The translations under genes were made by a program, and so were the position numbers. A DNA stretch of 64,000 bases, from assembly GCF_004765785.1 (NCBI RefSeq), contig NZ_SBIT01000007.1:248001-312000 (forward strand), read 5' to 3'. The notes under the pieces were generated by a model. It did no database searches. It was not told the origin of the DNA and was given only the letters and a program-made list of their open reading frames with translations. Of this stretch, positions 1 through 64,000 are shown piece by piece (the first letter of the stretch is position 1; each line of letters opens with the position of its first letter). The DNA is from Halorussus ruber (GTDB taxonomy: Archaea; Halobacteriota; Halobacteria; Halobacteriales; Haladaptataceae).

Positions 1-818
1 CTCTGGGGACCCTCCGGCCCCTCGTGGGACTCGACGGTGAACCCGTCGGCCATGAAGACGTTGAAGGGCAACTGAATCGCCCGGAGGTGCGTCGCGGTGT
101 TCTCGGCGGCCTTGGCGGCCTTCCGGGCGCGAGAGACGATTTCGGGGAGCGAGAGGTACTGGTCGTCGCCCTCGGGCACCCGGAGGGCGTTCCACGTCGC
201 CACGCCGTACTTCGAGATGTCGCCCTCGGCGGCGCGCTCCTCGAGTCGGGTGAAGGTGGCTTCGAGTTGGTCGTAGACCTCCTCGCGGGACCGAGCGTGG
301 AGTTGCGTCTCGGGGTTGTGGACGTAGTAGAGGTCGATCTCCTCGACGCCCAGATTGTCGAGCGACCAGTCCAGTTGGGTGTCGATGAAGTCGGGCGCGA
401 TGCAGTGGCTTCCCCGCGCCAAATCTTCCCGCTCGACGAGGCCGGTGTCCACGAACTCGCGCTTGACGTACTCGCCGGGATTCTCCGGGCGCTCGCCGTC
501 GAAGGGGAGAAAGCCGCCCTTGGTCGAGACGAACGCCGAGTCGCGGGACACGTCGGCCTCCTCGATTGCCCGCCCGACGACGCGCTCGCTCCGCTGGCAC
601 CGGTAGTTGATGGCGGTGTCCACGACGTTGATGCCGCTTTCTAGCGCCGTCGTGATGGCGTCGCGGTACCGCGAATCGACCGCGTCGGTCGAGTCGCCGA
701 GGTAGGTCCCGACCCCGACCGACGAAATCGCCAGTCCGTCGAACCGCCGGAAGTAGGTCCGACCGAAGTCGTCGCCGTGTTCGAGTTTGTACTCGTAGGT
801 TCCGTCGTCGGTGGCCAT
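1..818 (-). CDS. Aldo/keto reductase family oxidoreductase (3' end outside window)
   Basis: Reading the minus strand from the ATG at 818 gives an uninterrupted frame to the window edge, so the C-terminus is missing. The translation has the aldo/keto reductase fold signatures: a DTAINY segment supplies catalytic Asp67 and Tyr72, STKGGF supplies Lys100, and YYVHNPE supplies His167. These form the usual D-Y-K-H tetrad for NAD(P)H-dependent carbonyl reduction, or the reverse. The protein should be cytosolic. The substrate cannot be told from sequence. It diverges from the membrane protein at 950, sharing a gap of about 130 bp that must hold both promoters. The family is clear; the specific reaction is unknown. 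Confidence 0.9.
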   Translation of the reverse strand, partial: MATDDGTYEYKLEHGDDFGRTYFRRFDGLAISSVGVGTYLGDSTDAVDSRYRDAITTALESGINVVDTAINYRCQRSERVVGRAIEEADVSRDSAFVSTKGGFLPFDGERPENPGEYVKREFVDTGLVEREDLARGSHCIAPDFIDTQLDWSLDNLGVEEIDLYYVHNPETQLHARSREEVYDQLEATFTRLEERAAEGDISKYGVATWNALRVPEGDDQYLSLPEIVSRARKAAKAAENTATHLRAIQLPFNVFMADGFTVESHEGPEGPQ

Positions 819-949
819 GTCGGGGGGTAGCGCCCCGAAGCGGATAAGCGCGCAGGATTCGGGGCGGTTCGGTTTCCGAGAAAACCCGCACCGAAATCGG
901 CGATTTCGAAGTGGAAATTCCAATAGGTTAGCCGCGTGTCGTATTATCC

Positions 950-1615
950 ATGTTCGAGCGTTCGCCGACTCCCGACGCTTCCGGAGGAGTCCCGGGCCGC
1001 CCGTCTGACAGCGCGCTCCCCGGTCTGCTCGACCGGTACGCCGACTGGGGGCTGTACGGTCTCCTCGCGGGGACGATTCTGGGCCTCTTCGCGTTCGTCA
1101 CCAACCCCGTGCCGGACCCCTCGTTCCCGTGGGCGACCCTGCCCGCTTCGCTTCGACTCCCGGTCGCCCAACCCCGAATCGAGCATTGGCCGGTGACTTA
1201 CACCGTCGCCGTCTGGCTGTGGGTGTTCTGCTTCCCGGCGGTGTTTCTGGCGGGCTACCGGCGGTACGGACGAAAGCGGGTCGGCGGCGACCTGCGCGGC
1301 TCGACTCTCTGGCTGGTCGGACTCCCGGCCGCCGCGATGCTCGCGCTGACGACCTACTGTCGGTTCTTCTGGCCGAAGCTCTCCCCGGCGTCGTGGAACG
1401 CACCGTCGTACACCTTCGTCTGCTGGCTCTACTGCTCGTCGTACGTCCCGGCGTGGAGCAACGCGGCCTACGCCGTCGCCGCGCTCGGCCTCGGCGCGAC
1501 CCTGCTCGCACGTCGAGACGCCGACCTGACGAAGTACGCGCTGGCAACCTTCGGCGTGCTGGCGCTCCCGCTCGGCCTGCCTGCGCTCTACGCGGCGTAT
1601 CTGCGCCACCAGTAA
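950..1615 (+). CDS. Hypothetical multi-spanning membrane protein
   Basis: A 221-residue protein with about five hydrophobic segments near residues 34-52, 83-104, 119-140, 173-187 and 196-218, separated by short basic or Trp-rich loops. There is no recognisable catalytic motif and I do not recognise the family. The ATG at 950 gives a short hydrophilic N-terminus before the first helix. It is divergent from the aldo/keto reductase and convergent with the DHH phosphoesterase gene, 16 bp away. A long antisense frame in the same interval is rich in Arg and looks like a GC-driven shadow. An integral membrane location is well supported; function is unknown. Confidence 0.75.
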   Translation: MFERSPTPDASGGVPGRPSDSALPGLLDRYADWGLYGLLAGTILGLFAFVTNPVPDPSFPWATLPASLRLPVAQPRIEHWPVTYTVAVWLWVFCFPAVFLAGYRRYGRKRVGGDLRGSTLWLVGLPAAAMLALTTYCRFFWPKLSPASWNAPSYTFVCWLYCSSYVPAWSNAAYAVAALGLGATLLARRDADLTKYALATFGVLALPLGLPALYAAYLRHQ

Positions 1616-1631
1616 GATTTCCCAGAAGGAG

Positions 1632-2819
1632 TTACACGTCGCCGTTCAGCGCGGCGAAGATGTCGTCGGCGAGTTCGGCTTGGGACCACATCGCGGCTTC
1701 GGCCCCGCTGGCGTAGGCCGCGCCCTCGACCGGAACCTGTCCGCCGCCCATCCGAGCGTGGCCGCCAGCACTCGCGCCGGGGATGTCGGTGGCGACCGAT
1801 TCGAGCGCCTTGCCCATGTGGACTCGGTCGTCGCGCGACCGCCCCGAGAGGTGGACCGTCTCGTCGCGCCGACCGAAGACGACGACGGCCGTGACGCCCT
1901 CCAGTTGGAGGAGTTCGTCGGCGGCCTGCGGGATGGCGTCGGCGTTGTTGATGCGCCCCACGTCGCTGACCGCGAACGACCCGCGGACGTCCCGGCCCGA
2001 GATGGCTTGGGATTTGACTTCCAGCACCTCGGCGCTGACCTGCGGGTTGGCGATGCGGTCGAGCAGGTCCTCGTCGATGCCCTCGTAGAGGAAGGCCGCG
2101 GCCTGAAACTCCGACTCGGTACACCCGCTGGTGAGTTGCTTGGTGTCCGACTGGATGCCGTAGAGCAGGCCCGTGGCGACCTCCGAGGGGACGACCAGTC
2201 CGTCGCTCCCGTTCTCGGCGTCGGGGCCGACCGGCGTCCCGCCCACGTCTTCGAGGTACTCGGCGATGATGGTCGCGCAGGCACCGTACTCGGTGCGCTG
2301 GTCGGTGAACTGCTCGCCGGTCCCGTTGCCGGGGTGGTGGTCCACGACCGCGTAGGGTTCGACGCGCTCGGCCCCCTCGAAGCCCCGGGGCGTGTTGTGG
2401 TCCACCAGTACTACGTCCTCGGCGGCGAGTTCGCTCACGTGGTCGATTTGGCCGAGTTCGAGGTCGAGGACGGTTCTGAACGCGCGATTCTCCTGATGGC
2501 GGATTTGGCCCGCGAACTGGAGCGTGGCGTCGGTGCCGACCGCTTCGGCGAGGTGCGCGACGCCGATTGCACACGCCATCGCGTCGGGGTCGGGATTCGG
2601 GTGCATCAGGACCGCAATCTCGTCGCGCTTGGCCAGCGCGCGCTTGAGTCGCGCCCCCATCGGTCGCCGAATCCACCGGACGACGAGCCACAGCGAGGCC
2701 ACCAGCGCAAACGTGGCGAGGGCGGCCGCTCCCACGAGTTCCGGGGAACTCAGGCCGTAGGTCTCGACGGCTCGGACGACCTCCCGAATCCGGAGTTCCG
2801 GAACGGTCGGCAGTTGCAT
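1632..2819 (-). CDS. Membrane-anchored DHH-family phosphoesterase (NrnA-like)
   Basis: A protein of 395 residues from the ATG at 2819; an upstream TTG would add five residues. A transmembrane helix (about 28-50) precedes a DHH/DHHA1 phosphoesterase. Motif I is HPNPDPDA (His73 to Ala80), motif II is VLVDHN (Asp140), and motif III is the family-defining VVDHH (Asp160-His161-His162). These residues bind the Mn ions used to hydrolyse short oligonucleotides, pAp or cyclic dinucleotides in the NrnA/GdpP group. The DHHA1 domain with GGH-type glycines follows. The catalytic domain probably faces the cytoplasm. A paralogue at 23437 keeps the architecture but has lost these residues. Substrate is inferred only from family. 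Confidence 0.9.
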   Translation of the reverse strand: MQLPTVPELRIREVVRAVETYGLSSPELVGAAALATFALVASLWLVVRWIRRPMGARLKRALAKRDEIAVLMHPNPDPDAMACAIGVAHLAEAVGTDATLQFAGQIRHQENRAFRTVLDLELGQIDHVSELAAEDVVLVDHNTPRGFEGAERVEPYAVVDHHPGNGTGEQFTDQRTEYGACATIIAEYLEDVGGTPVGPDAENGSDGLVVPSEVATGLLYGIQSDTKQLTSGCTESEFQAAAFLYEGIDEDLLDRIANPQVSAEVLEVKSQAISGRDVRGSFAVSDVGRINNADAIPQAADELLQLEGVTAVVVFGRRDETVHLSGRSRDDRVHMGKALESVATDIPGASAGGHARMGGGQVPVEGAAYASGAEAAMWSQAELADDIFAALNGDV

Positions 2820-2880
2820 GTTCCCCACCGACAACCCCGACGAACAAGAAATTTTCCCGATACGTGGGAAATTGAGGGGT

Positions 2881-3777
2881 TTACTCCGGTTGGTTCCTGT
2901 ACGCTTCGATTTCCGGGCGGTACCCCTCCCGATAGGTCGGATAGTTGAAATCGTAACCGAGGCTTCGTAGCTTCTCGTTCGAACATCGCTTGCTGGTCAG
3001 CAGGCGGCGTCTGGCCCGCTCGGAGAGGTCGTCGGCGTCGAGTCGCTCCTCGACGGTCTGCTTCGGGGGGCGCTCTCGGTTGCACTCGTCGGCGAGCCAA
3101 TCGGCGAACGCCCACCGCGAGACGGGTTCGTCGTCCGCGACCAGCACGACCTCGCCGCGAGCGAGGTCCTGCTCCAGCAGGAACCGCACCGCGCCCGCCG
3201 CGTCGTCGCGGTGAATCATGTTCAGGTAGCCCTCGGTGACCGGCCCCTCCAGATACCGCTCCAGTCGGGTCCGACCGGGACCGTAGATGCCCGCGAACCG
3301 CGCGACGGTGCCGTCGAGGCCGTTCTCGGGTGCCTCCTCCAGCGCCACGCGCTCGGCCTCGGCCAGCACTTCGGTTTTGTCGGTTTCGGGACTCAACGGC
3401 GTCTCCTCGTCCACCCAGTCGCCGCCGTGGTCGCCGTAGACGCCCGTGCTGGAGGTGTACACCAGTCGCTCCGGCGGGTTCTCCCGCGCCCCGAAGTGTT
3501 CGACGGCGGTCCGAAGCCCCTCGACGTAGACCTCGCGGGCAGCCTCGGCGTCTCTCCCGCCGGAACTCGCCGCGAAGACGACGGCGTCCACGTCCGGCAC
3601 CGCCGCCAGCGTCTCGCCGTCGGTCACGTCGGCCCGGACCGCCTCGAATCCGGCCTCCTCGATGGCGTCGAGGCCCGACTCCGAGCGCCGGACGCCGACC
3701 GCGCGGTGGTCCTCCGCTGCGAGTTGGCGACCGAGTTCGAGTCCGACGTAGCCGCATCCGAGTATCACCACGTTCAT
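2881..3777 (-). CDS. SDR-family NAD(P)-dependent epimerase/reductase
   Basis: A 298-residue cytosolic protein opening with a Rossmann dinucleotide site (VVILGCGYVGLELG, residues 3-16). It matches atypical extended SDRs of the YeeZ-like group: the TSSTGVYG segment follows the central strand, but I see no standard YxxxK catalytic pair. The GIYGPGR motif typical of extended SDRs is present at about residues 180-186. Substrate is unknown. It is co-directional with the DHH gene, 61 bp upstream of it, and could share a transcript. The ATG at 3777 gives the normal start immediately before the first beta strand. Confidence 0.85.
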   Translation of the reverse strand: MNVVILGCGYVGLELGRQLAAEDHRAVGVRRSESGLDAIEEAGFEAVRADVTDGETLAAVPDVDAVVFAASSGGRDAEAAREVYVEGLRTAVEHFGARENPPERLVYTSSTGVYGDHGGDWVDEETPLSPETDKTEVLAEAERVALEEAPENGLDGTVARFAGIYGPGRTRLERYLEGPVTEGYLNMIHRDDAAGAVRFLLEQDLARGEVVLVADDEPVSRWAFADWLADECNRERPPKQTVEERLDADDLSERARRRLLTSKRCSNEKLRSLGYDFNYPTYREGYRPEIEAYRNQPE

Positions 3778-3897
3778 GTTCGAATCTTTGCGCGAGCGGG
3801 GATAACTCCCGCGACAGCGAGTGAGAACAGAGACGATAGAACAATTGTTTGGGAAACGTATTTATTTCTTTAGCCAATATTCTGGTTTCTTTCAATC

Positions 3898-4137
3898 AGA
3901 TGGCTTCGCCTCCGCGATGGCAGGCCGACCAGCCGCCAGCGGGCGCTCGACTGAGGAAACCACCAGCGAACGCTCGGCTGAACTTTCTTCGGGTGGGATG
4001 AAGGGGCCGCCCGGTCGCGTTTACGTGGTCGTCTCAGCGTGGCCCTATTTCGCGCCGGGCTGTGCGGAGAGGCGCGAAATATCCCGCTGAGCGACCGCGA
4101 CCGGGCGGGGGCTTCAGAAGACAACATCACGGTTCAG
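3898..4137 (+). repeat. Interspersed palindromic element, family A, copy 1
   Basis: This fills much of the 503-bp gap between 3778 and 4281. It begins with degenerate 26-bp units (GACCAGCCGCCAGCG-like). An inverted pair GGCCGCCCGGTCGCG / CGCGACCGGGCGGGGGC follows, enclosing a nested hairpin: outer TCAGCG (4034-4039) with CGCTGA (4085-4090), inner ATTTCGCGCC (4047-4056) with GGCGCGAAAT (4071-4080). It ends in GGGCTTCAGAAGAC. Related copies lie near 41.9, 42.8, 46.0 and 62.9 kb. No gene is seen in the gap. Confidence 0.8.
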
Positions 4138-4146
4138 TTGCGGTAG

Positions 4147-4182
4147 TTGACATCCTCCCCGCGCTAAAGGGCGGGGCTTTCT
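4147..4182. repeat. Solo IS200/IS605-type terminal palindrome
   Basis: TTGACATCCTCCCC followed by a hairpin (CCCCGC at 4157-4162, GCGGGG at 4171-4176) and GGGGCTTTCTCC. Sequences of this form mark the ends of IS200/IS605/IS1341-group elements and the related palindrome-associated miniature elements in haloarchaea (recalled knowledge). No transposase or TnpB frame is nearby, so this looks like a relic or miniature element directly abutting family A copy 1. Confidence 0.6.
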
Positions 4183-4281
4183 CCTTGCACTTCCGTAACG
4201 AGTTCCTGACCATCATCTACTCCTCTCAAACCGACTCCCCGAACCTCAACTTTAAGACCGAAGACGGGACGAACCCGGCCC

Positions 4282-4746
4282 ATGTTCGACGCACCAGTCG
4301 AGACGTGGTACCTCTGGGTCGGCCTCGCTATCGCCAGCACCGCCGCGGTCGGTCTCGCGGCCACCCTGCCCCGAGCGCCGCCGCCGGACGCCGCCAGCGC
4401 CGCCCAGACCGTCGATTCCGTCGCGGCGAGCGCCCACTCGACCACCGGCGTCCACCCGCTGTCGGCCGACGCCGCGCGAATCGGTCCGTATCGAATCTGG
4501 CTTCGGGACGACGGCCGGTCGGGCCACGCGGCGCTGGCCTACGGTCCCGTGACGCCCGTTCGGCGCGACACCGCGCTCTGGGACGTGCTTCGGGGCGCGC
4601 CGCCCGAAGCGGCGTTCGGCACGCCCGCCGACTTCCGTCGGGCCGCGGCCGAAGCCCGCGACAGGACGCCCGAGTGGCGCTCGACCGACCGACTGACCGT
4701 CCGGCGCGTGACGTGGGAGGGCGTCGATGTCACGCTGGTCGGATGA
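4282..4746 (+). CDS. Pilus-cluster membrane-anchored protein (DUF7283-like)
   Basis: A protein of 154 residues with an N-terminal hydrophobic helix (about residues 9-31, WYLWVGLAIASTAAVGLA) and a soluble remainder, suggesting a bitopic protein facing outside. It is the first of four genes that overlap one another by 4-20 bp, so the block is almost certainly one operon. From memory, this order matches the haloarchaeal families DUF7283 to DUF7286 found beside type IV pilus ATPase and PilC/TadC genes; I could not check. The role is probably a minor pilin or assembly factor. It begins about 100 bp after the IS605-like palindrome. Confidence 0.75.
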   Translation: MFDAPVETWYLWVGLAIASTAAVGLAATLPRAPPPDAASAAQTVDSVAASAHSTTGVHPLSADAARIGPYRIWLRDDGRSGHAALAYGPVTPVRRDTALWDVLRGAPPEAAFGTPADFRRAAAEARDRTPEWRSTDRLTVRRVTWEGVDVTLVG

Positions 4747-5146
4747 GGAGAATCCTCGCGCGCAGGTCGAACCGCTGGCGGCGCTGGTCGCGGTCTTCGC
4801 CGTTGGAGTCGCGCTGACGGCCTACACTGGAGTCCTCAACGCAGCTCTGCCGACGCCCGACCGGAATCTCGCGGAACCGACCGTCGAGCGAGCCGAGCGC
4901 GCGGTCGGCGACGAGAGCGGCGTCCTCGCTCCCGATGCGCTCTCCTCGGGCCTCAGCGCCGGTCCCGACGGCTACCGACTCAATCTCACGCTCCAAACCG
5001 GCGGGCGGACGTGGCACGCCGGGCCAGTCCCACCAAAAAATTCGGATTCCGCCGACGCCCCTGATTCTACCCGACGCACAGTCAGCGTCCGCGTCGCTCC
5101 CGGTCGGATTCGCCCGGGGCAACTCCGCGCGGAGGTCTGGTCGTGA
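4727..5146 (+). CDS. Pilin-like protein of the pilus cluster (DUF7285-like)
   Basis: A protein of 139 residues. After a short charged leader the sequence RAQVEPLAALVAVFAVGVAL (about residues 11-30) forms a hydrophobic helix preceded by Arg-Ala-Gln. That is compatible with a class III (prepilin) signal cleaved between Ala and Gln by a PibD-type peptidase; the cleavage is inferred. The rest is a soluble, secreted-type domain. It overlaps the preceding gene by 20 bp and the next by 4 bp, indicating translational coupling. Likely a minor pilin or pseudopilin; no structural function can be assigned. Confidence 0.75.
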   Translation: MSRWSDEENPRAQVEPLAALVAVFAVGVALTAYTGVLNAALPTPDRNLAEPTVERAERAVGDESGVLAPDALSSGLSAGPDGYRLNLTLQTGGRTWHAGPVPPKNSDSADAPDSTRRTVSVRVAPGRIRPGQLRAEVWS

Positions 5147-5649
5147 GAGCCATCAGTACCGTGCTGGACGCCTCGCTGTGCCTCCTGTTGGTCTCGGCGA
5201 GCGCGATGACGCTGGCCGGGACGCCGGCGAGAGACGCCGAAACCGGGGTCGGCCCGGATTCCGCGACCGGTCCGGACTCGGCAGACGAGACCGCCGAACT
5301 GGTGGCGACCAGCACCGCCCGCGTGACCTACGAGGAGGACCACGAAGCCACCAAGACCATCCACGACACGCTGGCGGGACTCCTCGCCAGCGCGCTCCGG
5401 GCTGACGCTCGACAGGACGCTCGAACCAACGCCACCGATTTCACTCGCGCCGTCGCCGACGAGGTCACCGCCACGCTCCGGCGCTACACCTCGCCCGACC
5501 TCGGCGTGCAGGTGGTCGCCAGCGAAGCCAGAGTAGGGTCGAGCGACCGAATTTCCGCGGGGAGCGAGCCGCCGCCGGAAATCGACGTTCACGCCGCGCG
5601 GTTCGCCCTCCGCGAGACTCGATTCACCGTCAGGACGTGGTCGGCGTGA
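5143..5649 (+). CDS. Pilin-like protein of the pilus cluster (DUF7284-like)
   Basis: A protein of 168 residues starting at a GTG that overlaps the previous stop (GTGA). The N-terminus RAISTVLDASLCLLLVSASA reads like a pilin-type leader plus hydrophobic helix (residues 2-24). The remainder is Ala, Asp and Thr rich and soluble. It overlaps the next gene by 4 bp through a second GTGA junction. With its neighbours it fits a set of pseudopilins in one operon. There are no enzyme motifs. Its exact function is not recognisable. Confidence 0.75.
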   Translation: MRAISTVLDASLCLLLVSASAMTLAGTPARDAETGVGPDSATGPDSADETAELVATSTARVTYEEDHEATKTIHDTLAGLLASALRADARQDARTNATDFTRAVADEVTATLRRYTSPDLGVQVVASEARVGSSDRISAGSEPPPEIDVHAARFALRETRFTVRTWSA

Positions 5650-8600
5650 GATTCGCCGAGGACCGCCGCGCTCGGGTCCCCTTCGCGCTGGTCGGGGTCC
5701 TCCTGCTGGTCGGAAGCGCGGCCCTCAGCGCCTCGCTCGCGGGGAACCCCGCCCCGCGAACCGACGAGTCGGTCGGCGTCGCAGTCGAGCGGGCCACCGC
5801 GGCCTCCTCGACCGCGCTCCGAGGAGCAGTCGCCCGCGCCGGTCGGCAGGCCGCCCGCCAACCCGTCACCGCCCCGGCGAACACCACCCTCGGGCGCGTC
5901 CTGAACGACTCGACGCCCTATCGGGACTCCCTTCGGATTCGAATCTACCTCGCGGCCCGCGACGCCCTGGATTCGGTGGCCATCCAAGCAAGCGACGTGC
6001 AAGCCTCGGTCTCGCTCCCGCCCGTCTCGAACGCCACCGAACTCCGGCGGGCCAAGCGCCGGGTGAGCATCGAACCGGCCAGCGGAAACAGAAGCGCCGA
6101 CGCCGCCGAGAGTTCGGGTCTGCGTGTCCGAATCAGCAATATCACCGTCACCGCGACCCGCGGTAGCACCGCGACCCGCGGTAGCACCGCGACTCGCGGC
6201 GAGACCGCGACTCGCCGCAGTACCGCAACCCACGGAAATCGAATCGTCGAGCGCGAGGAGTTCTCGCCGACGCTGGTCGTGGCGACCCCGGCGCTGGCGC
6301 TCCACGAGCGCACCGAGCGGTTCGAGTCTCGGCTCAACCGCGGTCCGCTCGCGCCCGGCCTCGGCAGGCGACTCACGGCGCGACTCTACGCCGTGGGGTG
6401 GGTCCGGGGCTACGCCCAGTACGGTCGCGCGCCGATTCAGAACGTGGTGGCCAACCGCCACGTCGAACTCGCCGCGAACGGCGGCCTCCTGCGCGAACAG
6501 CGCGCCGTCTTCGGCCGGAGCGACCCCCGAGGTCGGCGGGCGCTCGGGTGGGCCACCGCCAGAGTCGGCGCGACAGACCTGCTCACGGCCGCGAACCATC
6601 GCCACGGCTCGGCCCGGACCGACCAACTCCTCGCCGCCGCAAAGCAGTACCAGAAGGAGAATCCCGTGCCCGGCGGGGTGACGGCCGACCGGTCGAGAAA
6701 AGCCGCGAGGAGGAAGCGAAACGCCGCCCTCCCGGTCGGCGTCAACCGGACCGCGGACCGGGCCTTCTCGGACCTCGTGAGGGGCCAGCAGGGGCCGAGC
6801 CTCGACGAGATTCTGCGGTCGTCCTACGCGGTCGATGCCCGGGTCGTCGCCGCAGTCCGGCGGGAGGAGCAGGAGAGCGAACCGCGCCCGGAACCGGCCT
6901 CGCCGGGCGCGAACTGGACGCTCGCGGGAACCGAGGTCCAGACGACGACTCGGGTCGAGGCCGCGAGCGGACCACTGTCGGAGACGCCGCAGGAGTGGCA
7001 TCTCCTTTCCCACGAAACGCGCCGAGTCGTCCGGACCCGCGCGCTGGTCGCCAACTGGTCGCGGGGCAACGAATCTCGCCGGACGGTCCAGCGCTGGTCT
7101 GAGACGTTCGCGGTCCGAGTGGGGGTCGCAGGCGACCACGGCGTCGGTGGCGAGGAGGGAGACGTTTCACCGCCCTCGAACCCGGTTGCGGAGGTCCACG
7201 AACGAGGCGGCGCGCTCGACGGCCCGAATCTGGCGGGGATACCGGAGCGCGCCACCCAGCAGTTGGTCGCCGACCGCGGCGGCTACGACGCGCTGGCCCG
7301 GCGAGCAGTCGCCGGAACGCTCGACACCCGGTCCGAGGAGGTCGCGGGTCGGCGGCCGCCGGACCTCCGCGAGTGGGCCTACCGGGACGTGGCGGCCCTC
7401 CGCGAGGAGGTCCGGAACCTCTCGGTCGCGGTGCCCCGGCGGAAGGCCCTCGGCGAGCGCCCGCCTGCCGCGAAACTGGCCCGGAAAGTCAGCGCGCGCC
7501 GGGCAGACCTCCTCGACGCTCCGGCGCGCTACGACGGGGTGGCGGACAGAGCGAGAGTCGCGGCGCGGGCGGCCTACCTCGACCGAGTCGCGGCGAGGCT
7601 GGAGGCACGCGCCGACCGGGAGAACCGGACGCGAGTCGGCGTCGAGGAAGCGCTGGCAGATGCTGGCGGGTCACTCGACGGGGCGCGCCGGACGCTCCGC
7701 GCTCGGACGACGCCAGCAACGCCGCCGCCTCGGCCGATGGATGCCGACGGGCCGGGCGCTCCGGTCAACCTGAGCGTGACGGGCGCGCCGCCCTACCTCA
7801 CGCTGGCGAAGTTGGAACACGAGGAGGTCCGGGCGATACCCGAGGGCGAGCGTCGGGCACTCCTCGCGGCGCGGAACCGGAACGTCTTCGCAATGCCCTT
7901 CGGGGACGCCGCCGAGAGGGTGGCGTCGGAAGTCGTGGGCGAGGGAAGTTCGAGGCGGGTCAGCCTCCGGGCCGGGGCGGTGGCGTTGCGGGCCGCGAAC
8001 CGGACGCTGGCCGAGCGCGAGAACCGGAGTCTGGCGCGTCGGCGGGACCGGCTTCAGCGGTCGCTCGCCGAGTCGATGGCGGAGGCGAGGGCAATTCTGG
8101 TCGCGGAACTGGCGCTGGCTCGGTTCGACCTCCCGCGAAGCGAGCGCCGGGCGGCGGTCCGGGCAGGGTTGGCGCGGTGGAACACGACTGCTGGCCGGAC
8201 GCTGGCGGTGGCGAACGGCTCTGCGGCCGCGGCCATTTCCGAGGAGGTGGTTCGGCGTCGCCCGGCGCTCCGGCGGGCCGACAGGCGCGACTGGGTCGCG
8301 CTCCGGGCCGAGTTGGCGGTCGAAGCCGCGAGTCGGCAGGTCGAGGGGCCGCGCCGGAGGCCAGTCAACCGGACCACGACCGCGACCCAGCGACTCGCCG
8401 AGACCGCGCTCAAGCAGGCGATTACGTCCGGCGTCGAGAACGCGACCGAGTACGCCAGCCAGCGGTGGTTCGGCGAGGTCCTCGGGTCGGTCCCGGCCGG
8501 GTTGCCGGTCGCGCCGGTGCCGGGCTACTGGTACGCCACGGTCAACGTCTGGACGGTCGAAATCTCGGGCCAGTACGCCCGGTTCGCGGTCAGCGCGCCG

Positions 8601-8819
8601 CAGGGGCCGCCCGGCGGGGCGGTCCGATACGTGAGGGAGAACGCGACGGTCAGGGTTGACGTGGACGGTGATGGTGAGGAGGACCTCCTCGGGCGCACCG
8701 CGCCGGTCGCCTTCGAGACGGGGACGACCGTCGTGGTTGTCGTGCCGCCGGGGCCGCCCGGCGTCGGCGACCGGGGCGGGAACCGGGACGAGACCTCGCC
8801 GGGCTGGACATCGGGGTGA
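5646..8819 (+). CDS. Giant pilin-like/secreted protein of the pilus cluster (DUF7286-like)
   Basis: I chose the GTG at 5646, which overlaps the preceding stop as GTGA exactly like the upstream junction; a GTG at 5637 would add three residues. The product is 1057 residues. A basic N-terminus followed by VPFALVGVLLLVGSAALSAS forms one hydrophobic helix. A very long Arg-, Ala- and Glu-rich ectodomain follows, with many Asn-X-Thr/Ser sites that could be N-glycosylated. Six-residue repeats occur near residues 169-198. A conserved-looking C-terminal segment (about 950-1045) contains a DVDGDGEEDL acidic loop that could bind calcium. It probably assembles with the pilus machinery; the role is inferred from context only. 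Confidence 0.75.
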   Translation: MRFAEDRRARVPFALVGVLLLVGSAALSASLAGNPAPRTDESVGVAVERATAASSTALRGAVARAGRQAARQPVTAPANTTLGRVLNDSTPYRDSLRIRIYLAARDALDSVAIQASDVQASVSLPPVSNATELRRAKRRVSIEPASGNRSADAAESSGLRVRISNITVTATRGSTATRGSTATRGETATRRSTATHGNRIVEREEFSPTLVVATPALALHERTERFESRLNRGPLAPGLGRRLTARLYAVGWVRGYAQYGRAPIQNVVANRHVELAANGGLLREQRAVFGRSDPRGRRALGWATARVGATDLLTAANHRHGSARTDQLLAAAKQYQKENPVPGGVTADRSRKAARRKRNAALPVGVNRTADRAFSDLVRGQQGPSLDEILRSSYAVDARVVAAVRREEQESEPRPEPASPGANWTLAGTEVQTTTRVEAASGPLSETPQEWHLLSHETRRVVRTRALVANWSRGNESRRTVQRWSETFAVRVGVAGDHGVGGEEGDVSPPSNPVAEVHERGGALDGPNLAGIPERATQQLVADRGGYDALARRAVAGTLDTRSEEVAGRRPPDLREWAYRDVAALREEVRNLSVAVPRRKALGERPPAAKLARKVSARRADLLDAPARYDGVADRARVAARAAYLDRVAARLEARADRENRTRVGVEEALADAGGSLDGARRTLRARTTPATPPPRPMDADGPGAPVNLSVTGAPPYLTLAKLEHEEVRAIPEGERRALLAARNRNVFAMPFGDAAERVASEVVGEGSSRRVSLRAGAVALRAANRTLAERENRSLARRRDRLQRSLAESMAEARAILVAELALARFDLPRSERRAAVRAGLARWNTTAGRTLAVANGSAAAAISEEVVRRRPALRRADRRDWVALRAELAVEAASRQVEGPRRRPVNRTTTATQRLAETALKQAITSGVENATEYASQRWFGEVLGSVPAGLPVAPVPGYWYATVNVWTVEISGQYARFAVSAPQGPPGGAVRYVRENATVRVDVDGDGEEDLLGRTAPVAFETGTTVVVVVPPGPPGVGDRGGNRDETSPGWTSG
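6150..6239 (+). repeat. Five tandem 18-bp units inside the giant pilin-like gene
   Basis: Five consecutive 18-bp units encode TATRGS, TATRGS, TATRGE, TATRRS and TATHGN. The first two are identical at DNA level (ACCGCGACCCGCGGTAGC) and later ones diverge gradually. The reading frame is kept, so copy number could vary by slippage or recombination without breaking the protein. Confidence 0.9.
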
Positions 8820-8874
8820 CCTGGAATTCGGAACTCGCCGGTTGATTTTCCACCCGGCGCGTGCTGACTCGTCT

Positions 8875-9043
8875 TTTCTTCCGGCGCGCGCTGGCGGACC
8901 CTCTTGTGGTCCGCCATCGTCGTGCGAGGGCCGAGGACCGCAGCGAAGCGAGGACCGCAGGCGGTTGGGGAGGCGTGAGGCTCGCAGTCGCGGTGCTGTG
9001 CGGTGGCGGTGACTCCAAGGATCAAGCCTGAAGCTAGCTCCCT
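8875..9043 (+). repeat. Interspersed element, family C, copy 1
   Basis: This lies in the 422-bp gap 8820-9241. It begins CCGGCGCGCGC, then a perfect stem-loop (TGGCGGACC / GGTCCGCCA, 8892-8916, loop CTCTTGT), a GCGAGG-rich body, GTGCTGTGCGGTGGCGGTGACTCC, and ends with TCAAGCCTGAAGCTAGCT (9022-9039). The same 18-bp end occurs at 15193-15210 and 34772-34789. The centre of the stem-loop is inverted relative to copy 34650. No gene is seen in this gap. Confidence 0.8.
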
Positions 9044-9079
9044 CGAATCATCCATTCCAAGCAGTTGGAGTCAAGGTTT

Positions 9080-9125
9080 CGAAAGCCCTCGCGCGGTTCG
9101 CGCTCGCCCTTTCAGTCCGCCAGGA
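9080..9125 (+). repeat. Interspersed short repeat, family B, copy 1
   Basis: CGAAAGCCCTCGCGCGGTTCGC followed by CTCGCCCTTTCAGTCCGCC. A near-identical copy is at 11025-11070, and the first 22 bp occur inverted near 46113-46138. It directly follows family C copy 1, so the two families can form composites. Confidence 0.75.
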
Positions 9126-9241
9126 GTCGGCTATTTCACCGAGCGAAAAACGTAGATGGCGGTTCGTCTCTAAACACTCTCCCGACGAGTCACCGCTATC
9201 GAAGTGAAACCCCTTTCAATCGCGGTCACGTCGATTCGGGT

Positions 9242-9670
9242 ATGCTCTACGACGATATCGAGGAGCCCGAGGCCACGTCGCCCGACGAACTCCGCGAGGA
9301 GTACGCCGCCGAACTCGCCGCAATCGTCGAGGCGGAGGGCGTCGATGCGGTCGCCGACCGGACCGGCGTGGACCGCGAGACGGTCGAGGCGCTGGCCGCG
9401 GGCGAGGCCGGTGACGTGCAACTGGAGGACGCCGCCGCCGTCGCCGCGCTGGCCGAGGACGCGCCGCCGCAGGACGCCATCGTGGCCGAGGTCCGCGACA
9501 ACCTCCTGATGGGGATGACCACGGCGGTCCTCGACGTTGACACCATCGCGGCCGAAATCGACGCCGACATGGACGGCAAGCAGGTCCACCAGAAAGTCGA
9601 GGGCCGCGCGCCGATGACCCTCGGAGAGTACGCGACCATCTATCACTTCATCGCCAGTCGCCAGCAGTGA
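9242..9670 (+). CDS. Conserved haloarchaeal hypothetical protein (DUF5791-like)
   Basis: A protein of 142 residues, very acidic, predicted soluble. The ATG at 9242 is preferred over an in-frame upstream start at 9065 because the extra 59 residues are basic and translate repeat sequence. The first part (about 20-70) reads like a small helix-turn-helix (DAVADRTGVDRETVEALAAG), and a second helical part follows. From memory it resembles the Halobacteria-only family DUF5791; this was not checked. It sits between two blocks of the pilus cluster but shows no link to it. No catalytic residues are recognised. DNA binding is only a suggestion from the helix pattern. Confidence 0.75.
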   Translation: MLYDDIEEPEATSPDELREEYAAELAAIVEAEGVDAVADRTGVDRETVEALAAGEAGDVQLEDAAAVAALAEDAPPQDAIVAEVRDNLLMGMTTAVLDVDTIAAEIDADMDGKQVHQKVEGRAPMTLGEYATIYHFIASRQQ

Positions 9671-9728
9671 GGCCGCGCTGGAGAATCAAAGGATTAAATA
9701 ACTGCTCTAAAGCAATATTTTGTTTTCC

Positions 9729-10919
9729 TTAAGAAATATATAGATTGTCGAACCGGTCGATGGCGAACTGCTCGATTGGGTGGTCGGTCTCGCCCTCGGC
9801 CGCGAGGTCTGCCAGAATATCCCCGACCACGCTCGAAAACTTGAACCCGTGGCCCGAGAACCCGCACGCGACGGCGACCTGCGGGTATTCGGGATGGGTG
9901 TCGATGATGAACCGCTCGTCCGGCGAGTTGGTGAACAGGCAGGTCTCCAAGCGCGTCGTCGGCCCCGCGGCGTCGGCGAAGTAGTCCTCGGTGTACTCCC
10001 GCAAAATTGCCTCGTCGGTCGGAGTCGGTTCGCGGTCCATCTCGTCGGGGTCTACGACCTCCTCGCGGTGGTTGTACTTGCCGATTTTGAACCCCGGCAC
10101 GCCGTGGACCGGGAAGCCGTAGAGGTACGCGCCGTCGTCGCACCGCAGGGAGAAGACGGGGAAGGAACCGGGGTCGAATTTGTCGCGCTCCTCGGGTTGA
10201 AACCACCCGAGGACTTGGCGCTCGGGTTCGAGGACGGGAGCCAGTTCCGGCAGGAGGTCGCCGGTCCACGCGCCCGCCGCAACCACCAGCGAGTCGGCCT
10301 CGTGGGTTTCCGTGCTTTCACCGCGCTCGACCTCGACTCGGACCCCGCCGTCGTCCAGCGGCGTCCAGTCGAGAACCTTCGTCCGGGCGTGAATCTCGGC
10401 CCCGCGGTCGTAGGCCCCTTCGACGTGGGCCACGATGCAGTCTTCGGGCACGAGAAAGCCGCCCTGCGGCTGGAAGACGGCCCTGTACTCCTCGGGCACG
10501 TCGTAGCCGGGGAACCGGTCGTTCAACGCCGCGCCCGACAGCACGTCGTGGTCGAGACTATGCTCCCGGCAGGCCCGGCGCGCGCCCTCGAAGATGTCGC
10601 TCTCGGGCGGCCCGACCGCGATCGACCCCGTCTCGTGAATCAGGTCCTCGCCCAGCGCCGCCCACTCGTCGTAGGCCGACCGCAGCAGGGGCACGTAGGA
10701 GGGATGCTCGTAGTACGCGAGGCGGATGATACGAGAGAAGCCGTGCGAGGAGCCCTGCGAGTGCGGGATGTTGTATCGCTCGACGCCCAGCACGTCGAGG
10801 CCGCGGTCCGCGAGGTGGTAGGCGGCCGCGCTCCCCATTCCGCCGACGCCGACGACGATGGCGTCCCTGCGTTCGGTTTCGGAATCTGGGGCGTTGGCCG
10901 TGGTTTCAGTCTCGGTCAT
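9729..10919 (-). CDS. solA: FAD-dependent N-methyl amino acid oxidase (SolA/monomeric sarcosine oxidase type)
   Basis: A protein of 396 residues from the ATG at 10919; a GTG would add four residues. The N-terminus has the dinucleotide-binding motif VGVGGMGSAAAYHLADRG. The segment SQGSSHGFSRIIRLAYYEHP is typical of N-methyl-tryptophan/sarcosine oxidases, where the conserved Ser-Arg segment contacts FAD. Near the C-terminus ACGFSGHGFKFSSVVG is the second FAD contact. In this family FAD is covalently bound through a Cys; LETCLFTNSPDERF contains the candidate. The reaction would oxidise a secondary amino acid to imine and H2O2. Substrate is not predictable. It is convergent with the gene ending at 9670. 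Confidence 0.85.
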   Translation of the reverse strand: MTETETTANAPDSETERRDAIVVGVGGMGSAAAYHLADRGLDVLGVERYNIPHSQGSSHGFSRIIRLAYYEHPSYVPLLRSAYDEWAALGEDLIHETGSIAVGPPESDIFEGARRACREHSLDHDVLSGAALNDRFPGYDVPEEYRAVFQPQGGFLVPEDCIVAHVEGAYDRGAEIHARTKVLDWTPLDDGGVRVEVERGESTETHEADSLVVAAGAWTGDLLPELAPVLEPERQVLGWFQPEERDKFDPGSFPVFSLRCDDGAYLYGFPVHGVPGFKIGKYNHREEVVDPDEMDREPTPTDEAILREYTEDYFADAAGPTTRLETCLFTNSPDERFIIDTHPEYPQVAVACGFSGHGFKFSSVVGDILADLAAEGETDHPIEQFAIDRFDNLYIS

Positions 10920-11019
10920 GACCGGCGACACGTCGGCGCGGGGGTTAGGTTCTCGGGTTCCGTGAAGAATTGTGAGCCGTAGTGTTCAGCTGTGCCGATA
11001 CCCCGTCAGCGGGATGGTT

Positions 11020-11165
11020 AGGGCCTCGAAAGCCCTCGCGCGGTTCGCGGTCGCCCTTTCAGTCCACCGAGGCCCAGACCGCCCCGCACAGCACCGCCAC
11101 CGCACCGCGCCCCGAACCTCCCCGCCGCTCCCGCGCAGAACTGCGCGGGGGCGGCGCGTCCCGTG
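11020..11165 (+). repeat. Composite repeat: family B copy 2 plus GC hairpin
   Basis: Within the 328-bp gap 10920-11247. Family B sequence (CGAAAGCCCTCGCGCGGTTCGC) is followed by CCCCGCACAGCACCGCCACCGC, the reverse complement of the family C body seen at 8990-9010. A perfect hairpin CCCGCGCAG-AA-CTGCGCGGG (11130-11149) with outer GCCGC/GCGGC pairing follows. The remaining 80 bp before 11248 are AT-richer and probably hold the ATPase promoter. Confidence 0.7.
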
Positions 11166-11247
11166 GATTGTGACAATTCACGAAATAATCGATGCGACCA
11201 CCCATCACGCGAGAGTTTAAATCCGAGGAGGCGACGACTCCGGGGCC

Positions 11248-13161
11248 ATGCGAGACCTACTGGCGCGATTCCGCGAGGACGAGGCCCCCGACTGCGCCTG
11301 CGAATCGACCATCGAGGACGACACCCTGCTCCTCGACGCCGCAGACTGCCCCGGCGCGGGCGACCTCGGGGCCGAACCGACCTGCCGAGCGACCGCCGTC
11401 CGCGCGCTGGCCGACCGAGAGGCCGAGGCGGTCGTGACCCGGACGAAGTGCTTGGAACGAACCTACGAGGACGAGGCCGCGGCGCTCCTCGTCGCCGCCG
11501 GGCGATTCGTCGAGCGCGCAGCCTTCTACGACGAGACCCTCGCGGCGCACGGCGAGTCCGACCCGCTCGGGGCCGCCCGCGCCGCGGTGGGTCGCGCGGG
11601 ACCGGTCGGCCGAATCGTCGCCGAGACCGGCCTCGCCGAGTGCGCCCGCAGAGTGGACGACTACGAGGAGGCACTCCGGCCCTTCCTCGGTCCGCCGATT
11701 GCAAAAGCGCGGGTGGCCGCCGACCCGCCGCCAGACGCCGCGCTCGCCGAGACCCGCCGACTCGACACGGGCGCGACGGTCCGAATCTACGACGACGAGC
11801 GCGCGCTCCGGACCTACCACCTCGAACCGGTCGAACACGGCTTCGACGCCGCGGCGCGCGAGGTCCTCGCCGACGCCTACGGACTCCTCGCCGAGGGGGC
11901 GGTCTCCTCCGGCGAGCGCGCGCCGGGCCGGGCAGTCCGGCGCGTCGTGGATGAAAGTGCAGGTGAAGACCGGGATGCCGACGCACCGGTCGAAGCCATT
12001 GCCAGCGCGCTCCGCAAGCACACCCGGGGCTACGGCGTGCTGGCCGACTTCTTCGCCGACCCCGCGGTCTCGGACGTGTTCGCCACCGCACCGGTCGGCG
12101 AGAACCCCCTGCGCGTCTCGGCTGACGGCGAGCGCATGGGGACCAACGTCCGACTGACCGAGACCGGCGCGCAGGCCCTCGCCTCGCGCTTCCGGCGCGA
12201 GAGCGGCCGGGCCTTCTCCCGGGCCGCGCCGACGCTCGACGCGACCGCCGAGGTCGCTACCGGAGAGGGCACGATTCGCGTCGCTGGCGTCACCAATCCC
12301 GTCAGCGACGGGCCGGGGTTCGCCTTCCGCGCTCACGACGCGACGCCGTGGACCCTGCCCGCGCTGGTCGAAAACCAGACTGTCCCCCCTGACGCCGCGG
12401 CACTCCTCTCGCTGGCCGTCGAGCGCGCCGGGGCCGGACTCGTGGCCGGGCCTCGCGGCGCTGGCAAGACCACCCTGCTGGGCGCGCTCTGCTGGGAACT
12501 CCCCGCCGAGACCCGGACCGTCGTCATCGAGGACACGCCCGAACTCCCCGTCTCCGCGCTCCAGCGCAGAGGGCGGGACGCCCAACCCCTCCGGACTGAA
12601 ACCGGCGACGGGCCGGGCCTCGCGCCCCCCGAAGCCCTCCGGACCGCGCTCCGATTGGGGGAAGGTGCCCTCGTCGTCGGGGAGGTCCGAGGAGAGGAGG
12701 CCGCGGTCCTCTACGAGGCCATGCGAGTCGGCGCGAGCGGTGACGCGGTCCTCGGGACCATCCACGGCGACGGCGGCGAGGGAGTCCGCGAGCGCGTCGT
12801 CTCGGACCTCGGCGTCCCGGCCTCGTCGTTCGCCACGACCGACTTCGTGGTGACGACCGAAGCCGTCTCGACTCCCGCGGGTAAGCGCCGCCGCGTCAAA
12901 GCCATCGAGGAGGTGGTCGGCGGCGACCGGTTCGAAAGCCTGTTCCAAATCCGCGGGGACGAACTCGCCGCCACGGGCCGCATCGACCGCGGGAACAGCG
13001 CGCTGGTCGCGTCGCTGGCAGATCCCGACGAGTCCTACGCCGAGGTGCGTGAGGCCGTGGCCGAGCGCGCCGCCCTCCTCGGCGAACTCGCAGATGGCGG
13101 TCGGACCTCGCCGAAAGCAGTCGTCTCGGCCTACGCGAATCGCGGAGGAGATTCGTCGTGA
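11248..13161 (+). CDS. Type IV pilus/secretion ATPase (PilB/TadA family)
   Basis: A protein of 637 residues. A long N-terminal region (1-240) starts with DCAC (Cys16, Cys18) and more Cys to about residue 50, a possible metal site. The ATPase half carries Walker A GPRGAGKTT (401-409), an Asp-box near DTPELP, Walker B ALVVGEVRGEEA (from 474) and the His-box GTIHGDGGEG (from 503). This order defines secretion ATPases of the T2SS/T4P/Tad class, which form cytoplasmic hexamers powering filament assembly. The next gene, a TadC/PilC-like membrane partner, overlaps by 4 bp. The start follows a short gap after repeats. Confidence 0.9.
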   Translation: MRDLLARFREDEAPDCACESTIEDDTLLLDAADCPGAGDLGAEPTCRATAVRALADREAEAVVTRTKCLERTYEDEAAALLVAAGRFVERAAFYDETLAAHGESDPLGAARAAVGRAGPVGRIVAETGLAECARRVDDYEEALRPFLGPPIAKARVAADPPPDAALAETRRLDTGATVRIYDDERALRTYHLEPVEHGFDAAAREVLADAYGLLAEGAVSSGERAPGRAVRRVVDESAGEDRDADAPVEAIASALRKHTRGYGVLADFFADPAVSDVFATAPVGENPLRVSADGERMGTNVRLTETGAQALASRFRRESGRAFSRAAPTLDATAEVATGEGTIRVAGVTNPVSDGPGFAFRAHDATPWTLPALVENQTVPPDAAALLSLAVERAGAGLVAGPRGAGKTTLLGALCWELPAETRTVVIEDTPELPVSALQRRGRDAQPLRTETGDGPGLAPPEALRTALRLGEGALVVGEVRGEEAAVLYEAMRVGASGDAVLGTIHGDGGEGVRERVVSDLGVPASSFATTDFVVTTEAVSTPAGKRRRVKAIEEVVGGDRFESLFQIRGDELAATGRIDRGNSALVASLADPDESYAEVREAVAERAALLGELADGGRTSPKAVVSAYANRGGDSS

Positions 13162-14909
13162 CTCGGATTCAGTTTGTCCTCGCCCTCCTCGCGCGGTGCT
13201 GTCCCCGGGCTGTCACGACTTCGGACGACGAACTCGCCGACCTCCGGCGGGCGCTGGCCTACCTCGACTGGGGGACGGACGCCGAGGAAATCGTCCGGGC
13301 GGGCTACGGGGCCGCGATGCTGGCCGGAATCACGGGGATTGCGGGAATCGCAGGGACTGCGTGGCTCCTCGGCGCGTCGGTGGCTCCCGGTTCGCTCCGC
13401 GCGCTGACTCCCGCTCTCACCCTCACTGCGGCCGGGGCGCTCGCCGTCGCGCTCGGTGCGATTCAGGTCTCCCGGCGCGGGCCGATTGCGCTGGCGACTG
13501 CCCGGCGGACTGCGGCGCTCGGCGCGGCCCCCGCGCTGGTCGCTCGGGCCGTCCTCCGGATGCGGGTCGAACCGGCGAGCGAGCGGGCGGCGGCGTTCGC
13601 GGCGCGAGGTCCGGGGGCGCTGGCCGACGACCTCGCCGAGCGCGTCCGGCGCGCCGAGGGGACTCCTCGGTCGGGCCTCGGGGACTTCGGGTCGGCCTGG
13701 GCCGAGTGGAACCCGCCGCTCCGGCGGGCCGCGTTGCTGGTCGAGGCCGCGGCGGACGCTCCGGCGGGAGAGCGAGAGGCCACGCTCGACCGGGCGATGG
13801 ACGCGATTCTGGATGGCACGCGGGACAGGATGGCCGCGTTCGCCGAGGAGGTCCGCGGGCCGACGACCGCGCTCTACGCCTTCGGAGTCCTCCTCCCGCT
13901 CGCGCTGGTCGCGGTGCTTCCCGCGGCGCGGGTGGCCGGACTTCCGCTCTCGATTCCGGTGTTGGTGGCGCTGTACGACGTGGTTCTGCCCGCGGTGCTG
14001 GTCGGGGCGGGCGCGTGGCTGTTGGTCCGGCGACCCGCGGCGTTTCCGCCGCCGGAGGTCTCGCGCGAGCATCCCGAGGTGCCCGAGAGGAGCTTGTTGA
14101 CGCTCGGAACTGGCGCTTGCGTCGGGGCGGCGGCGCTCCTCGGGACCGCGCCGCTCCCCGACTGGACGCGCTGGCCCGCCGCGGTCGGGTTGGCGGTCGG
14201 CGCGGGACTGGTGGTCCGGTTCCGGCCCGTGAAGCTGGTCAGGGACGACGCTCGCGCCGTGGAGGCCCACCTGACCGACGCGCTCTACCTCGTGGGGCGG
14301 CGCGTCAGCGACGGCGAGGCCGTCGAGTCGGCGATTGCCGCCGCCGCGCCGGAGGTCGCGGGCCGGACCGGCGAGATGCTTGCCGAGACGGCGGGCGTCC
14401 AACGGCGGCTTCGCGTCGGGGTTCGGGCGGCGTTTCTGGGCGAGTACGGCGCGCTCGCCGACGTGCCGAGTCCGCAGGCCCGGAGCGTGGCCGCGCTGCT
14501 GGCCATCGCGGCGCGAGAGGGTCGGCCCGCGGGCCGAGCGGTGGTCTCGATGGCCGACCACGTCGAGGACCTCCAGCGCGTCGAGCGCGAGGCCCGGCGG
14601 GAACTCGCCAGCGTGACGGGCACCCTGCGGAACACGGCGGGCGTCTTCGGACCGCTCGTCGGCGGCGCGACCGTCGCGCTCGCCGACGGGATGGCCGCCG
14701 GGACGCTCGGGAAGCCGCTCCCGACCGCCGCGCTGGGGCTGGCGGTCGGGAGCTACGTCCTCCTGCTCGCCGGGATTCTGACCGCGCTGGCGACCGGGCT
14801 GGAGCGGGGCTTCGACCGCGCGCTCGTCGGCTATCGGGTGGGGCTGGCGCTCTGCTCGGCGGTCGGCGCGTTCCTCGCGGGGTTCGTCGGGGCCGGGTTT
14901 GCGGTGTGA
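13158..14909 (+). CDS. Pilus assembly membrane platform protein (TadC/PilC/FlaJ type)
   Basis: A protein of 583 residues starting at a GTG that overlaps the ATPase stop by 4 bp, so translation is coupled. It has two halves, each with a cytoplasmic helical bundle (around 80-230 and 360-490) followed by membrane helices. Hydrophobic stretches lie near 55-105, 235-300, 313-355 and 490-580. The second helical part has the T2SF pattern of a polar-turn Gly and Glu (VSDGEAVESAI; AAREGRPAGRAV). Such platform proteins anchor the ATPase and growing pilus. It is convergent with the genes at 15289-16292, which probably belong to the same machine. Confidence 0.85.
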   Translation: MTRIQFVLALLARCCPRAVTTSDDELADLRRALAYLDWGTDAEEIVRAGYGAAMLAGITGIAGIAGTAWLLGASVAPGSLRALTPALTLTAAGALAVALGAIQVSRRGPIALATARRTAALGAAPALVARAVLRMRVEPASERAAAFAARGPGALADDLAERVRRAEGTPRSGLGDFGSAWAEWNPPLRRAALLVEAAADAPAGEREATLDRAMDAILDGTRDRMAAFAEEVRGPTTALYAFGVLLPLALVAVLPAARVAGLPLSIPVLVALYDVVLPAVLVGAGAWLLVRRPAAFPPPEVSREHPEVPERSLLTLGTGACVGAAALLGTAPLPDWTRWPAAVGLAVGAGLVVRFRPVKLVRDDARAVEAHLTDALYLVGRRVSDGEAVESAIAAAAPEVAGRTGEMLAETAGVQRRLRVGVRAAFLGEYGALADVPSPQARSVAALLAIAAREGRPAGRAVVSMADHVEDLQRVEREARRELASVTGTLRNTAGVFGPLVGGATVALADGMAAGTLGKPLPTAALGLAVGSYVLLLAGILTALATGLERGFDRALVGYRVGLALCSAVGAFLAGFVGAGFAV

Positions 14910-14939
14910 GGCGGCTTCGGGGCGGTTTCGCGCCCGAGA

Positions 14940-15210
14940 ACGCAGGCCACGGAGTGCACTCGGCCAATCAGCCGACCGGATGCGCCGGAACTGCGCTCGG
15001 CCGCATCGGTGCTGTCGCGGCCGAGCGCAGTTACCAGCGGGGAGGGACGGGGCGCGGTGCGGTCGCGGTGCGGCGGCAGTTGCGGAGCGGTCGCGGTGCG
15101 GTGGCGGTTGCGGAGCGGTTGCGGTTGCGGAGCGGTTGCGGTGCGGCGGCAGTTGCGGAGCGGTCGCGGTGCGGCGGCGGTGACTCCTGTGTTCAAGCCT
15201 GAAGCTAGCT
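14940..15210 (+). repeat. Palindrome, GCGG-rich tandem array and family C end
   Basis: This occupies the 379-bp gap between two convergent genes. A perfect 16-bp stem AACTGCGCTCGGCCGC (14989-15004) pairs with 15017-15032 across a 12-bp loop. From 15045 to 15180 there is a degenerate tandem array of units such as GCGGTTGCGGAGCG and GCGGTGCGGCGGCAGTT. The element ends GACTCCTGTGT plus TCAAGCCTGAAGCTAGCT (15193-15210), the family C terminus. No gene is seen; short frames here are compositional. Confidence 0.8.
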
Positions 15211-15288
15211 CTGCCACGCAAAGCAATCTCTATAGGTGCTAAGAAAATAAACATAATTTCAAAGAATAGCTCTACAATTCCGAAGCCG

Positions 15289-15816
15289 CTATCGAACCGC
15301 GACGACGACGATTCGACGCCCGTCCGCGCGGACCAGTCGAAGCGTCACCTCGTAGGTCGCGCCGCCGCGGAGGACCAGCGCCCGCGAGTCCGCAGTCGAG
15401 CGAGTTCCGTCCCGAACGCCTCGCCCCGTCCCGCCACGAACGACTCGCAGGTCGGCCCCGACCCGGCGGACGTGACGACGGCCACCAGCGACTCGGAAGA
15501 CGAGGATGTCGCGCGCGGCGGTATCCGCCTCTGACACCGACCCCCGTTCGTCCGCCGACGCGCCGTCGGGCACCCCGCCGAGCGCGACGAACGAGAGCGG
15601 GGCCTCGGTCGCCGAGTCGCCGGGGAGCGACAGCGTGAGCGTCCGGCGCGCGCCGGGGGCCTCCTCGCGGGCCAACTCCTCTACGGCGGTCCCGACTCGG
15701 TCGAGTTCGCGCTCGGTGAGTCGCTCGGTCCTGCTGGCGCGGGCCTCCTCCAGCGCCGGGGTCGTGACGGCGACGAGCGCCACCGCGAGCGCGACCCCGA
15801 GGAGGACCCGTATCAC
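15289..15816 (-). CDS. Short membrane-anchored pilus-cluster protein (DUF7311-like)
   Basis: A protein of 175 residues starting at a GTG (15816) that overlaps the upstream stop as GTGA; longer in-frame starts would read through the neighbouring gene. The N-terminus IRVLLGVALAVALVAVTTPA is a single hydrophobic helix with a very short leader, followed by a soluble Arg-rich domain with beta-strand-like segments. It forms an operon with the coiled-coil gene and converges with the TadC gene, so a pseudopilin or assembly role is likely. From memory it resembles a family labelled DUF7311; unchecked. Confidence 0.7.
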   Translation of the reverse strand: MIRVLLGVALAVALVAVTTPALEEARASRTERLTERELDRVGTAVEELAREEAPGARRTLTLSLPGDSATEAPLSFVALGGVPDGASADERGSVSEADTAARDILVFRVAGGRRHVRRVGADLRVVRGGTGRGVRDGTRSTADSRALVLRGGATYEVTLRLVRADGRRIVVVAVR

Positions 15817-16292
15817 GAGAGCCTCCTCGAAATGCGGACGAGGAGGCCGGAGTCGTCGCTCTCGGGGGGAGTGTCGGACGCGCGTTCGCCGGTGCGACTC
15901 CGGCGCTCGCGGTCGCACCGACACTCGCACTTGCAGGTTCGAAGGCGGCGACTCGCGGGTTTCTCCGCCGCGCTGTCGTCCGGCCCGCTCTCGCCCGGTT
16001 CGGCCTCGTCTAATCGGGCCTCGACCGACTCGGCTTTCGCCAGCGCGGCGTCGGCCCGGCGCTCGACCGACTCGTTGACCGCGCGGACATTGCCGACGTA
16101 GCCCCGGAGGGCTTGGGTCGCGGCGTCGAGGTCAGCGAGGCGCTCCTCGGCGTCGTCGAGTCGCCCGGCGAGTCGTTCGACCTCGCGGGTCAGTTCGGCG
16201 GCGTCCCGCAGGTCGGTCAGGTCGCTGTCGTCGTCGGTCAGCGCGCGCTCCACGGCGCGGAGTCGCCGGTCGAGCGTGTCGCGGTCGGACAT
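15813..16292 (-). CDS. Coiled-coil protein with Cys cluster, pilus cluster (DUF7310-like)
   Basis: A protein of 159 residues from the ATG at 16292; an upstream in-frame ATG would overlap an AT-rich promoter. Residues 3-105 show continuous heptads of Leu, Ala, Arg and Glu, as expected of a long coiled coil. A CKCECRC cluster follows (four Cys within seven residues), surrounded by Arg, which could bind zinc. The C-terminus DSGLLVRISRRLS could be amphipathic. It overlaps the following gene by 4 bp. It may be a cytoplasmic scaffold of the pilus machine, by neighbourhood only. From memory it resembles DUF7310. Confidence 0.7.
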   Translation of the reverse strand: MSDRDTLDRRLRAVERALTDDDSDLTDLRDAAELTREVERLAGRLDDAEERLADLDAATQALRGYVGNVRAVNESVERRADAALAKAESVEARLDEAEPGESGPDDSAAEKPASRRLRTCKCECRCDRERRSRTGERASDTPPESDDSGLLVRISRRLS

Positions 16293-16466
16293 ACGACCGT
16301 TGGCTTCGCCTTCGGATTTAAACCTACGTCCGCCGAAATAGTGATAAATATCCAATACTTCCGTCATGTCCGTAACGTAACCGGAAATACCCGATTTCAG
16401 AGGTTACGGGTACCGAATCACGCAGACGCCGGAAGGTTGATTAACCGTCAATTCAACCCAACGCCC

Positions 16467-17546
16467 ATGAAAGTCGTCCTGATTGGCGTCGGACAGGCCG
16501 GGGGGAAGCTAACCCAGCGGTTGGCCCAGTACGACCAGCAGATGGGTTTCGGTGCGGTACAGGGAGCGCTCGCGGTCAACTCCGCCGAGGCGGACCTCCG
16601 GGAGTTGGACCTCGATACCGTCCTCGTCGGACAGGACCGCGTGAAGGGCCACGGCGTCGGCGGTGACAACGAACTCGGTGCCGAGGTCATGCAGAGCGAC
16701 GCGACGGAAGTGATGGACGCCTTGGACGGCCGCATCACCGCCCAAGCCGAGGCCATCTTCGTCGTGGCCGGACTCGGCGGCGGCACCGGGTCTGGCGGCG
16801 CGCCGGTCCTCGCGCGAGAACTCAACCGCGTCTACGAGATTCCCGTCTACGGCCTCGGCGTCCTCCCCGGCCGGGGCGAAGGCGCGATGTATCAGGCCAA
16901 CGCCGGGCGCTCGCTCAAGACCCTCGTCCGCGAAGCCGACGCGACCCTCCTCATCGACAACGACGCCTGGCACACCTCCGGCGAGAGCGTCGGCGAAGCG
17001 TTCGACAAAATCAACCAGAACATCGCCCAGCGCGTCGGCCTGCTGTTCGCCTCCGGCGAAGCAGTCGAAGGCGTCGGCGAGAGCGTCGTGGACTCCAGCG
17101 AGGTCATCAACACCCTCCGGTCGGGCGGCATCGCCACGCTCGGGTTCGCCAGCGCCGAGGCCGCCGAGGACGCCGAGGCGAACGTCAACACCGTGACCTC
17201 CATCACCCGGAAGGCGCTCCTGAGCAATCTCAGTCTCCCGAACGCGGTGGAGGCCGACTCGGGCCTGCTCGTCGTGGCGGGCCAACCCGAGGCCATCCCC
17301 CGGAAGGGAGTCGAGCGCGCCCGGAAGTGGGTCGAAGACCAGACCGGCAGTCTGCAGGTCCGGGGCGGGGACTTCCCGCTCGACAGCGGTCGGCTGGCCT
17401 CGCTGGTCCTGCTGGGCGGCGTCGAGCGTTCGGACCGCATCGAGGAGTTCCTCGAACGCGCCAAGGAGGCCAGCGAGCAGGCCGACGAACCGAAGCAGGA
17501 CCCGGCCGAGAAGTTCCGCAACGAGCAGTTAGACGACCTGATTTAG
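16467..17546 (+). CDS. cetZ: CetZ-type tubulin/FtsZ superfamily GTPase
   Basis: A protein of 359 residues. The N-terminus MKVVLIGVGQAGGKL is the T1 nucleotide loop, and GGGTGSG (104-110) is the tubulin/FtsZ signature. An NQNIAQR helix and a C-terminal second domain follow, and the tail (about 340-359) is acidic. This set marks the archaeal CetZ family, which polymerises with GTP under the envelope and controls cell shape and motility rather than division. I chose the ATG at 16467; a much longer upstream frame has no membrane or coding character. Upstream sequence is AT-rich with several TATA-like stretches. Which CetZ paralogue this is cannot be told. Confidence 0.93.
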   Translation: MKVVLIGVGQAGGKLTQRLAQYDQQMGFGAVQGALAVNSAEADLRELDLDTVLVGQDRVKGHGVGGDNELGAEVMQSDATEVMDALDGRITAQAEAIFVVAGLGGGTGSGGAPVLARELNRVYEIPVYGLGVLPGRGEGAMYQANAGRSLKTLVREADATLLIDNDAWHTSGESVGEAFDKINQNIAQRVGLLFASGEAVEGVGESVVDSSEVINTLRSGGIATLGFASAEAAEDAEANVNTVTSITRKALLSNLSLPNAVEADSGLLVVAGQPEAIPRKGVERARKWVEDQTGSLQVRGGDFPLDSGRLASLVLLGGVERSDRIEEFLERAKEASEQADEPKQDPAEKFRNEQLDDLI

Positions 17547-17585
17547 CGGAACCGGTTTCTAACCAAGTTCTGTTGGCTCCGATGC

Positions 17586-17599
17586 CAACATTAATGTTG
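17586..17599. promoter_or_regulatory. Palindromic operator candidate for the TumE toxin-antitoxin pair
   Basis: CAACATTAATGTTG is a perfect 14-bp palindrome ending 25 bp before the ATG at 17625. Its AT core sits where an archaeal TATA box would be. A weaker CCAA-N6-TTGG dyad is just upstream (about 17561-17574). Binding by the winged-helix partner protein would block TFB/TBP, the usual autoregulation of such pairs. Confidence 0.6.
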
Positions 17600-17624
17600 T
17601 TGGCAGTAGTACCATCATACGTCG

Positions 17625-17930
17625 ATGGCTCCGAGCGACCGTGACGATGTCGTCGTCGTTTTCGACCGCCGCCGTGACTTTGGTACCGAAATCGTGAAAC
17701 TCCGCGTTCTTCGGGTTCCGCGCTCGGAGAAGTTCCCAGAGGGAGTCAAGTACGCATACCACTACGCAGAGAAAGGAGCAGACGCCCCGTATCTCCGGTA
17801 CGATAATCACCATGGAGTACACGAACGACACGAAGGTGAACACGTCGAAGAAATCGAGTTTCCGGGATACGAAGCGTTGCTCCGGCAGTTCGCTCGAGAA
17901 ATTCCCGTCCACCTCGATTTGCGCCGCTAA
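17625..17930 (+). CDS. TumE-family toxin (DUF6516)
   Basis: A protein of 101 residues. The order of features, an N-terminal DRRRDFG segment, a KLRVLRVPRSEKFPEGVKY strand-turn, a YDNHHGVHERH histidine-rich motif and a C-terminal helix (GYEALLRQF), is that of the TumE/DUF6516 toxin family. The His-rich RYDNxHxxHxRH motif probably forms the active site; the reaction is not established here. Its partner begins 39 bp downstream. Base composition is lower in GC than the flanking genes, suggesting a mobile module. I recall that haloarchaeal TumE genes are commonly followed by HVO_A0114-type regulators, as here. Confidence 0.75.
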   Translation: MAPSDRDDVVVVFDRRRDFGTEIVKLRVLRVPRSEKFPEGVKYAYHYAEKGADAPYLRYDNHHGVHERHEGEHVEEIEFPGYEALLRQFAREIPVHLDLRR

Positions 17931-17969
17931 CTCGGTCGCAGGAGTCAGAAAGGACACTTCCACGCCAGT

Positions 17970-18386
17970 ATGACCGAACCAGAAACCCAACCCACGACTC
18001 TTACGATTCGCGTCGAGTCGGCCGAATCGTTCTTCGAAGACGCCTTAGACGACCTCGAACGACTCGGTGACGACGAAGTTTCAGAGACTCACGTCCTCAG
18101 CCTCCCCGACGAGGAGGCCCTCGACCGAGTGCTGAGTCCGAAGAACTTGGAATTGCTTCGGACGACGGTCAACGAAGAGCCAACGAGCGTCAGGGAGTTG
18201 GCCCGTGCTGTCGAGCGCGACGTGAAGAACGTCTCGACTGCGGTCAACGAACTCGCCGAACTCGGCGTCCTCGAACTCGAACAGGACGGACGTGCGAAGC
18301 GACCTGTCGTCTGGTACGACGAAATCGAGGTCCGGTACTCGCTCAGGAACCCGGACCTCGGCGGACGGTCCGCTGGCCTGTCGTAG
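17970..18386 (+). CDS. HVO_A0114-type winged-helix regulator, probable antitoxin
   Basis: A protein of 138 residues. After a beta-strand start (TTLTIRVESAESFFEDALDD) comes a clear MarR-like winged helix: LELLRTTVNEEPTSVRELAR, then the recognition helix VKNVSTAVNELAELG and a wing with LELEQDGRAKRPVVWYDEI. This is the pattern of HVO_A0114-family DNA-binding proteins paired with TumE toxins. It likely represses its own operon through the palindrome at 17586-17599 and neutralises the upstream gene product. The stop is 3 bp from the convergent phosphodiesterase gene. Confidence 0.8.
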   Translation: MTEPETQPTTLTIRVESAESFFEDALDDLERLGDDEVSETHVLSLPDEEALDRVLSPKNLELLRTTVNEEPTSVRELARAVERDVKNVSTAVNELAELGVLELEQDGRAKRPVVWYDEIEVRYSLRNPDLGGRSAGLS

Positions 18387-18388
18387 CC

Positions 18389-19732
18389 TCAGACCAGGCT
18401 CTTCCCGTCGAACTCGCCAGCGTCGTACTCCATCTCCATCAGGTCGAGGATGGTCGGCGTGATGTCGTAGAGGTCCACGTCCCGAACCGTCGCCTCGGGG
18501 TCGTCGATGAACAGCGAGGCGTTGTCGAAGCTGTGCATCCCGTTGCGGGGGCCGTGGCCGAAGACGCCGTCGTGGCCCTTGAATCCGGCCTTGAGGTCGA
18601 AGCCGTAGTTCGGGATGGCGACGAGGTCGGGCGCGATGTCCTCGTGGTCGCCGCGGAAGGCCTCCTCCTTCTCGACCACGCGGTCACAGACCTTCTCGCC
18701 GTTGGGGCCTTCGAGGTTTTCGAGGGCCTCCTTGAGTTGGGCGCGCTTCTGTTCGTACTCGCTCTCGGGGACGCTCCCGCGGGGTTCGCGGCCTTCGAGG
18801 TTGATGTAGAACCGGCCGGGAATCAGCGAGTAGGCCTCGGTGTCGTCCGAGATGTCGCCCAGCTCCTCGTGGTCGTCGTCCTCGTAGGAGAGCCACCCCT
18901 CCTGTCGGAGCCACTCGTTGAAGTGGACCTCGTAGTCGAGGCTGGTGAACCCGTGGTCGGAGGCGACCATCATCGTCACGTCGTCGGGGAGGTTCTGGCG
19001 AATCTCGCCGAGGTAGCGGTCGACCTTCTTGTAGAAGTCGAGGAACTCCTCTTTGTACTCGCCGTCCTCCTCGTAGTGCTTGTAGAGGAAGTGGTTGACT
19101 CGGTCGGTCGTCATGAAGACGCCGAAGAACAGGTCCCAGTCGTCCTCCTGGATGTAGTGTTTGAACGCCTCGTAGCGGGCGTCGAGGGTCTTGTGGGCGT
19201 TCTCGATGAACTCCGACTTGTCCTCGTCGTGGCCCAACTTGGCGTTGGCGTCGATGCGGTAGTCGGTCGACTGGAGGTATTCGCGCATCTCGTCGGGGTA
19301 GGATGCCTTGTCCACGCCGGGCGAGAGGAAGCCCGAGACCATGCGCTGGACGTTGCGCTGGGGCGGGAAGGTGACGGGGACGTTCATCACGGTCGCGTCC
19401 CGGCCCGCGTCGGCCACGCGGTCCCAGAGGCGGGTCGCCTGCACGTCGCGGCCCATCGGGACGTAGGTGTCGTAGGAGCCGACCTCGCGGTCTTGGAAGC
19501 CGTAGACGCCGGTCTGACCGGGGTTCACGCCGGTCGTGAGCGCGGGCCAGCAGGCCGACGACTCGGGGGGAACGATGCTGTCGATTGCGCCCGACGACCC
19601 CTCGTCGGCGAGCGCGCCGAGATGCTCGAACTCGTCGAAGTGGTCCTCTAAGAAGCTGTACGGAACGCCGTCGATACCGAAGAAGGCAACGCGAGGCTTG
19701 TCGTCGCCACGAATCCTATCGAAGAGACCCAT
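18389..19732 (-). CDS. Alkaline phosphatase superfamily protein (type I phosphodiesterase-like)
   Basis: A protein of 447 residues without a signal peptide, so probably cytoplasmic. FFGIDGVPYSF gives metal ligand Asp21. PPESSACWPALTTG holds the nucleophile region (Ser58/Ser59). MMVASDHGF supplies the Asp-His pair and FGHGPRNGMHS the final His. These form the two-zinc site of nucleotide pyrophosphatase/phosphodiesterase members of the alkaline phosphatase superfamily. Other conserved stretches include MTTDRVNHFLYKH. Substrates may be nucleotide sugars or lipid-linked intermediates; this is family knowledge only. It converges with the toxin-antitoxin operon and starts 162 bp from the TFB stop. 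Confidence 0.85.
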   Translation of the reverse strand: MGLFDRIRGDDKPRVAFFGIDGVPYSFLEDHFDEFEHLGALADEGSSGAIDSIVPPESSACWPALTTGVNPGQTGVYGFQDREVGSYDTYVPMGRDVQATRLWDRVADAGRDATVMNVPVTFPPQRNVQRMVSGFLSPGVDKASYPDEMREYLQSTDYRIDANAKLGHDEDKSEFIENAHKTLDARYEAFKHYIQEDDWDLFFGVFMTTDRVNHFLYKHYEEDGEYKEEFLDFYKKVDRYLGEIRQNLPDDVTMMVASDHGFTSLDYEVHFNEWLRQEGWLSYEDDDHEELGDISDDTEAYSLIPGRFYINLEGREPRGSVPESEYEQKRAQLKEALENLEGPNGEKVCDRVVEKEEAFRGDHEDIAPDLVAIPNYGFDLKAGFKGHDGVFGHGPRNGMHSFDNASLFIDDPEATVRDVDLYDITPTILDLMEMEYDAGEFDGKSLV

Positions 19733-19894
19733 GTACCCCGATACGACGGGGCGCTACAAGAAATTTCTTTTCGTCGGCACGGGCTTCGACGTGAACGATG
19801 ATGAAGGATTCCGGCGGCGCGGCTGGTCGAATCGGCCGACGCTCGACGCTGGCAGAAGGCCGCGAGGAGTCGGTCGAACCCGATTGTCGAGGCG

Positions 19895-20860
19895 TTAGCT
19901 GTGGATGCCCATCGCCTCGATCTGTTCCTGATAGCGGTTCCGGATGGTGACTTCGGTGACTTGGGCCACGTCGGCGACCTCGCGCTGGGTCTTCTTCTCG
20001 TTGCAGAGCAGCGAGGCGGCGTAGATGGCGGCGGCCGCGTATCCAGTCGGGGACTTGCCCGACAGCAGGCCCTCCTCGGCGGTGGTCTCGATGATTTCGT
20101 TGGCCTTGGTCTGGACTTCTTCGCTGAGTTCGAGTTCAGAACAGAATCGCGGGACGTACTTCTTGGGGTCCACCGGTTTCATCTCCAAGCCGAGTTCCTG
20201 GGAGATGTAGCGGTAGGTCCGACCGATTTCCTTTCGTTCGACGCGCGATACCTCCGAGATTTCTTCGAGGCTTCGCGGGATGCCCTCCTTCCTGCAGGCC
20301 GCGTAGAGCGCGGAGGTTGCGACGCCCTCGATGGAGCGTCCTCGAATCAGGTCCTCCTTGAGCGCTCGTCGATAGATGACTGAGGCCACCTCCCGCACCG
20401 ACCGCGGGACGCCGAGCGCCGAGGCCATGCGGTCGATTTCGCTGAGCGCGAACTGGAGGTTACGCTCGCCCGCGTCCTTGGTCCGGATCCGTTCCTGCCA
20501 CTTGCGCAGGCGGTGCATCTGACTGCGCTTCTTCGAGGAGATGGACCGACCGTACGCGTCCTTGTCCTTCCAGTCGATGGTGGTCGTCAGCCCCTTGTCG
20601 TGCATCGTCTGGGTAGTAGGGGCACCCACGCGGGACTTTTCCTGCCGTTCCTGGTGGTTGAACGCGCGCCACTCAGGACCGGGGTCGATCTGTTCTTCTT
20701 CGACGACGAGGCCGCAGTCGTCACACACAAGTTCCGCCCTGTCGGAACTCTTTACGAGGTTGTCAGAACCACACTCGGGGCATTCCCGTACACCCTCTGA
20801 CTCATCCTCGGTTTGCTCCGCCTCGGCTTGGCGCTCCCGCTGGCGAGTGGACCGTGTCAT
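19895..20860 (-). CDS. tfb: Transcription initiation factor IIB (TFB)
   Basis: A protein of 321 residues from the ATG at 20860; ten upstream in-frame residues are unlikely. The N-terminal zinc ribbon (CPECGS, then CDDCG) precedes the B-finger/linker with [11 protein letters not shown] and two cyclin repeats (about 130-220 and 225-315). The second ends in a helix-turn-helix ([12 protein letters not shown]) that reads the BRE upstream of TATA. It recruits RNA polymerase to TBP-bound promoters. Halobacteria usually carry several TFB paralogues and this one is full length. On the minus strand a TTTAA sequence about 27-32 bp before the ATG fits a leaderless promoter. Confidence 0.96.
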
Positions 20861-21035
20861 CGCACTTTTATAGTAGTAGTGCGGACGCACTTAAACCCTC
20901 GCCCGGTAATAGCTCCTTTCTCGAAGGTCAAAATAAGCCACGAGCGTCCTTCGTTCCGAATCCGGCCGATATTTAAAATGACCCGCGGAAATCGCCATCG
21001 GAAAGTGTATAAGCGGGTATCGTGGAACAGACGCC

Positions 21036-21629
21036 ATGCCCGTCATCGAGTGCGACGTGGACGCTGCCCGCGAAAAACTGGTTGCCGCAGGTGCCGACGT
21101 GTCGGCGGGCAACTCGGAACACGAGGAGTGGCGCGCGGAGTACGGCGACGCTAACGCGGTCGCCTACGACGAGAAAGTCGTGGTGCAGGGGTCGAACCCC
21201 CAGGACATCGAGACGATTCTGCGAGACGAGGGCGGTCACGCCTACGTCTACTTCGACGGCGCGAGCAGGGGGAATCCCGGCCCCGCCGCCGTCGGCTGGG
21301 TCATCGTCACCAGCGACGGCATCGTCGCGGAGGGAAGCGAGACCATCGGGCGCGCGACCAACAATCAGGCCGAGTACGAAGCCCTCATCCGCGGCCTGCG
21401 CGCGGCCCGAGACTACGGCTTCGACTCGGTCGAGGTCAAGGGCGACTCCCAACTCATCGTCAAGCAGGTCACTGGCGCGTGGAAGACCAACGACCCGGAA
21501 CTCCGCGAACACAGGGTCACGGTCCGCGAGATTCTGACCGACTTCGACTCGTGGGAGCTACAGCACGTCCCGAGAGAGATAAACGAGCGCGCCGACAACC
21601 TCGCAAACGAGGCGCTCGACGATGCCTGA
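21036..21629 (+). CDS. rnhA: Ribonuclease HI
   Basis: A protein of 197 residues. The first 65 residues are a haloarchaeal N-terminal extension. The RNase H domain then shows all four acidic catalytic residues: Asp74 in YFDGASRGNPG, Glu113 in NNQAEYEAL, Asp137 in VKGDSQL and Asp187 in NERADNLANE. It cleaves RNA in RNA-DNA hybrids, including primers and R-loops. It overlaps the following gene by 8 bp, the arrangement that gave that gene the name rnhA operon protein. The two ORFs probably form one transcript starting just after the AT-rich region around 20970-21030. Confidence 0.95.
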   Translation: MPVIECDVDAAREKLVAAGADVSAGNSEHEEWRAEYGDANAVAYDEKVVVQGSNPQDIETILRDEGGHAYVYFDGASRGNPGPAAVGWVIVTSDGIVAEGSETIGRATNNQAEYEALIRGLRAARDYGFDSVEVKGDSQLIVKQVTGAWKTNDPELREHRVTVREILTDFDSWELQHVPREINERADNLANEALDDA

Positions 21630-22197
21630 GTCCGAATCCGACGACACCGACGACGCCGACGCAGAGCTTCCAGAATCGACCGTAGAGCGCGCCGAACGGC
21701 TCACTCGACTCGCGCGCGACGCCGTGGACGACTCGGAGGCCGCGGCCTACCGCGAGGAGCGGGCGGAACTGCTGGCGGACCACGACTTCAGGGCGCGCGT
21801 CCGAGACGACGACACGGGCGCGACGCTCGTCCTCCACCCCGCCGAGTGGAAGGAAGACGGTACTATCCGGCCCGAGCGCATCGAGGACACGACTCGCGCG
21901 GTCGAGATTTCGCTGTCCGGGCCGGGCGACCCCGACGAGTGGGACGACGTGGACGAACACAATCGAGAGCTCGCGGCGCGCGTCCGAGAGACACACGGCG
22001 ACGTTCACGGCGACAACGCCGCCGCGTTCGCGGACTTCATGGGCAACCACTACGCTCGGCCGATGGACGCGGCGACCAGCGGCGAGGTGGAGGAGTTCCT
22101 CGACGAGTACTTCCCCCGGAACGCGTGGCCGTCAGAAAAGCAACGTGCGGTCGTCGAAGAGTCTATCGACCTCGTGTTCGAGGCCGCCGACGAGTAG
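21622..22197 (+). CDS. RnhA operon protein (conserved haloarchaeal, unknown function)
   Basis: A protein of 191 residues, strongly acidic, predicted soluble and mostly helical. The N-terminus is low-complexity (Glu, Asp and Ser to about residue 20). A middle part with FRARVRDDDTGATLVLHPAEW is followed by a C-terminal helical part with FMGNHYARPMDAA. It overlaps rnhA by 8 bp and is known in Halobacteria only as the rnhA operon protein. No catalytic motif is visible. A role with RNase HI in hybrid removal is only guilt by association. Confidence 0.85.
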   Translation: MPESESDDTDDADAELPESTVERAERLTRLARDAVDDSEAAAYREERAELLADHDFRARVRDDDTGATLVLHPAEWKEDGTIRPERIEDTTRAVEISLSGPGDPDEWDDVDEHNRELAARVRETHGDVHGDNAAAFADFMGNHYARPMDAATSGEVEEFLDEYFPRNAWPSEKQRAVVEESIDLVFEAADE

Positions 22198-22224
22198 TCG
22201 TCGCTGTATCGTCGGGAGTCGGTA

Positions 22225-22581
22225 CTATTCGTTGTCTGCGACGAGGTCGCGGACCTGGTCGCCGCGGTCCTCACCGGTAACGAACTTCGAGAGCGTCCAC
22301 TGAAGGGCGTCTACGACGACGGCGAGGCCCTCGTCGGTGAGTTCGTACTGGTTGGTCCGCTTGTCGAGTTCGCTCTTCTCGACGTATCCCTTCTCGACCA
22401 GCGTGTCGAGGTTGGGGTACAGGCGGCCGTGGTTTACTTCTTCACCGTAGAAGTCCTCCAGCTCGCGCTTGATGGCGAGACCGTACATCGGCTCCTCGGA
22501 GAGGATGGTGAGGATGTTCTTCTGGAAGGCGGTGAGGTTGCGCGCGGTACTCGTCTCTGTGAGTGTCTGTGCCTCTGACAT
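22225..22581 (-). CDS. PadR-family transcriptional regulator
   Basis: A protein of 118 residues from the ATG at 22581; longer in-frame starts run into the AT-rich promoter. The sequence LTAFQKNILTILSEEPMYGL, then a recognition helix with NHGRLYPNLDTLVEKGYVEK and a wing (DKRTNQYELTDEG), is the standard PadR winged helix with its tyrosine-proline motif. The C-terminal helix would dimerise. The target is unknown. It is convergent with the rnhA operon and divergent from pyrophosphatase, about 225 bp away, which contains an AT-rich segment. Confidence 0.88.
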   Translation of the reverse strand: MSEAQTLTETSTARNLTAFQKNILTILSEEPMYGLAIKRELEDFYGEEVNHGRLYPNLDTLVEKGYVEKSELDKRTNQYELTDEGLAVVVDALQWTLSKFVTGEDRGDQVRDLVADNE

Positions 22582-22806
22582 AGACTCTGACACCCTGCGA
22601 TTTGTCACGATGGTATTTAATCCTTCCTCACTCGGTCGGAGGTTCCGTAGTTTATCGGCGAGTTGTATCACCGATTTTTATGTATCTTAAGTTCCCGGCC
22701 GAAAATTGGCTTTAGCTGTCACGCAGTTTTCCTCTTTTACTGGCAGTACCGATAGCCCGATGCCGAAAGGACTTTCCGGACTTCGGACGGATTCTCGGAC
22801 TGCAAC

Positions 22807-23340
22807 ATGGCTAACCTCTGGGAAGACTTAGAGACTGGACCGAACCCGCCCGAGGAGATTTATGCGGTCGTCGAGTGTCTAAAAGGCGAGCGCAACAAGT
22901 ACGAGTACGACAAGGACATTCCGGGTGTCGTCCTCGACCGCGTCCTCCACAGCAACGTCCACTATCCGAGCGACTACGGCTTCATCCCCCAGTCCTACTA
23001 CGACGACGAGGACCCCTTCGACGTGCTGGTCCTCGTGGAAGACCAGACCTTCCCCGGCTGCGTCATCGAGGCCCGTCCGGTCGCGCTCATGAAGATGGAC
23101 GACGACGGCGAGCAGGACGACAAGGTCATCGCCGTCCCCTCGGAGGACCCCCGGTACGACAACGTGCAGGACGTCGAGGACCTGACCGAACAGCAGAAGG
23201 ACGAAATCTCGGAGTTCTTCGAGACGTACAAGAACCTCGAAGCGGGCAAGCAGACCGAGACCCTCGGCTGGGAGGACAAGCAGTCCGCCCAGGACGCCAT
23301 CGAACACGCGATGGACCTCTACGAGGAGAACTTCGCCTAA
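22807..23340 (+). CDS. ppa: Inorganic pyrophosphatase, family I
   Basis: A protein of 177 residues, the normal length for soluble family I PPases. The N-terminal IYAVVECLKGERNKYEYD carries the conserved Glu and Lys. HYPSDYGFIPQSYYDDEDP and FDVLVLVEDQTFPGC carry the Asp cluster that binds Mg. VIAVPSEDPRYDNV carries later active-site Asp and Tyr. It hydrolyses pyrophosphate and drives nucleic acid synthesis and activation reactions. The protein is acidic as expected for a halophile. It is a single gene with its own upstream region of about 220 bp. Confidence 0.96.
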   Translation: MANLWEDLETGPNPPEEIYAVVECLKGERNKYEYDKDIPGVVLDRVLHSNVHYPSDYGFIPQSYYDDEDPFDVLVLVEDQTFPGCVIEARPVALMKMDDDGEQDDKVIAVPSEDPRYDNVQDVEDLTEQQKDEISEFFETYKNLEAGKQTETLGWEDKQSAQDAIEHAMDLYEENFA

Positions 23341-23436
23341 CCCCCGGATTTCTCCGGCCATTTCCGGTTTCTGATAGTCTCAGACGCCGGATAACTGCCA
23401 GAAACTATTTCACGGTGGCCTGAACAAGCCGAATCG

Positions 23437-24552
23437 ATGGCTTTCGGGTCTGCGCTCGGCGGTGCCGAGATGATTATCGTAGCCGCGACGCTCTTGCTCT
23501 CGGGCGGACTGGTCTTCTACGCCGCGCAATCGGTCACCGACTGGCGACGGGACGACGGCGACGAACCGGTCGACGCGCTCAAGCATACAATCGCGGGCCA
23601 GAACCGGGTCGCCCTCGTGGTGCCGGAAGGCCCGAGTATCGACGCCTTAGCCGCGGCGGTCGGGTTACAGACGCTCTGCACCGAGTGGGGCGTGACCGCC
23701 CACCTGTTCGCCGAGGGACCGGTCACGGGCGAGGACAGCAAGACGTTCTGCAACATCTTCGACCTCGAACTCACGGTCATCGGCGACGGGGCCGACGAAC
23801 TGACCGACGCCGACGCCGCAATCGCGGTCGGCGGCGGTGGCGGCGTCCCGCGACTCTCGAACAACCCGCCGGTCGTCGCCGTGGTTCGCCACCGGCCCAC
23901 CGCCGAGGAGAACATCCTCACGGTGACGCCGACCGACGACGGCGCGACTGCGACCACGGTCACGCGCCTGCTGGAATCCGAATCTGTCGTCCCCGACCAG
24001 CGGGTCGCCACGGCGCTCCTCCACGGGATTCGGGCCGGGACCCGCGAGTTCCGGCGCGCGAACGGGACTCACGACTACGAGGCCGCCGGGTTCCTCCACA
24101 CCTACGCCGACCTCGGGCGCATCGAGGACCTCCGGTCGCCGGGCATGAGCGGCGACACCTTCGACGTCATCAGCGACGCCATCGCCAACCGCGAGCGCCG
24201 GGCGAGCTTCGCCGTCACGAACGTCGGCGCGGTCCCCTCGGTCTCCGCCCTCGAAGAGGCCGCCGACACCATGCTCCGCCTCGAAGGCGTCTCGACCGCC
24301 GCCGTCTTCGGCATCCACGAGGAGACCATCGTCGTCTCCTGCCGGGCCGAGGACGTGCGAACCAACGCCTTCGACATTCTGGACTCGGCGTTCGAGACCA
24401 GCGAGACCACCGGCGGGAACACGGACGCCGCGACCGCGAGAGTTCCGCTCGGCCTCTTCGCGCAGGTCAACGGCCAGCACGAGGAGACCCTCGACATGCT
24501 CATCGACGCGAGTACCCGAAAGGCGCTGTTCGAGGCGTTCGAGAGTTCGTAA
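23437..24552 (+). CDS. Catalytically degenerate DHH-family protein, membrane anchored
   Basis: A protein of 371 residues. It has an N-terminal membrane helix (about 11-31) and a DHH/DHHA1-like fold, parallel in layout to the protein at 1632. The metal-binding residues are lost. Motif I is VVPEGPSIDALAAA (only Asp69 kept), motif II is AIAVGGGGG instead of a VxVDH segment, and motif III is VVRHRP (Arg151-His152-Arg153) in place of DHH. The later part keeps DHHA1-type features (LEGVSTAAVFGIHEETIVVSCR). It may bind the ligand of its paralogue without hydrolysing it, but that is inference. The frame is intact and acidic, so it is not a decaying pseudogene. Confidence 0.8.
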   Translation: MAFGSALGGAEMIIVAATLLLSGGLVFYAAQSVTDWRRDDGDEPVDALKHTIAGQNRVALVVPEGPSIDALAAAVGLQTLCTEWGVTAHLFAEGPVTGEDSKTFCNIFDLELTVIGDGADELTDADAAIAVGGGGGVPRLSNNPPVVAVVRHRPTAEENILTVTPTDDGATATTVTRLLESESVVPDQRVATALLHGIRAGTREFRRANGTHDYEAAGFLHTYADLGRIEDLRSPGMSGDTFDVISDAIANRERRASFAVTNVGAVPSVSALEEAADTMLRLEGVSTAAVFGIHEETIVVSCRAEDVRTNAFDILDSAFETSETTGGNTDAATARVPLGLFAQVNGQHEETLDMLIDASTRKALFEAFESS

Positions 24553-24692
24553 CTACTGGCGGGTCGTATCTCCCCCGACACGCCGGTTTTCGGGGTTTAC
24601 AGTTCAGCGAATCGCTCTATCGTCGAGAAACACGAAACTCGTGCATTCACACATCATCGCTTTTTTACGTTCTTTCTGTCACGTTCACTATC

Positions 24693-25751
24693 ATGGTTCG
24701 CGCCGAACCGTACTCTCTCTGGGTCGAACGAGTCTCTCGATGGTTACGGTTCGACCGAATCTCGGCCTGTTTCCTCGACGATGAATCGTACGCGCCATAT
24801 CTGTTCGTCCTTACTCTGGTCTTTATCGACGTCCCGGTACTCTCGACTATCGGCTATCTCGTCCACGAGGGTGAAACTGTTCACCCGCTACTGGACTACT
24901 CGTGGTGGTTTCTGGTTCCGCTCGGACTAGTCGTCGGAGTCATCGGCATCCGCCGGATTCGGTCGGAGTTCACCGACGCAGTCGAGAAGGTGGGTCAAGG
25001 AGACGGCAACATACGCGTCTCAACCCCGCGTCGCTTCCGTTGCGCCCTCTTTGTGTTTGCACTCGTGCTGTACTACGGAATCATCGCCCAGAACCTTCCA
25101 CAGTTGTTACTCTCGGAGGGGAAAATCATCGGTGCGGTCAAGTGGGTGGTGCTCATTCCAGCCGGATACGTGACGATAATCGTGGAGTTGTTCTCCGTCT
25201 ACGTTCACGGACTCCTCTTTCTGCCGCTCGCCATCGACCGGCGAGACGTTCCCCTCGACTTTTCTGATCCGAAGAAGCTCGGTGGGATGGAACCCGTCGG
25301 CTCGCTGCTCCTCACGGGGACTAACTTCTACTTCTTAGGTTTGACTCTTTGGACCGGAACGACAGTTCTCGGCCCTCTTACCGGGATTTACGGTGCAACT
25401 AACTCAGCCCCGGGTAGAGAATCTATCGCCTTCTTCGTGGTGGCATGGTTCACCGGTATTTTCCTGTTCCTCTTCTCGCTGTATATTGTCGGCAAGAACA
25501 CTCGCAGACGAAAAGAGGCCGAGATTAGCAGAACGATTCGGGAGATTCAGCGGTGTGGGCGCGGTCCGACTGCGTTTACGGGGAACGGGTTCGATACCGA
25601 GAAGGGGACTGCCGAGTGCGTCCGACTGTACGTCTACCTCGATTGGATAGACCAGACGGAGACGTACCCGGTAGACGTCGAAAAGATGTGGACGATGTTT
25701 GGGAGCATCGTACTCCCGGTATCGCTAAAGTTACTCCCGTTCGTCGTATGA
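24693..25751 (+). CDS. Hypothetical multi-spanning membrane protein, lower GC
   Basis: A protein of 352 residues from the ATG at 24693; a very long upstream frame overlapping the DHH gene is a shadow. Six to seven hydrophobic segments lie near 35-56, 70-87, 116-136, 147-180, 202-223 and 244-266. A basic linker (KNTRRRKEAE) and a soluble C-terminal domain of about 80 residues follow, ending in a hydrophobic segment. No family is recognised. Codon use is visibly less GC-rich than neighbouring genes, which suggests recent acquisition. The AT-rich promoter is at about 24640-24690. The neighbours are unrelated housekeeping genes. Confidence 0.75.
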   Translation: MVRAEPYSLWVERVSRWLRFDRISACFLDDESYAPYLFVLTLVFIDVPVLSTIGYLVHEGETVHPLLDYSWWFLVPLGLVVGVIGIRRIRSEFTDAVEKVGQGDGNIRVSTPRRFRCALFVFALVLYYGIIAQNLPQLLLSEGKIIGAVKWVVLIPAGYVTIIVELFSVYVHGLLFLPLAIDRRDVPLDFSDPKKLGGMEPVGSLLLTGTNFYFLGLTLWTGTTVLGPLTGIYGATNSAPGRESIAFFVVAWFTGIFLFLFSLYIVGKNTRRRKEAEISRTIREIQRCGRGPTAFTGNGFDTEKGTAECVRLYVYLDWIDQTETYPVDVEKMWTMFGSIVLPVSLKLLPFVV

Positions 25752-25828
25752 ACTGTCCCCGGCGGTTGGCACCGTCCGTAGATTCAAATACCGAGCCGCG
25801 GCCAACCCTGTCCGTGACCTGAGAGTCG

Positions 25829-25871
25829 CCGCGAGGAGGCCAGCGAAATCGGCGGTGCGACCTCCTCGCGG
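25829..25871. repeat. Intergenic hairpin upstream of nreA
   Basis: CCGCGAGGAGG (25829-25839) pairs perfectly with CCTCCTCGCGG (25861-25871) across a 21-bp loop. It lies in the 211-bp gap before nreA. It could influence the nreA leader or be a repeat relic; no family members were noticed elsewhere. Confidence 0.55.
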
Positions 25872-25962
25872 TCGGACAGCACCACCTGCAAGCCCTATTC
25901 GGATAGCGACTGCTGGACCGCGCGAGTAAGGTTCAAATCGCTCGGGTCCCAAAGAGCGACGA

Positions 25963-27222
25963 ATGCGTCTCGACGAGTACATCGAGGGTCTCGGCCCGGA
26001 CGAATCCGACCGCAAGCGTCGCCTCGCCGAGGAGAAGTCCTACGAGATTCTCGACTACGTCGAGGACTTCCAGGACCGCTTCTCGGAGGTCACGCAGGGC
26101 GACTCGCTGGTCGGCAGCACTTCGCCCTCGGTGTTCGTCGGGCGGTCGAACTACCCCGACGTCTCGACGGGCATCCTCTCGCCGGTCGGCGAGGAGGACC
26201 GCGCCTCGGAGTTCACCACCGACAGCGAGTGGTACGAGCGCGGCCTCGACATCGACAACGTCCTCCAGTACCGGACCGGCCTGTTGAACTCGAACCACTC
26301 CGCGAACGTGGACAACGTCAGCGACGCGTGGGACGGGTTCGTCGGCACCCAGCGCGAGGTCGCAATCGCCGACCGACCGGTGTACGTGGAAATCGGCCTC
26401 TCGGACTCGCTGGACCTCGATTTGGACGTGGACGATATCACGACCCCGACCGGCCCCTCGGCCCGCGCCACGTCGGCGGACCTCACCGAGAACCCCCACG
26501 TCCCCCGGCCCGTCAAGAAGACTTTGGAGGACGACGACTGGCAGGCGCAGGGCGCGATGACCTACCTCTACCGGAGAGGCTTCGACGTCTACGAGATCAA
26601 CGACATCCTCTCGGCGGGCGCGCTCGGCAGAGGCCAGAACCGGCGACTCGTCCCGACGCGGTGGTCGATTACCGCCGTGGACGACACCATCGGCCAGTTC
26701 CTCCGGGGCCAGATTCGGGACCGGCCGAGCGTCGACCAGACGCGGGTCTGGGTCAACGAGTACATGGGCAACCGCTACTGGGTCGTCCTCACGCCCGGCC
26801 AGTGGGAGTACGAACTGGTCGAGATGAAGGCCCCGGGGAGCATCTGGAATCAGGACCCCAACGGCGAGACGTGGATGGGGAGCGCCCACGAGGGCTACGA
26901 GGGCCGAACCGGCTACGTCGAGGAGACCGCCGGGGCCTACTACGCCTCCCGGCTCGCGGTGCTGGAACACCTCGAATCCATCGGCAGGCAGGCCAAGTGC
27001 CTCGTATTGCGGGAGGTCTCGGACGACTACTGGGCACCGGTCGGCGTCTGGCAGATCCGCGAGAGCGTCCGCAACGCTTTCGAGGGCGAACACGGCGTTG
27101 CAGAGACCTTCCACGGCGCGGTCCGCGAAATCGCGCCGCAGCTACCGGTCTCGCTCGCGGCACTCCGGCGCAAGTCCCACATGCTCTCGGGCCTGCAAGC
27201 GAACCTCGCGGACTTCTCCTGA
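25963..27222 (+). CDS. nreA: DNA repair protein NreA
   Basis: A protein of 419 residues. It matches the archaeal Nre family in its conserved stretches: GDSLVGSTSPSVFVGRSNYP near the N-terminus, NVDNVSDAWDGFV, a GAMTYLYRRGFDVYEIND segment, LGRGQNRRLVPTRWSITAVD, and NRYWVVLTPGQWEYELVE. The last residues, LQANLADFS, resemble a PCNA-interacting peptide (Q-x-x-L-x-x-F), which NreA proteins use. In Haloferax, NreA acts with UvrABC on mitomycin C damage (recalled). No obvious N-terminal zinc finger is seen. The stop lies 15 bp from a convergent gene. Confidence 0.9.
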   Translation: MRLDEYIEGLGPDESDRKRRLAEEKSYEILDYVEDFQDRFSEVTQGDSLVGSTSPSVFVGRSNYPDVSTGILSPVGEEDRASEFTTDSEWYERGLDIDNVLQYRTGLLNSNHSANVDNVSDAWDGFVGTQREVAIADRPVYVEIGLSDSLDLDLDVDDITTPTGPSARATSADLTENPHVPRPVKKTLEDDDWQAQGAMTYLYRRGFDVYEINDILSAGALGRGQNRRLVPTRWSITAVDDTIGQFLRGQIRDRPSVDQTRVWVNEYMGNRYWVVLTPGQWEYELVEMKAPGSIWNQDPNGETWMGSAHEGYEGRTGYVEETAGAYYASRLAVLEHLESIGRQAKCLVLREVSDDYWAPVGVWQIRESVRNAFEGEHGVAETFHGAVREIAPQLPVSLAALRRKSHMLSGLQANLADFS

Positions 27223-27237
27223 CGCCTGTCTCGTTCG

Positions 27238-27816
27238 TCACTCCTCGCCCTCTGGGTCGCCGTCGATGTCCAGCGTAATCGTCAGCGGTCCGTCCGACTC
27301 CGCTATCTCGATACCCCCGGAGTAGCGGTAGTCGTCCACCGGGTCCTCGTAGCCCTGGATGGTGCCGCCGACCTTGCCCCGGACGACGTTGTCCTCGATG
27401 GTGTCCACGCCGAGCGTGCCAGCCTCCTCACCCGCCTCGACGCGCCCGGAGACGCGGAACTCGTAGCCGACGCGCTCGTCTGGGGCTTCGAGCGTGATTA
27501 CGTTCGAGAGGTCGCCTTCCGTCGTGTCTCGCACCAGTTCGTCGTCCACGTAGACCTTTCCGGGACCGTCGAGGCGGAGGCTCACGAGTTCGCCCGTGAA
27601 CCGGAACGAGTCCTCGCCGCCGTCGGAGACCTCGCCCTTGGCCGCGGTTCCGCCGAGGACGGCGTCCCGGTCGTCGGCGGCCTCGCCGCGCTCGACCGAC
27701 CCGCTCACCCGGAAGGTGTAGCTGACGGTCTCACCTTCGGCCGCGCGAACGACGAGTTCGCGGCCTTTCTGTGCGCGGTCCTTCTGTGCGCTCGCGGGGT
27801 CGGTGTCGTCTGTCAC
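27238..27816 (-). CDS. Acidic hypothetical protein with two tandem beta domains
   Basis: A protein of 192 residues, very acidic, no signal peptide or membrane helix. It contains two related halves. Residues 32-98 include YTFRVSGSVERGE, then a DSFRFTGELVSL stretch and DGPGKVYVDD. Residues 117-188 include YEFRVSGRVEAGE, then DDYRYSGGIEIA and DGPLTITLDI. Similar repeats occur in haloarchaeal proteins of unknown function, where a YxFxVSGxVE unit suggests an immunoglobulin-like or jelly-roll beta fold (inference). The N-terminal 28 residues are charged and probably disordered. It converges with nreA. Confidence 0.75.
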   Translation of the reverse strand: MTDDTDPASAQKDRAQKGRELVVRAAEGETVSYTFRVSGSVERGEAADDRDAVLGGTAAKGEVSDGGEDSFRFTGELVSLRLDGPGKVYVDDELVRDTTEGDLSNVITLEAPDERVGYEFRVSGRVEAGEEAGTLGVDTIEDNVVRGKVGGTIQGYEDPVDDYRYSGGIEIAESDGPLTITLDIDGDPEGEE

Positions 27817-27966
27817 GGCGAATCCCGTTCCGAATCAGTCGTCCCGACGGAAACGTTCGATTGTCCGTTCGTGACACGACGCCCGTAAATCCGAGTCGTG
27901 TTCTCCCTAATCGAAACCGCCTCGCGCGTGAGAAGACTTATTCCGCTGGTCGAACCAGTTCCGCAC

Positions 27967-28188
27967 ATGGTCCCCCTGTTCCTCGGCCTGCCCGGCGGGA
28001 TGGAGTTGCTGGTCGTCCTCCTCGTCGCCGTCATCCTGTTCGGCATCCCGCTGGTGTTGCTCGGCGGCGGCCTCTACCTCTACCGGTCCAGTCAGTCCGA
28101 AAGCGCACCGGCCGAAGAAATCGAGGCCCTCCGCGAGGAGGTCCGGCAGCTCCGCGAGGAGATTCGGGAGTCCGACGACGAACGATAG
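27967..28188 (+). CDS. Small membrane protein with coiled-coil tail (TatA-like layout)
   Basis: A protein of 73 residues from the ATG at 27967; an upstream in-frame start at 27898 would add an AT-rich, non-coding-looking piece. A short N-terminal segment and a glycine-rich hydrophobic helix (about residues 12-39) are followed by a charged coiled coil (EEIEALREEVRQLREEIRES). The layout resembles TatA or sec-independent translocase relatives but lacks the TatA Phe-Gly hinge, so I do not name it so. Such proteins are often mis-annotated as TatA in haloarchaea. Membrane location is sure; role unknown. Confidence 0.75.
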   Translation: MVPLFLGLPGGMELLVVLLVAVILFGIPLVLLGGGLYLYRSSQSESAPAEEIEALREEVRQLREEIRESDDER

Positions 28189-28198
28189 GTATCGACGA

Positions 28199-28648
28199 CT
28201 ACGCGGCGTCGAGGTTGGCGAACGCCTCGTCTACGAACTCGCCCGTGTCGCTCACAATCGTCTCCCACTCGTCGTCGTCGGGAGCCATGCCGACGAGGCG
28301 GGCGATTTTCATGATGCTGACGTGGTAGACGGTTTGCCTGCCGGGTTCCTCCTCCCAGACGACCACGTTGCACGGGAACAGCGCGCCGATGCGGTTGTCG
28401 CTGGCGTCGAGCGCCCGGTCTGCCATGTTCGGGTTGCACGCCCCGAGGACGTAGTAGTCGTCGCGGCCCGCGTCGATTTTCTCGTTCAGCAGGTCGGACG
28501 CCGAGAACTCGGTGGCGACGCCGAACCCCGCGTCGGTGAACACCTCGCGGACGTGTTCGACCGCCTCGTCGTGGTCCATTTCGAGCGTCGCGCGCTCCTC
28601 GCCGATGTCCTCGTCGTCGAGTGCCGTCGGGTCGATCGGAAGCGTCAT
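28199..28648 (-). CDS. DUF302 domain protein
   Basis: A protein of 149 residues from the ATG at 28648; the longer frame upstream is basic and unlikely. The DUF302 layout is clear: two beta-alpha units with LEMDHDEAVEHVREVFTDAGFGVATEF, then DDYYVLGACNPNMADRALDA, LFPCNVVVWEE and YHVSIMKIARLVGM. The conserved Cys and Pro in ACNPN and LFPCN are typical and may bind a thiol or metal, but no function is established for the family. It is tail-to-tail with the small membrane protein, 10 bp apart. Confidence 0.88.
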   Translation of the reverse strand: MTLPIDPTALDDEDIGEERATLEMDHDEAVEHVREVFTDAGFGVATEFSASDLLNEKIDAGRDDYYVLGACNPNMADRALDASDNRIGALFPCNVVVWEEEPGRQTVYHVSIMKIARLVGMAPDDDEWETIVSDTGEFVDEAFANLDAA

Positions 28649-28800
28649 GCCTGACTCGCTTCGCCGCGGACGATGATAAACTCCGTTCCCGGTAGTGGAG
28701 TTGGCGCTCGCACGTAAGAAATTAAAATGTTGCTTAAGGATATTTGATTGTTGCTCAAAGAGTTGTTCTGGTTTCTTTCTCGCCCGAGCGGGCCGACCGA

Positions 28801-29481
28801 CTAAATCGGAATCGGGAGCCACGAGAGCCATCGGACGACCCGTTCAGGGGCGATCAACGGCGGGTGAAGCACCAGCCAGTCCAGCACGCCGAGACCGACG
28901 CCGTGGGCAACGACCGACGGCAGGATGGAGTTGCTCTTGTAGTCCACCGCGCCGAACAGCACGTCGGTCGGCCCAGACAGCATCAGTTCGATGGGCGGCT
29001 TGTACATGTGGTGGAAGGCGTAGACCACCGGGCTGATGAACACGCTCTTGAACCCGATTTCGCGCACGCCGACGCAGAGCAGACCCCGGTAGTAGGTTTC
29101 CGCCGCCAGCGCGACGACGAACTGGGCGACCGCGTGGGGGAGAAACTCCCCGAGCGCGGCGCTGGTCTCCCACATCGGGTAGTAAGCCCGAATCGTCGGG
29201 AGCGAGGAGCCGACGACGTAGAACGGGACGACGAACAGCGAGAGCAGAATGGTGTTGCGAATCGCGGTCCCATCGACGCGGTATCCGAGGTGGCGGCCGT
29301 GCCGGACTGCCAATGCGAGGGGTGCGAGAATGTAGACAATCGTGTCTCGAACGAGTCGCTCGTCGAGTCCGCGCACGTCCCACGACATCCACACGGCGGT
29401 CAGGACGGCCCCTGCGAGGAGCGCGCGCTGGACCCAACTCAGCCGGGCGACGCCCCGGCGGACCGACCGAGCGACCGACAC
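28801..29481 (-). CDS. CPBP-family intramembrane protease homologue (CAAX/Abi-like)
   Basis: A protein of 226 residues with about six membrane helices. The three CPBP motifs can be placed: AETYYRG (Glu128, Arg132), FHHMY (Phe156, His157/His158) and a VVAHGVG (His193). In the usual motif 1 two adjacent Glu occur (EExxxR), but here the first is Ala127. Active enzymes use these residues to hold catalytic water, so activity may be altered or lost. Family roles include prenyl-protein processing and bacteriocin immunity; none can be assigned here. It lies 1 bp after the DUF5789-like gene's stop and is co-transcribed with it. Confidence 0.82.
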   Translation of the reverse strand: MSVARSVRRGVARLSWVQRALLAGAVLTAVWMSWDVRGLDERLVRDTIVYILAPLALAVRHGRHLGYRVDGTAIRNTILLSLFVVPFYVVGSSLPTIRAYYPMWETSAALGEFLPHAVAQFVVALAAETYYRGLLCVGVREIGFKSVFISPVVYAFHHMYKPPIELMLSGPTDVLFGAVDYKSNSILPSVVAHGVGLGVLDWLVLHPPLIAPERVVRWLSWLPIPI

Positions 29482-29482
29482 G

Positions 29483-29773
29483 CTACTCGTCGGCGGTCGG
29501 GATGGGTCCGGTGCCGACGACCGACCGGACCTCGTTGGTGAACTCGTGTTTGCTCTGGAAGTACGTCTCGTCTACCGACTCCAGCACGTCGGCCAGCTCG
29601 CGCGGACCGTCGGGCGTCCGGATGACCGCGCCCTCCTCTTTGCGGAGGATTTCGCTCTTCTGAATCGGCCAGTAGAGCCGCGAGGCGACGCGCGCGAGCG
29701 GCGCTCCCTCGACGGGTTCGCCCTCGCCGAGTTCGACGGCAGGTTCTGCTTCTTCCTCGTTGTCCTCAGCCAT
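29483..29773 (-). CDS. Small conserved haloarchaeal protein (DUF5789-like)
   Basis: A protein of 96 residues, acidic and soluble. The core ARVASRLYWPIQKSEILRKE, then TPDGPRELADVLESVDETYF and FTNEVRSVVGTG, matches the DUF5789 pattern found in many Halobacteria, where a small protein of this kind binds nothing known. The first 22 residues are Glu rich and probably disordered. Its stop is 1 bp from the start of the CPBP gene, so the two are almost surely one operon. No catalytic residue is evident. Confidence 0.8.
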   Translation of the reverse strand: MAEDNEEEAEPAVELGEGEPVEGAPLARVASRLYWPIQKSEILRKEEGAVIRTPDGPRELADVLESVDETYFQSKHEFTNEVRSVVGTGPIPTADE

Positions 29774-29898
29774 ACGCCGCGATTCGAATCCCGAGGGATT
29801 AGTGCTTTCGGAAAGACCTTTTCGAGCAGTCGCTCGCTGGTCGTGGTCGCGCTGGTCGTGAGCCGGTGCGCCTGATAGCGCGGATAACCGCGGTCGGG

Positions 29899-30195
29899 TT
29901 ACTCTCGGACGACGACGTGGCCGTCGCTGTAGACGGTGACTTCGTAATCGAGGAGCGAGAATACGACGTGGCCGCTACCGCGAGGCATTCCGTTGTGTCG
30001 GTCGCTGAATAAGTTGTCGAGGGCGTCGGGGTCGATTTTCTCGTAGAGCGGAGTGCCGATCTCGGCGGGGTCCACACCGGCGGCGTCCGCGACCGCGTCG
30101 ACGACCGCGGCGCTCAGCGGTTGGTCCCGGTCGTAGGTCTCGCTCTCGGTAATACCGTGGGTCTCGTTAGGATTCTCGGTCGCGTGTTCACTCAT
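29899..30195 (-). CDS. HalOD1 output domain protein
   Basis: A protein of 98 residues composed almost only of the HalOD1 domain: AVVDAVADAAGVDPAEIGTP, LYEKIDPDALDNLF, then GHVVFSLLDYEVTVYSDGHV. HalOD1 is a Halobacteria-specific output domain, sometimes found fused to response regulators and here stand-alone; its partner is unknown. The ATG at 30195 is preceded by an AT-rich stretch on the minus strand, including ATTTTTATACC near 30244-30254, that would serve as promoter. Confidence 0.9.
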   Translation of the reverse strand: MSEHATENPNETHGITESETYDRDQPLSAAVVDAVADAAGVDPAEIGTPLYEKIDPDALDNLFSDRHNGMPRGSGHVVFSLLDYEVTVYSDGHVVVRE

Positions 30196-30311
30196 TTGTC
30201 ATCTGCCTCCGTGCAATCGAAGCTACTCAACTTTGCCCCATCAAGGTATAAAAATTCACCGTATACCATTTGAACAAGTTGGAATCGTGTCAATAGTAAC
30301 GACGAGGTCGG

Positions 30312-30899
30312 CTACTCGGTCTCGTAGTCGCCGCCGTACTTCAGGAAGAAGTAGGCGAGCGCGATTATCGACACCATCGCGGCCATCGTCACGATGCCGA
30401 TGACTCTCGCGCTCTCGGGGATGGCGGGGACACCGCCGCCGTCGCCGCCCTCACCGCCGCCGCCCGCGTCCGCCGAGACGGTGAGTTCCGCGACCATCCC
30501 GGCCGTCTCGTGCGGGATGCAGAAGTAGCCGTAGGTCCCTTCGACCTCGAACGTGTGCTGGTAGGACTCGCCGCCAGCGACGTCACCTTCCGGGTAAGCG
30601 TCCCGCGCGGCCTGCTCGCTGTCGAATCCGCCGGAGGCGAAGTACTCGGCCTCGTCGGGAATCTCGTCCTCGTAGGCAGTCACAGAGTGACCGACGGTCC
30701 CGACGTTCTCCCAGACGACGGTGGTTCCGGGTGCGACAGTCGCCTCGTCCGGGTCGAAGACGAGGTTGTCGGTCATGTCGATGGTGCGCTGGTTGCCCTG
30801 TGCCTCGGCCCTGCCCGCGGCGTAGGACGACGCGACGGTGCCCGCGGCCGCACCGAGAAATCCCCGCCGAGAAACTGCTGTGGAACTGTCTTCCTCCAT
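30312..30899 (-). CDS. Halocyanin-like blue copper protein, Tat-exported, C-terminally anchored
   Basis: A protein of 195 residues. The Tat motif SRRGFLGAAAG (Arg11-Arg12) starts the signal. The cupredoxin domain has the type 1 copper set His71 (GHS), Cys127, His130 and Met135 (FCIPHETAGM). A Gly-rich linker (145-157) leads to a C-terminal transmembrane helix (166-188), leaving the copper domain outside. Such proteins shuttle electrons in the respiratory chain or to nitrite reductase. No oxidase or nitrite reductase gene is near. It runs in the same direction as the HalOD1 gene but is separated by 116 bp. Confidence 0.92.
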   Translation of the reverse strand: MEEDSSTAVSRRGFLGAAAGTVASSYAAGRAEAQGNQRTIDMTDNLVFDPDEATVAPGTTVVWENVGTVGHSVTAYEDEIPDEAEYFASGGFDSEQAARDAYPEGDVAGGESYQHTFEVEGTYGYFCIPHETAGMVAELTVSADAGGGGEGGDGGGVPAIPESARVIGIVTMAAMVSIIALAYFFLKYGGDYETE

Positions 30900-30941
30900 C
30901 GAGAGGTATCTCTACCGCGACGGGCAAAGTTGTTGCCCCGA

Positions 30942-32234
30942 TTAGGGCCGTTCCGACGCGATTGTCCGAATCGCGTCGGCCAGCACGTCGATGCCAATCG
31001 GCAGGGAGTCCTCGTCCACGTCGAAGGTCGCGGTGTGGTGGCCGCCGGGGTGGTCGGTGCCGACGCCGACGTAGGCCGCCTTGCCGCCGTTCTGCTGGAC
31101 GGTCCGCATCAGGTAGGTCGCGTCCTCGCTCCCGCCGAGTTCGTCGCGCTCGACCACGTTCTCGACGCCGCCAGTTTCGCCCGCCACGTCGGCGACGATG
31201 GAGACCAGCGCGTCGTCGCTCTCGGCGCTCGGGGCCTCGCCGTTGGTCGTGAGTTCGACCTCGCAACCGTGCATCTCGGCGGCCGACTCGATGACGCGCT
31301 CGGCCTTCGCCTTCATGTAGTCTTTGAGTTCGGTGGTCTCGCCCCGGACCTCGCCCTCAACGAAGGCCTCCTCGGGGATGATGTTGGTCGCGGTGCCGCC
31401 GCCGACCTTGCCCGCGTTGACCCGAGTCGCGCCCTCCTCGTGGCGCGGAATCGAGTAGAGGTTCTGGACCGCGGTCGCCATCGCCTGCACCGCGTTCTCG
31501 CCCTCGTTGGGTCGGCCGCCAGCGTGGGACGGTTCGCCCTCGAACTCGGCTCGGAAGTGACTGACCGCCAGAAAGCCGTCGAGGCCCGCGACGACCTCGC
31601 CGGTCGGGTGGTCGAGGCCGATGTGGGCCGCCAGCAGGTAGTCCACGTCTTGAAGGTGGTCGCTCTCGGCCATCGACTTTCCGCCAGCAATCATCTCCTC
31701 GCCGGGTTGGAAAAAGACCTTGAGCGTGCCCTCGAAGTCGCTGTCCTTCACGGCCTCGATGACGCCGAGGCCGATGGTGGCGTGGGCGTCGTGACCGCAA
31801 GCGTGCATCGCCCCCTCGTGCTTCGACCGGAAACCTTCTTGGACAGGGGCGTGGTCGTCGTCAGTCGATTCCGCCCGGAGGAGGCCGTCGATGTCTACGC
31901 GGAGGCCGACCGTGGGGCCGTCTTCGGGGTTTTCGCCGTCGAGGACGGCGACAGCGCCGGTGTAGCCGCCTTCGAGTTGCTGGAGGGTTTCTTCGTCCGC
32001 GCCAGCTTCGCGGGCCTGTTCGTACCACTCGGCGAGTTCCTCGTCGTCGGGGACCGCCATGCGTTCCTCCTCGGCGATGGCGTCCCGGCCGACGTGCAGG
32101 TCGTCTACGCCGATTCGTTCTAGCTCCTCGACGATTCGGGCGGTCGTGTAGAACTCCCGCCACGCGGGTTCGGGGCGCTGGTGGAGGTCGCGTCGAATCT
32201 CGACCAGTCGGTCGCGTTCTGCCTGTTGGCTCAT
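30942..32234 (-). CDS. M20-family amidohydrolase (AbgB/carboxypeptidase-like)
   Basis: A protein of 430 residues from the ATG at 32234; the longer frame upstream runs into the divergent promoter. RDLHQRPEPAWREFYT at the start, MHACGHDAHATIGLG (metal-binding Cys-Gly-His), FFQPGEEM with catalytic Glu, and SHAGGRPNEGENA with dimerisation-domain His define the M20D aminoacylase/amidohydrolase group. It hydrolyses N-acyl or aminobenzoyl-glutamate-type amides with one or two metal ions. The position beside a divergently transcribed NhaC-family transporter (107 bp) suggests that the two share regulation and that the transporter imports the substrate. Confidence 0.88.
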   Translation of the reverse strand: MSQQAERDRLVEIRRDLHQRPEPAWREFYTTARIVEELERIGVDDLHVGRDAIAEEERMAVPDDEELAEWYEQAREAGADEETLQQLEGGYTGAVAVLDGENPEDGPTVGLRVDIDGLLRAESTDDDHAPVQEGFRSKHEGAMHACGHDAHATIGLGVIEAVKDSDFEGTLKVFFQPGEEMIAGGKSMAESDHLQDVDYLLAAHIGLDHPTGEVVAGLDGFLAVSHFRAEFEGEPSHAGGRPNEGENAVQAMATAVQNLYSIPRHEEGATRVNAGKVGGGTATNIIPEEAFVEGEVRGETTELKDYMKAKAERVIESAAEMHGCEVELTTNGEAPSAESDDALVSIVADVAGETGGVENVVERDELGGSEDATYLMRTVQQNGGKAAYVGVGTDHPGGHHTATFDVDEDSLPIGIDVLADAIRTIASERP

Positions 32235-32341
32235 GTGGGTTCGGAGGGGCGCAGGGGGCTTAAGTTCTGGAGGCCCGGCAAGACAGGTTTGCCTTAGCGA
32301 GTGATTACTTATACTGGTACTGAATATATTCCACCGACAGT

Positions 32342-33919
32342 ATGGTAGATACGGGAGACGAGGAGTCACCAGAAGAGTCAGTCGCAGAGGAGCTGGCAGA
32401 CGCCAGACAGGCCCGGAGCGGCCCCCGAATCGAGTTCTACGGCGGCCCCGCGGCCAGCGCCATCCCCATCGCGCTGTTCATCGCGTGGGCCGTCTTCCAG
32501 AGCGGTCTCATGCGAATCGGCGACACGACCGGTCTGGTCGCCGGGATGCTCATCTCGCTCGTCGTCGGAATGTTCTTCGCCAAGGGCGACTGGAAGACCT
32601 ACGCCAACACCATCTTCGAGGGGATGACCCAGCGCGTCGCCGCGACCGCCATCGTGGCGTGGCTCTGGGCGGGCATGTTCGCCGACACGATACAGGCCGG
32701 TGAGTTCGTCAGCGGTCTGGTCTGGGCCGCCCAAGCCCTCGAAGTCGGCGCGGCGCTGTTCCCGGCTATCACGTTCATCCTCGCGGCCCTGCTGGCGACC
32801 GGCATCGGCACGGGCTACGGGACCACCATCGCGTTCACGGGACTGTTCTTCCCGGCGGGCGTGCTGCTCGGCGCGAACCCGACGCTGCTGTTCGGGTCGA
32901 TTCTCTCCGGCGCGGTCTTCGGCGACAACCTCGCGCCGGTCTCGGACACGACCATCGTGAGCGCGGTCACCCAAGACGCCGACATCGGCGGCGTGGTCGC
33001 CTCGCGGTTCAAGTACGCCATCGTCGCGGCGGTGCTGGCGTTCTCCGCCTACCTCGTCGCGGGGTCGGCGATGTCCGGCGTCGACGTGGCTGGAAGCGCG
33101 AACATCCTCGGCGGACAGGCCGAGGCGCTCGGTCTGGTCCACCTCGCGTCCATCGGCGTCGTTATCGCCACCGCAGTGAGCGGTCGGCACATCGTCGAGG
33201 CCATCTCGTGGGGCCTCGTCGTCGCGGTCGTGGCGAACGTCGTCTTCGGCCTCGCGCCGCTCTCGGAGATGCTGCTGTTCCGAGCGCCCGCGAGTTCCGG
33301 CTTCGCCCAAGCGCTCGAGTTCCTTCCCATCGTGACGACCGTTCCGGCGACCTCCTCGGACATCGGCGTCTCGGGGACCATCTACTCGGGCGCGGCCGGG
33401 TTCTTCCCGCTCATCGTCCTGACGCTGCTCATCGTGGCGGGAGCGCGCATCATGATTCGCGGCGGCGGTTTCGAGGCGGTCCAGAACTTCCTGCTCAACA
33501 GGGTCGCCACCAGCGTCCGACGGGCCGAGACCACGATGGTGCTGGGCACGGCGTCGGTCAACGCGATGATCACCATCAACACCGCCGCCGAAATCGCCAT
33601 CGCGCCCTACGTCGCACGCATCGGCGAGCGGTTCAACGTCAACGGCTACCGGCGCGCGAACATCCTCGACGCTAACACCTCGGCGCTCGGTTACATCTTC
33701 CCGTGGGCGGGCGGCGTCCTCGTGGGATACACCGAGATGCGCGGGCTGGTCGAGGAGTTCGACTGGTTCACGCAGGCGATGCTGGTCAACCCCGCCGAGG
33801 TCTGGCCGTTCGTCTTCCACGGCTGGCTCCTCTTCGCGGTGTTCATCATCTCTGCGCTGACCGGGTTCGGGCTGGAGTACACCACCGACCGCGAGTCCGA
33901 GGAGGTGGCGCGCGTGTGA
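32342..33919 (+). CDS. NhaC-family Na+/H+ antiporter-like transporter
   Basis: A protein of 525 residues with a charged N-terminal tail (1-35) and about eleven to twelve membrane helices. Diagnostic segments are GTGYGTTIAFTGLFFP, SILSGAVFGDNLAPVSDTT, and a repeated second half with GTASVNAMITINTAAEIAIA. The conserved Asp in GDNLAPVSD is thought to take part in ion binding in the NhaC family. Members exchange Na+ for H+, malate for lactate, or similar organic ions. The neighbouring amidohydrolase suggests a solute transporter role, but this is inference. A TATA-like ATACTTATACTGG lies about 30 bp upstream. Confidence 0.88.
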   Translation: MVDTGDEESPEESVAEELADARQARSGPRIEFYGGPAASAIPIALFIAWAVFQSGLMRIGDTTGLVAGMLISLVVGMFFAKGDWKTYANTIFEGMTQRVAATAIVAWLWAGMFADTIQAGEFVSGLVWAAQALEVGAALFPAITFILAALLATGIGTGYGTTIAFTGLFFPAGVLLGANPTLLFGSILSGAVFGDNLAPVSDTTIVSAVTQDADIGGVVASRFKYAIVAAVLAFSAYLVAGSAMSGVDVAGSANILGGQAEALGLVHLASIGVVIATAVSGRHIVEAISWGLVVAVVANVVFGLAPLSEMLLFRAPASSGFAQALEFLPIVTTVPATSSDIGVSGTIYSGAAGFFPLIVLTLLIVAGARIMIRGGGFEAVQNFLLNRVATSVRRAETTMVLGTASVNAMITINTAAEIAIAPYVARIGERFNVNGYRRANILDANTSALGYIFPWAGGVLVGYTEMRGLVEEFDWFTQAMLVNPAEVWPFVFHGWLLFAVFIISALTGFGLEYTTDRESEEVARV

Positions 33920-34292
33920 CATCCTCGCCAGCCAGATTCGGCGTGGCTCCCTGCACAGCAGGAACGCCCGTCACGGCGGTTCCGGAACGAATCGTCACAG
34001 TCCTCGACCGGAGCGGTCTGCTCCGTCGGAACCGTGGTGTTCCGCGGCCCTGCCACTGGGGCACCCATCTCCGGCCGTGTCATCGACCCACGGTTTCTCG
34101 ATGGGACTCTCACCGCCGAAGTCGAACGGTCGAACACCGTCCGAAACCAACAGCAAGTCGCACACGGCACAGCCGTGTAGATGTGACTATATCACCGATG
34201 AGTTTCAAATCACCGATTCGTACACCAGCACAGACCACGAAACGTACTCCGTCCTGTACTGACGGACGAAAGTCTTCCCTCACGGTGAAACA
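33920..34292. other. Gap without a convincing gene; possible decayed coding remnant
   Basis: A 373-bp stretch between two genes on the plus strand. I see no intact gene. One plus frame (about 34020-34180) reads GTVVFRGPATGAPISGRVID, a beta-strand-like sequence ending at a stop near 34180, with no good start, so it may be the end of a decayed gene. The last 100 bp are AT-richer and hold a probable promoter for the next gene. No family A or C repeat is present. Confidence 0.35.
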
Positions 34293-34559
34293 ATGAGCCT
34301 CCGCAAAAAGTACTTCGCGGGCTTGGGCTTCCGGACGAACAAGCCCGACTTCGAACCGGGCGAGGAGATTTCGGCGTTCGTGACGGGCTACGAGGACGAC
34401 ACCCCAATCGTCCGCGTCGGCGACACCATCCTGCGCGTCGAGGGCGCGCCGGAAGACGCCCTCGACACCCGCGTCAGACTCCGCGTCGAGGAGTTCGACC
34501 GAAACGACCACGACGGGACCGCGACGTATCTGGAGACGGTCGGCGAGTCGTCGTTCTGA
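34293..34559 (+). CDS. Small conserved haloarchaeal protein (DUF7513-like)
   Basis: A protein of 88 residues, soluble and acidic. Strand-like segments FEPGEEISAFVTGYEDDTPI, VRVGDTILRVEGAPE, and VRLRVEEFDRNDHDGTATYL suggest a small five-stranded beta barrel of OB or TRAM type, common in nucleic-acid-binding proteins (inference). From memory the family is labelled DUF7513 in Halobacteria. It is preceded by about 370 bp without genes and followed by a family C repeat, so it is probably a single-gene transcript. Confidence 0.78.
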   Translation: MSLRKKYFAGLGFRTNKPDFEPGEEISAFVTGYEDDTPIVRVGDTILRVEGAPEDALDTRVRLRVEEFDRNDHDGTATYLETVGESSF

Positions 34560-34649
34560 GTCCGGAATCGCGGTTTTTCTTTTCGAGAAGCAGATGAACC
34601 ACGATTGTTTAGGAAATTAAAACGTCGTTTAGATGATTGTAACTCATGC

Positions 34650-34792
34650 TTTGGCGCGCGCTGGCGGACCACAAGAGGGTCCGCCATCGTCGCGCGAGGT
34701 CTGCGCGAGCGAAGCGAGTCACGGCCCGTCAGAGCGTGCCGCTGACGGTGCTGTGCGGGAGACTCCTGTGTTCAAGCCTGAAGCTAGCTTCC
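34650..34792 (+). repeat. Interspersed element, family C, copy 2
   Basis: Within the 432-bp gap 34560-34991. It starts GGCGCGCGC, followed by the perfect stem-loop TGGCGGACC-ACAAGAG-GGTCCGCCA (34662-34686), TCGTCGCGCGAGG, GTGCTGTGCGG, GACTCCTGTGT and TCAAGCCTGAAGCTAGCT (34772-34789). Compared with 8892-8916, the 25-bp stem-loop is the exact reverse complement while the flanks keep their direction. After it the gap holds only degenerate CGAAACC-type sequence; no gene is seen. Confidence 0.85.
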
Positions 34793-34991
34793 TCCGACCG
34801 TCTCCCTCTCCGAAACCCGCCGCTCAAACCATCCGCCGCTCGAAACCGCTCGTCGCTCGAACCCGAAGCTAACCTCCTCAATTCTCTACTTCCCCGAAGC
34901 CGGTGACACCGGCCGTGAAGCCGGAAATCCGTGAACCGGCGTCAGACAAGCGAAATCCGAGAAGAGCCGAACCCGAGAAGACCCGAAGGGA

Positions 34992-35318
34992 TTAGGCCAT
35001 CTGCTCGATCTGCTCTAACTCCACCTCGATGTGGACGCCGTCGGGGAAGTCGAACTCCGCGACTTGTCGGGCCAACTTGTTGTGGCCGACGATTTCCAGT
35101 TGGCGGGTGTAGACCGTGTAGTCCCACGACCGGAACTGTCGGGTCTCGTCGCCCGCCGTCGATTTGTACTGGGGCACGCTGAGGCGCTCGGGAGGTGCCG
35201 AGTGCGGGCCGCGGAGTTCCGCGCCTTTTCGTTCTGCTGTCGAGCGAATCTCGTCTACGACGTTCTCCAGCGCGGGGCGATTCCCGCTCTGAAGCCGGAT
35301 TCTGGTTACGAAGGTCAT
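34992..35318 (-). CDS. uS10-family ribosomal protein paralogue
   Basis: A protein of 108 residues from the ATG at 35318; 39 upstream in-frame residues are basic and lie over the promoter shared with the Nudix gene. It has the S10 fold order: MTFVTRIRLQSGNRPALENV, a central loop with ELRGPHSAPPERLSVPQYKS, and ETRQFRSWDYTVYTRQLEIV. The canonical rps10 of archaea lies beside EF-1A, not here, and this sequence is diverged, with extra acidic residues at the end. It fits what is often annotated as uS10/mL48-family. It may act outside the ribosome; unknown. Confidence 0.8.
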   Translation of the reverse strand: MTFVTRIRLQSGNRPALENVVDEIRSTAERKGAELRGPHSAPPERLSVPQYKSTAGDETRQFRSWDYTVYTRQLEIVGHNKLARQVAEFDFPDGVHIEVELEQIEQMA

Positions 35319-35478
35319 GGCTGGGAGTTGGGTATCGAAGTGCTTCAGCATCGAGGTACGTAAAACGTCTGTTCTCTGCGCGCGATACGCTGTCGGTCGT
35401 TCGCACGCGACAAGCCATCGTCGCTTGCGCGCCATTCTCCGACATTCTCTTAACGCACCGCCGTATACACTCCGGTAA

Positions 35479-35916
35479 ATGACGGTTGAAGCTACGTCCG
35501 CGGGCGCGATCCTCTATCGGGATACCCGCGGTCGCCGGGAATACCTCCTCCTCAAGTCGCGTCCGGGCGACTGGGAGTTCCCCAAAGGCGGCGTGGAGGG
35601 GGACGAAGAGCTACAGCAAACAGCCATACGCGAAGTGAAAGAGGAGGCGGGCATCCAGGACTTCCGCCTGCTCGACGGCTTTCGGGACGACTACGACTAC
35701 GTCTTCGAGGCGAACGGGAACACCATCCACAAGACGGTCCACCTGTTCATCGCCAAGTCCTACGAGGCCAGTGCGGAACTCTCTCACGAACACCGCGACC
35801 ACCAGTGGCGCGACTACGACCAGGCCATCAACACCATCACGCAGGACGGCCCGCGGGAGATTCTCGAAGACGCCCACGAGTTCCTGAACGAGAAAGAGGA
35901 GAACGGCGACGTGTAG
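35479..35916 (+). CDS. Nudix hydrolase, diadenosine tetraphosphatase-like
   Basis: A protein of 145 residues. The Nudix box is complete: Gly37 to Ile59 with GGVEGDEELQQTAIREVKEE. The N-terminal SAGAILYRDTRGRREYLLL and the DWEFPKGG lead are typical of bis(5'-nucleosyl)-tetraphosphatases (Ap4A hydrolases), which cleave stress-related dinucleotides. Metal-binding Glu52, Glu55 and Glu56 are all kept. It is divergently transcribed from the uS10 paralogue across 160 bp. Substrate specificity is inferred from family resemblance only. Confidence 0.9.
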   Translation: MTVEATSAGAILYRDTRGRREYLLLKSRPGDWEFPKGGVEGDEELQQTAIREVKEEAGIQDFRLLDGFRDDYDYVFEANGNTIHKTVHLFIAKSYEASAELSHEHRDHQWRDYDQAINTITQDGPREILEDAHEFLNEKEENGDV

Positions 35917-36041
35917 TCGCCAGCGGTCCGAGCGATTACTCGCAGTCCGGTTCGTCTTTTTTCGACGGTCTACCGCAGACTCGCCAGCAACGCCGCCTCC
36001 GATTCCGAATTACTTAGGCCGGACGGCTTCCAACTTCAATC

Positions 36042-37133
36042 GTGAGCGACGCGGACCGAAACAGAGGGGCCGACGCGAGCGCCGAGGCCGACCCGGAGTT
36101 CCTCTTCGAGTTGCGGACCTGCCGGTGGGCCGAGCGCGAGTGGCCGCCCGGTTCGGACACCGACGGCGATTCGAACTCCCGGCCTGCCATCGTGGCCCGG
36201 CAACTCGGCACCGGGCGCAGACGCTGGGACACCATCGTCGTGGAGGTGAACCCCGACGCCTTCGGCCAGCGGGCCAACTTCGGCCCTCGGCGACTCGACT
36301 CGGACCTGCTGGACGTGATTCCTCACGCACCCGCCGACTGGCAGTACTACCGCGACGCCCTCCCGAATCCCGGCTACCCGTGGCGCTACGTTCGGGAGTC
36401 CATCCACCGCGCCGACGACCGCGGGATTCTCGACGTGCGAAAGCGCAACAACCGCATCCAGATTCGCCGCAAGTGGGCCTACCCCGACTGGGTCGAGCGC
36501 ATCGTCGCCGTCGAGAACAAGCCCGACTTGGACGCCAGCGCGGCCCGGAACCTCAGCCAGCAACTGGAGTACGACGTGGCGCTCGCGCTGGCCGACGAGG
36601 TCTGGGTCGCCACGCGCGCGACCGGCGAGTCGGTCGAACCCGCCCTGCTCGAAAGCGTCCCGGTCGAGGCCGGAATCCTGACAGTCGATGCGGACTCTCG
36701 CTCGGCCGCAGTCGAGTGGTTCCCCCGGAGCCTCGACGCCGACGCGCCGGGAACCAGAATCCTCGAACGCGGGGACAGCGGCGGCGAGTACGGCTCGGCG
36801 GCGGCCCGCTTCGAGTACGCCGACCCCGAGTGGAAAGCCGACAAGCGCCTCGAAATCGCCGAGCGCGCCTACGAGAAGGGCTGGCGGTCGTTCGCCGAGA
36901 CGATGCGCCCGGACTGTCGGCACTTCCAGCTGCGCCGGGAAGGCCGGACCCTCTTGCCGTACTGCGGTGCGAAAGGGTGCCACCAGACCAGCTCGGAGTG
37001 CTCGGGGTCATGCCCGGAGTTCTCGCCCGAGCCGCCCCAGTGGCGGACGAACGGCTGGCCCATCGAGGGCGGGCCGGGCAAGGGGATTCGGAAACTGCTG
37101 GAGAAGCGTCGAGAGCGCAATCGCCCGGGGTAG
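36042..37133 (+). CDS. PD-(D/E)XK nuclease-like protein with Cys cluster (DUF5787-like)
   Basis: A GTG-started protein of 363 residues. The central stretch reads like a PD-(D/E)XK active site: YPDWVERIVAVENKPD gives Pro148-Asp149 and Glu158-x-Lys160, followed by a helix with QQLEYDVALALADEVWVAT (Gln174, Tyr177). A predicted strand WDTIVVEVNPDAF (Asp63 to Phe74) precedes it. The C-terminal part has five Cys at 292, 308, 313, 320 and 324, and Cys27 lies near the N-terminus, an arrangement reminiscent of Cas4/AddB-type iron-sulfur nucleases. From memory the family is DUF5787, without known function. No CRISPR array or rec gene is near. Enzyme activity is a prediction. Confidence 0.75.
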   Translation: MSDADRNRGADASAEADPEFLFELRTCRWAEREWPPGSDTDGDSNSRPAIVARQLGTGRRRWDTIVVEVNPDAFGQRANFGPRRLDSDLLDVIPHAPADWQYYRDALPNPGYPWRYVRESIHRADDRGILDVRKRNNRIQIRRKWAYPDWVERIVAVENKPDLDASAARNLSQQLEYDVALALADEVWVATRATGESVEPALLESVPVEAGILTVDADSRSAAVEWFPRSLDADAPGTRILERGDSGGEYGSAAARFEYADPEWKADKRLEIAERAYEKGWRSFAETMRPDCRHFQLRREGRTLLPYCGAKGCHQTSSECSGSCPEFSPEPPQWRTNGWPIEGGPGKGIRKLLEKRRERNRPG

Positions 37134-37252
37134 TCGAGCCGACGGCAGAGTCGAACCGACACGCGCCGGTTTTCGAGCGGCCCCACCGCCGTGAAAGACA
37201 CGGAAAGTGCTTTCACCCCGAGTCGGTGGATAGTAACGTGGGGGTAAAGCGC

Positions 37253-37369
37253 ATGCCAAAGAAACCGCCGTTTCCGGAGAGCGACCGCGACGGCGACAGA
37301 AGCGCGCCCGACATCGGCGATATCATCGGTCGTATCATTCGGGAGCCGACGAACGGCACGGGGCAGTAA
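37253..37369 (+). CDS. Possible small protein, 38 residues
   Basis: An ATG frame with Pro- and Asp-rich sequence (MPKKPPFPESDRDGDRSAPD) and an Ile-rich end (IGDIIGRIIREPTNG). It is short, but the codon use and acidic/Pro composition look like a haloarchaeal small protein rather than noise. It is located 120 bp after the nuclease-like gene and before a convergent gene. No homologue is recalled. Confidence 0.35.
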   Translation: MPKKPPFPESDRDGDRSAPDIGDIIGRIIREPTNGTGQ

Positions 37370-37416
37370 CGCCGTCTCAGGCCGCTTTTCTTTCGCCTCG
37401 GGGTGGAAGTCGATGC

Positions 37417-37917
37417 TTACTCCGCGACCGACACCTCGACCGAATCGCGCTCGACGGTCAGCCTGAACGTCGGCACGGTCCGGTAGACGACTTCCACGAC
37501 GCCCTTCCGGCGGAGCGACTGGAGGGCGCTCCGCACGTCCCCGGCCTCGGGGTCGATGTCGTACTCGGCGCGCAACTTCTGGAGGACCGACACCACGCTT
37601 TCGGAGTCCTCGTCCGGTCCGGCCACGACCGAGAACACCTGTTGCTGGAGTTCCGGCACCCGGATGGCCGCGGGCGTGCCCTCGCCCTCGTCGTCCACCA
37701 CGCCGGGTTCGACGTCTACCAACTCAGCGGCATCCTTGTTCGCTCGAATCAGGCTGTTGTCGTCCCGGTAGTAGTAGTCCTTGAGTTCGCTTTCGAGGTA
37801 CTGGTGGACCTCGCTACCGCTTTCGAGCCCCCAACGCTCCTGTAGCTCCGAATTTTTGGTCGGCTGTAGCTCCACGAGGTCGGCGAGTCTCTCGCGGGCC
37901 TCCTCAGAGAGAGTCAT
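37417..37917 (-). CDS. Conserved haloarchaeal winged-helix protein (DUF5797-like)
   Basis: A protein of 166 residues. The start LSEEARERLADLVELQPTKN followed by SELQERWGLESGSEVHQYLE looks like a helix-turn-helix, with YYYRDDNSLIRANKDAAELV as wing. A second HTH-like part lies at about 100-150 (ALQSLRRKGVVEVVYRTVP). From memory it resembles DUF5797, a Halobacteria-only family with proposed DNA binding. No metal site or membrane helix. A 50-bp gap separates it from the small frame at 37253, tail to tail. Confidence 0.78.
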   Translation of the reverse strand: MTLSEEARERLADLVELQPTKNSELQERWGLESGSEVHQYLESELKDYYYRDDNSLIRANKDAAELVDVEPGVVDDEGEGTPAAIRVPELQQQVFSVVAGPDEDSESVVSVLQKLRAEYDIDPEAGDVRSALQSLRRKGVVEVVYRTVPTFRLTVERDSVEVSVAE

Positions 37918-38081
37918 CGGTCGGCGCTACGGCGGGGTGATATTTCCACTTTCCGGAAGGAAGAAAGTGCGTGGACGTTCGTCCAGTTCGTCTTCCCAGA
38001 TAAGTATAGGTTCTTTATGAAAATATAGGATTTTCTTTTGGAATTATTTAGTTGTCTTGGCGAAACGACGGCGGATGCGAC

Positions 38082-38255
38082 GAGAAGCTAGCTACTGCCG
38101 AAGCCAAGGGGACACCGCGACCGCACCGCTGCCGCGGACCACACCCTCCCCAACCGACTGCGTTGCTCGGGGTTCGCTTCGCTTACACCCTGCGCTACTC
38201 GTCCCTCGCGCGGCCGACGGGTCGCACGAGAGCGACCCGTCAGCGCGCGCCGGGA
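38082..38255 (-). repeat. Interspersed element, family C, copy 3 (inverted)
   Basis: In the 439-bp gap 37918-38356. Read on the minus strand it runs CTCCCGGCGCGCGCT, then a perfect 10-bp stem GACGGGTCGC / GCGACCCGTC (38216-38241, six-base loop), GCGCGAGGG, and ends at a degenerate AGCTAGCTTCTCG. The stem replaces the TGGCGGACC stem of copies 1 and 2 with a different sequence that still pairs. The AT-rich part (37980-38060) is probably a promoter region. No gene is seen. Confidence 0.7.
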
Positions 38256-38356
38256 GAGAAGTCAACATCTATAGCGCCGAAATCGAAAAGTGAAACCTCG
38301 CAGAAACCTCTCTCCGTCTCGGAAGGATTATTCCCGCGGCGGCCGACGTGGTACGT

Positions 38357-39133
38357 ATGTCCGATTGGGAGACCATCACGCTCGACTACGACGAGGACGT
38401 GGCGACGCTGACAGTGGACCGACCCGACCGACTCAACGCGCTCAACGTCGAGACGCTCGAAGCCATCGAGGAGGCCCTCGCGGAGGCCGAATCCGAGGGC
38501 GTCGGCGCGCTGGTCCTCACCGGCGCGGGCGAGGACGCCTTCGTCGCTGGCGCGGACATCAGCTACATGCAGGACCTCTCGACGCCCGAGGCCCAGGCCT
38601 ACGCCGAACTGGGCCACCGCGTCGCGGACAAACTCGAGCAGTTCCCTGCACCGGTCATCGCGGCCATCAACGGCTACGCCTTCGGCGGTGGCTGTGAACT
38701 CGCGCTGGCCTGCGACCTCCGCGTCGCGGCCGAGAGCGCGGTCATCGGCCAGACCGAAATCGACCTCGGCATCATCCCCGGCTGGGGCGGCAGTCAGCGC
38801 CTCCCCCGCCTCGTCGGCGACGAGATGGCGCGCAGGCTCATCTTCTTTGGCGAGCGCATCGACGCCCAAGACGCCAACGAACACGGCCTCGTCGGCGAAA
38901 TCGTCGCTGGCGACCAGTTGGACGACCACGTGGCCGAACTCGCCGCCGACCTCGCGGACAAGCCGACCTACGCGCTCGCCGCCGCCAAGGAGGCCATCAA
39001 CGAGTCCCACGAGACCAGCCAGCAAGCGGGCCTGCGCTACGAGCGCCGCCTCTGGAGCGGCCTCTTCGGCACCCACGACCAGCGCGAGGGGATGGAGGCG
39101 TTCTTGGAAGACCGCGAACCGGAGTTCGAGTAG
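38357..39133 (+). CDS. Enoyl-CoA hydratase/isomerase family protein
   Basis: A protein of 258 residues from the ATG at 38357; an upstream GTG would add three. Crotonase signatures are complete: VDRPDRLNALNVETLEAIEE, FVAGADISYMQDL (first oxyanion-hole segment), INGYAFGGGCELALACDLRV (second), and TEIDLGIIPGWGGSQRLPRL with catalytic Glu positions. The typical reaction is hydration of trans-2-enoyl-CoA in fatty-acid beta-oxidation. The gene abuts a convergent transporter with no gap. Substrate chain length cannot be told. It is a single gene, so it is probably one of several crotonase paralogues. Confidence 0.93.
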   Translation: MSDWETITLDYDEDVATLTVDRPDRLNALNVETLEAIEEALAEAESEGVGALVLTGAGEDAFVAGADISYMQDLSTPEAQAYAELGHRVADKLEQFPAPVIAAINGYAFGGGCELALACDLRVAAESAVIGQTEIDLGIIPGWGGSQRLPRLVGDEMARRLIFFGERIDAQDANEHGLVGEIVAGDQLDDHVAELAADLADKPTYALAAAKEAINESHETSQQAGLRYERRLWSGLFGTHDQREGMEAFLEDREPEFE

Positions 39134-40417
39134 TCAATCCTGCGGCGCGGCCCCAACTATCTCCTCGGCATCTGAAACCGTCTCCTCGACTTGCGTGTAG
39201 ACCAGCACCAACCCCAGCGCCGCCAGTACTCCGCCGAACGTGAAGGGCCAGACGAACCCGAACGTGACGAGGAATCCCGACGCCAGCGGGCCGATGGCGG
39301 TCCCCAGCCCGAACGCCATCGTGAGAATCGAGAGCTTGGTGCCCGACTCGCCCTCCTTCGCCAAGTCTCCGGCCAGCGCGAGCGACGGGGCGAACACCAT
39401 CGCCACCGCGACGCCCTGCACGAATCGCGCCCCAACCATTCCCGCCGGCGTCGTCACGAACCCCTGCGCGAACAGCGCCGGGACGAGCAGGACGAACCCC
39501 CAGACGAGGAAGGGTCGCCGCCCGTAGATGTCGCTGGCCCGCCCGATTGGCACCTGAAAGACGACGTTGGCGATGACGACCGCCGCGAATTCGAGCGCGA
39601 ACAGCACCGACCCCTGCGAGAGTCGGTCAGAGAGCTGTGGCTCCAGCGTCGCAAACAGGCCGATGCCGATGGCCATGAACAGCGTGGCGATGCCGAGGGT
39701 GAACACCGGGTCGAGACCCGAGTCCTCGGGGTCCGTCACGGAGACCGCGAGTTCGTCGCCCGCCGCGGCCCGGGTCCGCTCGGGGTCCTCGACGAAGAGA
39801 GCCACCAAGCCGAAACTCGTCGCCGCACCGAGGAGCGCGAGCAGGAACGCCGCGGTGAACCCCGAGACGGTCCCGGCGGGAGTCGCGTAGGGTCCCAACT
39901 CGATGAGGAACCCGGCGACGAGCGGGCCGAACCCGAAGCCGACGAGCCGGAAGGTGTTGAACACGCCGAAGTTGCCGCCGCGGGTCGCGTCGGTCGCCAG
40001 TTCGTTGACCAGCGCCACCGTCGCGGGAATCGCCAGCGCCGCGCCGACGCCCTGCAACATCCGGAGGCCCAGCACCGCGGCGTAGCTCTCGGCGAAGACG
40101 TAGGCCCCGCTGGCAATCCCGAGCAGGGCCAGTCCAACCAAAATAAACGCCTTGCGCTTGCCGGTCCGGTCCGAGAGCCGCCCGGTGAACGGCTGGCCGA
40201 AGCTGTTGAGGAAGCCGAACAGCGAGAGCGCGACCCCGATGAGAATCGACTGGGCGACCGCGACGCCCAGAAACTCCGCGCCGCCGCCCGGCGTGTCCAA
40301 AATTACGTCGTCGAGAAACTGCGGCAGGACGACGATGAGAAACGAGTTGCCGACCGCGTCTATCATCCGGGCGAACGCGAGGGTCAACACGCGCCTGTCG
40401 GTTCCCAACAGCGCCAT
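39134..40417 (-). CDS. MFS transporter
   Basis: A protein of 427 residues from the ATG at 40417, with 12 predicted membrane helices and a central cytoplasmic loop (about 210-235). MFS motifs are visible: GRLSDRTGKRKAFI between helices 2 and 3 in the first half, and GRASDIYGRRPFLV in the second. The pattern fits drug/H+ antiporter-type proteins. The substrate is unknown. It is convergent with, and immediately next to, the crotonase gene. The upstream gap with the PiT gene (170 bp) contains both divergent promoters. Confidence 0.92.
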   Translation of the reverse strand: MALLGTDRRVLTLAFARMIDAVGNSFLIVVLPQFLDDVILDTPGGGAEFLGVAVAQSILIGVALSLFGFLNSFGQPFTGRLSDRTGKRKAFILVGLALLGIASGAYVFAESYAAVLGLRMLQGVGAALAIPATVALVNELATDATRGGNFGVFNTFRLVGFGFGPLVAGFLIELGPYATPAGTVSGFTAAFLLALLGAATSFGLVALFVEDPERTRAAAGDELAVSVTDPEDSGLDPVFTLGIATLFMAIGIGLFATLEPQLSDRLSQGSVLFALEFAAVVIANVVFQVPIGRASDIYGRRPFLVWGFVLLVPALFAQGFVTTPAGMVGARFVQGVAVAMVFAPSLALAGDLAKEGESGTKLSILTMAFGLGTAIGPLASGFLVTFGFVWPFTFGGVLAALGLVLVYTQVEETVSDAEEIVGAAPQD

Positions 40418-40586
40418 CGTCGGAAGATGGGGTTCCGCCCGCAAGTCGGTTATGGTAGTTGGTAGCACGACCTCGACAGCCGCCAGCACGCCCCGACACT
40501 CTCTGACACGGTTTCGGTCACGCGGGTCGTGGGTAGATTTATCAGCGCTACTGTCTTATCCGGCAGTCTCAGACGGGCTTCGGCGA

Positions 40587-41867
40587 GTGCCGAGGCTCAC
40601 GAGGACGCTCCATGACGACGAACACACCAAAATCGGCGGGCGAGCGCGGAGGGCGACGGCGATAGTGGCGGGACTCGTCTTCTGGGCGCTGGTCGCGCTG
40701 GCGACGCTGACCGGCCTGTTCACGGCGTGGACGCTGGGCGCGAACAGCAACTCGCCGCCCTTCGCGCCCGCTATCGGCGCGAACGCCATCTCGACCATGC
40801 GGGCCGCCTTCCTCATCGGGATTCTGGCCGCGATTGGGGCGCTGACGCAGGGCGGGAGCATCTCTGACACGGTCGGCGCGGGCCTCATCGACGGCGTGGC
40901 TATCTCCTCGTTGGCGGCGACGGCGGGCCTGCTCACCGCGACGGCGTTCATGGCGTTCGGCGTCTACACCGGCTATCCCGTCCCGGCGGCGTTCGCCACG
41001 ACCGGGGCGATGGTCGGCGTCGGCCTCTCGCTCGGTGGCGACCCCGCGTTCGGCACCTACCGGCGAATCGCCACCTTCTGGGCGCTCGTGCCGCCGGTCT
41101 CCGGCGGACTGGCCTATCTCACCGCCACCATCCTCCGGCGCGACGACATCCCCGAGACGGTGAGCGTCCCTCTGCTGGCGGGACTGGTCGGGGCCATCGT
41201 GGCGAACGTCGAGTTGAGTGTAATTCCCTCGCCCTCGGGGGCCGAGCAGGGGTCGCTCGCGGCCTATCTCGCGGGATTCGTGAACACGCCAGCAGTCGCG
41301 GGCGTCGAGGTCGCCGCGGGCCTCGCCACGCTGCTGTTCGCAACTGGAAGTTTCCTGTTTATCCGGCGTCGAACGCAAGTCTCGGTCGATGCGGGCGTCA
41401 AGACCTTCCTCGTGGCGCTCGGGAGCGTCGTTGCCTTCTCCAGCGGCGGGAGCCAAGTCGGCCTCGCCACGGGACCGCTTGAGAACCTCTACCGGGCGGA
41501 ACTCGGCCTGCCGGGTATCGTCCTGCTGGCCATCGGCGCGACCGGTATTCTGGCCGGGGCGTGGATGGGCGCTCCTCGGCTCTTACAGGCGACTTCGCGG
41601 GAGTACGCCCAACTCGGGATTCGGCGCTCCATCGCCGCGCTGGTGCCGGGGTTCGTCATCGCGCAGGCCGCCATCGCGCTGGGCATCCCCATCTCGTTCA
41701 ACAACATCATCATCTCGGGGGTCATCGGCGGCGGTCTCGCCGGGGGGTCGGCGGGCGTCTCGCGCCGGAAAATCGGGGTGACGCTGGCGTTCTGGGTCAT
41801 CACGCTGGTCTCGTCGGTCGCGGTCGGCTACGGCGTCTACTGGGCGTTCGCGCAGGTTCTCGGGTGA
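40587..41867 (+). CDS. Inorganic phosphate transporter, PiT family
   Basis: A protein of 426 residues from the GTG at 40587, the first plausible in-frame start; ATG-like alternatives are in other frames or run into the MFS gene. About ten membrane helices. The duplicated PiT signature is clear: GANAISTMRAAFLIGILAAI with GALTQGGSISDTVGAG in the first half, and VALGSVVAFSSGGSQVGLAT plus GIPISFNNIIISGVIGGGLA in the second. PiT proteins import phosphate with Na+ or H+. No PhoU-like gene is adjacent. The long frame reported further upstream is not real. Start uncertainty is moderate. Confidence 0.85.
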   Translation: MPRLTRTLHDDEHTKIGGRARRATAIVAGLVFWALVALATLTGLFTAWTLGANSNSPPFAPAIGANAISTMRAAFLIGILAAIGALTQGGSISDTVGAGLIDGVAISSLAATAGLLTATAFMAFGVYTGYPVPAAFATTGAMVGVGLSLGGDPAFGTYRRIATFWALVPPVSGGLAYLTATILRRDDIPETVSVPLLAGLVGAIVANVELSVIPSPSGAEQGSLAAYLAGFVNTPAVAGVEVAAGLATLLFATGSFLFIRRRTQVSVDAGVKTFLVALGSVVAFSSGGSQVGLATGPLENLYRAELGLPGIVLLAIGATGILAGAWMGAPRLLQATSREYAQLGIRRSIAALVPGFVIAQAAIALGIPISFNNIIISGVIGGGLAGGSAGVSRRKIGVTLAFWVITLVSSVAVGYGVYWAFAQVLG

Positions 41868-41883
41868 GGAGAAGGCTGAATGA

Positions 41884-42065
41884 CCCATTTTTGGGGTTGC
41901 GACGGCGGCCGACCGGCCGCCGGGAGGCGCTCGGCCGACCAACCGCCAGCAAACGCTCGACTGACCAGACCACCAGAACGCGTCTGCCGACCAAACCACC
42001 ACGGGTGGGGCTTCAAGAAGACACTACCACCGCAATCCTGCGGTTCTCGTTCCCGATCACACTAA
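41884..42065 (+). repeat. Interspersed element, family A, copy 2 (partial)
   Basis: In the 289-bp gap 41868-42156. Degenerate 26-bp units (CTCGGCCGACCAACCGCCAGC and two weaker ones) run to about 41998, and the 3' tail GGGCTTCAAGAAGACACTAC follows, with CCACCGCAATCCTGCGGTTC after it. The central hairpin of other copies is absent. The tail matches 63076-63110 closely. No gene is seen. Confidence 0.7.
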
Positions 42066-42156
42066 GGAGGAGAGCGACTGAGCAGCGGATTCAAGAGACC
42101 TTCATCAGACCGATTCTGCGGTCAGTTTGGCCGGTGACGGGAACTCGCAAACCAAC

Positions 42157-42588
42157 TCATCGAACGACAGTCACCGAGACGGGAGCCTCCCCGACCACTT
42201 TCGTCGCCACGGTCCCCAGCAACCGCCGAGCAATCTCGCCGCGTTCGCCGCCGTGGCCGCCCATGACGACGTGGTCCGCGTCCGACTCCTCGACGTACCC
42301 GACGATGGTCTCGGCCGGGTCGCCGGTCTCGATGGCGGTCTCGACGCGCCGGTCGGCCTCGACGGCGCGTTGCTTCGCGCGGTCGATGATTCCTTCGGCG
42401 CGCTCGCGGGCCGCCTCGCGCCGCTTCTCGCCGGGTTCGAGGAGACCGCCCTCGCTCATCGACTCGTCAATCGGCGTGACCACGTTCAGGACCGTAATCT
42501 CGCAGTCGAAGGTCTCGAGCGCGAACACCAGCGCGTCGTCGGCCAGCGGCGACCCGTCCAGCGGGACGAGGACGTGTGTCGGTTGCAT
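42157..42588 (-). CDS. Universal stress protein (UspA family)
   Basis: A protein of 143 residues from the ATG at 42588; nine upstream residues are unlikely. The fold begins THVLVPLDGSPLADDALVFA, with VLNVVTP, and ends ADHVVMGGHGGERGEIARRL, LGTVATKVVGEAPVSVTVVR, the ATP-binding motif G-2x-G-9x-G(S/T) family pattern (GGHGGERG). Such proteins bind ATP or AMP and are stress-induced. It is a single gene flanked by family A repeats on both sides. Function in this organism is unknown. Confidence 0.9.
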   Translation of the reverse strand: MQPTHVLVPLDGSPLADDALVFALETFDCEITVLNVVTPIDESMSEGGLLEPGEKRREAARERAEGIIDRAKQRAVEADRRVETAIETGDPAETIVGYVEESDADHVVMGGHGGERGEIARRLLGTVATKVVGEAPVSVTVVR

Positions 42589-42715
42589 ACTGGTGGGTTC
42601 GGGGGCCGGACACAAGTAGTTCGGCGACCATGGGATTGACTATTTCTCGACCTCGCCTCGGGGTGAGAACGAGTGTGAGCCGCCGGAAACGGGACACGAA
42701 CCGCAGAGCCAGGAG

Positions 42716-43085
42716 TGCTGGCGTCTTTTTGAAGCCCCCGCCCGGTCGCGGTCGCTGAGGGACCCCTATCCGTCGCAACTACGTCCGTCGGATATGTCGC
42801 TCAGCGACTACAGTGTACGCCGGGAGACAACCCGCGTCTCCCGAGGTCACACTCGCACCGGGAGACAAACCGCGTCTCCCGAGCCGTCACCTCACTTCGT
42901 TCGGTGAGACTCCGCTCGCGTGACCGCGACCGGGCGGCCCCTTCATCCATCCCACGGCGGTTGGTCGGCCGACGTTCGCTTGTGGTCTGGTCGGCCGACG
43001 TTCGCTGGCGGTTGACGCACCGGGCGCGTCCGGCGCTCGACCGGCCTGCCGTGGCGGCGCTGAACGCCGCTTGGCGCAGGAGGCG
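42716..43085 (-). repeat. Interspersed element, family A, copy 3 (inverted)
   Basis: In the 579-bp gap 42589-43167. On the minus strand it shows degenerate 26-bp units with CGGCCGACC, the CCGCCCGGTCGCG motif (42938-42950 region), then two CGCGTCTCCCG blocks, a hairpin with outer GTCGCTGAG/CTCAGCGAC (42751-42759, 42800-42808) and inner TATCCG/CGGATA (42767-42772, 42789-42794), and the CGGGCGGGGGCTTCAAAAAGAC tail near 42724-42745. The rest of the gap is AT-rich near 43110-43160. No gene is seen. Confidence 0.75.
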
Positions 43086-43167
43086 GCTAGTCGGTCGAAG
43101 CAGAGGAGAAATAATTACAATTTATTGAGAAATGCTTTTCTATATTTAATAATCAAATACTTCCCTC

Positions 43168-44037
43168 TCACTCCTTGCCTTCGATTCCGACTACCTTCGC
43201 GTCCCCGTCCAGAAGAACCCGCATCTCGTCGCCCTCGCAGGCGACGGTCACAGCGAGGTCCCACGGGTCCTCCGACCGGACCTCGACGGCGTCGTCGCTC
43301 ACGACGAATGGAAGTTCCCAGAGCGGCCGACTCGTCACGTCCACGCCGCGCTCGTAGAAGAACGAGACGACCGCAGGGTGGTTGAGGACCGTCTCGCCGG
43401 GCGTGGTCCACATGAATCCGCCGCAGTGTTCGCAGGTGTGGGCGACGTAGGGGATTCTGTCCTCCTCGCTGCGGTATCGGAGTTCGCCGGGCATCCGTCC
43501 GGCGCACCAGACGCAGACGTCCCGGTTCATCAGCATCACGTGGTGGCGCACCCACTGGTCGAACGTCTCCAAGCGGTCGGCGTCCGCGTCCCGCGATTCG
43601 ACCGCGCTCGGCGGGAACTCCACGGTCATGTACTCGCGCTCGCACTCCGGGCAGGTGATTCGGAGGACCGCCTCGTCGTACGACATTTCGAGCGAGGTCC
43701 CGCAGTCGAGGCAGTCGCTGTCGATGTCGCGCGGTTCGAGTTCGGTCTCCCGCGTGAACAGACCCGCCACGATGGTCCGGTAGAGGAGTTCGCCGGGATA
43801 GGTCAGACTGTAGCCCTCGTCGGTTCGCTCGACGAACTGCCCGACCAGCGTGTCGAGGTGGTAGTTGAACTTGCCGGAGTCTCGAATCCCGGCGCGCTCG
43901 CGGAGTTGCGAGAAGGTCAGTACCTCCTCGTACTCGTCGTAGGGGGCCTCGGCCAGCGCCCGGAGGATGGTCATCCGGGTCTCGTCGGCCACGACCCTGA
44001 ACACGTCGGCGGGGTTCGGTTGGTCAGATTCGCTCAT
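43168..44037 (-). CDS. ArsR-type winged-helix regulator with zinc ribbons
   Basis: A protein of 289 residues. The N-terminus PADVFRVVADETRMTILRAL, with FNYHLDTLVGQFVERTDEGY as recognition helix and wing, is an ArsR/HTH_20-type winged helix. Then come four C-x2-C pairs (DCLDCG, CPEC, CVWC, CEHC), which should form two zinc ribbons or one zinc site per pair. The rest (about 220-289) is a beta-rich domain of unknown role. From memory this resembles a Halobacteria family labelled DUF7351. Target genes are unknown. It is divergent from threonine synthase over 152 bp. Confidence 0.85.
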   Translation of the reverse strand: MSESDQPNPADVFRVVADETRMTILRALAEAPYDEYEEVLTFSQLRERAGIRDSGKFNYHLDTLVGQFVERTDEGYSLTYPGELLYRTIVAGLFTRETELEPRDIDSDCLDCGTSLEMSYDEAVLRITCPECEREYMTVEFPPSAVESRDADADRLETFDQWVRHHVMLMNRDVCVWCAGRMPGELRYRSEEDRIPYVAHTCEHCGGFMWTTPGETVLNHPAVVSFFYERGVDVTSRPLWELPFVVSDDAVEVRSEDPWDLAVTVACEGDEMRVLLDGDAKVVGIEGKE

Positions 44038-44189
44038 TCACGTGTTGTCGTGGCACCCCCACAGTTAAAAGGGTATTTCGGATTACAGGACCAGTTGCGG
44101 CCCGTCGGTTCGCACTCGACCGGAGTACAGAAGACCTGCGAGAGTGAGAAAGGGGCAACGATTAGTCGCTCGACTCCGAACCTGCGCGC

Positions 44190-45383
44190 ATGGAAACCAC
44201 CGACGCCTTCGTCGGCCTGACGTGTGTCGATTGCGGCGAGACGTTCGACGCCGAGGAGACCACGCATCGGTGTCCCGACTGCGACGGAATCTTGGACCCC
44301 GACTACGACTACGACGAAATCGACATCTCGCGCGAGGACCTCGAGTCCCGGCCCTTCGAGTCGATGTGGCGCTACGAGGAGTTGCTTCCCTTCCCGCAGA
44401 GCGCCGCCGTCTCGATGGACGAGGGCGCGACCCAACTCGTGGAGTGCCCGCGACTCGCCGACGAGTTGGGCGTCGAGCGCGTCCTCTTCAAGGACGAGGG
44501 GCGCAACCCGACCGGGACGTTCAAGGACCGCGGTCAGACCGCCGCTATCACGGCGGCCGTCCAACACGGCGCGACCGACGTGGCGCTGAACTCCGCGGGC
44601 AACGCCGGGCAGGCCGCCGCGGCCTACGCCGCCCGCGCCGGACTCGACTCGCACGTCTTCCTGCCCTCGCGGGCCGGGTTCACCAACAAAGCGATGGTCA
44701 ACGTCCACGGCGGCGATATGAAGGTCGTGGAGGGTCGCATCGGCGACGCCGGGGCGGCCTACGAGGACGCGATGAAAGACCACGACGACTGGTACTCGGT
44801 CAAGACGTTCGTCACGCCCTACCGCCACGAGGGCAAGAAGACGATGCTCTACGAAATCGTCGAGCAGAACGACTGGGAGGTCCCCGACGCGGTGGTCTAC
44901 CCGACCGGCGGCGGCGTGGGTCTCGTCGGGATGCACAAGGGGGCGAAGGAACTCAGAGACCTCGGCCTCATCGACGAGGTTCCGTCGATGTACGCGGCCC
45001 AGTCGTCCGGATGCGCGCCCATCGTGGAGGCGTTCGAGGAGGGCGAGGAGGTCCACGAGGTCTGGGAGACGCCCGACACCATCTGCGGCGGCATCGAGAT
45101 TCCCGACCCCGGCGCGAGTCCGCTCGTCCTCGACGCGCTCGAAGAGAGCGACGGCGGCGCGGTCGCCACCAGCGACGAGGACATCCTCGACAGCGCAATC
45201 ACGGTCGCACAGCACGAGGGCTTAGAGATGGGCGCGACCTGCGCGGCGGCCGCCAGCGGCGCGTGGGAACTCGCCCGCCGCGGCGAGTTCGGCGAGGACG
45301 ACACCATCGTCCTGCTCAACACCGGCGCGGGCAACAAGGACGACGACGTCCTCCGAAGCCACCTGATGAGTAAAGGAATCTAG
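44190..45383 (+). CDS. thrC: Threonine synthase
   Basis: A protein of 397 residues. An N-terminal zinc ribbon (Cys12, Cys15, Cys28, Cys31) precedes the fold-type II PLP domain. NPTGTFKDRG holds Lys112, the PLP Schiff-base lysine. SAGNAGQAAAAYAARAG is the phosphate-binding and substrate segment, and VVYPTGGGVGLVG the PLP-phosphate loop. It converts O-phosphohomoserine to threonine. It overlaps the tail of a short minus-strand gene by 4 bp. Several ThrC-like paralogues exist in Halobacteria, and a related cystathionine or dehydratase role cannot be fully excluded. Confidence 0.92.
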   Translation: METTDAFVGLTCVDCGETFDAEETTHRCPDCDGILDPDYDYDEIDISREDLESRPFESMWRYEELLPFPQSAAVSMDEGATQLVECPRLADELGVERVLFKDEGRNPTGTFKDRGQTAAITAAVQHGATDVALNSAGNAGQAAAAYAARAGLDSHVFLPSRAGFTNKAMVNVHGGDMKVVEGRIGDAGAAYEDAMKDHDDWYSVKTFVTPYRHEGKKTMLYEIVEQNDWEVPDAVVYPTGGGVGLVGMHKGAKELRDLGLIDEVPSMYAAQSSGCAPIVEAFEEGEEVHEVWETPDTICGGIEIPDPGASPLVLDALEESDGGAVATSDEDILDSAITVAQHEGLEMGATCAAAASGAWELARRGEFGEDDTIVLLNTGAGNKDDDVLRSHLMSKGI

Positions 45384-45505
45384 CGTTCGACGCTGACGGG
45401 CTCCTCGGCGATGAGCCACGCGTCCGGCGACTCCTTCGACCGCAGTTCGAGGCTCCCGTCGTGGAAGTGAGCGGTAATTCGCTCGCTCGTCTCGGACTCT
45501 GACAT
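45380..45505 (-). CDS. Small conserved-looking haloarchaeal protein, 41 residues
   Basis: An ATG at 45505 opens a frame MSESETSERITAHFHDGSLE, then LRSKESPDAWLIAEEPVSVE and a final Arg, with a TAG whose last bases overlap the thrC stop tail to tail. The acidic composition, a TATA-type promoter at 45536-45543 and the similarity of that promoter to the one at 45863 argue that it is real. No function is recognised; a short beta-hairpin protein seems likely. Confidence 0.7.
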   Translation of the reverse strand: MSESETSERITAHFHDGSLELRSKESPDAWLIAEEPVSVER

Positions 45506-45535
45506 CGTAGTCGTCGCTACGCGAGAGTCGGCTAT

Positions 45536-45595
45536 TACTATACGCCGTCTACGGGCGGAGTACAGGCGGTCTACGCCGGGATACGCCGCGTCTAC
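45536..45595 (-). promoter_or_regulatory. Promoter of the 41-residue gene with phased GTAGAC repeats
   Basis: On the plus strand TTACTATACGCCGTCTACGG lies at 45535-45554, giving a TATA-like CTATAC about 31-38 bp before the ATG. GTCTAC occurs at 45547, 45569 and 45590, spaced 22 and 21 bp, that is, two helical turns. The TATA-proximal site matches the promoter of the neighbouring zinc-ribbon gene. Confidence 0.6.
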
Positions 45596-45662
45596 GGGCG
45601 AGTAAGCCCGACCGGACTGCGAAAAATGGGACTCGAAACGGGCCCGAACGCGGGGGTCGAGG

Positions 45663-45833
45663 TCAGTAGAAGTACACTTCGAACTCGTCGCCGCAGCTGC
45701 TACAGTCTACGACTGCGCCCGTGAGTCGGTCGGCGTCCCGAAATTGGGGGTCGGGTTCGCCGCCGTCGGTGACGACTTCGACTGACCTGTCGTCGCAGTT
45801 CGGACACCCGATACTCATGTCTGCTTGCGACAT
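45663..45833 (-). CDS. Small zinc-ribbon protein, 56 residues (CPxCG-like)
   Basis: An ATG at 45833 opens a frame of 56 residues: MSQADMSIGCPNCDDRSVEV, with a second pair CSSCGDEFEVYFY at the C-terminus. CPNC and CSSC should bind one zinc. Small CPxCG zinc-finger proteins are abundant in Halobacteria and some affect biofilm and swarming (recalled for Haloferax). An alternative ATG at 45818 would remove five residues. A TATA-like element lies about 30 bp upstream. It was found by reading, since such genes are often missed. Confidence 0.75.
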   Translation of the reverse strand: MSQADMSIGCPNCDDRSVEVVTDGGEPDPQFRDADRLTGAVVDCSSCGDEFEVYFY

Positions 45834-45862
45834 ACCTTCGAAGTCACCCCTGCGACGGTTAG

Positions 45863-45877
45863 TTATACACCGTCTAG
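45863..45877 (-). promoter_or_regulatory. Promoter of the small zinc-ribbon gene
   Basis: TTATACACCGTCTAG (45863-45877, plus strand) gives a TATA element 30-35 bp before the ATG at 45833. It shares TTA-N1-TATAC-N1-CCGTCTA with the promoter at 45535-45554, suggesting common control of the two small genes. Confidence 0.55.
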
Positions 45878-45939
45878 TCGGCCGCCAGCGCGAGGAGTGC
45901 CGGGTGCTAACTCGCTATTAGATTCTCGATAACACTGCA

Positions 45940-46145
45940 CCGAGCGCGGTTCGCGCCCGAAGGGCGTGGTCGTCTCAGCCGACCCCTATCCGGGCGCGCA
46001 GAACTGCGCGCCCGGATATGTCGCTGAGCGGCCGTCACGTGAGCCAAGCGAGGGTGACCTCGGTAGTCACGGCCCGCGCAGGCCGCAGGCCGAGCAGGAA
46101 TGTCTACCGGCGGCGAACCGCGCGAGGGCTTTCGAGGACATTGCT
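45940..46145 (+). repeat. Composite of family A copy 4 hairpin and inverted family B
   Basis: In the 415-bp gap 45834-46248. A 15-bp perfect stem TATCCGGGCGCGCAG (45987-46001) / CTGCGCGCCCGGATA (46004-46018) sits inside outer TCAGC (45975-45979) / GCTGA (46023-46027), with the family A lead GTGGTCGTCTCAG. After a GCAGGCCGCAGGCCGAGCAGG stretch, the reverse of family B (GCGAACCGCGCGAGGGCTTTCG) ends it. No gene is seen. Confidence 0.75.
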
Positions 46146-46221
46146 GTCCAGTCTACTCCCACTGCTTCTGAGGAAGAAAACTCCCACGACCACCACGACC
46201 CCACCACAGACAAATATAAGT

Positions 46222-46237
46222 TTTAGACGCGGCTAAA
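46222..46237. promoter_or_regulatory. Operator candidate upstream of the DtxR gene
   Basis: TTTAG-ACGCGG-CTAAA is a perfect 5+6+5 inverted repeat lying between the TATA-like CAAATATAAG (46211-46220) and the ATG at 46249. The TTAG/CTAA half sites resemble DtxR/SirR boxes. It probably serves metal-dependent autorepression of the next gene. Confidence 0.55.
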
Positions 46238-46248
46238 TCCGGTATCGA

Positions 46249-46992
46249 ATGTTGAGCGACGTGATGGAGGACTACCTCAAGTCGATATACGCCCTCCAGC
46301 AAGAGGACGGCGGGCCGGTCGCAACCTCGGCCATCGCCGAGTACCTCGAGGTGACCTCGCCGACCGTGACCAGCATGGTCGAGAAACTCGAAGACAGGGG
46401 GCTGGTCGAGCGCGAGAAGTACAAGGGGGTCGAACTGACCCAAGAGGGCGAGACCGTCGCGCTCGAAGTGCTTCGCCACCATCGCCTGCTGGAGTCGTAC
46501 CTGACCGAGCATCTGGACTACTCGTGGAGCGAGGTCCACGAGGAGGCCGACACGCTCGAACACCACATCAGCGAGGAGTTCGAGCGCCGGGTCGCCGAGG
46601 TGCTGGACGACCCCACGGTGGACCCCCACGGCGACCCCATCCCGAGCGCCGACCTCACGCCGCCCGAGGACGACACCACCACGCCCCTCTCGGACCACGA
46701 CGCGGGGGACCTGCTGGTCGTCTCGCGGGTCAGCGACCGCGACGAGGAGGAACTGCGCTACCTCGCCGACGCGGGCATCGCCCCCGGAACCAGACTCGAA
46801 GTCGCGGACGTGGCCCCCTTCGGGATGGTGACGGTCCGGTTCGCGGACGACGGCGAGCGCGACCAGAGCCTCCCCGAGAACGTCGCTCGGTCGATTCGCG
46901 TCCGGCCCGCAGATGACGACTCGGACCCGGATTCGGACTCAGAGAGCGACGGCGGCGACGGCGAGGGCAACAGCGAGGAGATCGAGGCCTGA
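46249..46992 (+). CDS. DtxR/MntR-family metal-dependent regulator with FeoA-like domain
   Basis: A protein of 247 residues. The winged helix (DYLKSIYALQQEDGGPVATS, then VTSPTVTSMVEKLEDRGLVE, and EKYKGVELTQEGE) is followed by a helical metal-binding and dimerisation region with EVLRHHRLLESYLTEHL and a HHISEEFERRV segment. A C-terminal FeoA/SH3-like domain (about 150-222) and an acidic tail of about 25 residues follow. This is the full DtxR layout that senses Fe or Mn. It probably binds the dyad at 46222-46237 in its own promoter. The other regulatory targets are unknown. A second, shorter DtxR protein is encoded at 53107. Confidence 0.9.
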   Translation: MLSDVMEDYLKSIYALQQEDGGPVATSAIAEYLEVTSPTVTSMVEKLEDRGLVEREKYKGVELTQEGETVALEVLRHHRLLESYLTEHLDYSWSEVHEEADTLEHHISEEFERRVAEVLDDPTVDPHGDPIPSADLTPPEDDTTTPLSDHDAGDLLVVSRVSDRDEEELRYLADAGIAPGTRLEVADVAPFGMVTVRFADDGERDQSLPENVARSIRVRPADDDSDPDSDSESDGGDGEGNSEEIEA

Positions 46993-47069
46993 CCCGACCT
47001 CATCCCTAACCCGACCCCGTCCTGTCGGAGAGACAGTTTTTTCTCGGCAGAAATCAGTAGTTCCGACCG

Positions 47070-47747
47070 ATGCTCGATTTCGTCGTCTCGGCGCTCGCTG
47101 GCGTCGCGCTCGGCCTCTCGCTGGCGGCCCCGCCCGGTCCGATGAACGCCATCATCGCCGAGGAGAGCGTCCTCCGCGGGTGGGGGTCGGGCTTCCGGGC
47201 CGGACTGGGCGCGATGTCGGCCGACGCCTGCTTCTTCGTCCTCGCGTTGCTCGGAGTCGTCACGGTGGTCAGGGACGTGCCGGTCGTCCAGCAGGTGCTG
47301 TTCGGCTTCGGGGGCCTCCTGATGCTGTACTTCGCCTACGGCGCGGCCACCGACGCCAACGCCGCGTTCGGCGGCGACGCCGCCGCTGACGGGGCCGGTG
47401 AGATAGCAGACCGCGAGGACAGCAAGGGCTTCAGGAAGGCGTTCGTGCTGGCGTTGACCAACCCCTACCAGATTCTCTGGTGGCTCACGGCGGGCGTCGG
47501 CCTGCTCGACCCCGGCACCTTCACCATCGACGCGCTCGGCGGTCTCGCCATCTCGACCGGGAGTCCCATCATCGTCGTCGGCTTCTTCGGCGGCATCGGG
47601 CTGTGGATAACCGGGTTCCCGGCCGCGCTGGTGACCGTCGGGCGGCGCGTGGACGCCTTCGCCCCCATCGTGGCGTACCTCAGCGCAATCGTGCTGGCGC
47701 TGGCGGGCCTGTCCTTCCTCTCGAAGGCGACCGGGATTTTAGCGTGA
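47070..47747 (+). CDS. LysE-family exporter
   Basis: A protein of 225 residues with about six membrane helices. The LysE signature appears: AAPPGPMNAIIAEESVLRGW near the N-terminus, FRAGLGAMSADACFFVLALL, then FVLALTNPYQILWWLTAGVG, with GIGLWITGFPAALVTVGRR in the second half. LysE/RhtB proteins export amino acids or cations. A polar linker (about 100-118) is rich in Ala, Gly and Asp. Substrate is unknown. The DtxR gene just upstream could point to metal export, but the 77-bp gap leaves operon status open. Confidence 0.88.
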   Translation: MLDFVVSALAGVALGLSLAAPPGPMNAIIAEESVLRGWGSGFRAGLGAMSADACFFVLALLGVVTVVRDVPVVQQVLFGFGGLLMLYFAYGAATDANAAFGGDAAADGAGEIADREDSKGFRKAFVLALTNPYQILWWLTAGVGLLDPGTFTIDALGGLAISTGSPIIVVGFFGGIGLWITGFPAALVTVGRRVDAFAPIVAYLSAIVLALAGLSFLSKATGILA

Positions 47748-47762
47748 TTATACCGTCTCCGG

Positions 47763-48473
47763 CTACGGCCGACGCTGGGTCCGACGGTCGGCCGAGGTCT
47801 CGCGGTCCATCTCGGGGACCTCGCCCTCGAGCCACTCGCGGAACCACTTGACGCGCTTGAGACGCTTGTGGGCGATTCCTTCGGCGGTCTCGCTCTGGAC
47901 GCGCTTGGCGGCGTCCTTACCGCGCTCCATCACCCTATCGACCATCTCGGCGGCGTCCATGTGGGTCCGGGCCTCGTAGCCCATCCGCAACAGCATCAGG
48001 GCCGTGCCGTTCGCGCCCACCTTGTCGAGGAGGTCCGCCTCGATGAGACACTGCGTCTCCTTGGGCAGGTCGGTCACGTCGCCCTGATAGGAGTGGTTCT
48101 CGACGGCTTTGCAGACCTCCTCGACGAACGATTCGGGGAAGTCGCCGTGGGTTTCGAGGTACTTCCGGGCGATTCGCGCGCCCTCCTCGGCGTGGACTTC
48201 CTGGTCGGCGTCCAACTTGGCGATGTCGTGGAACAGCGCGGCGACCCGCGCCACGTCCACGTTCGCGCCCTCCTTCTCGGCGATGGTGCCCGCGAGGTCC
48301 ACCACGTTGAGGATGTGGTTGAACCGGTATTCGGCAGAGTGCCACGGGTACCACCGCATCCGACCGCCGCCGTCTTCGTTCTCGACGCTGGCGGCGAGGT
48401 ACTCGTAGACGAAGTCCTTCATCTCCTCGAATTCGGCCTCCGAGACGGGCGACTCCTTAATTTCGACGCCCAC
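47763..48473 (-). CDS. HD-domain metal-dependent phosphohydrolase
   Basis: A protein of 236 residues with a GTG start. HD residues are visible: His53 (FNHILNVVDLA), His82-Asp83 (ALFHDIAKLDAD), and a later Asp in IEADLLDKVGANG. An extra conserved patch VENHSYQGDVTDLPKETQCL fits HD proteins of the YfbR/HDIG type. It would hydrolyse nucleotides or a small phosphodiester with divalent metal. The basic end (RRTQRRP) is unusual for a halophile. It converges with LysE, 15 bp apart. Substrate is not determinable. Confidence 0.88.
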   Translation of the reverse strand: MGVEIKESPVSEAEFEEMKDFVYEYLAASVENEDGGGRMRWYPWHSAEYRFNHILNVVDLAGTIAEKEGANVDVARVAALFHDIAKLDADQEVHAEEGARIARKYLETHGDFPESFVEEVCKAVENHSYQGDVTDLPKETQCLIEADLLDKVGANGTALMLLRMGYEARTHMDAAEMVDRVMERGKDAAKRVQSETAEGIAHKRLKRVKWFREWLEGEVPEMDRETSADRRTQRRP

Positions 48474-48643
48474 AGAACCACCTCGATTCGCAGATGTCCG
48501 TACTCATTCTTACTCGTATAAACGTATGATTGACTCTTTAGACTTACGACGAAGACACTCAGAACTGCTGGTCCGTTTCTGCGCGTTCGTCCGGAACGGC
48601 GGTCGCTCGCCGTGAAACCGGTGGCGGCGGGCCGAATCAGCAG

Positions 48644-49402
48644 TCAGACAGTTCGATTTTCCCGTGCGGGATTTGCCGACGAGTCCTGAAGGGCGAACTC
48701 GATGCGCTCGGTGTCCTCGCCCTTCGAGGTCCGGTCGAGTATCTCGATTCGCCCGACGTCGCCGAGGCTATCGACGTGCGTGCCGCCGCAGGGGCAGTAA
48801 TCGAAGTCCTCGACTTCGACCACGCGGAGGGGGTCCACGTGGTCGGGGATGAGATTCAGGAGCGCGCGGCCCTCGTCGGTCCGGGCTTCGACCTCCTCGC
48901 GGGGGCGCTCGGCCTTGGTGACTTCGAGGTCGCGCTCTACGGCCTCGTTCGACAGGCGCTCGATTCGCTCGACGTCGGCCTCGGAGAACTCCGCCGGTTC
49001 GAAGTCGATGCGCGAGCGGTCGGCGTGAATCTGGTTCCCGGCGGTCTCAGCGCCGTACTCGTCCAAGACGACGCGCGAGACGACGTGCTGGGCGGTGTGC
49101 ATCCGGCGGTGGGCCTCGCGGCGCTCGGCGTCGATTTCGCCCCGGATTTCGTCGCCCGGCTCCGGCATGTCGCCCGCAACGTCCTCGACGTAGTGGCGCA
49201 CGTCGCCGTGGTTCTTCCGAACCTTCGTGACGGTCGCGCTCCCGCCGTCCCACGACAGTTCGCCGCGGTCGGCGGGTTGGCCGCCGCCCTCGGGGTAGAA
49301 GTACGTCCCGTCGAGGACGACGTACTCCTCGCCGGTTTCGGTCACGGTCGCCTCGAACGCCGTCACGTCGTCTTCGTCGGGGAGGTAGCGTTGCTCTGTC
49401 AC
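48644..49402 (-). CDS. alaX: Alanyl-tRNA editing protein AlaX
   Basis: A protein of 252 residues. The beta-barrel AlaX-N part contains YFYPEGGGQPADRGEL. The editing site holds HTAQH (His102, His106) and CPCGGTH (Cys205, His209; Cys203 nearby), the zinc site of AlaRS editing domains. It hydrolyses Ser- or Gly-tRNA-Ala in trans. It lacks the AlaRS catalytic and C-Ala domains, so it is a free-standing editor (AlaX-M/L-like). It is separated from the HD gene by a 170-bp AT-rich gap with TATA-like sequence. Confidence 0.93.
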   Translation of the reverse strand: MTEQRYLPDEDDVTAFEATVTETGEEYVVLDGTYFYPEGGGQPADRGELSWDGGSATVTKVRKNHGDVRHYVEDVAGDMPEPGDEIRGEIDAERREAHRRMHTAQHVVSRVVLDEYGAETAGNQIHADRSRIDFEPAEFSEADVERIERLSNEAVERDLEVTKAERPREEVEARTDEGRALLNLIPDHVDPLRVVEVEDFDYCPCGGTHVDSLGDVGRIEILDRTSKGEDTERIEFALQDSSANPARENRTV

Positions 49403-49449
49403 ACTCGGCCAAAGGCAGTCGAGGCGCTTAACCTGTGGGTTGGCGGAAC

Positions 49450-49737
49450 CTACCCGAGCCAGCTACCCAGTCGCCGCCGGAGGCGCTTCAGCATCGGGGC
49501 GCGCTGTCGCTCGTCGTCGGCGCGGTCGGTCGCTCTGTTCGCCGCTCCGCGAGGAGTCGCCGCGGCGGTCGGTCGGCTCCGCTCGCGGGACCGAAACAGG
49601 TCGCGGGTCGCCAGCGCGAACAGCGACGCGCCCAGCAACGCCCAGCGGACGGCCCAGAACCGCATCGCTCGGCGGAGGAGGGCGTAGCCGAGGCCGACGC
49701 AGACGAGTGAGGACGTTACCAGTACTGTCGGTTCCAT
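49450..49737 (-). CDS. Small membrane protein, hypothetical
   Basis: A protein of 95 residues with two predicted helices (about 4-20 and 26-46) followed by an Arg-rich tail (ending LKRLRRRLGSWLG). The high Arg content is unusual among acidic haloarchaeal proteins and could partly be a GC shadow, but the hydrophobic N-terminus and placement between genes favour a real gene. No family is recognised. Plus-strand frames in the same interval lack hydrophobic structure. Confidence 0.55.
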   Translation of the reverse strand: MEPTVLVTSSLVCVGLGYALLRRAMRFWAVRWALLGASLFALATRDLFRSRERSRPTAAATPRGAANRATDRADDERQRAPMLKRLRRRLGSWLG

Positions 49738-49926
49738 CTCTCTCCGGATTGGGAGCGTTCATCCAATCGATACGTATGCGTGGGGACCATGCGAGCGGAC
49801 AGACGATACGCATTGGTTTTGTTATGTGTTCCCTGACGCGGTTTTAGGTTCCCGCAGGAGACTATTGTAAATAACGCATCTACCGGTAAACGACGCCTGA
49901 ACGGTCGGTAATCGGTCCCAAACGAC

Positions 49927-50136
49927 TCACCCGAACGCAATCACGACCGCCAGCAGGCCCGCGAGGATGCAGAGCAGGCCGACCCGGCGCTTGTGGTCGG
50001 CGAGGGCCTCCTCGGGTTCGGGCGGGACGTTCAGGAGGTCCGACTGCACTTCGAGGACGGTCTGGGGAAACAGGAAGTCCGCGAACCCCCACGCCAGAAG
50101 CAGGAGGCCGACGGCGAGTTTCACGGGGACGCGCAT
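49927..50136 (-). CDS. Small two-helix membrane protein, hypothetical
   Basis: A protein of 69 residues from the ATG at 50136; six upstream residues are unlikely. Two hydrophobic helices (about 5-22 and 50-68) flank a charged loop (PPEPEEALADHKRRVG), so a hairpin membrane protein is likely. No family is recognised. It has its own AT-rich promoter region between 50137 and 50370, which is shared with the divergent M50 gene. Confidence 0.7.
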   Translation of the reverse strand: MRVPVKLAVGLLLLAWGFADFLFPQTVLEVQSDLLNVPPEPEEALADHKRRVGLLCILAGLLAVVIAFG

Positions 50137-50370
50137 TCGAGTGACACTAGTCAACGTGGAACAAGAAATAGGTTACTCAGAGGCGTTGACAACCATACAT
50201 AAGTTCTAAAGAAATATTTCTAAATGCTAAAGAATTAACTTACTGTCTCACTACCCTGCGAACGGGTCCGTGACGGAAATCCGGCGACATTCGCTCGGAG
50301 ACTGCTCCGAGACTCTCAGAAACCTCCGAGCGCCGAAAGTTATTATCTCGCGCAATCCTACACTCTCGAC

Positions 50371-51519
50371 GTGAGGAACTACAGGCTCACCTCGGTCTGG
50401 GGCATCCCCATCCAAATCAACGTCTCGCTGTTAGTGGTCCTGCCCGTCTTGGCGTGGCTGATCGGAAGCGGCGAGCAGATCGACTTCTACACAGACATCA
50501 TCAACGGGTTCCCCATCGTCGCGCTCGACGCCGCGGCCCTGCAAGTCGGAAACACGCCGTGGCTCATCGGCATCTCTGCGGCGGTCGGCCTGTTCGTCAG
50601 CGTCGCGCTCCACGAACTCGGCCACGCGTGGGCCGCCCGACGCTACGGCATCGAGGTCGAGTCCATCACCCTCTGGCTGCTGGGCGGCCTCGCCAACCTG
50701 AAGTCGATGCCCCGCGAGTGGAAGCGCGAACTCGTCATCGCGCTCGCCGGTCCGGCGGCGAGCGTCCTCGTCGCGGCCGTCTGTTACGGTCTCGTCGTGG
50801 CGCTTCCGGCGTCGGCCCCGACGCTCGTGTTCGTCGTCGGCTGGCTCGTCGTCACGAACGTCGTCCTCACCATCTTCAACCTCCTGCCCGCGTTCCCGAT
50901 GGACGGCGGTCGAGTCCTCCGAGCGCTACTGGCCCGGAACCGACCCTACGCGGAGGCGACCCGGACCGCGGCGCGAGTCGGCTCGCTGTTCGCCATCGGC
51001 TTCGCCATCCTCGGCGTCCTCTCGTTCAGCCCGATGCTGTTCCTGCTGGCGCTGTTCGTCTTCGCGGCGGCCAACGGCGAGTCCCGACTGGTCGCGCTGG
51101 AGACGCTTCTTGACGGCGTAATCGCGGCGGACGTGATGACCGCGGACGTGCGGACCGTCTCCGCCGACACCCCGCTCTCGGAACTTGGCACCCGGATGTT
51201 CGAGGAGCGACAGACGGCTTACCCGGTCGCGGACGACTCCGGGTCGATCGTCGGCGTCGTCTCGCTGGACCAACTCCGCCGCGGCCGCCGCCGCGACGCC
51301 GAAACCGTCCGCGAGGTCATGGCCGAGACCGTCCCGAGAGTGGCCGAGGAGACGCCCATGTTCGAGGTCCTGAGCCTGATGAACGAGTCGAGAGCGAGCG
51401 TGGCGCTCGTCGAAGCAGACGGGGACGTGGTCGGGACGATTACCGGCGCGGACTTGGCGACGGTGCTGCAAGTTCGCCGGGAGGCCGGTACGCCGGTCGG
51501 TCCTCGGACGGCGATGTAG
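50371..51519 (+). CDS. Site-2 protease (M50) with two CBS domains
   Basis: A protein of 382 residues with a GTG start. The membrane metalloprotease core has HELGH (His81, Glu82, His85) and NLLPAFPMDGGR (Asp178) as zinc ligands. Two CBS domains (about 243-300 and 305-365) follow and may sense nucleotides. Such proteases cut transmembrane segments of signalling proteins in the membrane. Six or more helices are predicted. The last 18 codons are duplicated at 52725-52786 beyond the toxin-antitoxin island, so the native 3' end has probably been rebuilt by an insertion or recombination. Confidence 0.9.
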   Translation: MRNYRLTSVWGIPIQINVSLLVVLPVLAWLIGSGEQIDFYTDIINGFPIVALDAAALQVGNTPWLIGISAAVGLFVSVALHELGHAWAARRYGIEVESITLWLLGGLANLKSMPREWKRELVIALAGPAASVLVAAVCYGLVVALPASAPTLVFVVGWLVVTNVVLTIFNLLPAFPMDGGRVLRALLARNRPYAEATRTAARVGSLFAIGFAILGVLSFSPMLFLLALFVFAAANGESRLVALETLLDGVIAADVMTADVRTVSADTPLSELGTRMFEERQTAYPVADDSGSIVGVVSLDQLRRGRRRDAETVREVMAETVPRVAEETPMFEVLSLMNESRASVALVEADGDVVGTITGADLATVLQVRREAGTPVGPRTAM

Positions 51520-51522
51520 CTG
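51461..51522 (+). repeat. Direct repeat, left copy (3' end of M50 gene)
   Basis: CGGTGCTGCAAGTTCGCCGG and the following bases through CGGCGATGTAGCTG encode the protease C-terminus. A second copy, differing at about six of 62 positions, is at 52725-52786. The pair brackets the toxin-antitoxin island. Confidence 0.85.
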
Positions 51523-51602
51523 GGAGATACTCTTACTGTGGGAAATTTTATCGTAGCTCTGTGCGGGTCGGACGTGTTAGTATCTGATTTCTGTTGTTAG
51601 GC

Positions 51603-52205
51603 TCACCGACAGAATGAGGGTTTTTCGTCGCAGTTTAAGGGAACTTCGTCCCAGAGATGTTTGAGCGTTTTTCTACTCGTCCAGCCTTCCTTTTCAGAAA
51701 TATCGTCAATAGCGGCACACGCCGTCTCTTCAGAGATGTACCCAGATTGTCGGAGAAGCGCCACCGGTACGCCGAGTGAGAGAAGGCCAACGTTGAGGAC
51801 GTCCAGATCGAGTGTTCGTGTCAGATATGCTCTCCCACCCTCGTACAGTTCCTCGTCACCACTATCCATCAGTAAGATACCGTCGATGTCCCGAGCGTTC
51901 TTCTCAACGAGGACTTTGATCGACTCTTCACCCGTATCGAACCGGGTTGACCCACCACAGAACTCGACATTCATCGGGGACTCTTCGGTATCAAGCGCAT
52001 CGAGAACACGGTCGGCAGCGTCTCCTTTGCTCTCCTCTTCTTCAGTTGCAAAGTCTTTCTCACCACTTTGTTTATGGGTGTGCAATTCGGATTCGCATTT
52101 GTTTGTCGTCGTAATATTTTGATGTCTGGAGAATACGTCCCAACAGTCCAGCCGAGCATAGGCGATGAGCGCATCTGTGTCTGCAACTAAAGGGTGTACT
52201 GTCAC
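51603..52205 (-). CDS. PIN-like domain protein, probable toxin
   Basis: A protein of 200 residues. VADTDALIAYARLDCWDVF gives the leading PIN Asp pair (Asp9, Asp11). NKCESELHTH gives a Glu, and ILLMDSGDEEL gives late acidic residues, the pattern of a PIN-domain RNase. It is longer than usual VapC toxins (about 130). GC is clearly lower than the host. It starts 74 bp after the stop of a small upstream partner, so the two form a toxin-antitoxin-like operon. Activity and specificity are inferences. Confidence 0.7.
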   Translation of the reverse strand: MTVHPLVADTDALIAYARLDCWDVFSRHQNITTTNKCESELHTHKQSGEKDFATEEEESKGDAADRVLDALDTEESPMNVEFCGGSTRFDTGEESIKVLVEKNARDIDGILLMDSGDEELYEGGRAYLTRTLDLDVLNVGLLSLGVPVALLRQSGYISEETACAAIDDISEKEGWTSRKTLKHLWDEVPLNCDEKPSFCR

Positions 52206-52279
52206 GTTATTTATACTCCTGCGATCGAGTCATCATCTCTGTCGGTGGTGCTCGCATACGTCTCGAAAAGAGCGTTCGG

Positions 52280-52552
52280 CTAGTCCGATATGTACCGCGA
52301 ACTATCTTCTGAGAGAACTTGCCGCGACCCCTTCGTCGTCGCATCAGCAACGTCGAACTCTGTCTCTCCTAGTAGCTGTTTCGCTACCTGTTCCGAAATC
52401 TCTCCCTCGTCGAAGAGTTCGTAGATATCGGCTTTGTCACGGTCGGTCAGTTGCGACCGAACCGCCCTCAGGACATCACCCTCGATGGGTTCGTCCGTGA
52501 TTTCTTCGGCAACACGGACAGCCTCAGGGAGTGTTGGATGTTTGAGAGACAT
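52280..52552 (-). CDS. Small partner protein, probable antitoxin
   Basis: A protein of 90 residues, soluble. The C-terminal half IYELFDEGEISEQVAKQLLG resembles the UPF0175-type helix-turn-helix of antitoxins that partner PIN toxins, and the start (LPEAVRVAEEITDEP) looks like a helical oligomerisation region. It precedes the PIN gene in the same direction. Lower GC than neighbours. The pair sits between the two copies of the M50 gene end, consistent with a mobile defence or stability module. Confidence 0.65.
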   Translation of the reverse strand: MSLKHPTLPEAVRVAEEITDEPIEGDVLRAVRSQLTDRDKADIYELFDEGEISEQVAKQLLGETEFDVADATTKGSRQVLSEDSSRYISD

Positions 52553-52724
52553 AGGCCTGTTCCTACGAGGGAATAACGTAGGAATTGGCTATAAGCGTTT
52601 TCATCGTTGCCATATCGTGAGCAGATGGGGACGACGTCAACATTAGTTGTGTCCGTAAGGATACTACTGTCTAGGGACCCAGTCTGAGGAGAATACGAAG
52701 GAATCAGTATCGATTCCGAATCGG

Positions 52725-52786
52725 CGGTGCTGCAAGTTCGCCGGGAAGCCGGGACGCCGGTTACTCCTCGGACGGCGATGTAGCTG
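52725..52786 (+). repeat. Direct repeat, right copy (displaced M50 3' end)
   Basis: This has the same reading frame as the protease end, including the TAG stop (LQVRREAGTP then VTPRTAM). Differences from the left copy are mostly at third codon positions (GAG/GAA, GGT/GGG), with a Gly/Thr change, so it looks like another allele of the gene rather than a fresh duplication. It has no start and is not expressed. Confidence 0.85.
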
Positions 52787-52817
52787 AGATTTAGAACAAG
52801 TATAAGGAATTTGTCAT

Positions 52818-52920
52818 AGTCCCGGGCGGATTCGAACCGCCGTCATGGGCTCGCTTCCGTGACGACTCGTAACCCGACACGTCCAAAGGCCCATATGATT
52901 GGCCGCTACACCACGGGACT
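52818..52920 (-). tRNA. tRNA-Gln (anticodon UUG) with a 31-nt intron
   Basis: Minus strand. The acceptor stem AGTCCCG pairs with CGGGACT, the T arm is GGCGG-TTCGAAT-CCGCC, and the D arm contains GGTGTAGCGGCC. The anticodon loop CTTTGGA has the UUG anticodon (34-36). The 5' anticodon stem TGGGC finds its partner GCCCA only after 31 extra bases, so there is an intron at the canonical 37/38 site. The mature tRNA would be 72 nt, without encoded CCA. Introns in tRNA-Gln(UUG) are known in Haloferax (recalled). Confidence 0.93.
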
Positions 52921-52940
52921 ACACTCGCTTCGCTCGTTTG

Positions 52941-53034
52941 TCCCGTGAGCATCGAGAATCCTTCGGATTCTCTCAACACCGCAGGAGTTCTCCTGCGAGG
53001 CTCGCGGTCCGTTGGACCGCTCACCATCACGGGA
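52941..53034. repeat. Cloverleaf-like palindromic element beside tRNA-Gln
   Basis: A closing stem TCCCGTGA (52941-52948) / TCACGGGA (53027-53034) encloses three perfect hairpins: GAGAATCC/GGATTCTC (52954-52972), CGCAGGAG/CTCCTGCG (52980-52997) and GCGGTCC/GGACCGC (53004-53020). It could fold as a four-way junction at RNA or DNA level. It lies 20 bp upstream of the tRNA (minus strand), and its closing stem resembles the tRNA's 5' end (GTCCCGTG). Confidence 0.8.
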
Positions 53035-53106
53035 CTTCACCTGTTTCTAACGCGATGAGGCACTTGAACGTATCGCAATCGAAAGACACCGAGAAGAACT
53101 CACACC

Positions 53107-53535
53107 CTAGTCCGCTTCGCCTTCCCCGACTAGCTCGGCGCACATGTCGGCCTCGGCGTCGAAGCAGTCCGGGCAGTGTGGTTCCCGGTCGATGATGGTG
53201 TCGAGGCGCTCGGCGACCGTCTCGTCGATGACGCTTTCGAGGGCCTTGGCCTCGCTCGGGAACTCCTCGACTTCCAGCACGTTGTGGAGGAAGCGCTCGA
53301 TGATGCAGTAGGTCTGGAGGGCCTCGCGGGCCTGTTCGATGCCGTCGTCGGTGAGCGTGACGCCCTTGTACTTCTCGTGGTCGGCCAGCCCGCGGTCCTG
53401 AAGCTTGCCTATCATCTCGTTGACGCTGGCCGGACTCACGTCGAGGCGGTCGGCCAGCGCGCCGGTCGAGGCCGGACCGTTCTCCATCTTCTGCACGAGG
53501 TAAATCGCCTTGAGGTACTGGTCTGCCGTGTTCAT
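53107..53535 (-). CDS. sirR: SirR/DtxR-family metal-dependent repressor
   Basis: A protein of 142 residues, lacking the SH3-like domain of longer DtxR proteins. The winged helix (DQYLKAIYLVQKMENGPAST, VSPASVNEMIGKLQDRGLAD, EKYKGVTLTDDG) and the metal-binding dimerisation domain (YCIIERFLHNVLEVE) are clear. The C-terminal Cys cluster (Cys121, Cys124, Cys132) may add metal ligands. It overlaps a ferritin-like gene by 4 bp and sits next to sufCBD, where a perfect TTAGG-N4-CCTAA site overlaps the start region. It likely represses iron-related genes when Fe or Mn is high. Confidence 0.9.
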   Translation of the reverse strand: MNTADQYLKAIYLVQKMENGPASTGALADRLDVSPASVNEMIGKLQDRGLADHEKYKGVTLTDDGIEQAREALQTYCIIERFLHNVLEVEEFPSEAKALESVIDETVAERLDTIIDREPHCPDCFDAEADMCAELVGEGEAD

Positions 53536-54023
53536 TCTCTGGCCTCCATCACCGCGGTCACTTCCTCGACGCCGTGGGCCTCTTCCTCTCGAATCTCCTT
53601 CAAGGTAGCGAGCAACTCCTCGCGGTCGAGACCGAAGTCGGTGTCGCTGGATTCGATGGCCTCGATGAGGTCGTCGTAGAACTTGTAGGCGGTCTCCTCG
53701 CCGTGGAGTTGGTCGTAGAGGACGCCGTCGAAGTCCTCCGGCCCGGTCTGGGCGTAGGTGGCTTCGACCAGCGCCTCCACCTCTTCGAGGGGCACGGCCT
53801 CGGCGTCCAACTGGTCGATGAGCGCTTCGAGGCGCTCGCGGTGTTCGGCCGACTCCTCGCGGGCGTCTTCGAGGAGTTCCTCGATGTCGTCGTCGCGCTC
53901 GTCGGGCGAGAGCGTCTCGTAGTGGCGCGCCGCGCGGACTTCCACGACCTCCTCCAGCACGACGGCGATTTGGAGGAGGCGGGCGAGTTGGTTGTCAGTC
54001 GAGACGCGGTCGTGGACGCTCAT
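53532..54023 (-). CDS. Ferritin-like/rubrerythrin-related protein
   Basis: A protein of 163 residues from the ATG at 54023; nine upstream residues are unlikely. It is a four-helix, ferritin-like arrangement with repeated ExxH-type motifs: VVLEEVVEVRAARHYE, ESAEHRERLEALI, EETAYKFYDDLIEA and a final EIREEEAHGVEEV. The Glu and His residues could hold a di-iron site. Co-transcription with SirR (4-bp overlap) places it in iron storage or iron sensing. It has no signal peptide, so it is cytosolic. Confidence 0.82.
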   Translation of the reverse strand: MSVHDRVSTDNQLARLLQIAVVLEEVVEVRAARHYETLSPDERDDDIEELLEDAREESAEHRERLEALIDQLDAEAVPLEEVEALVEATYAQTGPEDFDGVLYDQLHGEETAYKFYDDLIEAIESSDTDFGLDREELLATLKEIREEEAHGVEEVTAVMEARE

Positions 54024-54164
54024 CCCGACCACCCGTGATTGCTCGGCGATGCGGCTATCATTGGTACATTTTCGGGAGTTGGGCGACTTAACAGGTTTGG
54101 TCCCGGCTCTCGGTCGAACGACGCGAGAAAAGGAAGACGAAAGCGAAGAGCCGAAAGGAAGACG

Positions 54165-55379
54165 CTACTCGTGCAGTCGCTCTTCGATGCGGGTCTGGAG
54201 GTCCTCGCGGAGTTCCTCGACTTCGACTTCTTCGAGGACGGGCACGAAGAAGCCCTCGACCAGCATGTTGCGGGCCGACTCGTCGTCCAGACCGCGGGAG
54301 GTCATGTAGAACATGTCCTCCTCGTCGATCTGGCCGACCGTGGCCGAGTGGCTGGCCTCGGTGTCGTGGTTGTTGATGATGAGCTTCGGGGAGGCGTCGG
54401 CCTCGCTCTCGTCGCTCAGCATCAGGGTGTTCTCGCGCTGGTAGGAGTTGGTGTCCCACGCGTCACGACCGACGTCTTGGACGCCCTCGTAGACCGAGCG
54501 GGCCTCGTCGTCGAGCACGCCGCGGGTCACGAGATCCGCGGCGGTGTGAGCCGTGTTGTGCCAGACGCGAGCCGCGATGTCGAAGTGCTGGTCGTCGTGG
54601 CCGAAAAAGGCCCCGACCGTCTTGGTCTCCGAGCCCTCGCCGTCGAGGTTCGTCTCGACCGAGGACTTCGTCAGGCGCGACCCGATGTTGCCCTCGACCC
54701 AGTTGACCGTGGCGTAGTCCGAAGCGCTACCGCGCTTGAGCGTGTAGTTGTACGTCTCCTCGTCGAGGTCCTGCAGCGACCCGTACTGGACGTGGCTGTT
54801 CTCGCCCGCGGCGACCTCCACGATGCCGCTGTAGTAGCGGTCGCCCTCGACGTCGTCACCGGTGTCCTGTCGCTCCAGAATCGTCACCGAACTCGACTGC
54901 TCGGTGACGACCAGCGTGTAGTTGAACAGCGACTGGGAGTTCTGGGTCGTCCGGATGGTCACGTCCTCGGCGTCGACGTTCTTCGGGACGTAGACCAGCG
55001 TGCCCGTGCTGAACAGCGCGGTCGAGAGCGCGGTCAGGTAGTTCTCCTGCGGGTCGATGACCGACCCGAAGTGTTCCTTCAGGAGGTCCTCGCGCTCTTC
55101 GATGGCTTCCGAGATGGGCAGGACTTCCGCCTCGTCGGGACCGACTTGGTCCTTCTGTTCGGCGGCGTTCAGCGGGTCCACGAACTCCTCGTAGTCGAGC
55201 GCGTCGAGGTTGGTCCAGTCGCGGCCCGGCGTCCGAATCACGTCGGGCATCTCCAACTCACCGAGCGCGTCCAGCGCGTCGAGGCGGGTCTCGAGGAGCC
55301 ACTCGGGTTCGCCGAGCTCCTCGGAGATTTCGCGGACGGTCTCTTCGGTGATGGTCTCGTGTACCTGCGTCGCAGTCAT
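54165..55379 (-). CDS. sufD: Fe-S cluster assembly protein SufD
   Basis: A protein of 404 residues starting at an ATG that overlaps the sufB stop (ATGA). It has the SufB/SufD fold with a helical N-terminus (ITEETVREISEELGEPEWLL), a beta-helix core, and a conserved C-terminal stretch KLIINNHDTEASHSATVGQI with FYMTSRGLDDESARNMLVEG. It forms SufBCD with the products of the two upstream genes as scaffold for Fe-S assembly, in the cytosol. SufD-type members lack the Cys used by SufB. A read-through frame that continues to 56372 is a shadow of sufB. Confidence 0.93.
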   Translation of the reverse strand: MTATQVHETITEETVREISEELGEPEWLLETRLDALDALGELEMPDVIRTPGRDWTNLDALDYEEFVDPLNAAEQKDQVGPDEAEVLPISEAIEEREDLLKEHFGSVIDPQENYLTALSTALFSTGTLVYVPKNVDAEDVTIRTTQNSQSLFNYTLVVTEQSSSVTILERQDTGDDVEGDRYYSGIVEVAAGENSHVQYGSLQDLDEETYNYTLKRGSASDYATVNWVEGNIGSRLTKSSVETNLDGEGSETKTVGAFFGHDDQHFDIAARVWHNTAHTAADLVTRGVLDDEARSVYEGVQDVGRDAWDTNSYQRENTLMLSDESEADASPKLIINNHDTEASHSATVGQIDEEDMFYMTSRGLDDESARNMLVEGFFVPVLEEVEVEELREDLQTRIEERLHE

Positions 55380-56806
55380 CCGAGACTCCCCTCCATTTCG
55401 AGTTCGATGAGTCGATTGAGTTCGACGGCGTACTCGATGGGCAGTTCCTCCGTAATCGGCTCGATGAACCCGGAGACGATCATCTGCTTGGCGTCGTCGT
55501 CGTCCAAGCCCCGGCTCTGGAGGTAGAACACGTCCTCGTCGCCGATTTTGCCGACGGTCGCCTCGTGGGCCACGTCCACTTTCGACTCGTCGATCTCCAT
55601 GTACGGCATGGTGTCGGAGGTGGACTCGTTGTCGAACATCAGCGCGTCGCACTCGACCGACGTGGAGGAGCCGGTCGCGCCCTCCGAGATGTGGACCAGA
55701 CCGCGGTAGTTGGTCCGGCCGCCGTCCTTGCTGATGGACTTGGACTCGATGGTCGATTTGGTGTTCGGCGCGTTGTGGTAGACTTTCGCGCCGGTGTCGA
55801 TGTTCTGGCCCTCGCCAGCGAACGCGATGGTGATGTTGTTCGCGGAGGCTCCGCGGCCCTTCAGGATGGTGCAGGGGTAGAGCATCGTCGCCTTCGACCC
55901 CATCGACCCGGAGACCCACTCCATGCGCCCGCCCTTCTCCACGATGGCGCGCTTGGTGTTGAGGTTGAAGGTGTTCTTCGACCAGTTCTGCACGGTCGAG
56001 TACTGGACGTGAGCGTCCTCCTTGACGAACACCTCGACGCCCCCGGAGTGGAGGTTGTGGGTGCCGTACTTGGGTGCGGAACAACCCTCGATGTAGTGAA
56101 CCTCGCTGCCGGGTTCGGCGATGATGAGCGTGTGCTCGAACTGGCCCATGCCTTCCGAGTTCATCCGGAAGTACGCCTGCACGGGCATCTCGACGGTGAC
56201 GTCCTCGGGGACGTAGACGAACGAGCCACCGGACCACACGGCACCGTGAAGCGCCGCGAACTTGTTGTCCGACGGCGGGACGCAGGAGGTCATGAAGTAC
56301 TCCTTCACGAGGTCCTCGTGTTCTTGGACTGCCTCGTCCATGTTGCAGAACACGACGCCCTTCTCCTCCCACTGCTCCTGCATGTTCTGGTAGACGACCT
56401 CGGACTCGTACTGGGCACCGACGCCCGACAGCGCCTTGCGCTCGGCTTCCGGAATGCCCAGCTTCTCGAAGGTGTCTTGGATGTCCTCCGGCAGGTCGTC
56501 CCAGCTATCCGCGCCTTCGCGCTTGTCCACGTCGGGACGGATGTACGGGACGATCTCCTCGATGTCGAGCTCCGAGAGGTCCGGCTGGCCGGGCCAGTCG
56601 GTCGGCATCGGCATGTTCTGCCAATGCTCCAGCGCGCGGAGTCGTCGGTCGAGCATCCAGTCGGGTTCGTCCTTGTCCTCGCTGATGAGGCGGACGACCT
56701 CTTCGGTCAGGCCCTTGTCGGACTTGACCGCCGCGCTCTCTTCTTTCTTGAACGAGAAGCGCTCCTCTGTGTTTGTCTCTTTTAGTTGATCTTGTTCCGA
56801 ACTCAT
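55376..56806 (-). CDS. sufB: Fe-S cluster assembly protein SufB
   Basis: A protein of 476 residues. Typical SufB segments occur: PDWMLDRRLRALEHWQNMPM, SEVVYQNMQEQWEEKGVVFC, VPPSDNKFAALHGAVWSGGS, EGCSAPKYGTHNLHSGGVEV with the conserved Cys for cluster or sulfur handling, and MPYMEIDESKVDVAHEATVG. It is the scaffold partner of SufC and SufD. It follows sufC after 9 bp and overlaps sufD by 4 bp, so the three genes form one operon. It is longer than bacterial SufB only through an acidic N-terminal extension. Confidence 0.96.
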   Translation of the reverse strand: MSSEQDQLKETNTEERFSFKKEESAAVKSDKGLTEEVVRLISEDKDEPDWMLDRRLRALEHWQNMPMPTDWPGQPDLSELDIEEIVPYIRPDVDKREGADSWDDLPEDIQDTFEKLGIPEAERKALSGVGAQYESEVVYQNMQEQWEEKGVVFCNMDEAVQEHEDLVKEYFMTSCVPPSDNKFAALHGAVWSGGSFVYVPEDVTVEMPVQAYFRMNSEGMGQFEHTLIIAEPGSEVHYIEGCSAPKYGTHNLHSGGVEVFVKEDAHVQYSTVQNWSKNTFNLNTKRAIVEKGGRMEWVSGSMGSKATMLYPCTILKGRGASANNITIAFAGEGQNIDTGAKVYHNAPNTKSTIESKSISKDGGRTNYRGLVHISEGATGSSTSVECDALMFDNESTSDTMPYMEIDESKVDVAHEATVGKIGDEDVFYLQSRGLDDDDAKQMIVSGFIEPITEELPIEYAVELNRLIELEMEGSLG

Positions 56807-56815
56807 GCTATCACC

Positions 56816-57727
56816 TTATGCTGCCTCGTAGACTTCTTCTCGGACCCAGTCGTACCCCTTGTCTTCGAGCTTCTCGGCGAGTTCAGCGCCACCGCTCATG
56901 GCGATTTCGCCGTCGAGCATGACGTGAACGTGGTCGGGTTCGACGTAGTCGAGAATCCGCTGGTAGTGGGTAATCTGGAGAATGCCGGTGCCCTGCTCGT
57001 CGCGCAGGGCGTTGATGCCGTTGGACACGTCCTGCAGTCGGTCGATGTCCAGCCCGGAGTCGATTTCGTCCAGCACCGCGATGGACGGTTCGAGGATGGC
57101 GGCCTGAAGCACCTCGTTCTGCTTCTTCTCGCCGCCGGAGAAGCCCGCGTTGAGGTAGCGCTGGGCGAACTTCTCGTCCATGTCGAGCAGTTCCATCTTC
57201 TCGGAGAGAATCTGCTGGAACTCGGCGACGTCGACCTCGCCCTCGTCGGCGGGACCTTCCATCGGACTGGTGTCGTAGCCAGCCTCGTCTTCTTCGTCGG
57301 CCGCTTCCTCGTCTTCGTCCTCGAACAGCTCCTCGCGCTCGTCGAGCTTGGCGTTCAGGGCCTGTCGGAGGAAGTTGACCATCGTGACGCCCTCGATTTC
57401 GGCGGGGTACTGGAAGCCGAGGAAGACGCCGAGCGCGGCGCGCTCGTTCGGTTCGAGGTCCAGCAGATTCCACGTTCGCATGTCGTCGGGAATCTCGACC
57501 TCGTCACCGAATTCGTTCTCTTCGAGGTGAAGGAGGACCTCGCCCTCGGTTACCTCGTAGGCCGGATGGCCAGCGACGACTTTCGCCGTGGTAGATTTCC
57601 CGCTCCCGTTGGGACCCATCAGGGCGTGAATTTCGCCGGATTTGACCTCGAGGTCGACGCCGTTGAGAATCTTCTCGTCGGCTTCGACGACCTCAGCGTG
57701 TAGATTTTTGAGTTCTAGCGTTGCCAT
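56816..57727 (-). CDS. sufC: Fe-S cluster assembly ATPase SufC
   Basis: A protein of 303 residues from the ATG at 57727; an upstream in-frame start would lie inside the operator. Walker A is GPNGSGKST, the signature is [10 protein letters not shown], and Walker B is [12 protein letters not shown]. An acidic insert (about residues 132-165, rich in Glu and Asp) lies between the Q-loop region and the signature, a halophile-type expansion not seen in bacterial SufC. It powers SufB-SufD movement. The first gene of the operon, it carries the perfect DtxR-type box at 57730-57743 two bases before its start. Confidence 0.95.
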
Positions 57728-57729
57728 TG

Positions 57730-57743
57730 TTAGGCTCACCTAA
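57730..57743. promoter_or_regulatory. DtxR/SirR-type operator at the sufC start
   Basis: TTAGGCTCACCTAA is a perfect inverted repeat (TTAGG-N4-CCTAA), the same half sites as bacterial IdeR/DtxR boxes. It ends two bases before the sufC start codon, so on a leaderless transcript it covers the transcription start. It probably links sufCBD to the SirR repressor encoded 4 kb away. Confidence 0.75.
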
Positions 57744-57876
57744 GTCGTTCTGAGAAAGGGTCGTGCGACCCATAATGCTTTCGCATTCCCACGTAAATGG
57801 TTTCGCGCGCCGGAAAATAACTTTCCGGAATGAGAAAAGCTATCACGCAGACCGCGAGGGGAACGTAGCCTATTCC

Positions 57877-60800
57877 TCAAACGAAACTGCCGAGACCGGT
57901 CTGTTCCTGCCCGGATTTGACCTCGTCCCACGAGATGTCGAGGGCTTCGAGGATGCGCTCGATGGGACCCTGCAGCGTCTTGTCGAGCATCTTGTCCCAG
58001 TCGATGTCGAACTCCTCGGGCACCTGGTCCGCGAACTCGAAGCAAATCACGTCGGGGTCCTTCTTGAACTCCCGATAGAGCCTATCTTCGCGGGAGCTCC
58101 CGCTCGGGTCGAAGCCCTTCTCGTTCTCCATTCTTTGCCAGAAGTCGGGGTGGACGCCTTCGAGGTAGAGGCGCTTGGGCTTGCTCCCGCGCTGGAAGTT
58201 CGTCCCGAGCATGACGTTGGCGTACTTCGCGCCCCGGACCTGTGCGGTGTCGGTGTCGTAAGCGTCGAGGCGCTTGCCGATACCGCCGGGGATGCCCACG
58301 TCGTCCAGATTCACGTTTCCGTCCTGGTAGTCCTCGATGACATCGTGAACGTAGTCCTTCACGTCGTCCAAGTCCTCACCGTGGACGATCATGTCGATGA
58401 CGTTCTTTTGGACCTCTTTCGTGATGGGCGCGATGTCCGAGCGCTTGTACTCGAAGCCCGTGATGTCGATGTCGTCTACGTCCTTGCCCTCCTTCCAGAC
58501 GATGTGGCCCGCGTAGCGCTTCTTCTTGCCCGCTTGGAAGAACCGCCGGTAGAGTTTCTCGAACTCGATCTGGAAGCGGTGTTCCTCGGCGTTGAGTTCC
58601 TCGCGCGCGAAGTCGCCGTACGCCTCGTTGATGTGTTCCTCTATCTGGAAGGACTGTTCGATGGCTTCATCCTTGTCGACTCCACCACCGAGTTCGAGCA
58701 TGACTGAGTCGGTGTTATGGAGGACAATACCACCGACTGCATCCACGAAGTTCTCGTTGTCCTCGACGCTCAAGTCGTAGACGTACCCATTGTGTTCAAC
58801 CTCGGTAAGCACGGGTTCTCGACCAGACCGATAGTAATCACAGGTCCGAATCGTGTACGAGTCCTTCGAGTCGCGGTACTTGAGCGAATGTTTCTTCCCG
58901 CGTTGCGTGAGCAACATCGACAGTCCGGCGGCCAGTTCACGGCTCACCGTCTCGAAGTCGAAGTTCCGCTCGGCGTACTCGTCGGAGTACCTCGGGAACT
59001 CGCGCGATCCGTCACCTTCTACGAGCATCTGAAGGAACACATCCTGTTTCTCTTCGGGGAGGTGGAACACGAATGACGGAATTCGTTTCCCTCGGGAGGT
59101 CTGTCCGGCGAACTCTCGGAAGAATACTGCCGAGAGTTCGTTCATCATCTGTAGTTTTAGCGTACCGTCGTCGTACGTCACCGAATCGTCGCCGCGGAGG
59201 GTTCCGTATTCGACGGTTCGCTCGTCGCGCACATCACTCGCCACGATGCAAGCGGTGGTCCCATTGAACAGGCGATGATAATCCTCTTGCAACTGTTCGA
59301 GCCATTCGCGGTTCGATTCGGCGATGCTTGCGCAGAATCGACTCTCTGTCGTCTCCTCAGTCGATGCACTTCCTTCAGGAACGTACGCACCGAGAAGTCG
59401 AAGCAGGGCTTGGCCGTCCTCGCTGTCGAGGTCGATGTGCCGCTTGACGGTGACGGTCTTGTCGAGGCCGTGGTGGTGTTCGTGGCCGAACCAAACACAC
59501 TCGTCGTCGGCGTGTATTCGCTTCGTTTTTGTCGTCGTTCCGCCAGTTCCACGACCGTCTTCGTACTCTCGCTCGTATCCCTTTAGAACCTCGTAGACGT
59601 CAATTTCTCCGACTTCTTCGACTTCGGGTAGGTCCGGAGTCCGCAAGGGGGCATCTACGTCCTCGGGCGTCGCCTCGACCAACTCGTTGCCGTCTTCGAC
59701 GACGTAAGAGTGGTCGCGCGTCGTCACAGACTCGCCAAACTTGTGCTGGAGTTTGACGACCTCTTTGTCCGTCTCGTGGCGAATGACTCGTTCGATGGAT
59801 TTCCACTCTGCATCTCCATCGTCGTTCACGGATAGTGCTTCCCACCCGTCGAGCGCGGCGTAGTCCTTCGGTGATTCGACGCTGGCGACGGGGCCGCCGT
59901 CGGCGGTCACGAGAATTTCGTCGCTCGGTCTCGGCGTTGCCAACTCGAACAGTTCTTCGATGGGTCGAATCCGGACTTCGCCGTCCGGGTCACGTACGAC
60001 GATGGGTCTATCGCCGGTTACGCTGTCTCCGTATGCCACCTCGTACCCCATCTTTTTGGCAGTTTCTTGGGTGTACTCGATGACGTCTCGCCCGGTCGCC
60101 GTGATGGCGGCACCCATCGCCTTGTCGTAGAGACGGAATCGTTCCCATCCCAACACCCCGTACAAAGAATTCATAATCACCTTGACAGCTCTCTGCTGGC
60201 GGTCGAACCGCTCGTACTCGGGGGTGTCGGGTTCGCGCTCGTTCCGGAGGGCCTTCTTCTCCTCGCGCTCGGCCAGCGTCTCGTCGATGATTTCGCGGAT
60301 GATGCCGTCAGGTTCCTTCCGGAAGTGGGTCCCTGTGGGGGCGCGATAGGTCTCGCCGTCGTACTCGTCGGGGTCCACCTTGGTCTCGGGCGAGGCGTTG
60401 ATGGTGGTCATCGACATGGGGTAGAGGCTCTTCAAGTCCAGCACCGTCACGTTCTCTCTGACCCCGGTAATCGGCTCGAACACCGCGCCGCCCTCGTAGT
60501 CCTCGCTCTCCTGTTTGCCCTTCGAGGGGAGCGCGAACTCGCCGTGGGCCTTGTGGAGGACGTACATGTCCACCGCGTCGCCGGGCGTCGTGGCGTCTTC
60601 GAGTTTGCACCCGACGAAGGAGGCCACCTCCTCCCAGAAAGAGACGATGTCCTGCTTGCGGTCGAGTTGGACGCAGAGTTCCACGTCCCTGACGTTGTAT
60701 TCGAGGAGTCGTGCGGGGTCCTCCTCCCAGAGGTCGCCGATGTCGCCGGGGTAGCGCTCCTTGCCGACGCCCAGCTCGACTTCGCCCACCGCGTCGAGGC

Positions 60801-61929
60801 GGTAGGATTCGAGTTCGGAGAACTGGGTGCGCTTGTAGCCGTACAGCAGGTCGAAGACGACCCGGCCCTTGACCGTCGGCGCGCCCCAGTCCGAATCCCA
60901 GACCTCGTTCACGCGCGAGAGGCGGTCCGAATCGAGGTCGTACTCGTGGGGACCGTTCAGTTCGTCCAGTCGGTCGATGAGGTAGGGCGCGTCGAAGTCG
61001 TCGGCGTTCCACCCGGTGACGATGTCCGGGTCGGTCGTGTCGAGGTAGTCGAGGTAGGCTCCGAGCATCTCGCGCTCGTCGCCGAAACTCCGGACTTCGA
61101 GGTCGATGTCCTCGATGGGGTCGTAGCCGGGGAGTTCCTCGGGGGCCTCGGCGTCGCCGACCGGCGCGTCGTAGAGCCACGCGATGTAGGTCTCGTCGTA
61201 GGAGTCGAACGTCGTGAGACAGATAATCGGCTCCTCGCCGTCCTCGGGGAAGCCAGAGCGGTCGTCGACCTCGATGTCGAAGTAGTGGATGCGGGGGTCG
61301 GCCTGCACCTCGACGGTCTCCAACTCGTCTACCTCGTCGTGGAAGTGCAGGTCGCCCTCGTCGTCTCGGCGCTCGGGAATCCGGATGCCGCTCTTGATGT
61401 CCTTGTCGATGAGGAACCGGTTGGGAAACAGGATGTCGGCCTCGTAGTGGTCGAAGTCGTCGCGGATGTTCCCCACGTCGCGGGGCGTCTGGCCGAATAT
61501 CTTGGTCAGTTTTTCGCCCCGGATGCTCTCGTAGGGGTCGCCGTTCTCGTCGGTCGTCTCGCTGCCGGTGAGTCGGTCGTACTGCTCTTCGGGCGGGCCG
61601 TCGAGCGAGGAGGTCGGCGCGTAGAAGTAGGGTTCGAACTCGTGGACGTGGACGTGTTCGAGGCCGTTGTCGGGCGTGCGACCGAAGACGTGGACGATGG
61701 GCGTCTCGTCGTCGCCCGAGCCTTCGATGGTGTAATCGACTTGGATGACAGAGAGTTCGATTTCGCCGTCGGGCGCGGGAAGCCAGTCGTCCTCGTCCAC
61801 GACCGAGTCGGCGGACTGGTCGGCGCTTCCGGCGACGGCGCGGGCCTCTGCCGCGACGTCGCGCTCGGTATCGCCCTCAGAAAATTGGTGGAGACCAGAT
61901 TGTTCGTCGTCAGACCCCGAATCGCTCAT
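57877..61929 (-). CDS. polB: DNA polymerase family B with an intein in motif C
   Basis: A frame of 1350 residues. After a non-conserved acidic N-terminus, exonuclease motif I is YFDIEVDD (Asp218, Glu220). Polymerase motif A is DLKSLYPMSM (Asp498), motif B is KVIMNSLYGVLG, and motif C (YGDTDS) is split: Asp635 is followed by a 437-residue intein, then Thr1073-Asp1074-Ser1075. The extein is 913 residues, normal for archaeal PolB. QTGLGSF near the C-terminus is a PCNA-binding peptide. Protein splicing is needed to restore the active site. It is divergent from the gene at 62065. Confidence 0.95.
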   Translation of the reverse strand: MSDSGSDDEQSGLHQFSEGDTERDVAAEARAVAGSADQSADSVVDEDDWLPAPDGEIELSVIQVDYTIEGSGDDETPIVHVFGRTPDNGLEHVHVHEFEPYFYAPTSSLDGPPEEQYDRLTGSETTDENGDPYESIRGEKLTKIFGQTPRDVGNIRDDFDHYEADILFPNRFLIDKDIKSGIRIPERRDDEGDLHFHDEVDELETVEVQADPRIHYFDIEVDDRSGFPEDGEEPIICLTTFDSYDETYIAWLYDAPVGDAEAPEELPGYDPIEDIDLEVRSFGDEREMLGAYLDYLDTTDPDIVTGWNADDFDAPYLIDRLDELNGPHEYDLDSDRLSRVNEVWDSDWGAPTVKGRVVFDLLYGYKRTQFSELESYRLDAVGEVELGVGKERYPGDIGDLWEEDPARLLEYNVRDVELCVQLDRKQDIVSFWEEVASFVGCKLEDATTPGDAVDMYVLHKAHGEFALPSKGKQESEDYEGGAVFEPITGVRENVTVLDLKSLYPMSMTTINASPETKVDPDEYDGETYRAPTGTHFRKEPDGIIREIIDETLAEREEKKALRNEREPDTPEYERFDRQQRAVKVIMNSLYGVLGWERFRLYDKAMGAAITATGRDVIEYTQETAKKMGYEVAYGDSVTGDRPIVVRDPDGEVRIRPIEELFELATPRPSDEILVTADGGPVASVESPKDYAALDGWEALSVNDDGDAEWKSIERVIRHETDKEVVKLQHKFGESVTTRDHSYVVEDGNELVEATPEDVDAPLRTPDLPEVEEVGEIDVYEVLKGYEREYEDGRGTGGTTTKTKRIHADDECVWFGHEHHHGLDKTVTVKRHIDLDSEDGQALLRLLGAYVPEGSASTEETTESRFCASIAESNREWLEQLQEDYHRLFNGTTACIVASDVRDERTVEYGTLRGDDSVTYDDGTLKLQMMNELSAVFFREFAGQTSRGKRIPSFVFHLPEEKQDVFLQMLVEGDGSREFPRYSDEYAERNFDFETVSRELAAGLSMLLTQRGKKHSLKYRDSKDSYTIRTCDYYRSGREPVLTEVEHNGYVYDLSVEDNENFVDAVGGIVLHNTDSVMLELGGGVDKDEAIEQSFQIEEHINEAYGDFAREELNAEEHRFQIEFEKLYRRFFQAGKKKRYAGHIVWKEGKDVDDIDITGFEYKRSDIAPITKEVQKNVIDMIVHGEDLDDVKDYVHDVIEDYQDGNVNLDDVGIPGGIGKRLDAYDTDTAQVRGAKYANVMLGTNFQRGSKPKRLYLEGVHPDFWQRMENEKGFDPSGSSREDRLYREFKKDPDVICFEFADQVPEEFDIDWDKMLDKTLQGPIERILEALDISWDEVKSGQEQTGLGSFV
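58714..60024 (-). other. Intein with LAGLIDADG-type endonuclease inside polB
   Basis: Residues 636-1072 of the PolB precursor. It begins with Ser (DSVTGDRPIVV) and ends VLHN before Thr, the usual N- and C-terminal splice junctions with a Thr nucleophile. Block B-like VTTRDHSYVV and the C-terminal block YVYDLSVEDNENFV are present. Between them LLGAYVPEG (about residue 844) and LVEGDGSREF (about 967) look like the two dodecapeptide motifs of a homing endonuclease. GC is lower than in the extein. Confidence 0.93.
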
Positions 61930-62004
61930 ATGCCCGGAGTTTGGCCCTTTCGGGTAAAAACCCTCCCTTTTCAGGGACTAGTCGGGACGATTCGTCCGGG
62001 AAAC

Positions 62005-62040
62005 CTTTCCGCGACGGAAAGATATATAATGTGTTAACAC
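62005..62040 (+). promoter_or_regulatory. Promoter with two palindromes around the TATA box
   Basis: TATA element GATATATAA is at 62021-62029. Immediately upstream CTTTCCG-CGA-CGGAAAG (62005-62021) is a perfect dyad, and immediately downstream GTGTTAACAC (62031-62040) is a perfect 10-bp palindrome. The ATG of the next gene is at 62065. Both dyads could be operators, or the upstream one could hold the BRE. Confidence 0.65.
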
Positions 62041-62064
62041 TTACCACGGGACGAGGTGACGCCT

Positions 62065-62250
62065 ATGTCCGACCACGTCAACCCTGGCGACGAGCTGGAT
62101 CGTGCGGAAGCGGCGCTTCCCGAACCCGCCGACTCGGAAGCGACGATCGAGTCCTACGACACAGAGGACGGCGTCGTATTCTACGACGCGGAGAACCCGT
62201 TGGCGTGGTTGAAAGCGGGCCGACCGCTCACGCTTAAAGAGCAAATTTAA
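62065..62250 (+). CDS. Small acidic conserved haloarchaeal protein, 61 residues
   Basis: A protein of 61 residues from the ATG at 62065; an ATG nine bases upstream is less well placed. The C-terminal half TIESYDTEDGVVFYDAENPL, then AWLKAGRPLTLKEQI, looks like a conserved small fold; many Halobacteria encode a short protein with this ending (recalled, name uncertain). It has a strong TATA box. Divergent from polB by 135 bp. Function unknown. Confidence 0.8.
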   Translation: MSDHVNPGDELDRAEAALPEPADSEATIESYDTEDGVVFYDAENPLAWLKAGRPLTLKEQI

Positions 62251-62298
62251 CGCCGACGAGGACGAAGCGCTTTTCCTCGTTCCTTCCGGATTCGAAGT

Positions 62299-62676
62299 GT
62301 GGCCTCCGACGATTCGACGCCGGACGACAGCGACGACTCGGTAGCCGAGCTTCTGCCCGAGGACCCGCCGCAGGCCGAGACAGACCTCCTCCCGGACAAT
62401 CCCGCGGACAACCTCGGTACGGACGACCTCGTGCCCGAGCCGCCGTCGGTGCCCGATACGTCGAAAAAGGAGGACGAGGCCGACACCGAACTCAAAAAGC
62501 AGTTCTGGTCGCTCGTTCTCATCTTCAACGTCGCGCTGTTCGGCATGAGCCTCGGCCTGATGGTCGCCGGTTTTCGCGGTCGCTGGCAGGTCGGCGGCGC
62601 GATTTTCCTGGCGGGCGCGTTCGCCTTCCTGCGCGGCTGGCGGCAGTATCAGTCCGTGACCAGCGACGACGAATAA
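62299..62676 (+). CDS. Small membrane protein with acidic N-terminus (DUF7322-like)
   Basis: A GTG-started protein of 125 residues. About 65 acidic, Pro-rich residues (including LLPEDPP, LLPDNP, LVPEPPS) precede two membrane helices (about 69-90 and 96-112) and a short charged tail. It is 48 bp downstream of the 61-residue gene in the same direction, so probably co-transcribed. From memory it resembles a Halobacteria family labelled DUF7322. Role unknown. Confidence 0.78.
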   Translation: MASDDSTPDDSDDSVAELLPEDPPQAETDLLPDNPADNLGTDDLVPEPPSVPDTSKKEDEADTELKKQFWSLVLIFNVALFGMSLGLMVAGFRGRWQVGGAIFLAGAFAFLRGWRQYQSVTSDDE

Positions 62677-62711
62677 CCGACTGCTTTCCCGCGACTTCCC
62701 GACTGACTGCG

Positions 62712-62825
62712 CTCGGCCGACCAACCGCCAGCGAATGCTCGGCCGACCAACCGCCAGCGAACGCTTGGCCGACCAACCGCCAGCGAACGCTTGGCCGACC
62801 AACCGCCAGCGAACGCTTGGCCGAA
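62712..62825 (+). repeat. Tandem array of 26-bp units
   Basis: Four full units of CTCGGCCGACCAACCGCCAG-CGAAYG type (62712-62737, 62738-62763, 62764-62789, 62790-62815) and a partial fifth. Units 2 to 4 differ from the first at one or two bases. Degenerate relatives lead family A copies 1, 2 and 3. Contiguous, without spacers. Confidence 0.92.
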
Positions 62826-62837
62826 CTCCTCTCGGGT

Positions 62838-63115
62838 GGGATGAAGGGGCCGCCCGGTCGCGGCCGAAGGCCGTGGTCGTCTCCGCGAGCAACTATCCGC
62901 GCCGGGCGGTGCTGAGAGGCGCGGATATCTCGCGGAGCGACCGCCGGGAGACAAACCGCGTCTCCCGAGGTCACGTTCGCTTCGCTCACGTGACCGCGAC
63001 CGGGCGGGGGCTTCAATAGACGTTCACGGCCACGATTCCCCCTTGAATCCCCAATAAAACAAGGCGACTGGCGGGGGCTTCAGGAAGACACCACCACCGC
63101 AATCCCGCTGTTCGC
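62838..63115 (+). repeat. Interspersed palindromic element, family A, copy 5
   Basis: In the 538-bp gap 62677-63214. Lead GGCCGCCCGGTCGCG, then outer stem TCCGCGAG (62882-62889) / CTCGCGGA (62929-62936) and inner stem TATCCGCGCC (62894-62903) / GGCGCGGATA (62918-62927). Then CGCGTCTCCCG, CGCGACCGGGCGGGGGCTTC (62997-63016), and a second tail copy GCGGGGGCTTCAGGAAGACA from 63068. No gene is seen. Confidence 0.85.
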
Positions 63116-63214
63116 ATTCCTAACCACGCCAAGATAGAGCAACCGGACGAAGCCTTGCGAAACGAGTTCCCGAAGTCCAGAAAGCCTAACCCCGGCCCGC
63201 GCCTACCACGGCCC

Positions 63215-63640
63215 ATGAGAACCGTTCGGGACGATACCGGCGATATCTTCGTCCTCGTCAAGGAGTCGGGCGACTCCTGTAAGGTCCGGAACCCCGAGAC
63301 CGGCGAGGAGACCCATCGAAAGCGCGACGCGCTCGAACCCGTCTCCGGCGAGTCGCCGCTTTCGACCGCCGCGCGGGCCGTGCCGGAACCGGCCCGGCGG
63401 ATTCTGACCGCCGCGCCCGACGACCGGGCGCTCGGCCTGCTCGTGGACCTCCGCGAGCGCGGCCCGCACTCGGTTCGGTACCTCCTCGACGCCACCGACC
63501 TCTGCGAGAGCGACCTGCTGGGGCTGCTCACCGAGTTCCGCGCGGCCGGTCTGGTCGCGGAGACGACCGTGATGGGCGAACGCGGCTACGCGACGACCGA
63601 CGCGGCGGACGAGGGCCTCCGCTTTCTCACAGAGAGATAA
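63215..63640 (+). CDS. Conserved haloarchaeal winged-helix-like protein (DUF7346-like)
   Basis: A protein of 141 residues from the ATG at 63215; the longer frame upstream adds 20 residues that overlap repeat sequence. The start MRTVRDDTGDIFVLVKESGD, with a conserved RNPETGEETHRKRDALEPVS turn, precedes a winged helix (ALGLLVDLRERGPHSVRYLL, LLGLLTEFRAAGLVAETTVM, GERGYATTDAADEGL). From memory it resembles DUF7346. Convergent with rad50. It may be a DNA-binding regulator; no target known. Confidence 0.8.
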   Translation: MRTVRDDTGDIFVLVKESGDSCKVRNPETGEETHRKRDALEPVSGESPLSTAARAVPEPARRILTAAPDDRALGLLVDLRERGPHSVRYLLDATDLCESDLLGLLTEFRAAGLVAETTVMGERGYATTDAADEGLRFLTER

Positions 63641-63699
63641 CTATACAATTCTTAAGCCCTCAAAAACAATCCTCAGAGAAACAATTTTCTTTCTTTGCC

Positions 63700-64000
63700 T
63701 CAGTCAGCCGCTTCCAGCAGGCTCTCCCGGCGCTCGACCGTCGAGCGGTTCGACACCGAGTCCTTCTCGACGTACACCACGTCGTCCGCGGCGGCGACGA
63801 GTTCGTCGTCGTGGCTCACGACCACGATTTGCTCGACGCCCAACTCCCGCATCGATTCGATGAGTTCCGCGAGTTGCGAGACGTGGCCCGAGTCGAGGAA
63901 GACGGTCGGTTCGTCCAGAATCAGCGGCGGCATCGGCGCGGTCCCCTCGATGCCCTCCGAGAGGAGCCGGTAGATTGCACAGCGCAGGCTCAGGTTGAAC
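63700..64000 (-). CDS. rad50: DNA double-strand break repair ATPase Rad50 (C-terminal end)
   Basis: The minus-strand frame enters from the right edge and stops at 63700, giving 99 codons plus stop. [17 protein letters not shown] precedes Walker [17 protein letters not shown] and the His-loop [15 protein letters not shown], the C-terminal half of the Rad50 ABC-type head. The Walker A half and coiled coil lie beyond the window. Rad50 works with Mre11 in double-strand break processing. In Halobacteria mre11 usually precedes rad50 in one operon, so it is expected just outside. Confidence 0.93.

What the first reader, a model, noticed from the sequence alone, without database searches (positions are those of the whole stretch)
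3989..4110. Family A repeats: hairpins differ in sequence between copies but keep pairing
Four copies share the frame GTGGTCGTCTC...GCGACCGCGACCGGGCGGGGGCTTC, yet the enclosed stems differ. Here the inner stem is ATTTCGCGCC/GGCGCGAAAT. At 62894-62927 it is TATCCGCGCC/GGCGCGGATA. At 45987-46018 it is TATCCGGGCGCGCAG with its perfect complement, and at 42767-42794 it is TATCCG/CGGATA. The outer stem also varies (TCAGCG/CGCTGA versus TCCGCGAG/CTCGCGGA). Compensatory change argues for selection on, or templated renewal of, a folded RNA or DNA structure. The interval given is copy 1.
Basis: partly seen in the sequence, partly recalled or inferred. Interest (0 to 1): 0.75.

Follow-up and report, generated by a model that had tools for sequence, protein, structure and literature searches.

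The report
Haloarchaeal mobile repeats with covarying hairpins
A salt-loving archaeon carries more than a hundred scattered, mobile copies of a short DNA repeat whose paired stems have changed letters over and over while staying matched, so the folded shape of one strand (DNA or its RNA) is what evolution keeps, which makes an almost unstudied kind of mobile element open to test.

Summary
The genome (Halorussus-like haloarchaeon, 4.3 Mb) has at least 134 copies of a ~115-nt unit: outer stem P1, optional mini-hairpin, middle stem P2, internal loop, inner stem P3, conserved tip. Among 67 cores with the commonest tip there are 33 different P3 and 33 different P2 arms, 88-97% of cells paired. On ungapped alignments with a tree-based null, all 11 significantly covarying column pairs lie in the predicted helices. 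Mismatches are strand-biased (G.T and G.G tolerated, A.C and C.C not), and mini-hairpin tips on that same strand are C(GNA)G/C(GNYA)G, loops known as extremely stable in DNA. So one single strand folds; single-stranded DNA is favoured over RNA, not proven. All 106 copies examined are intergenic without preferred orientation; most sites are empty in syntenic relatives; copy number varies from 0 to over 80 within the genus: mobile, non-autonomous. The genus has no reverse transcriptase, and copy-rich species lack Y1 (IS200/RAYT) transposase, so the mobiliser is unknown. Hairpin modules are also swapped between copies. Closest known: bacterial REPINs and Haloquadratum SMRs; neither fits fully. 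Not in Rfam; found in 53 of 391 haloarchaea.

The parts
4000..4019 (+). Copy 1, P1 5' arm GAAGGGGCCGCCCGGTCGCG
   Evidence: sequence; pairs with 4096-4115 in the fold
4027..4096 (+). Copy 1 core: P2 (from 4027, bulge at 4032, pairing with 4083-4096), internal loop, P3 (4046-4056 with 4071-4081), tip 4057-4070
   Evidence: CM R1 hit 89.8 bits; fold
4096..4115 (+). Copy 1, P1 3' arm CGCGACCGGGCGGGGGCTTC
   Evidence: sequence
42731..42944 (-). Copy at 42.7 kb: frame I on the - strand with inserted hairpin modules; its core (42750-42809) is inverted, reading on the + strand
   Evidence: + strand CM hit 31.9 bits
45942..46133 (+). Copy at 45.9 kb: frame II, mini-hairpin GCCC-GAA-GGGC (45955-45965), core 45966-46035 with palindromic tip GCGCAGAACTGCGC, 3' inserts, P1 3' arm ending CTTTC
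   Evidence: site empty in relatives
62843..63014 (+). Copy at 62.8 kb: P1 5' arm 62843-62862, mini-hairpin GGCC-GAA-GGCC 62862-62872, core 62873-62944, inserted hairpins 62945-62994, P1 3' arm 62995-63014
   Evidence: site empty in relatives
62713..62830 (+). Tandem ~26-bp repeats CCGCCAGCGAACGCTYGGCCGACCAA directly left of the hairpin; shorter versions stand left of many other copies
   Evidence: sequence
63063..63081 (+). Second, partial right end GGCGACTGGCGGGGGCTTC about 50 bp downstream of the first
   Evidence: sequence; similar tandem right ends occur in Halosimplex

Best explanation
This is a family of small, non-autonomous mobile elements of haloarchaea. When the strand read as GAAGGGG...CTTC becomes single-stranded, it folds into one long, interrupted and sometimes branched hairpin (P1, optional mini-hairpin, P2, internal loop, P3, tip). 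A recombinase supplied in trans recognises this folded strand, most likely as single-stranded DNA exposed in replication, and moves it into intergenic sites. Because shape, internal loops and tip are read and stem letters are not, stems drift through compensatory change; recombination between copies also swaps and flips whole hairpin modules. Shown here: the covariation, the single-strand bias, the intergenic dispersal, the site differences between species, the module exchange. Inferred: that the molecule is ssDNA, that a protein reads it, and what that protein is.
For: At least 134 copies in one genome. Covariation only in helices against a tree null: 11 of 11 significant pairs; 12-17 of about 24 pairs per group have changes on both sides; 88-97% of cells paired. 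Strand bias: own core G.T 19 vs A.C 2, p = 2e-4; P1, which the search model did not cover, G.T 27 vs A.C 6 and G.G 42 vs C.C 2. Spacer mini-hairpins: 19 of 23 triloops are C(GNA)G and none TNC, against 22 GNA vs 27 TNC in background; tetraloops GTCA and GACA, no GNRA; GNA and GNNA loops with G-C stems make extraordinarily stable DNA mini-hairpins (PMC4686876). 106 of 106 intergenic, flanks 37 >>, 26 <>, 22 <<, 20 ><. Sites at 45.9 and 62.8 kb are empty in syntenic relatives, and the relatives' copies sit elsewhere. Copy number 0 to over 80 within the genus, patchy over the class, 53 of 391 genomes. Near-identical cores in different frames.
Against: No mobilising gene found: Y1 transposase is absent from G001, G002, G003, G011, which hold 49-78 copies, and TnpB number does not follow copy number. 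Exact element ends and any target duplication were not resolved, because relatives are only 80-90% identical. The core G.T/A.C bias is not seen in the other-species set (5 vs 4). G.U in RNA would give the same bias, and few of the GNA hairpins are independent. Copies are divergent, so recent movement was not caught.
Confidence: 0.5

Rival explanations
1. The fold that matters is RNA: the copies are transcribed and act as small RNAs, mRNA parts or RNA guides, or the RNA recruits the mobilising enzyme.
For: Covarying stems with conserved tip and internal loop look like a structured RNA; G.T over A.C bias; the + strand core is more stable than the - strand as RNA in 86 of 106 copies.
Against: No conserved promoter-like sequence in the aligned upstream flanks, no clear orientation bias to genes, no Rfam match, no GNRA tips among mini-hairpins but GNYA instead. 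The 3' flank is partly conserved, unlike a free guide.
Confidence: 0.27
2. No selection on shape: hairpin-templated repair, template switching and gene conversion keep rewriting one arm from the other, or exchange whole hairpins, so pairing is a mutational by-product.
For: Module exchange between frames, inverted core at 42.7 kb, palindromic tips in both orientations 8:8.
Against: Arm-to-arm correction acts on both DNA strands and predicts as many A.C as G.T and as many C.C as G.G; observed 19:2, 27:6 and 42:2. Internal loops and tip stay unpaired and conserved.
Confidence: 0.1
3. The copies are cis-acting host elements such as terminators, insulators or mRNA 3' ends.
For: Strictly intergenic, strong hairpins.
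Against: All four gene arrangements occur; sites are not conserved between species; one congener has no copy.
Confidence: 0.06
4. They are remnants of IS200/IS605 elements (PATEs), moved by TnpA.
For: Strand-specific hairpins, and a right end ...GGGGCTTTC like IS605-type ends; one copy lies about 35 bp from an IS605-type right end.
Against: Only 1 of 106 is near such an end; no separate palindrome near each end; Y1 absent in copy-rich genomes.
Confidence: 0.07

Closest known systems
REPINs / REP elements with RAYT transposases (bacteria; PMC3116915)
   Same: Short non-autonomous, extragenic, many copies per genome, hairpin in ssDNA or mRNA, compensatory changes on both sides of the hairpin reported.
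   Different: Archaeal; one three-stem hairpin with swappable modules and covarying outer arms instead of two inverted conserved 16-mers; no Y1/RAYT in several copy-rich genomes.
SMR-A small mobile repeats of Haloquadratum walsbyi (PMC3119063)
   Same: About 110 bp, long inverted ends, haloarchaeal, tens of copies, mode of mobilisation unknown.
   Different: SMRs are mostly >95% identical within a type and insert in IS605/PATE palindromes; these copies are highly divergent with covarying stems, and only 1 of 106 is near such an element. SMR sequences themselves were not compared.
PATEs / IS200-IS605 elements (PMC3119063)
   Same: Palindromes that matter on one strand, no evident target duplication.
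   Different: No separate near-terminal palindromes at both ends; no TnpA in many host genomes.
Structured non-coding RNA families (Rfam)
   Same: Conserved loops with covarying stems.
   Different: No Rfam match; over 100 dispersed, mobile copies per genome; no conserved promoter seen.

Membership tests
REPIN/RAYT system | Dispersed extragenic hairpin element in many copies | tested here: met
   106 of 106 intergenic, at least 134 copies
REPIN/RAYT system | Two inverted copies of a conserved REP 16-mer | tested here: not met
   Outer arms exist in many covarying versions, 71 P1 types among 147 copies
REPIN/RAYT system | RAYT (Y1) transposase in the genome | tested here: not met
   PF01797 absent in 8 of 18 genus genomes, among them G001, G002, G003, G011 with 49-78 copies
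SMR-A (Haloquadratum) | About 110 bp with prominent inverted ends | tested here: met
   Copy 1 spans 116 nt between the outer ends of the P1 arms
SMR-A (Haloquadratum) | High sequence identity between copies (>95%) | tested here: not met
   Full-length blastn relatives of copy 1 are 78-91% identical
SMR-A (Haloquadratum) | Insertion into IS605/PATE palindromes | tested here: not met
   1 of 106 copies near an IS605-type right end
SMR-A (Haloquadratum) | Sequence relation to HqIRS42/43/55 | not tested
   Their sequences were not at hand
PATE / IS200-IS605 | Near-terminal palindromes at both ends, TnpA-dependent | tested here: not met
   Single central hairpin; Y1 absent in copy-rich genomes
Retroelement (group II intron, retron) | Reverse transcriptase in trans | tested here: not met
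   PF00078 absent in all 18 genus genomes
MITE | Terminal inverted repeats of a DDE transposon with target duplication | tested here: inconclusive
   Ends not resolved; no terminal repeat seen at the 62.8 kb insertion
Known structured RNA (Rfam) | Match to a family model | tested here: not met
Structured RNA in general | Transcription of the element | not testable with these tools
   no RNA data

The most novel reading that the evidence does not exclude
A previously undescribed haloarchaeal mobile element class that moves as a folded single DNA strand, read by shape and not by stem sequence, mobilised by a recombinase that is neither Y1 nor a reverse transcriptase, and that renews itself by swapping hairpin modules between copies.
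Probability: 0.33. Interest if true: 0.78.

Novelty: new variant of a known kind. Interest (0 to 1): 0.62.

Why it matters
More than a hundred diverged copies in one genome that all keep the same fold form a natural mutagenesis experiment on a nucleic-acid structure. If the folded strand is DNA, it points to an unknown archaeal recombinase that reads shape; if it is RNA, it is a large unrecorded RNA family. A genus in which species hold from 0 to over 100 copies makes a search for the responsible gene directly feasible. It also warns that covariation by itself cannot be taken as proof of RNA.

Tried and rejected
Rfam search at gathering and relaxed thresholds: nothing. Phage records and IMG/VR contigs: none. 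Reverse-transcriptase route: no RVT_1 in the genus. Y1 and TnpB as mobilisers: presence or number does not follow copy number. Guide RNA of TnpB: the 3' flank is partly conserved rather than free. Insertion into IS605/PATE palindromes: 1 of 106. Exact boundaries: tried from flank profiles, pairwise homology of copies and empty sites; relatives are too diverged. Literature search for such repeats in haloarchaea: nothing beyond Haloquadratum SMR/PATE.

Full report
What was checked. Copy 1 runs from 4000 to 4115 and folds far better than shuffled sequence (z = -6.2). The claim that all four copies share both frame motifs is too strong: two outer frames exist (GAAGGGGCCGCCCGGTCGCG...CGCGACCGGGCGGGGGCTTC and GAAAGGGCGAGCGCGGTTCGCG...CGCGAACCGCGCGAGGGCTTTC), and the copy at 42.7 kb carries its core inverted inside frame I.

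How many and where. Blastn with copy 1 found 44 stretches in the genome. A covariance model of the 70-nt core, built from 25 copies, found 134 hits among the 150 candidates it was allowed to score, so 134 is a lower limit. Sequence around 106 of them was read. The host is close to Halorussus (plasmid matches in three Halorussus species). Within the genus, counts range from 0 (G009) to more than 80; over the class 53 of 391 genomes have matches, with separate expansions in other families. Named carriers include Halosimplex pelagicum and H. carlsbadense, Haloparvum sedimenti, several Halorussus and a Haladaptatus plasmid. No viral contig or phage record carries it.

Anatomy on the + strand: GGYGG-N-A(C)T, GAA(A)GGG, the P1 5' arm, a spacer that is often a mini-hairpin, GGTCG, a one-base bulge, P2 (9 bp), a 3-4/1 internal loop next to CTAT...ATAT, P3 (9-12 bp), a tip (usually CGGGCKGTGCKGAGAG; others GCGCAGWWCTGCGC, CGCAACTACGTCCG, GAGCGAAGCGAGG), then the P2 and P1 3' arms and GGGCTT(T)C. 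Further hairpin modules can stand on either side of the core. P1 holds conserved G.G mismatches, and frame II a tandem G.A motif.

Covariation. Cores with the common tip were grouped by exact arm lengths so that no alignment was fitted to the structure. Null alignments were simulated on a FastTree tree with the parsimony number of changes per column. Across five groups (12-27 sequences each) 11 column pairs were significant over all column pairs and all 11 lie in the predicted helices; 12-17 of 23-25 pairs per group have changes on both sides. There are 33 different P3 and 33 different P2 arms among 67 own cores. The groups are small, three of the five alone give no pair that passes the all-column test, and exchange between copies violates a single tree, so the exact E-values are rough; the total absence of off-helix pairs is the robust part.

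Which strand, and RNA or DNA. Isolated mismatches inside helices of own cores are G.T 19 and A.C 2 (p = 2e-4; distinct contexts 18 and 2). In other species they are 5 and 4. In P1, which was not part of the search model and so is not biased by it, they are G.T 27 and A.C 6, G.G 42 and C.C 2 (distinct contexts 16:6 and 10:2). A double-stranded cruciform or arm-to-arm correction predicts symmetry, so one strand is the folded one. The spacer mini-hairpins have C(GNA)G tips in 19 of 23 triloop cases and no TNC, and tetraloops of type GNYA; background hairpins show no such preference. GNA and GNNA loops on G-C stems are extraordinarily stable in DNA (PMC4686876), whereas GNRA, the usual RNA tip, is missing. 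This leans to single-stranded DNA but rests on few independent hairpins.

Mobility. All 106 copies lie between genes (own gene calls by codon usage), in every gene arrangement. Over about 60 kb of synteny, the copies at 45.9 and 62.8 kb are absent from the matching junctions of several relatives, the relatives' own copies lie elsewhere, and only one junction (42.6/44.2 kb) has an element in both this genome and G002, with entirely different stems. At 62.8 kb the insert, tandem repeats included, truncates the acidic tail of the upstream gene (read from the sequences). So the unit is mobile. No reverse transcriptase occurs in the genus; Y1 transposase is absent in copy-rich species; TnpB number does not follow copy number.

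Module exchange. Distances between copies in P1 and in the core correlate only weakly (Mantel r = 0.13), and five pairs have near-identical cores within different outer frames. Palindromic tips occur equally in both orientations, and one core is inverted. Hairpins are thus exchanged and flipped as units, besides drifting by compensatory change.

Comparison. REPINs are the nearest in behaviour, and compensatory changes were noted there (PMC3116915); but the two-REP design and the RAYT requirement fail. Haloquadratum SMR-A elements are the nearest in host, size and in lacking a known mobiliser (PMC3119063); but homogeneity and IS605 targeting fail, and their sequences were not compared. I file it as a new variant of the miniature hairpin-element kind.

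Verdict. A real, strongly supported, apparently unrecorded haloarchaeal element family with a selected single-strand fold; its mechanism of movement is open.

Noticed in passing
window 2881-9700: In five or more congeners the genes flanking copy 1 lie about 5-6 kb apart and in opposite orientation: copy 1 sits at a breakpoint of a local inversion, perhaps made by recombination between inverted copies.
   Followed up: partly
window 4148-4183: An IS605-type right end (GACATCCTCCCCGCGCTAAAGGGCGGGGCTTTC) lies about 35 bp downstream of copy 1 without a tnpB gene recognised beside it.
   Followed up: partly
L210, L191, L246, L215 (Halosimplex pelagicum), about 100-250 nt upstream of the core: A further conserved, structured-looking domain (GCGCGAGGGATGAG...variable hairpin...GGCTGGGGAGG) and TGCGGT repeats precede the hairpin in Halosimplex but were not seen in Halorussus.
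   Followed up: no
window 63063-63081; L215, L246 downstream of the core: Right ends occur in tandem copies about 50 bp apart in both genera, as if later insertions or recombination left extra 3' ends.
   Followed up: no
window 62945-62994, 42810-42925; many loci: Inserted hairpin modules (CGGGAGACAAACCGCGTCTCCCG; GTCACGTTCGCTTCGCTCACGTGAC) also vary with pairing kept, occur in both orientations and contain the DNA mini-hairpin GCGAAGC.
   Followed up: no
window 42615-44190 and L250:900-1400: This genome and G002 both have an element at this junction, same orientation but different P1, P2 and P3: either an old shared insertion whose stems all changed, or two independent insertions.
   Followed up: partly
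L250 1400-2250 (G002): A long imperfect GTCGTCTCTGTCGTCGGA-type tandem repeat lies directly beside an element.
   Followed up: no
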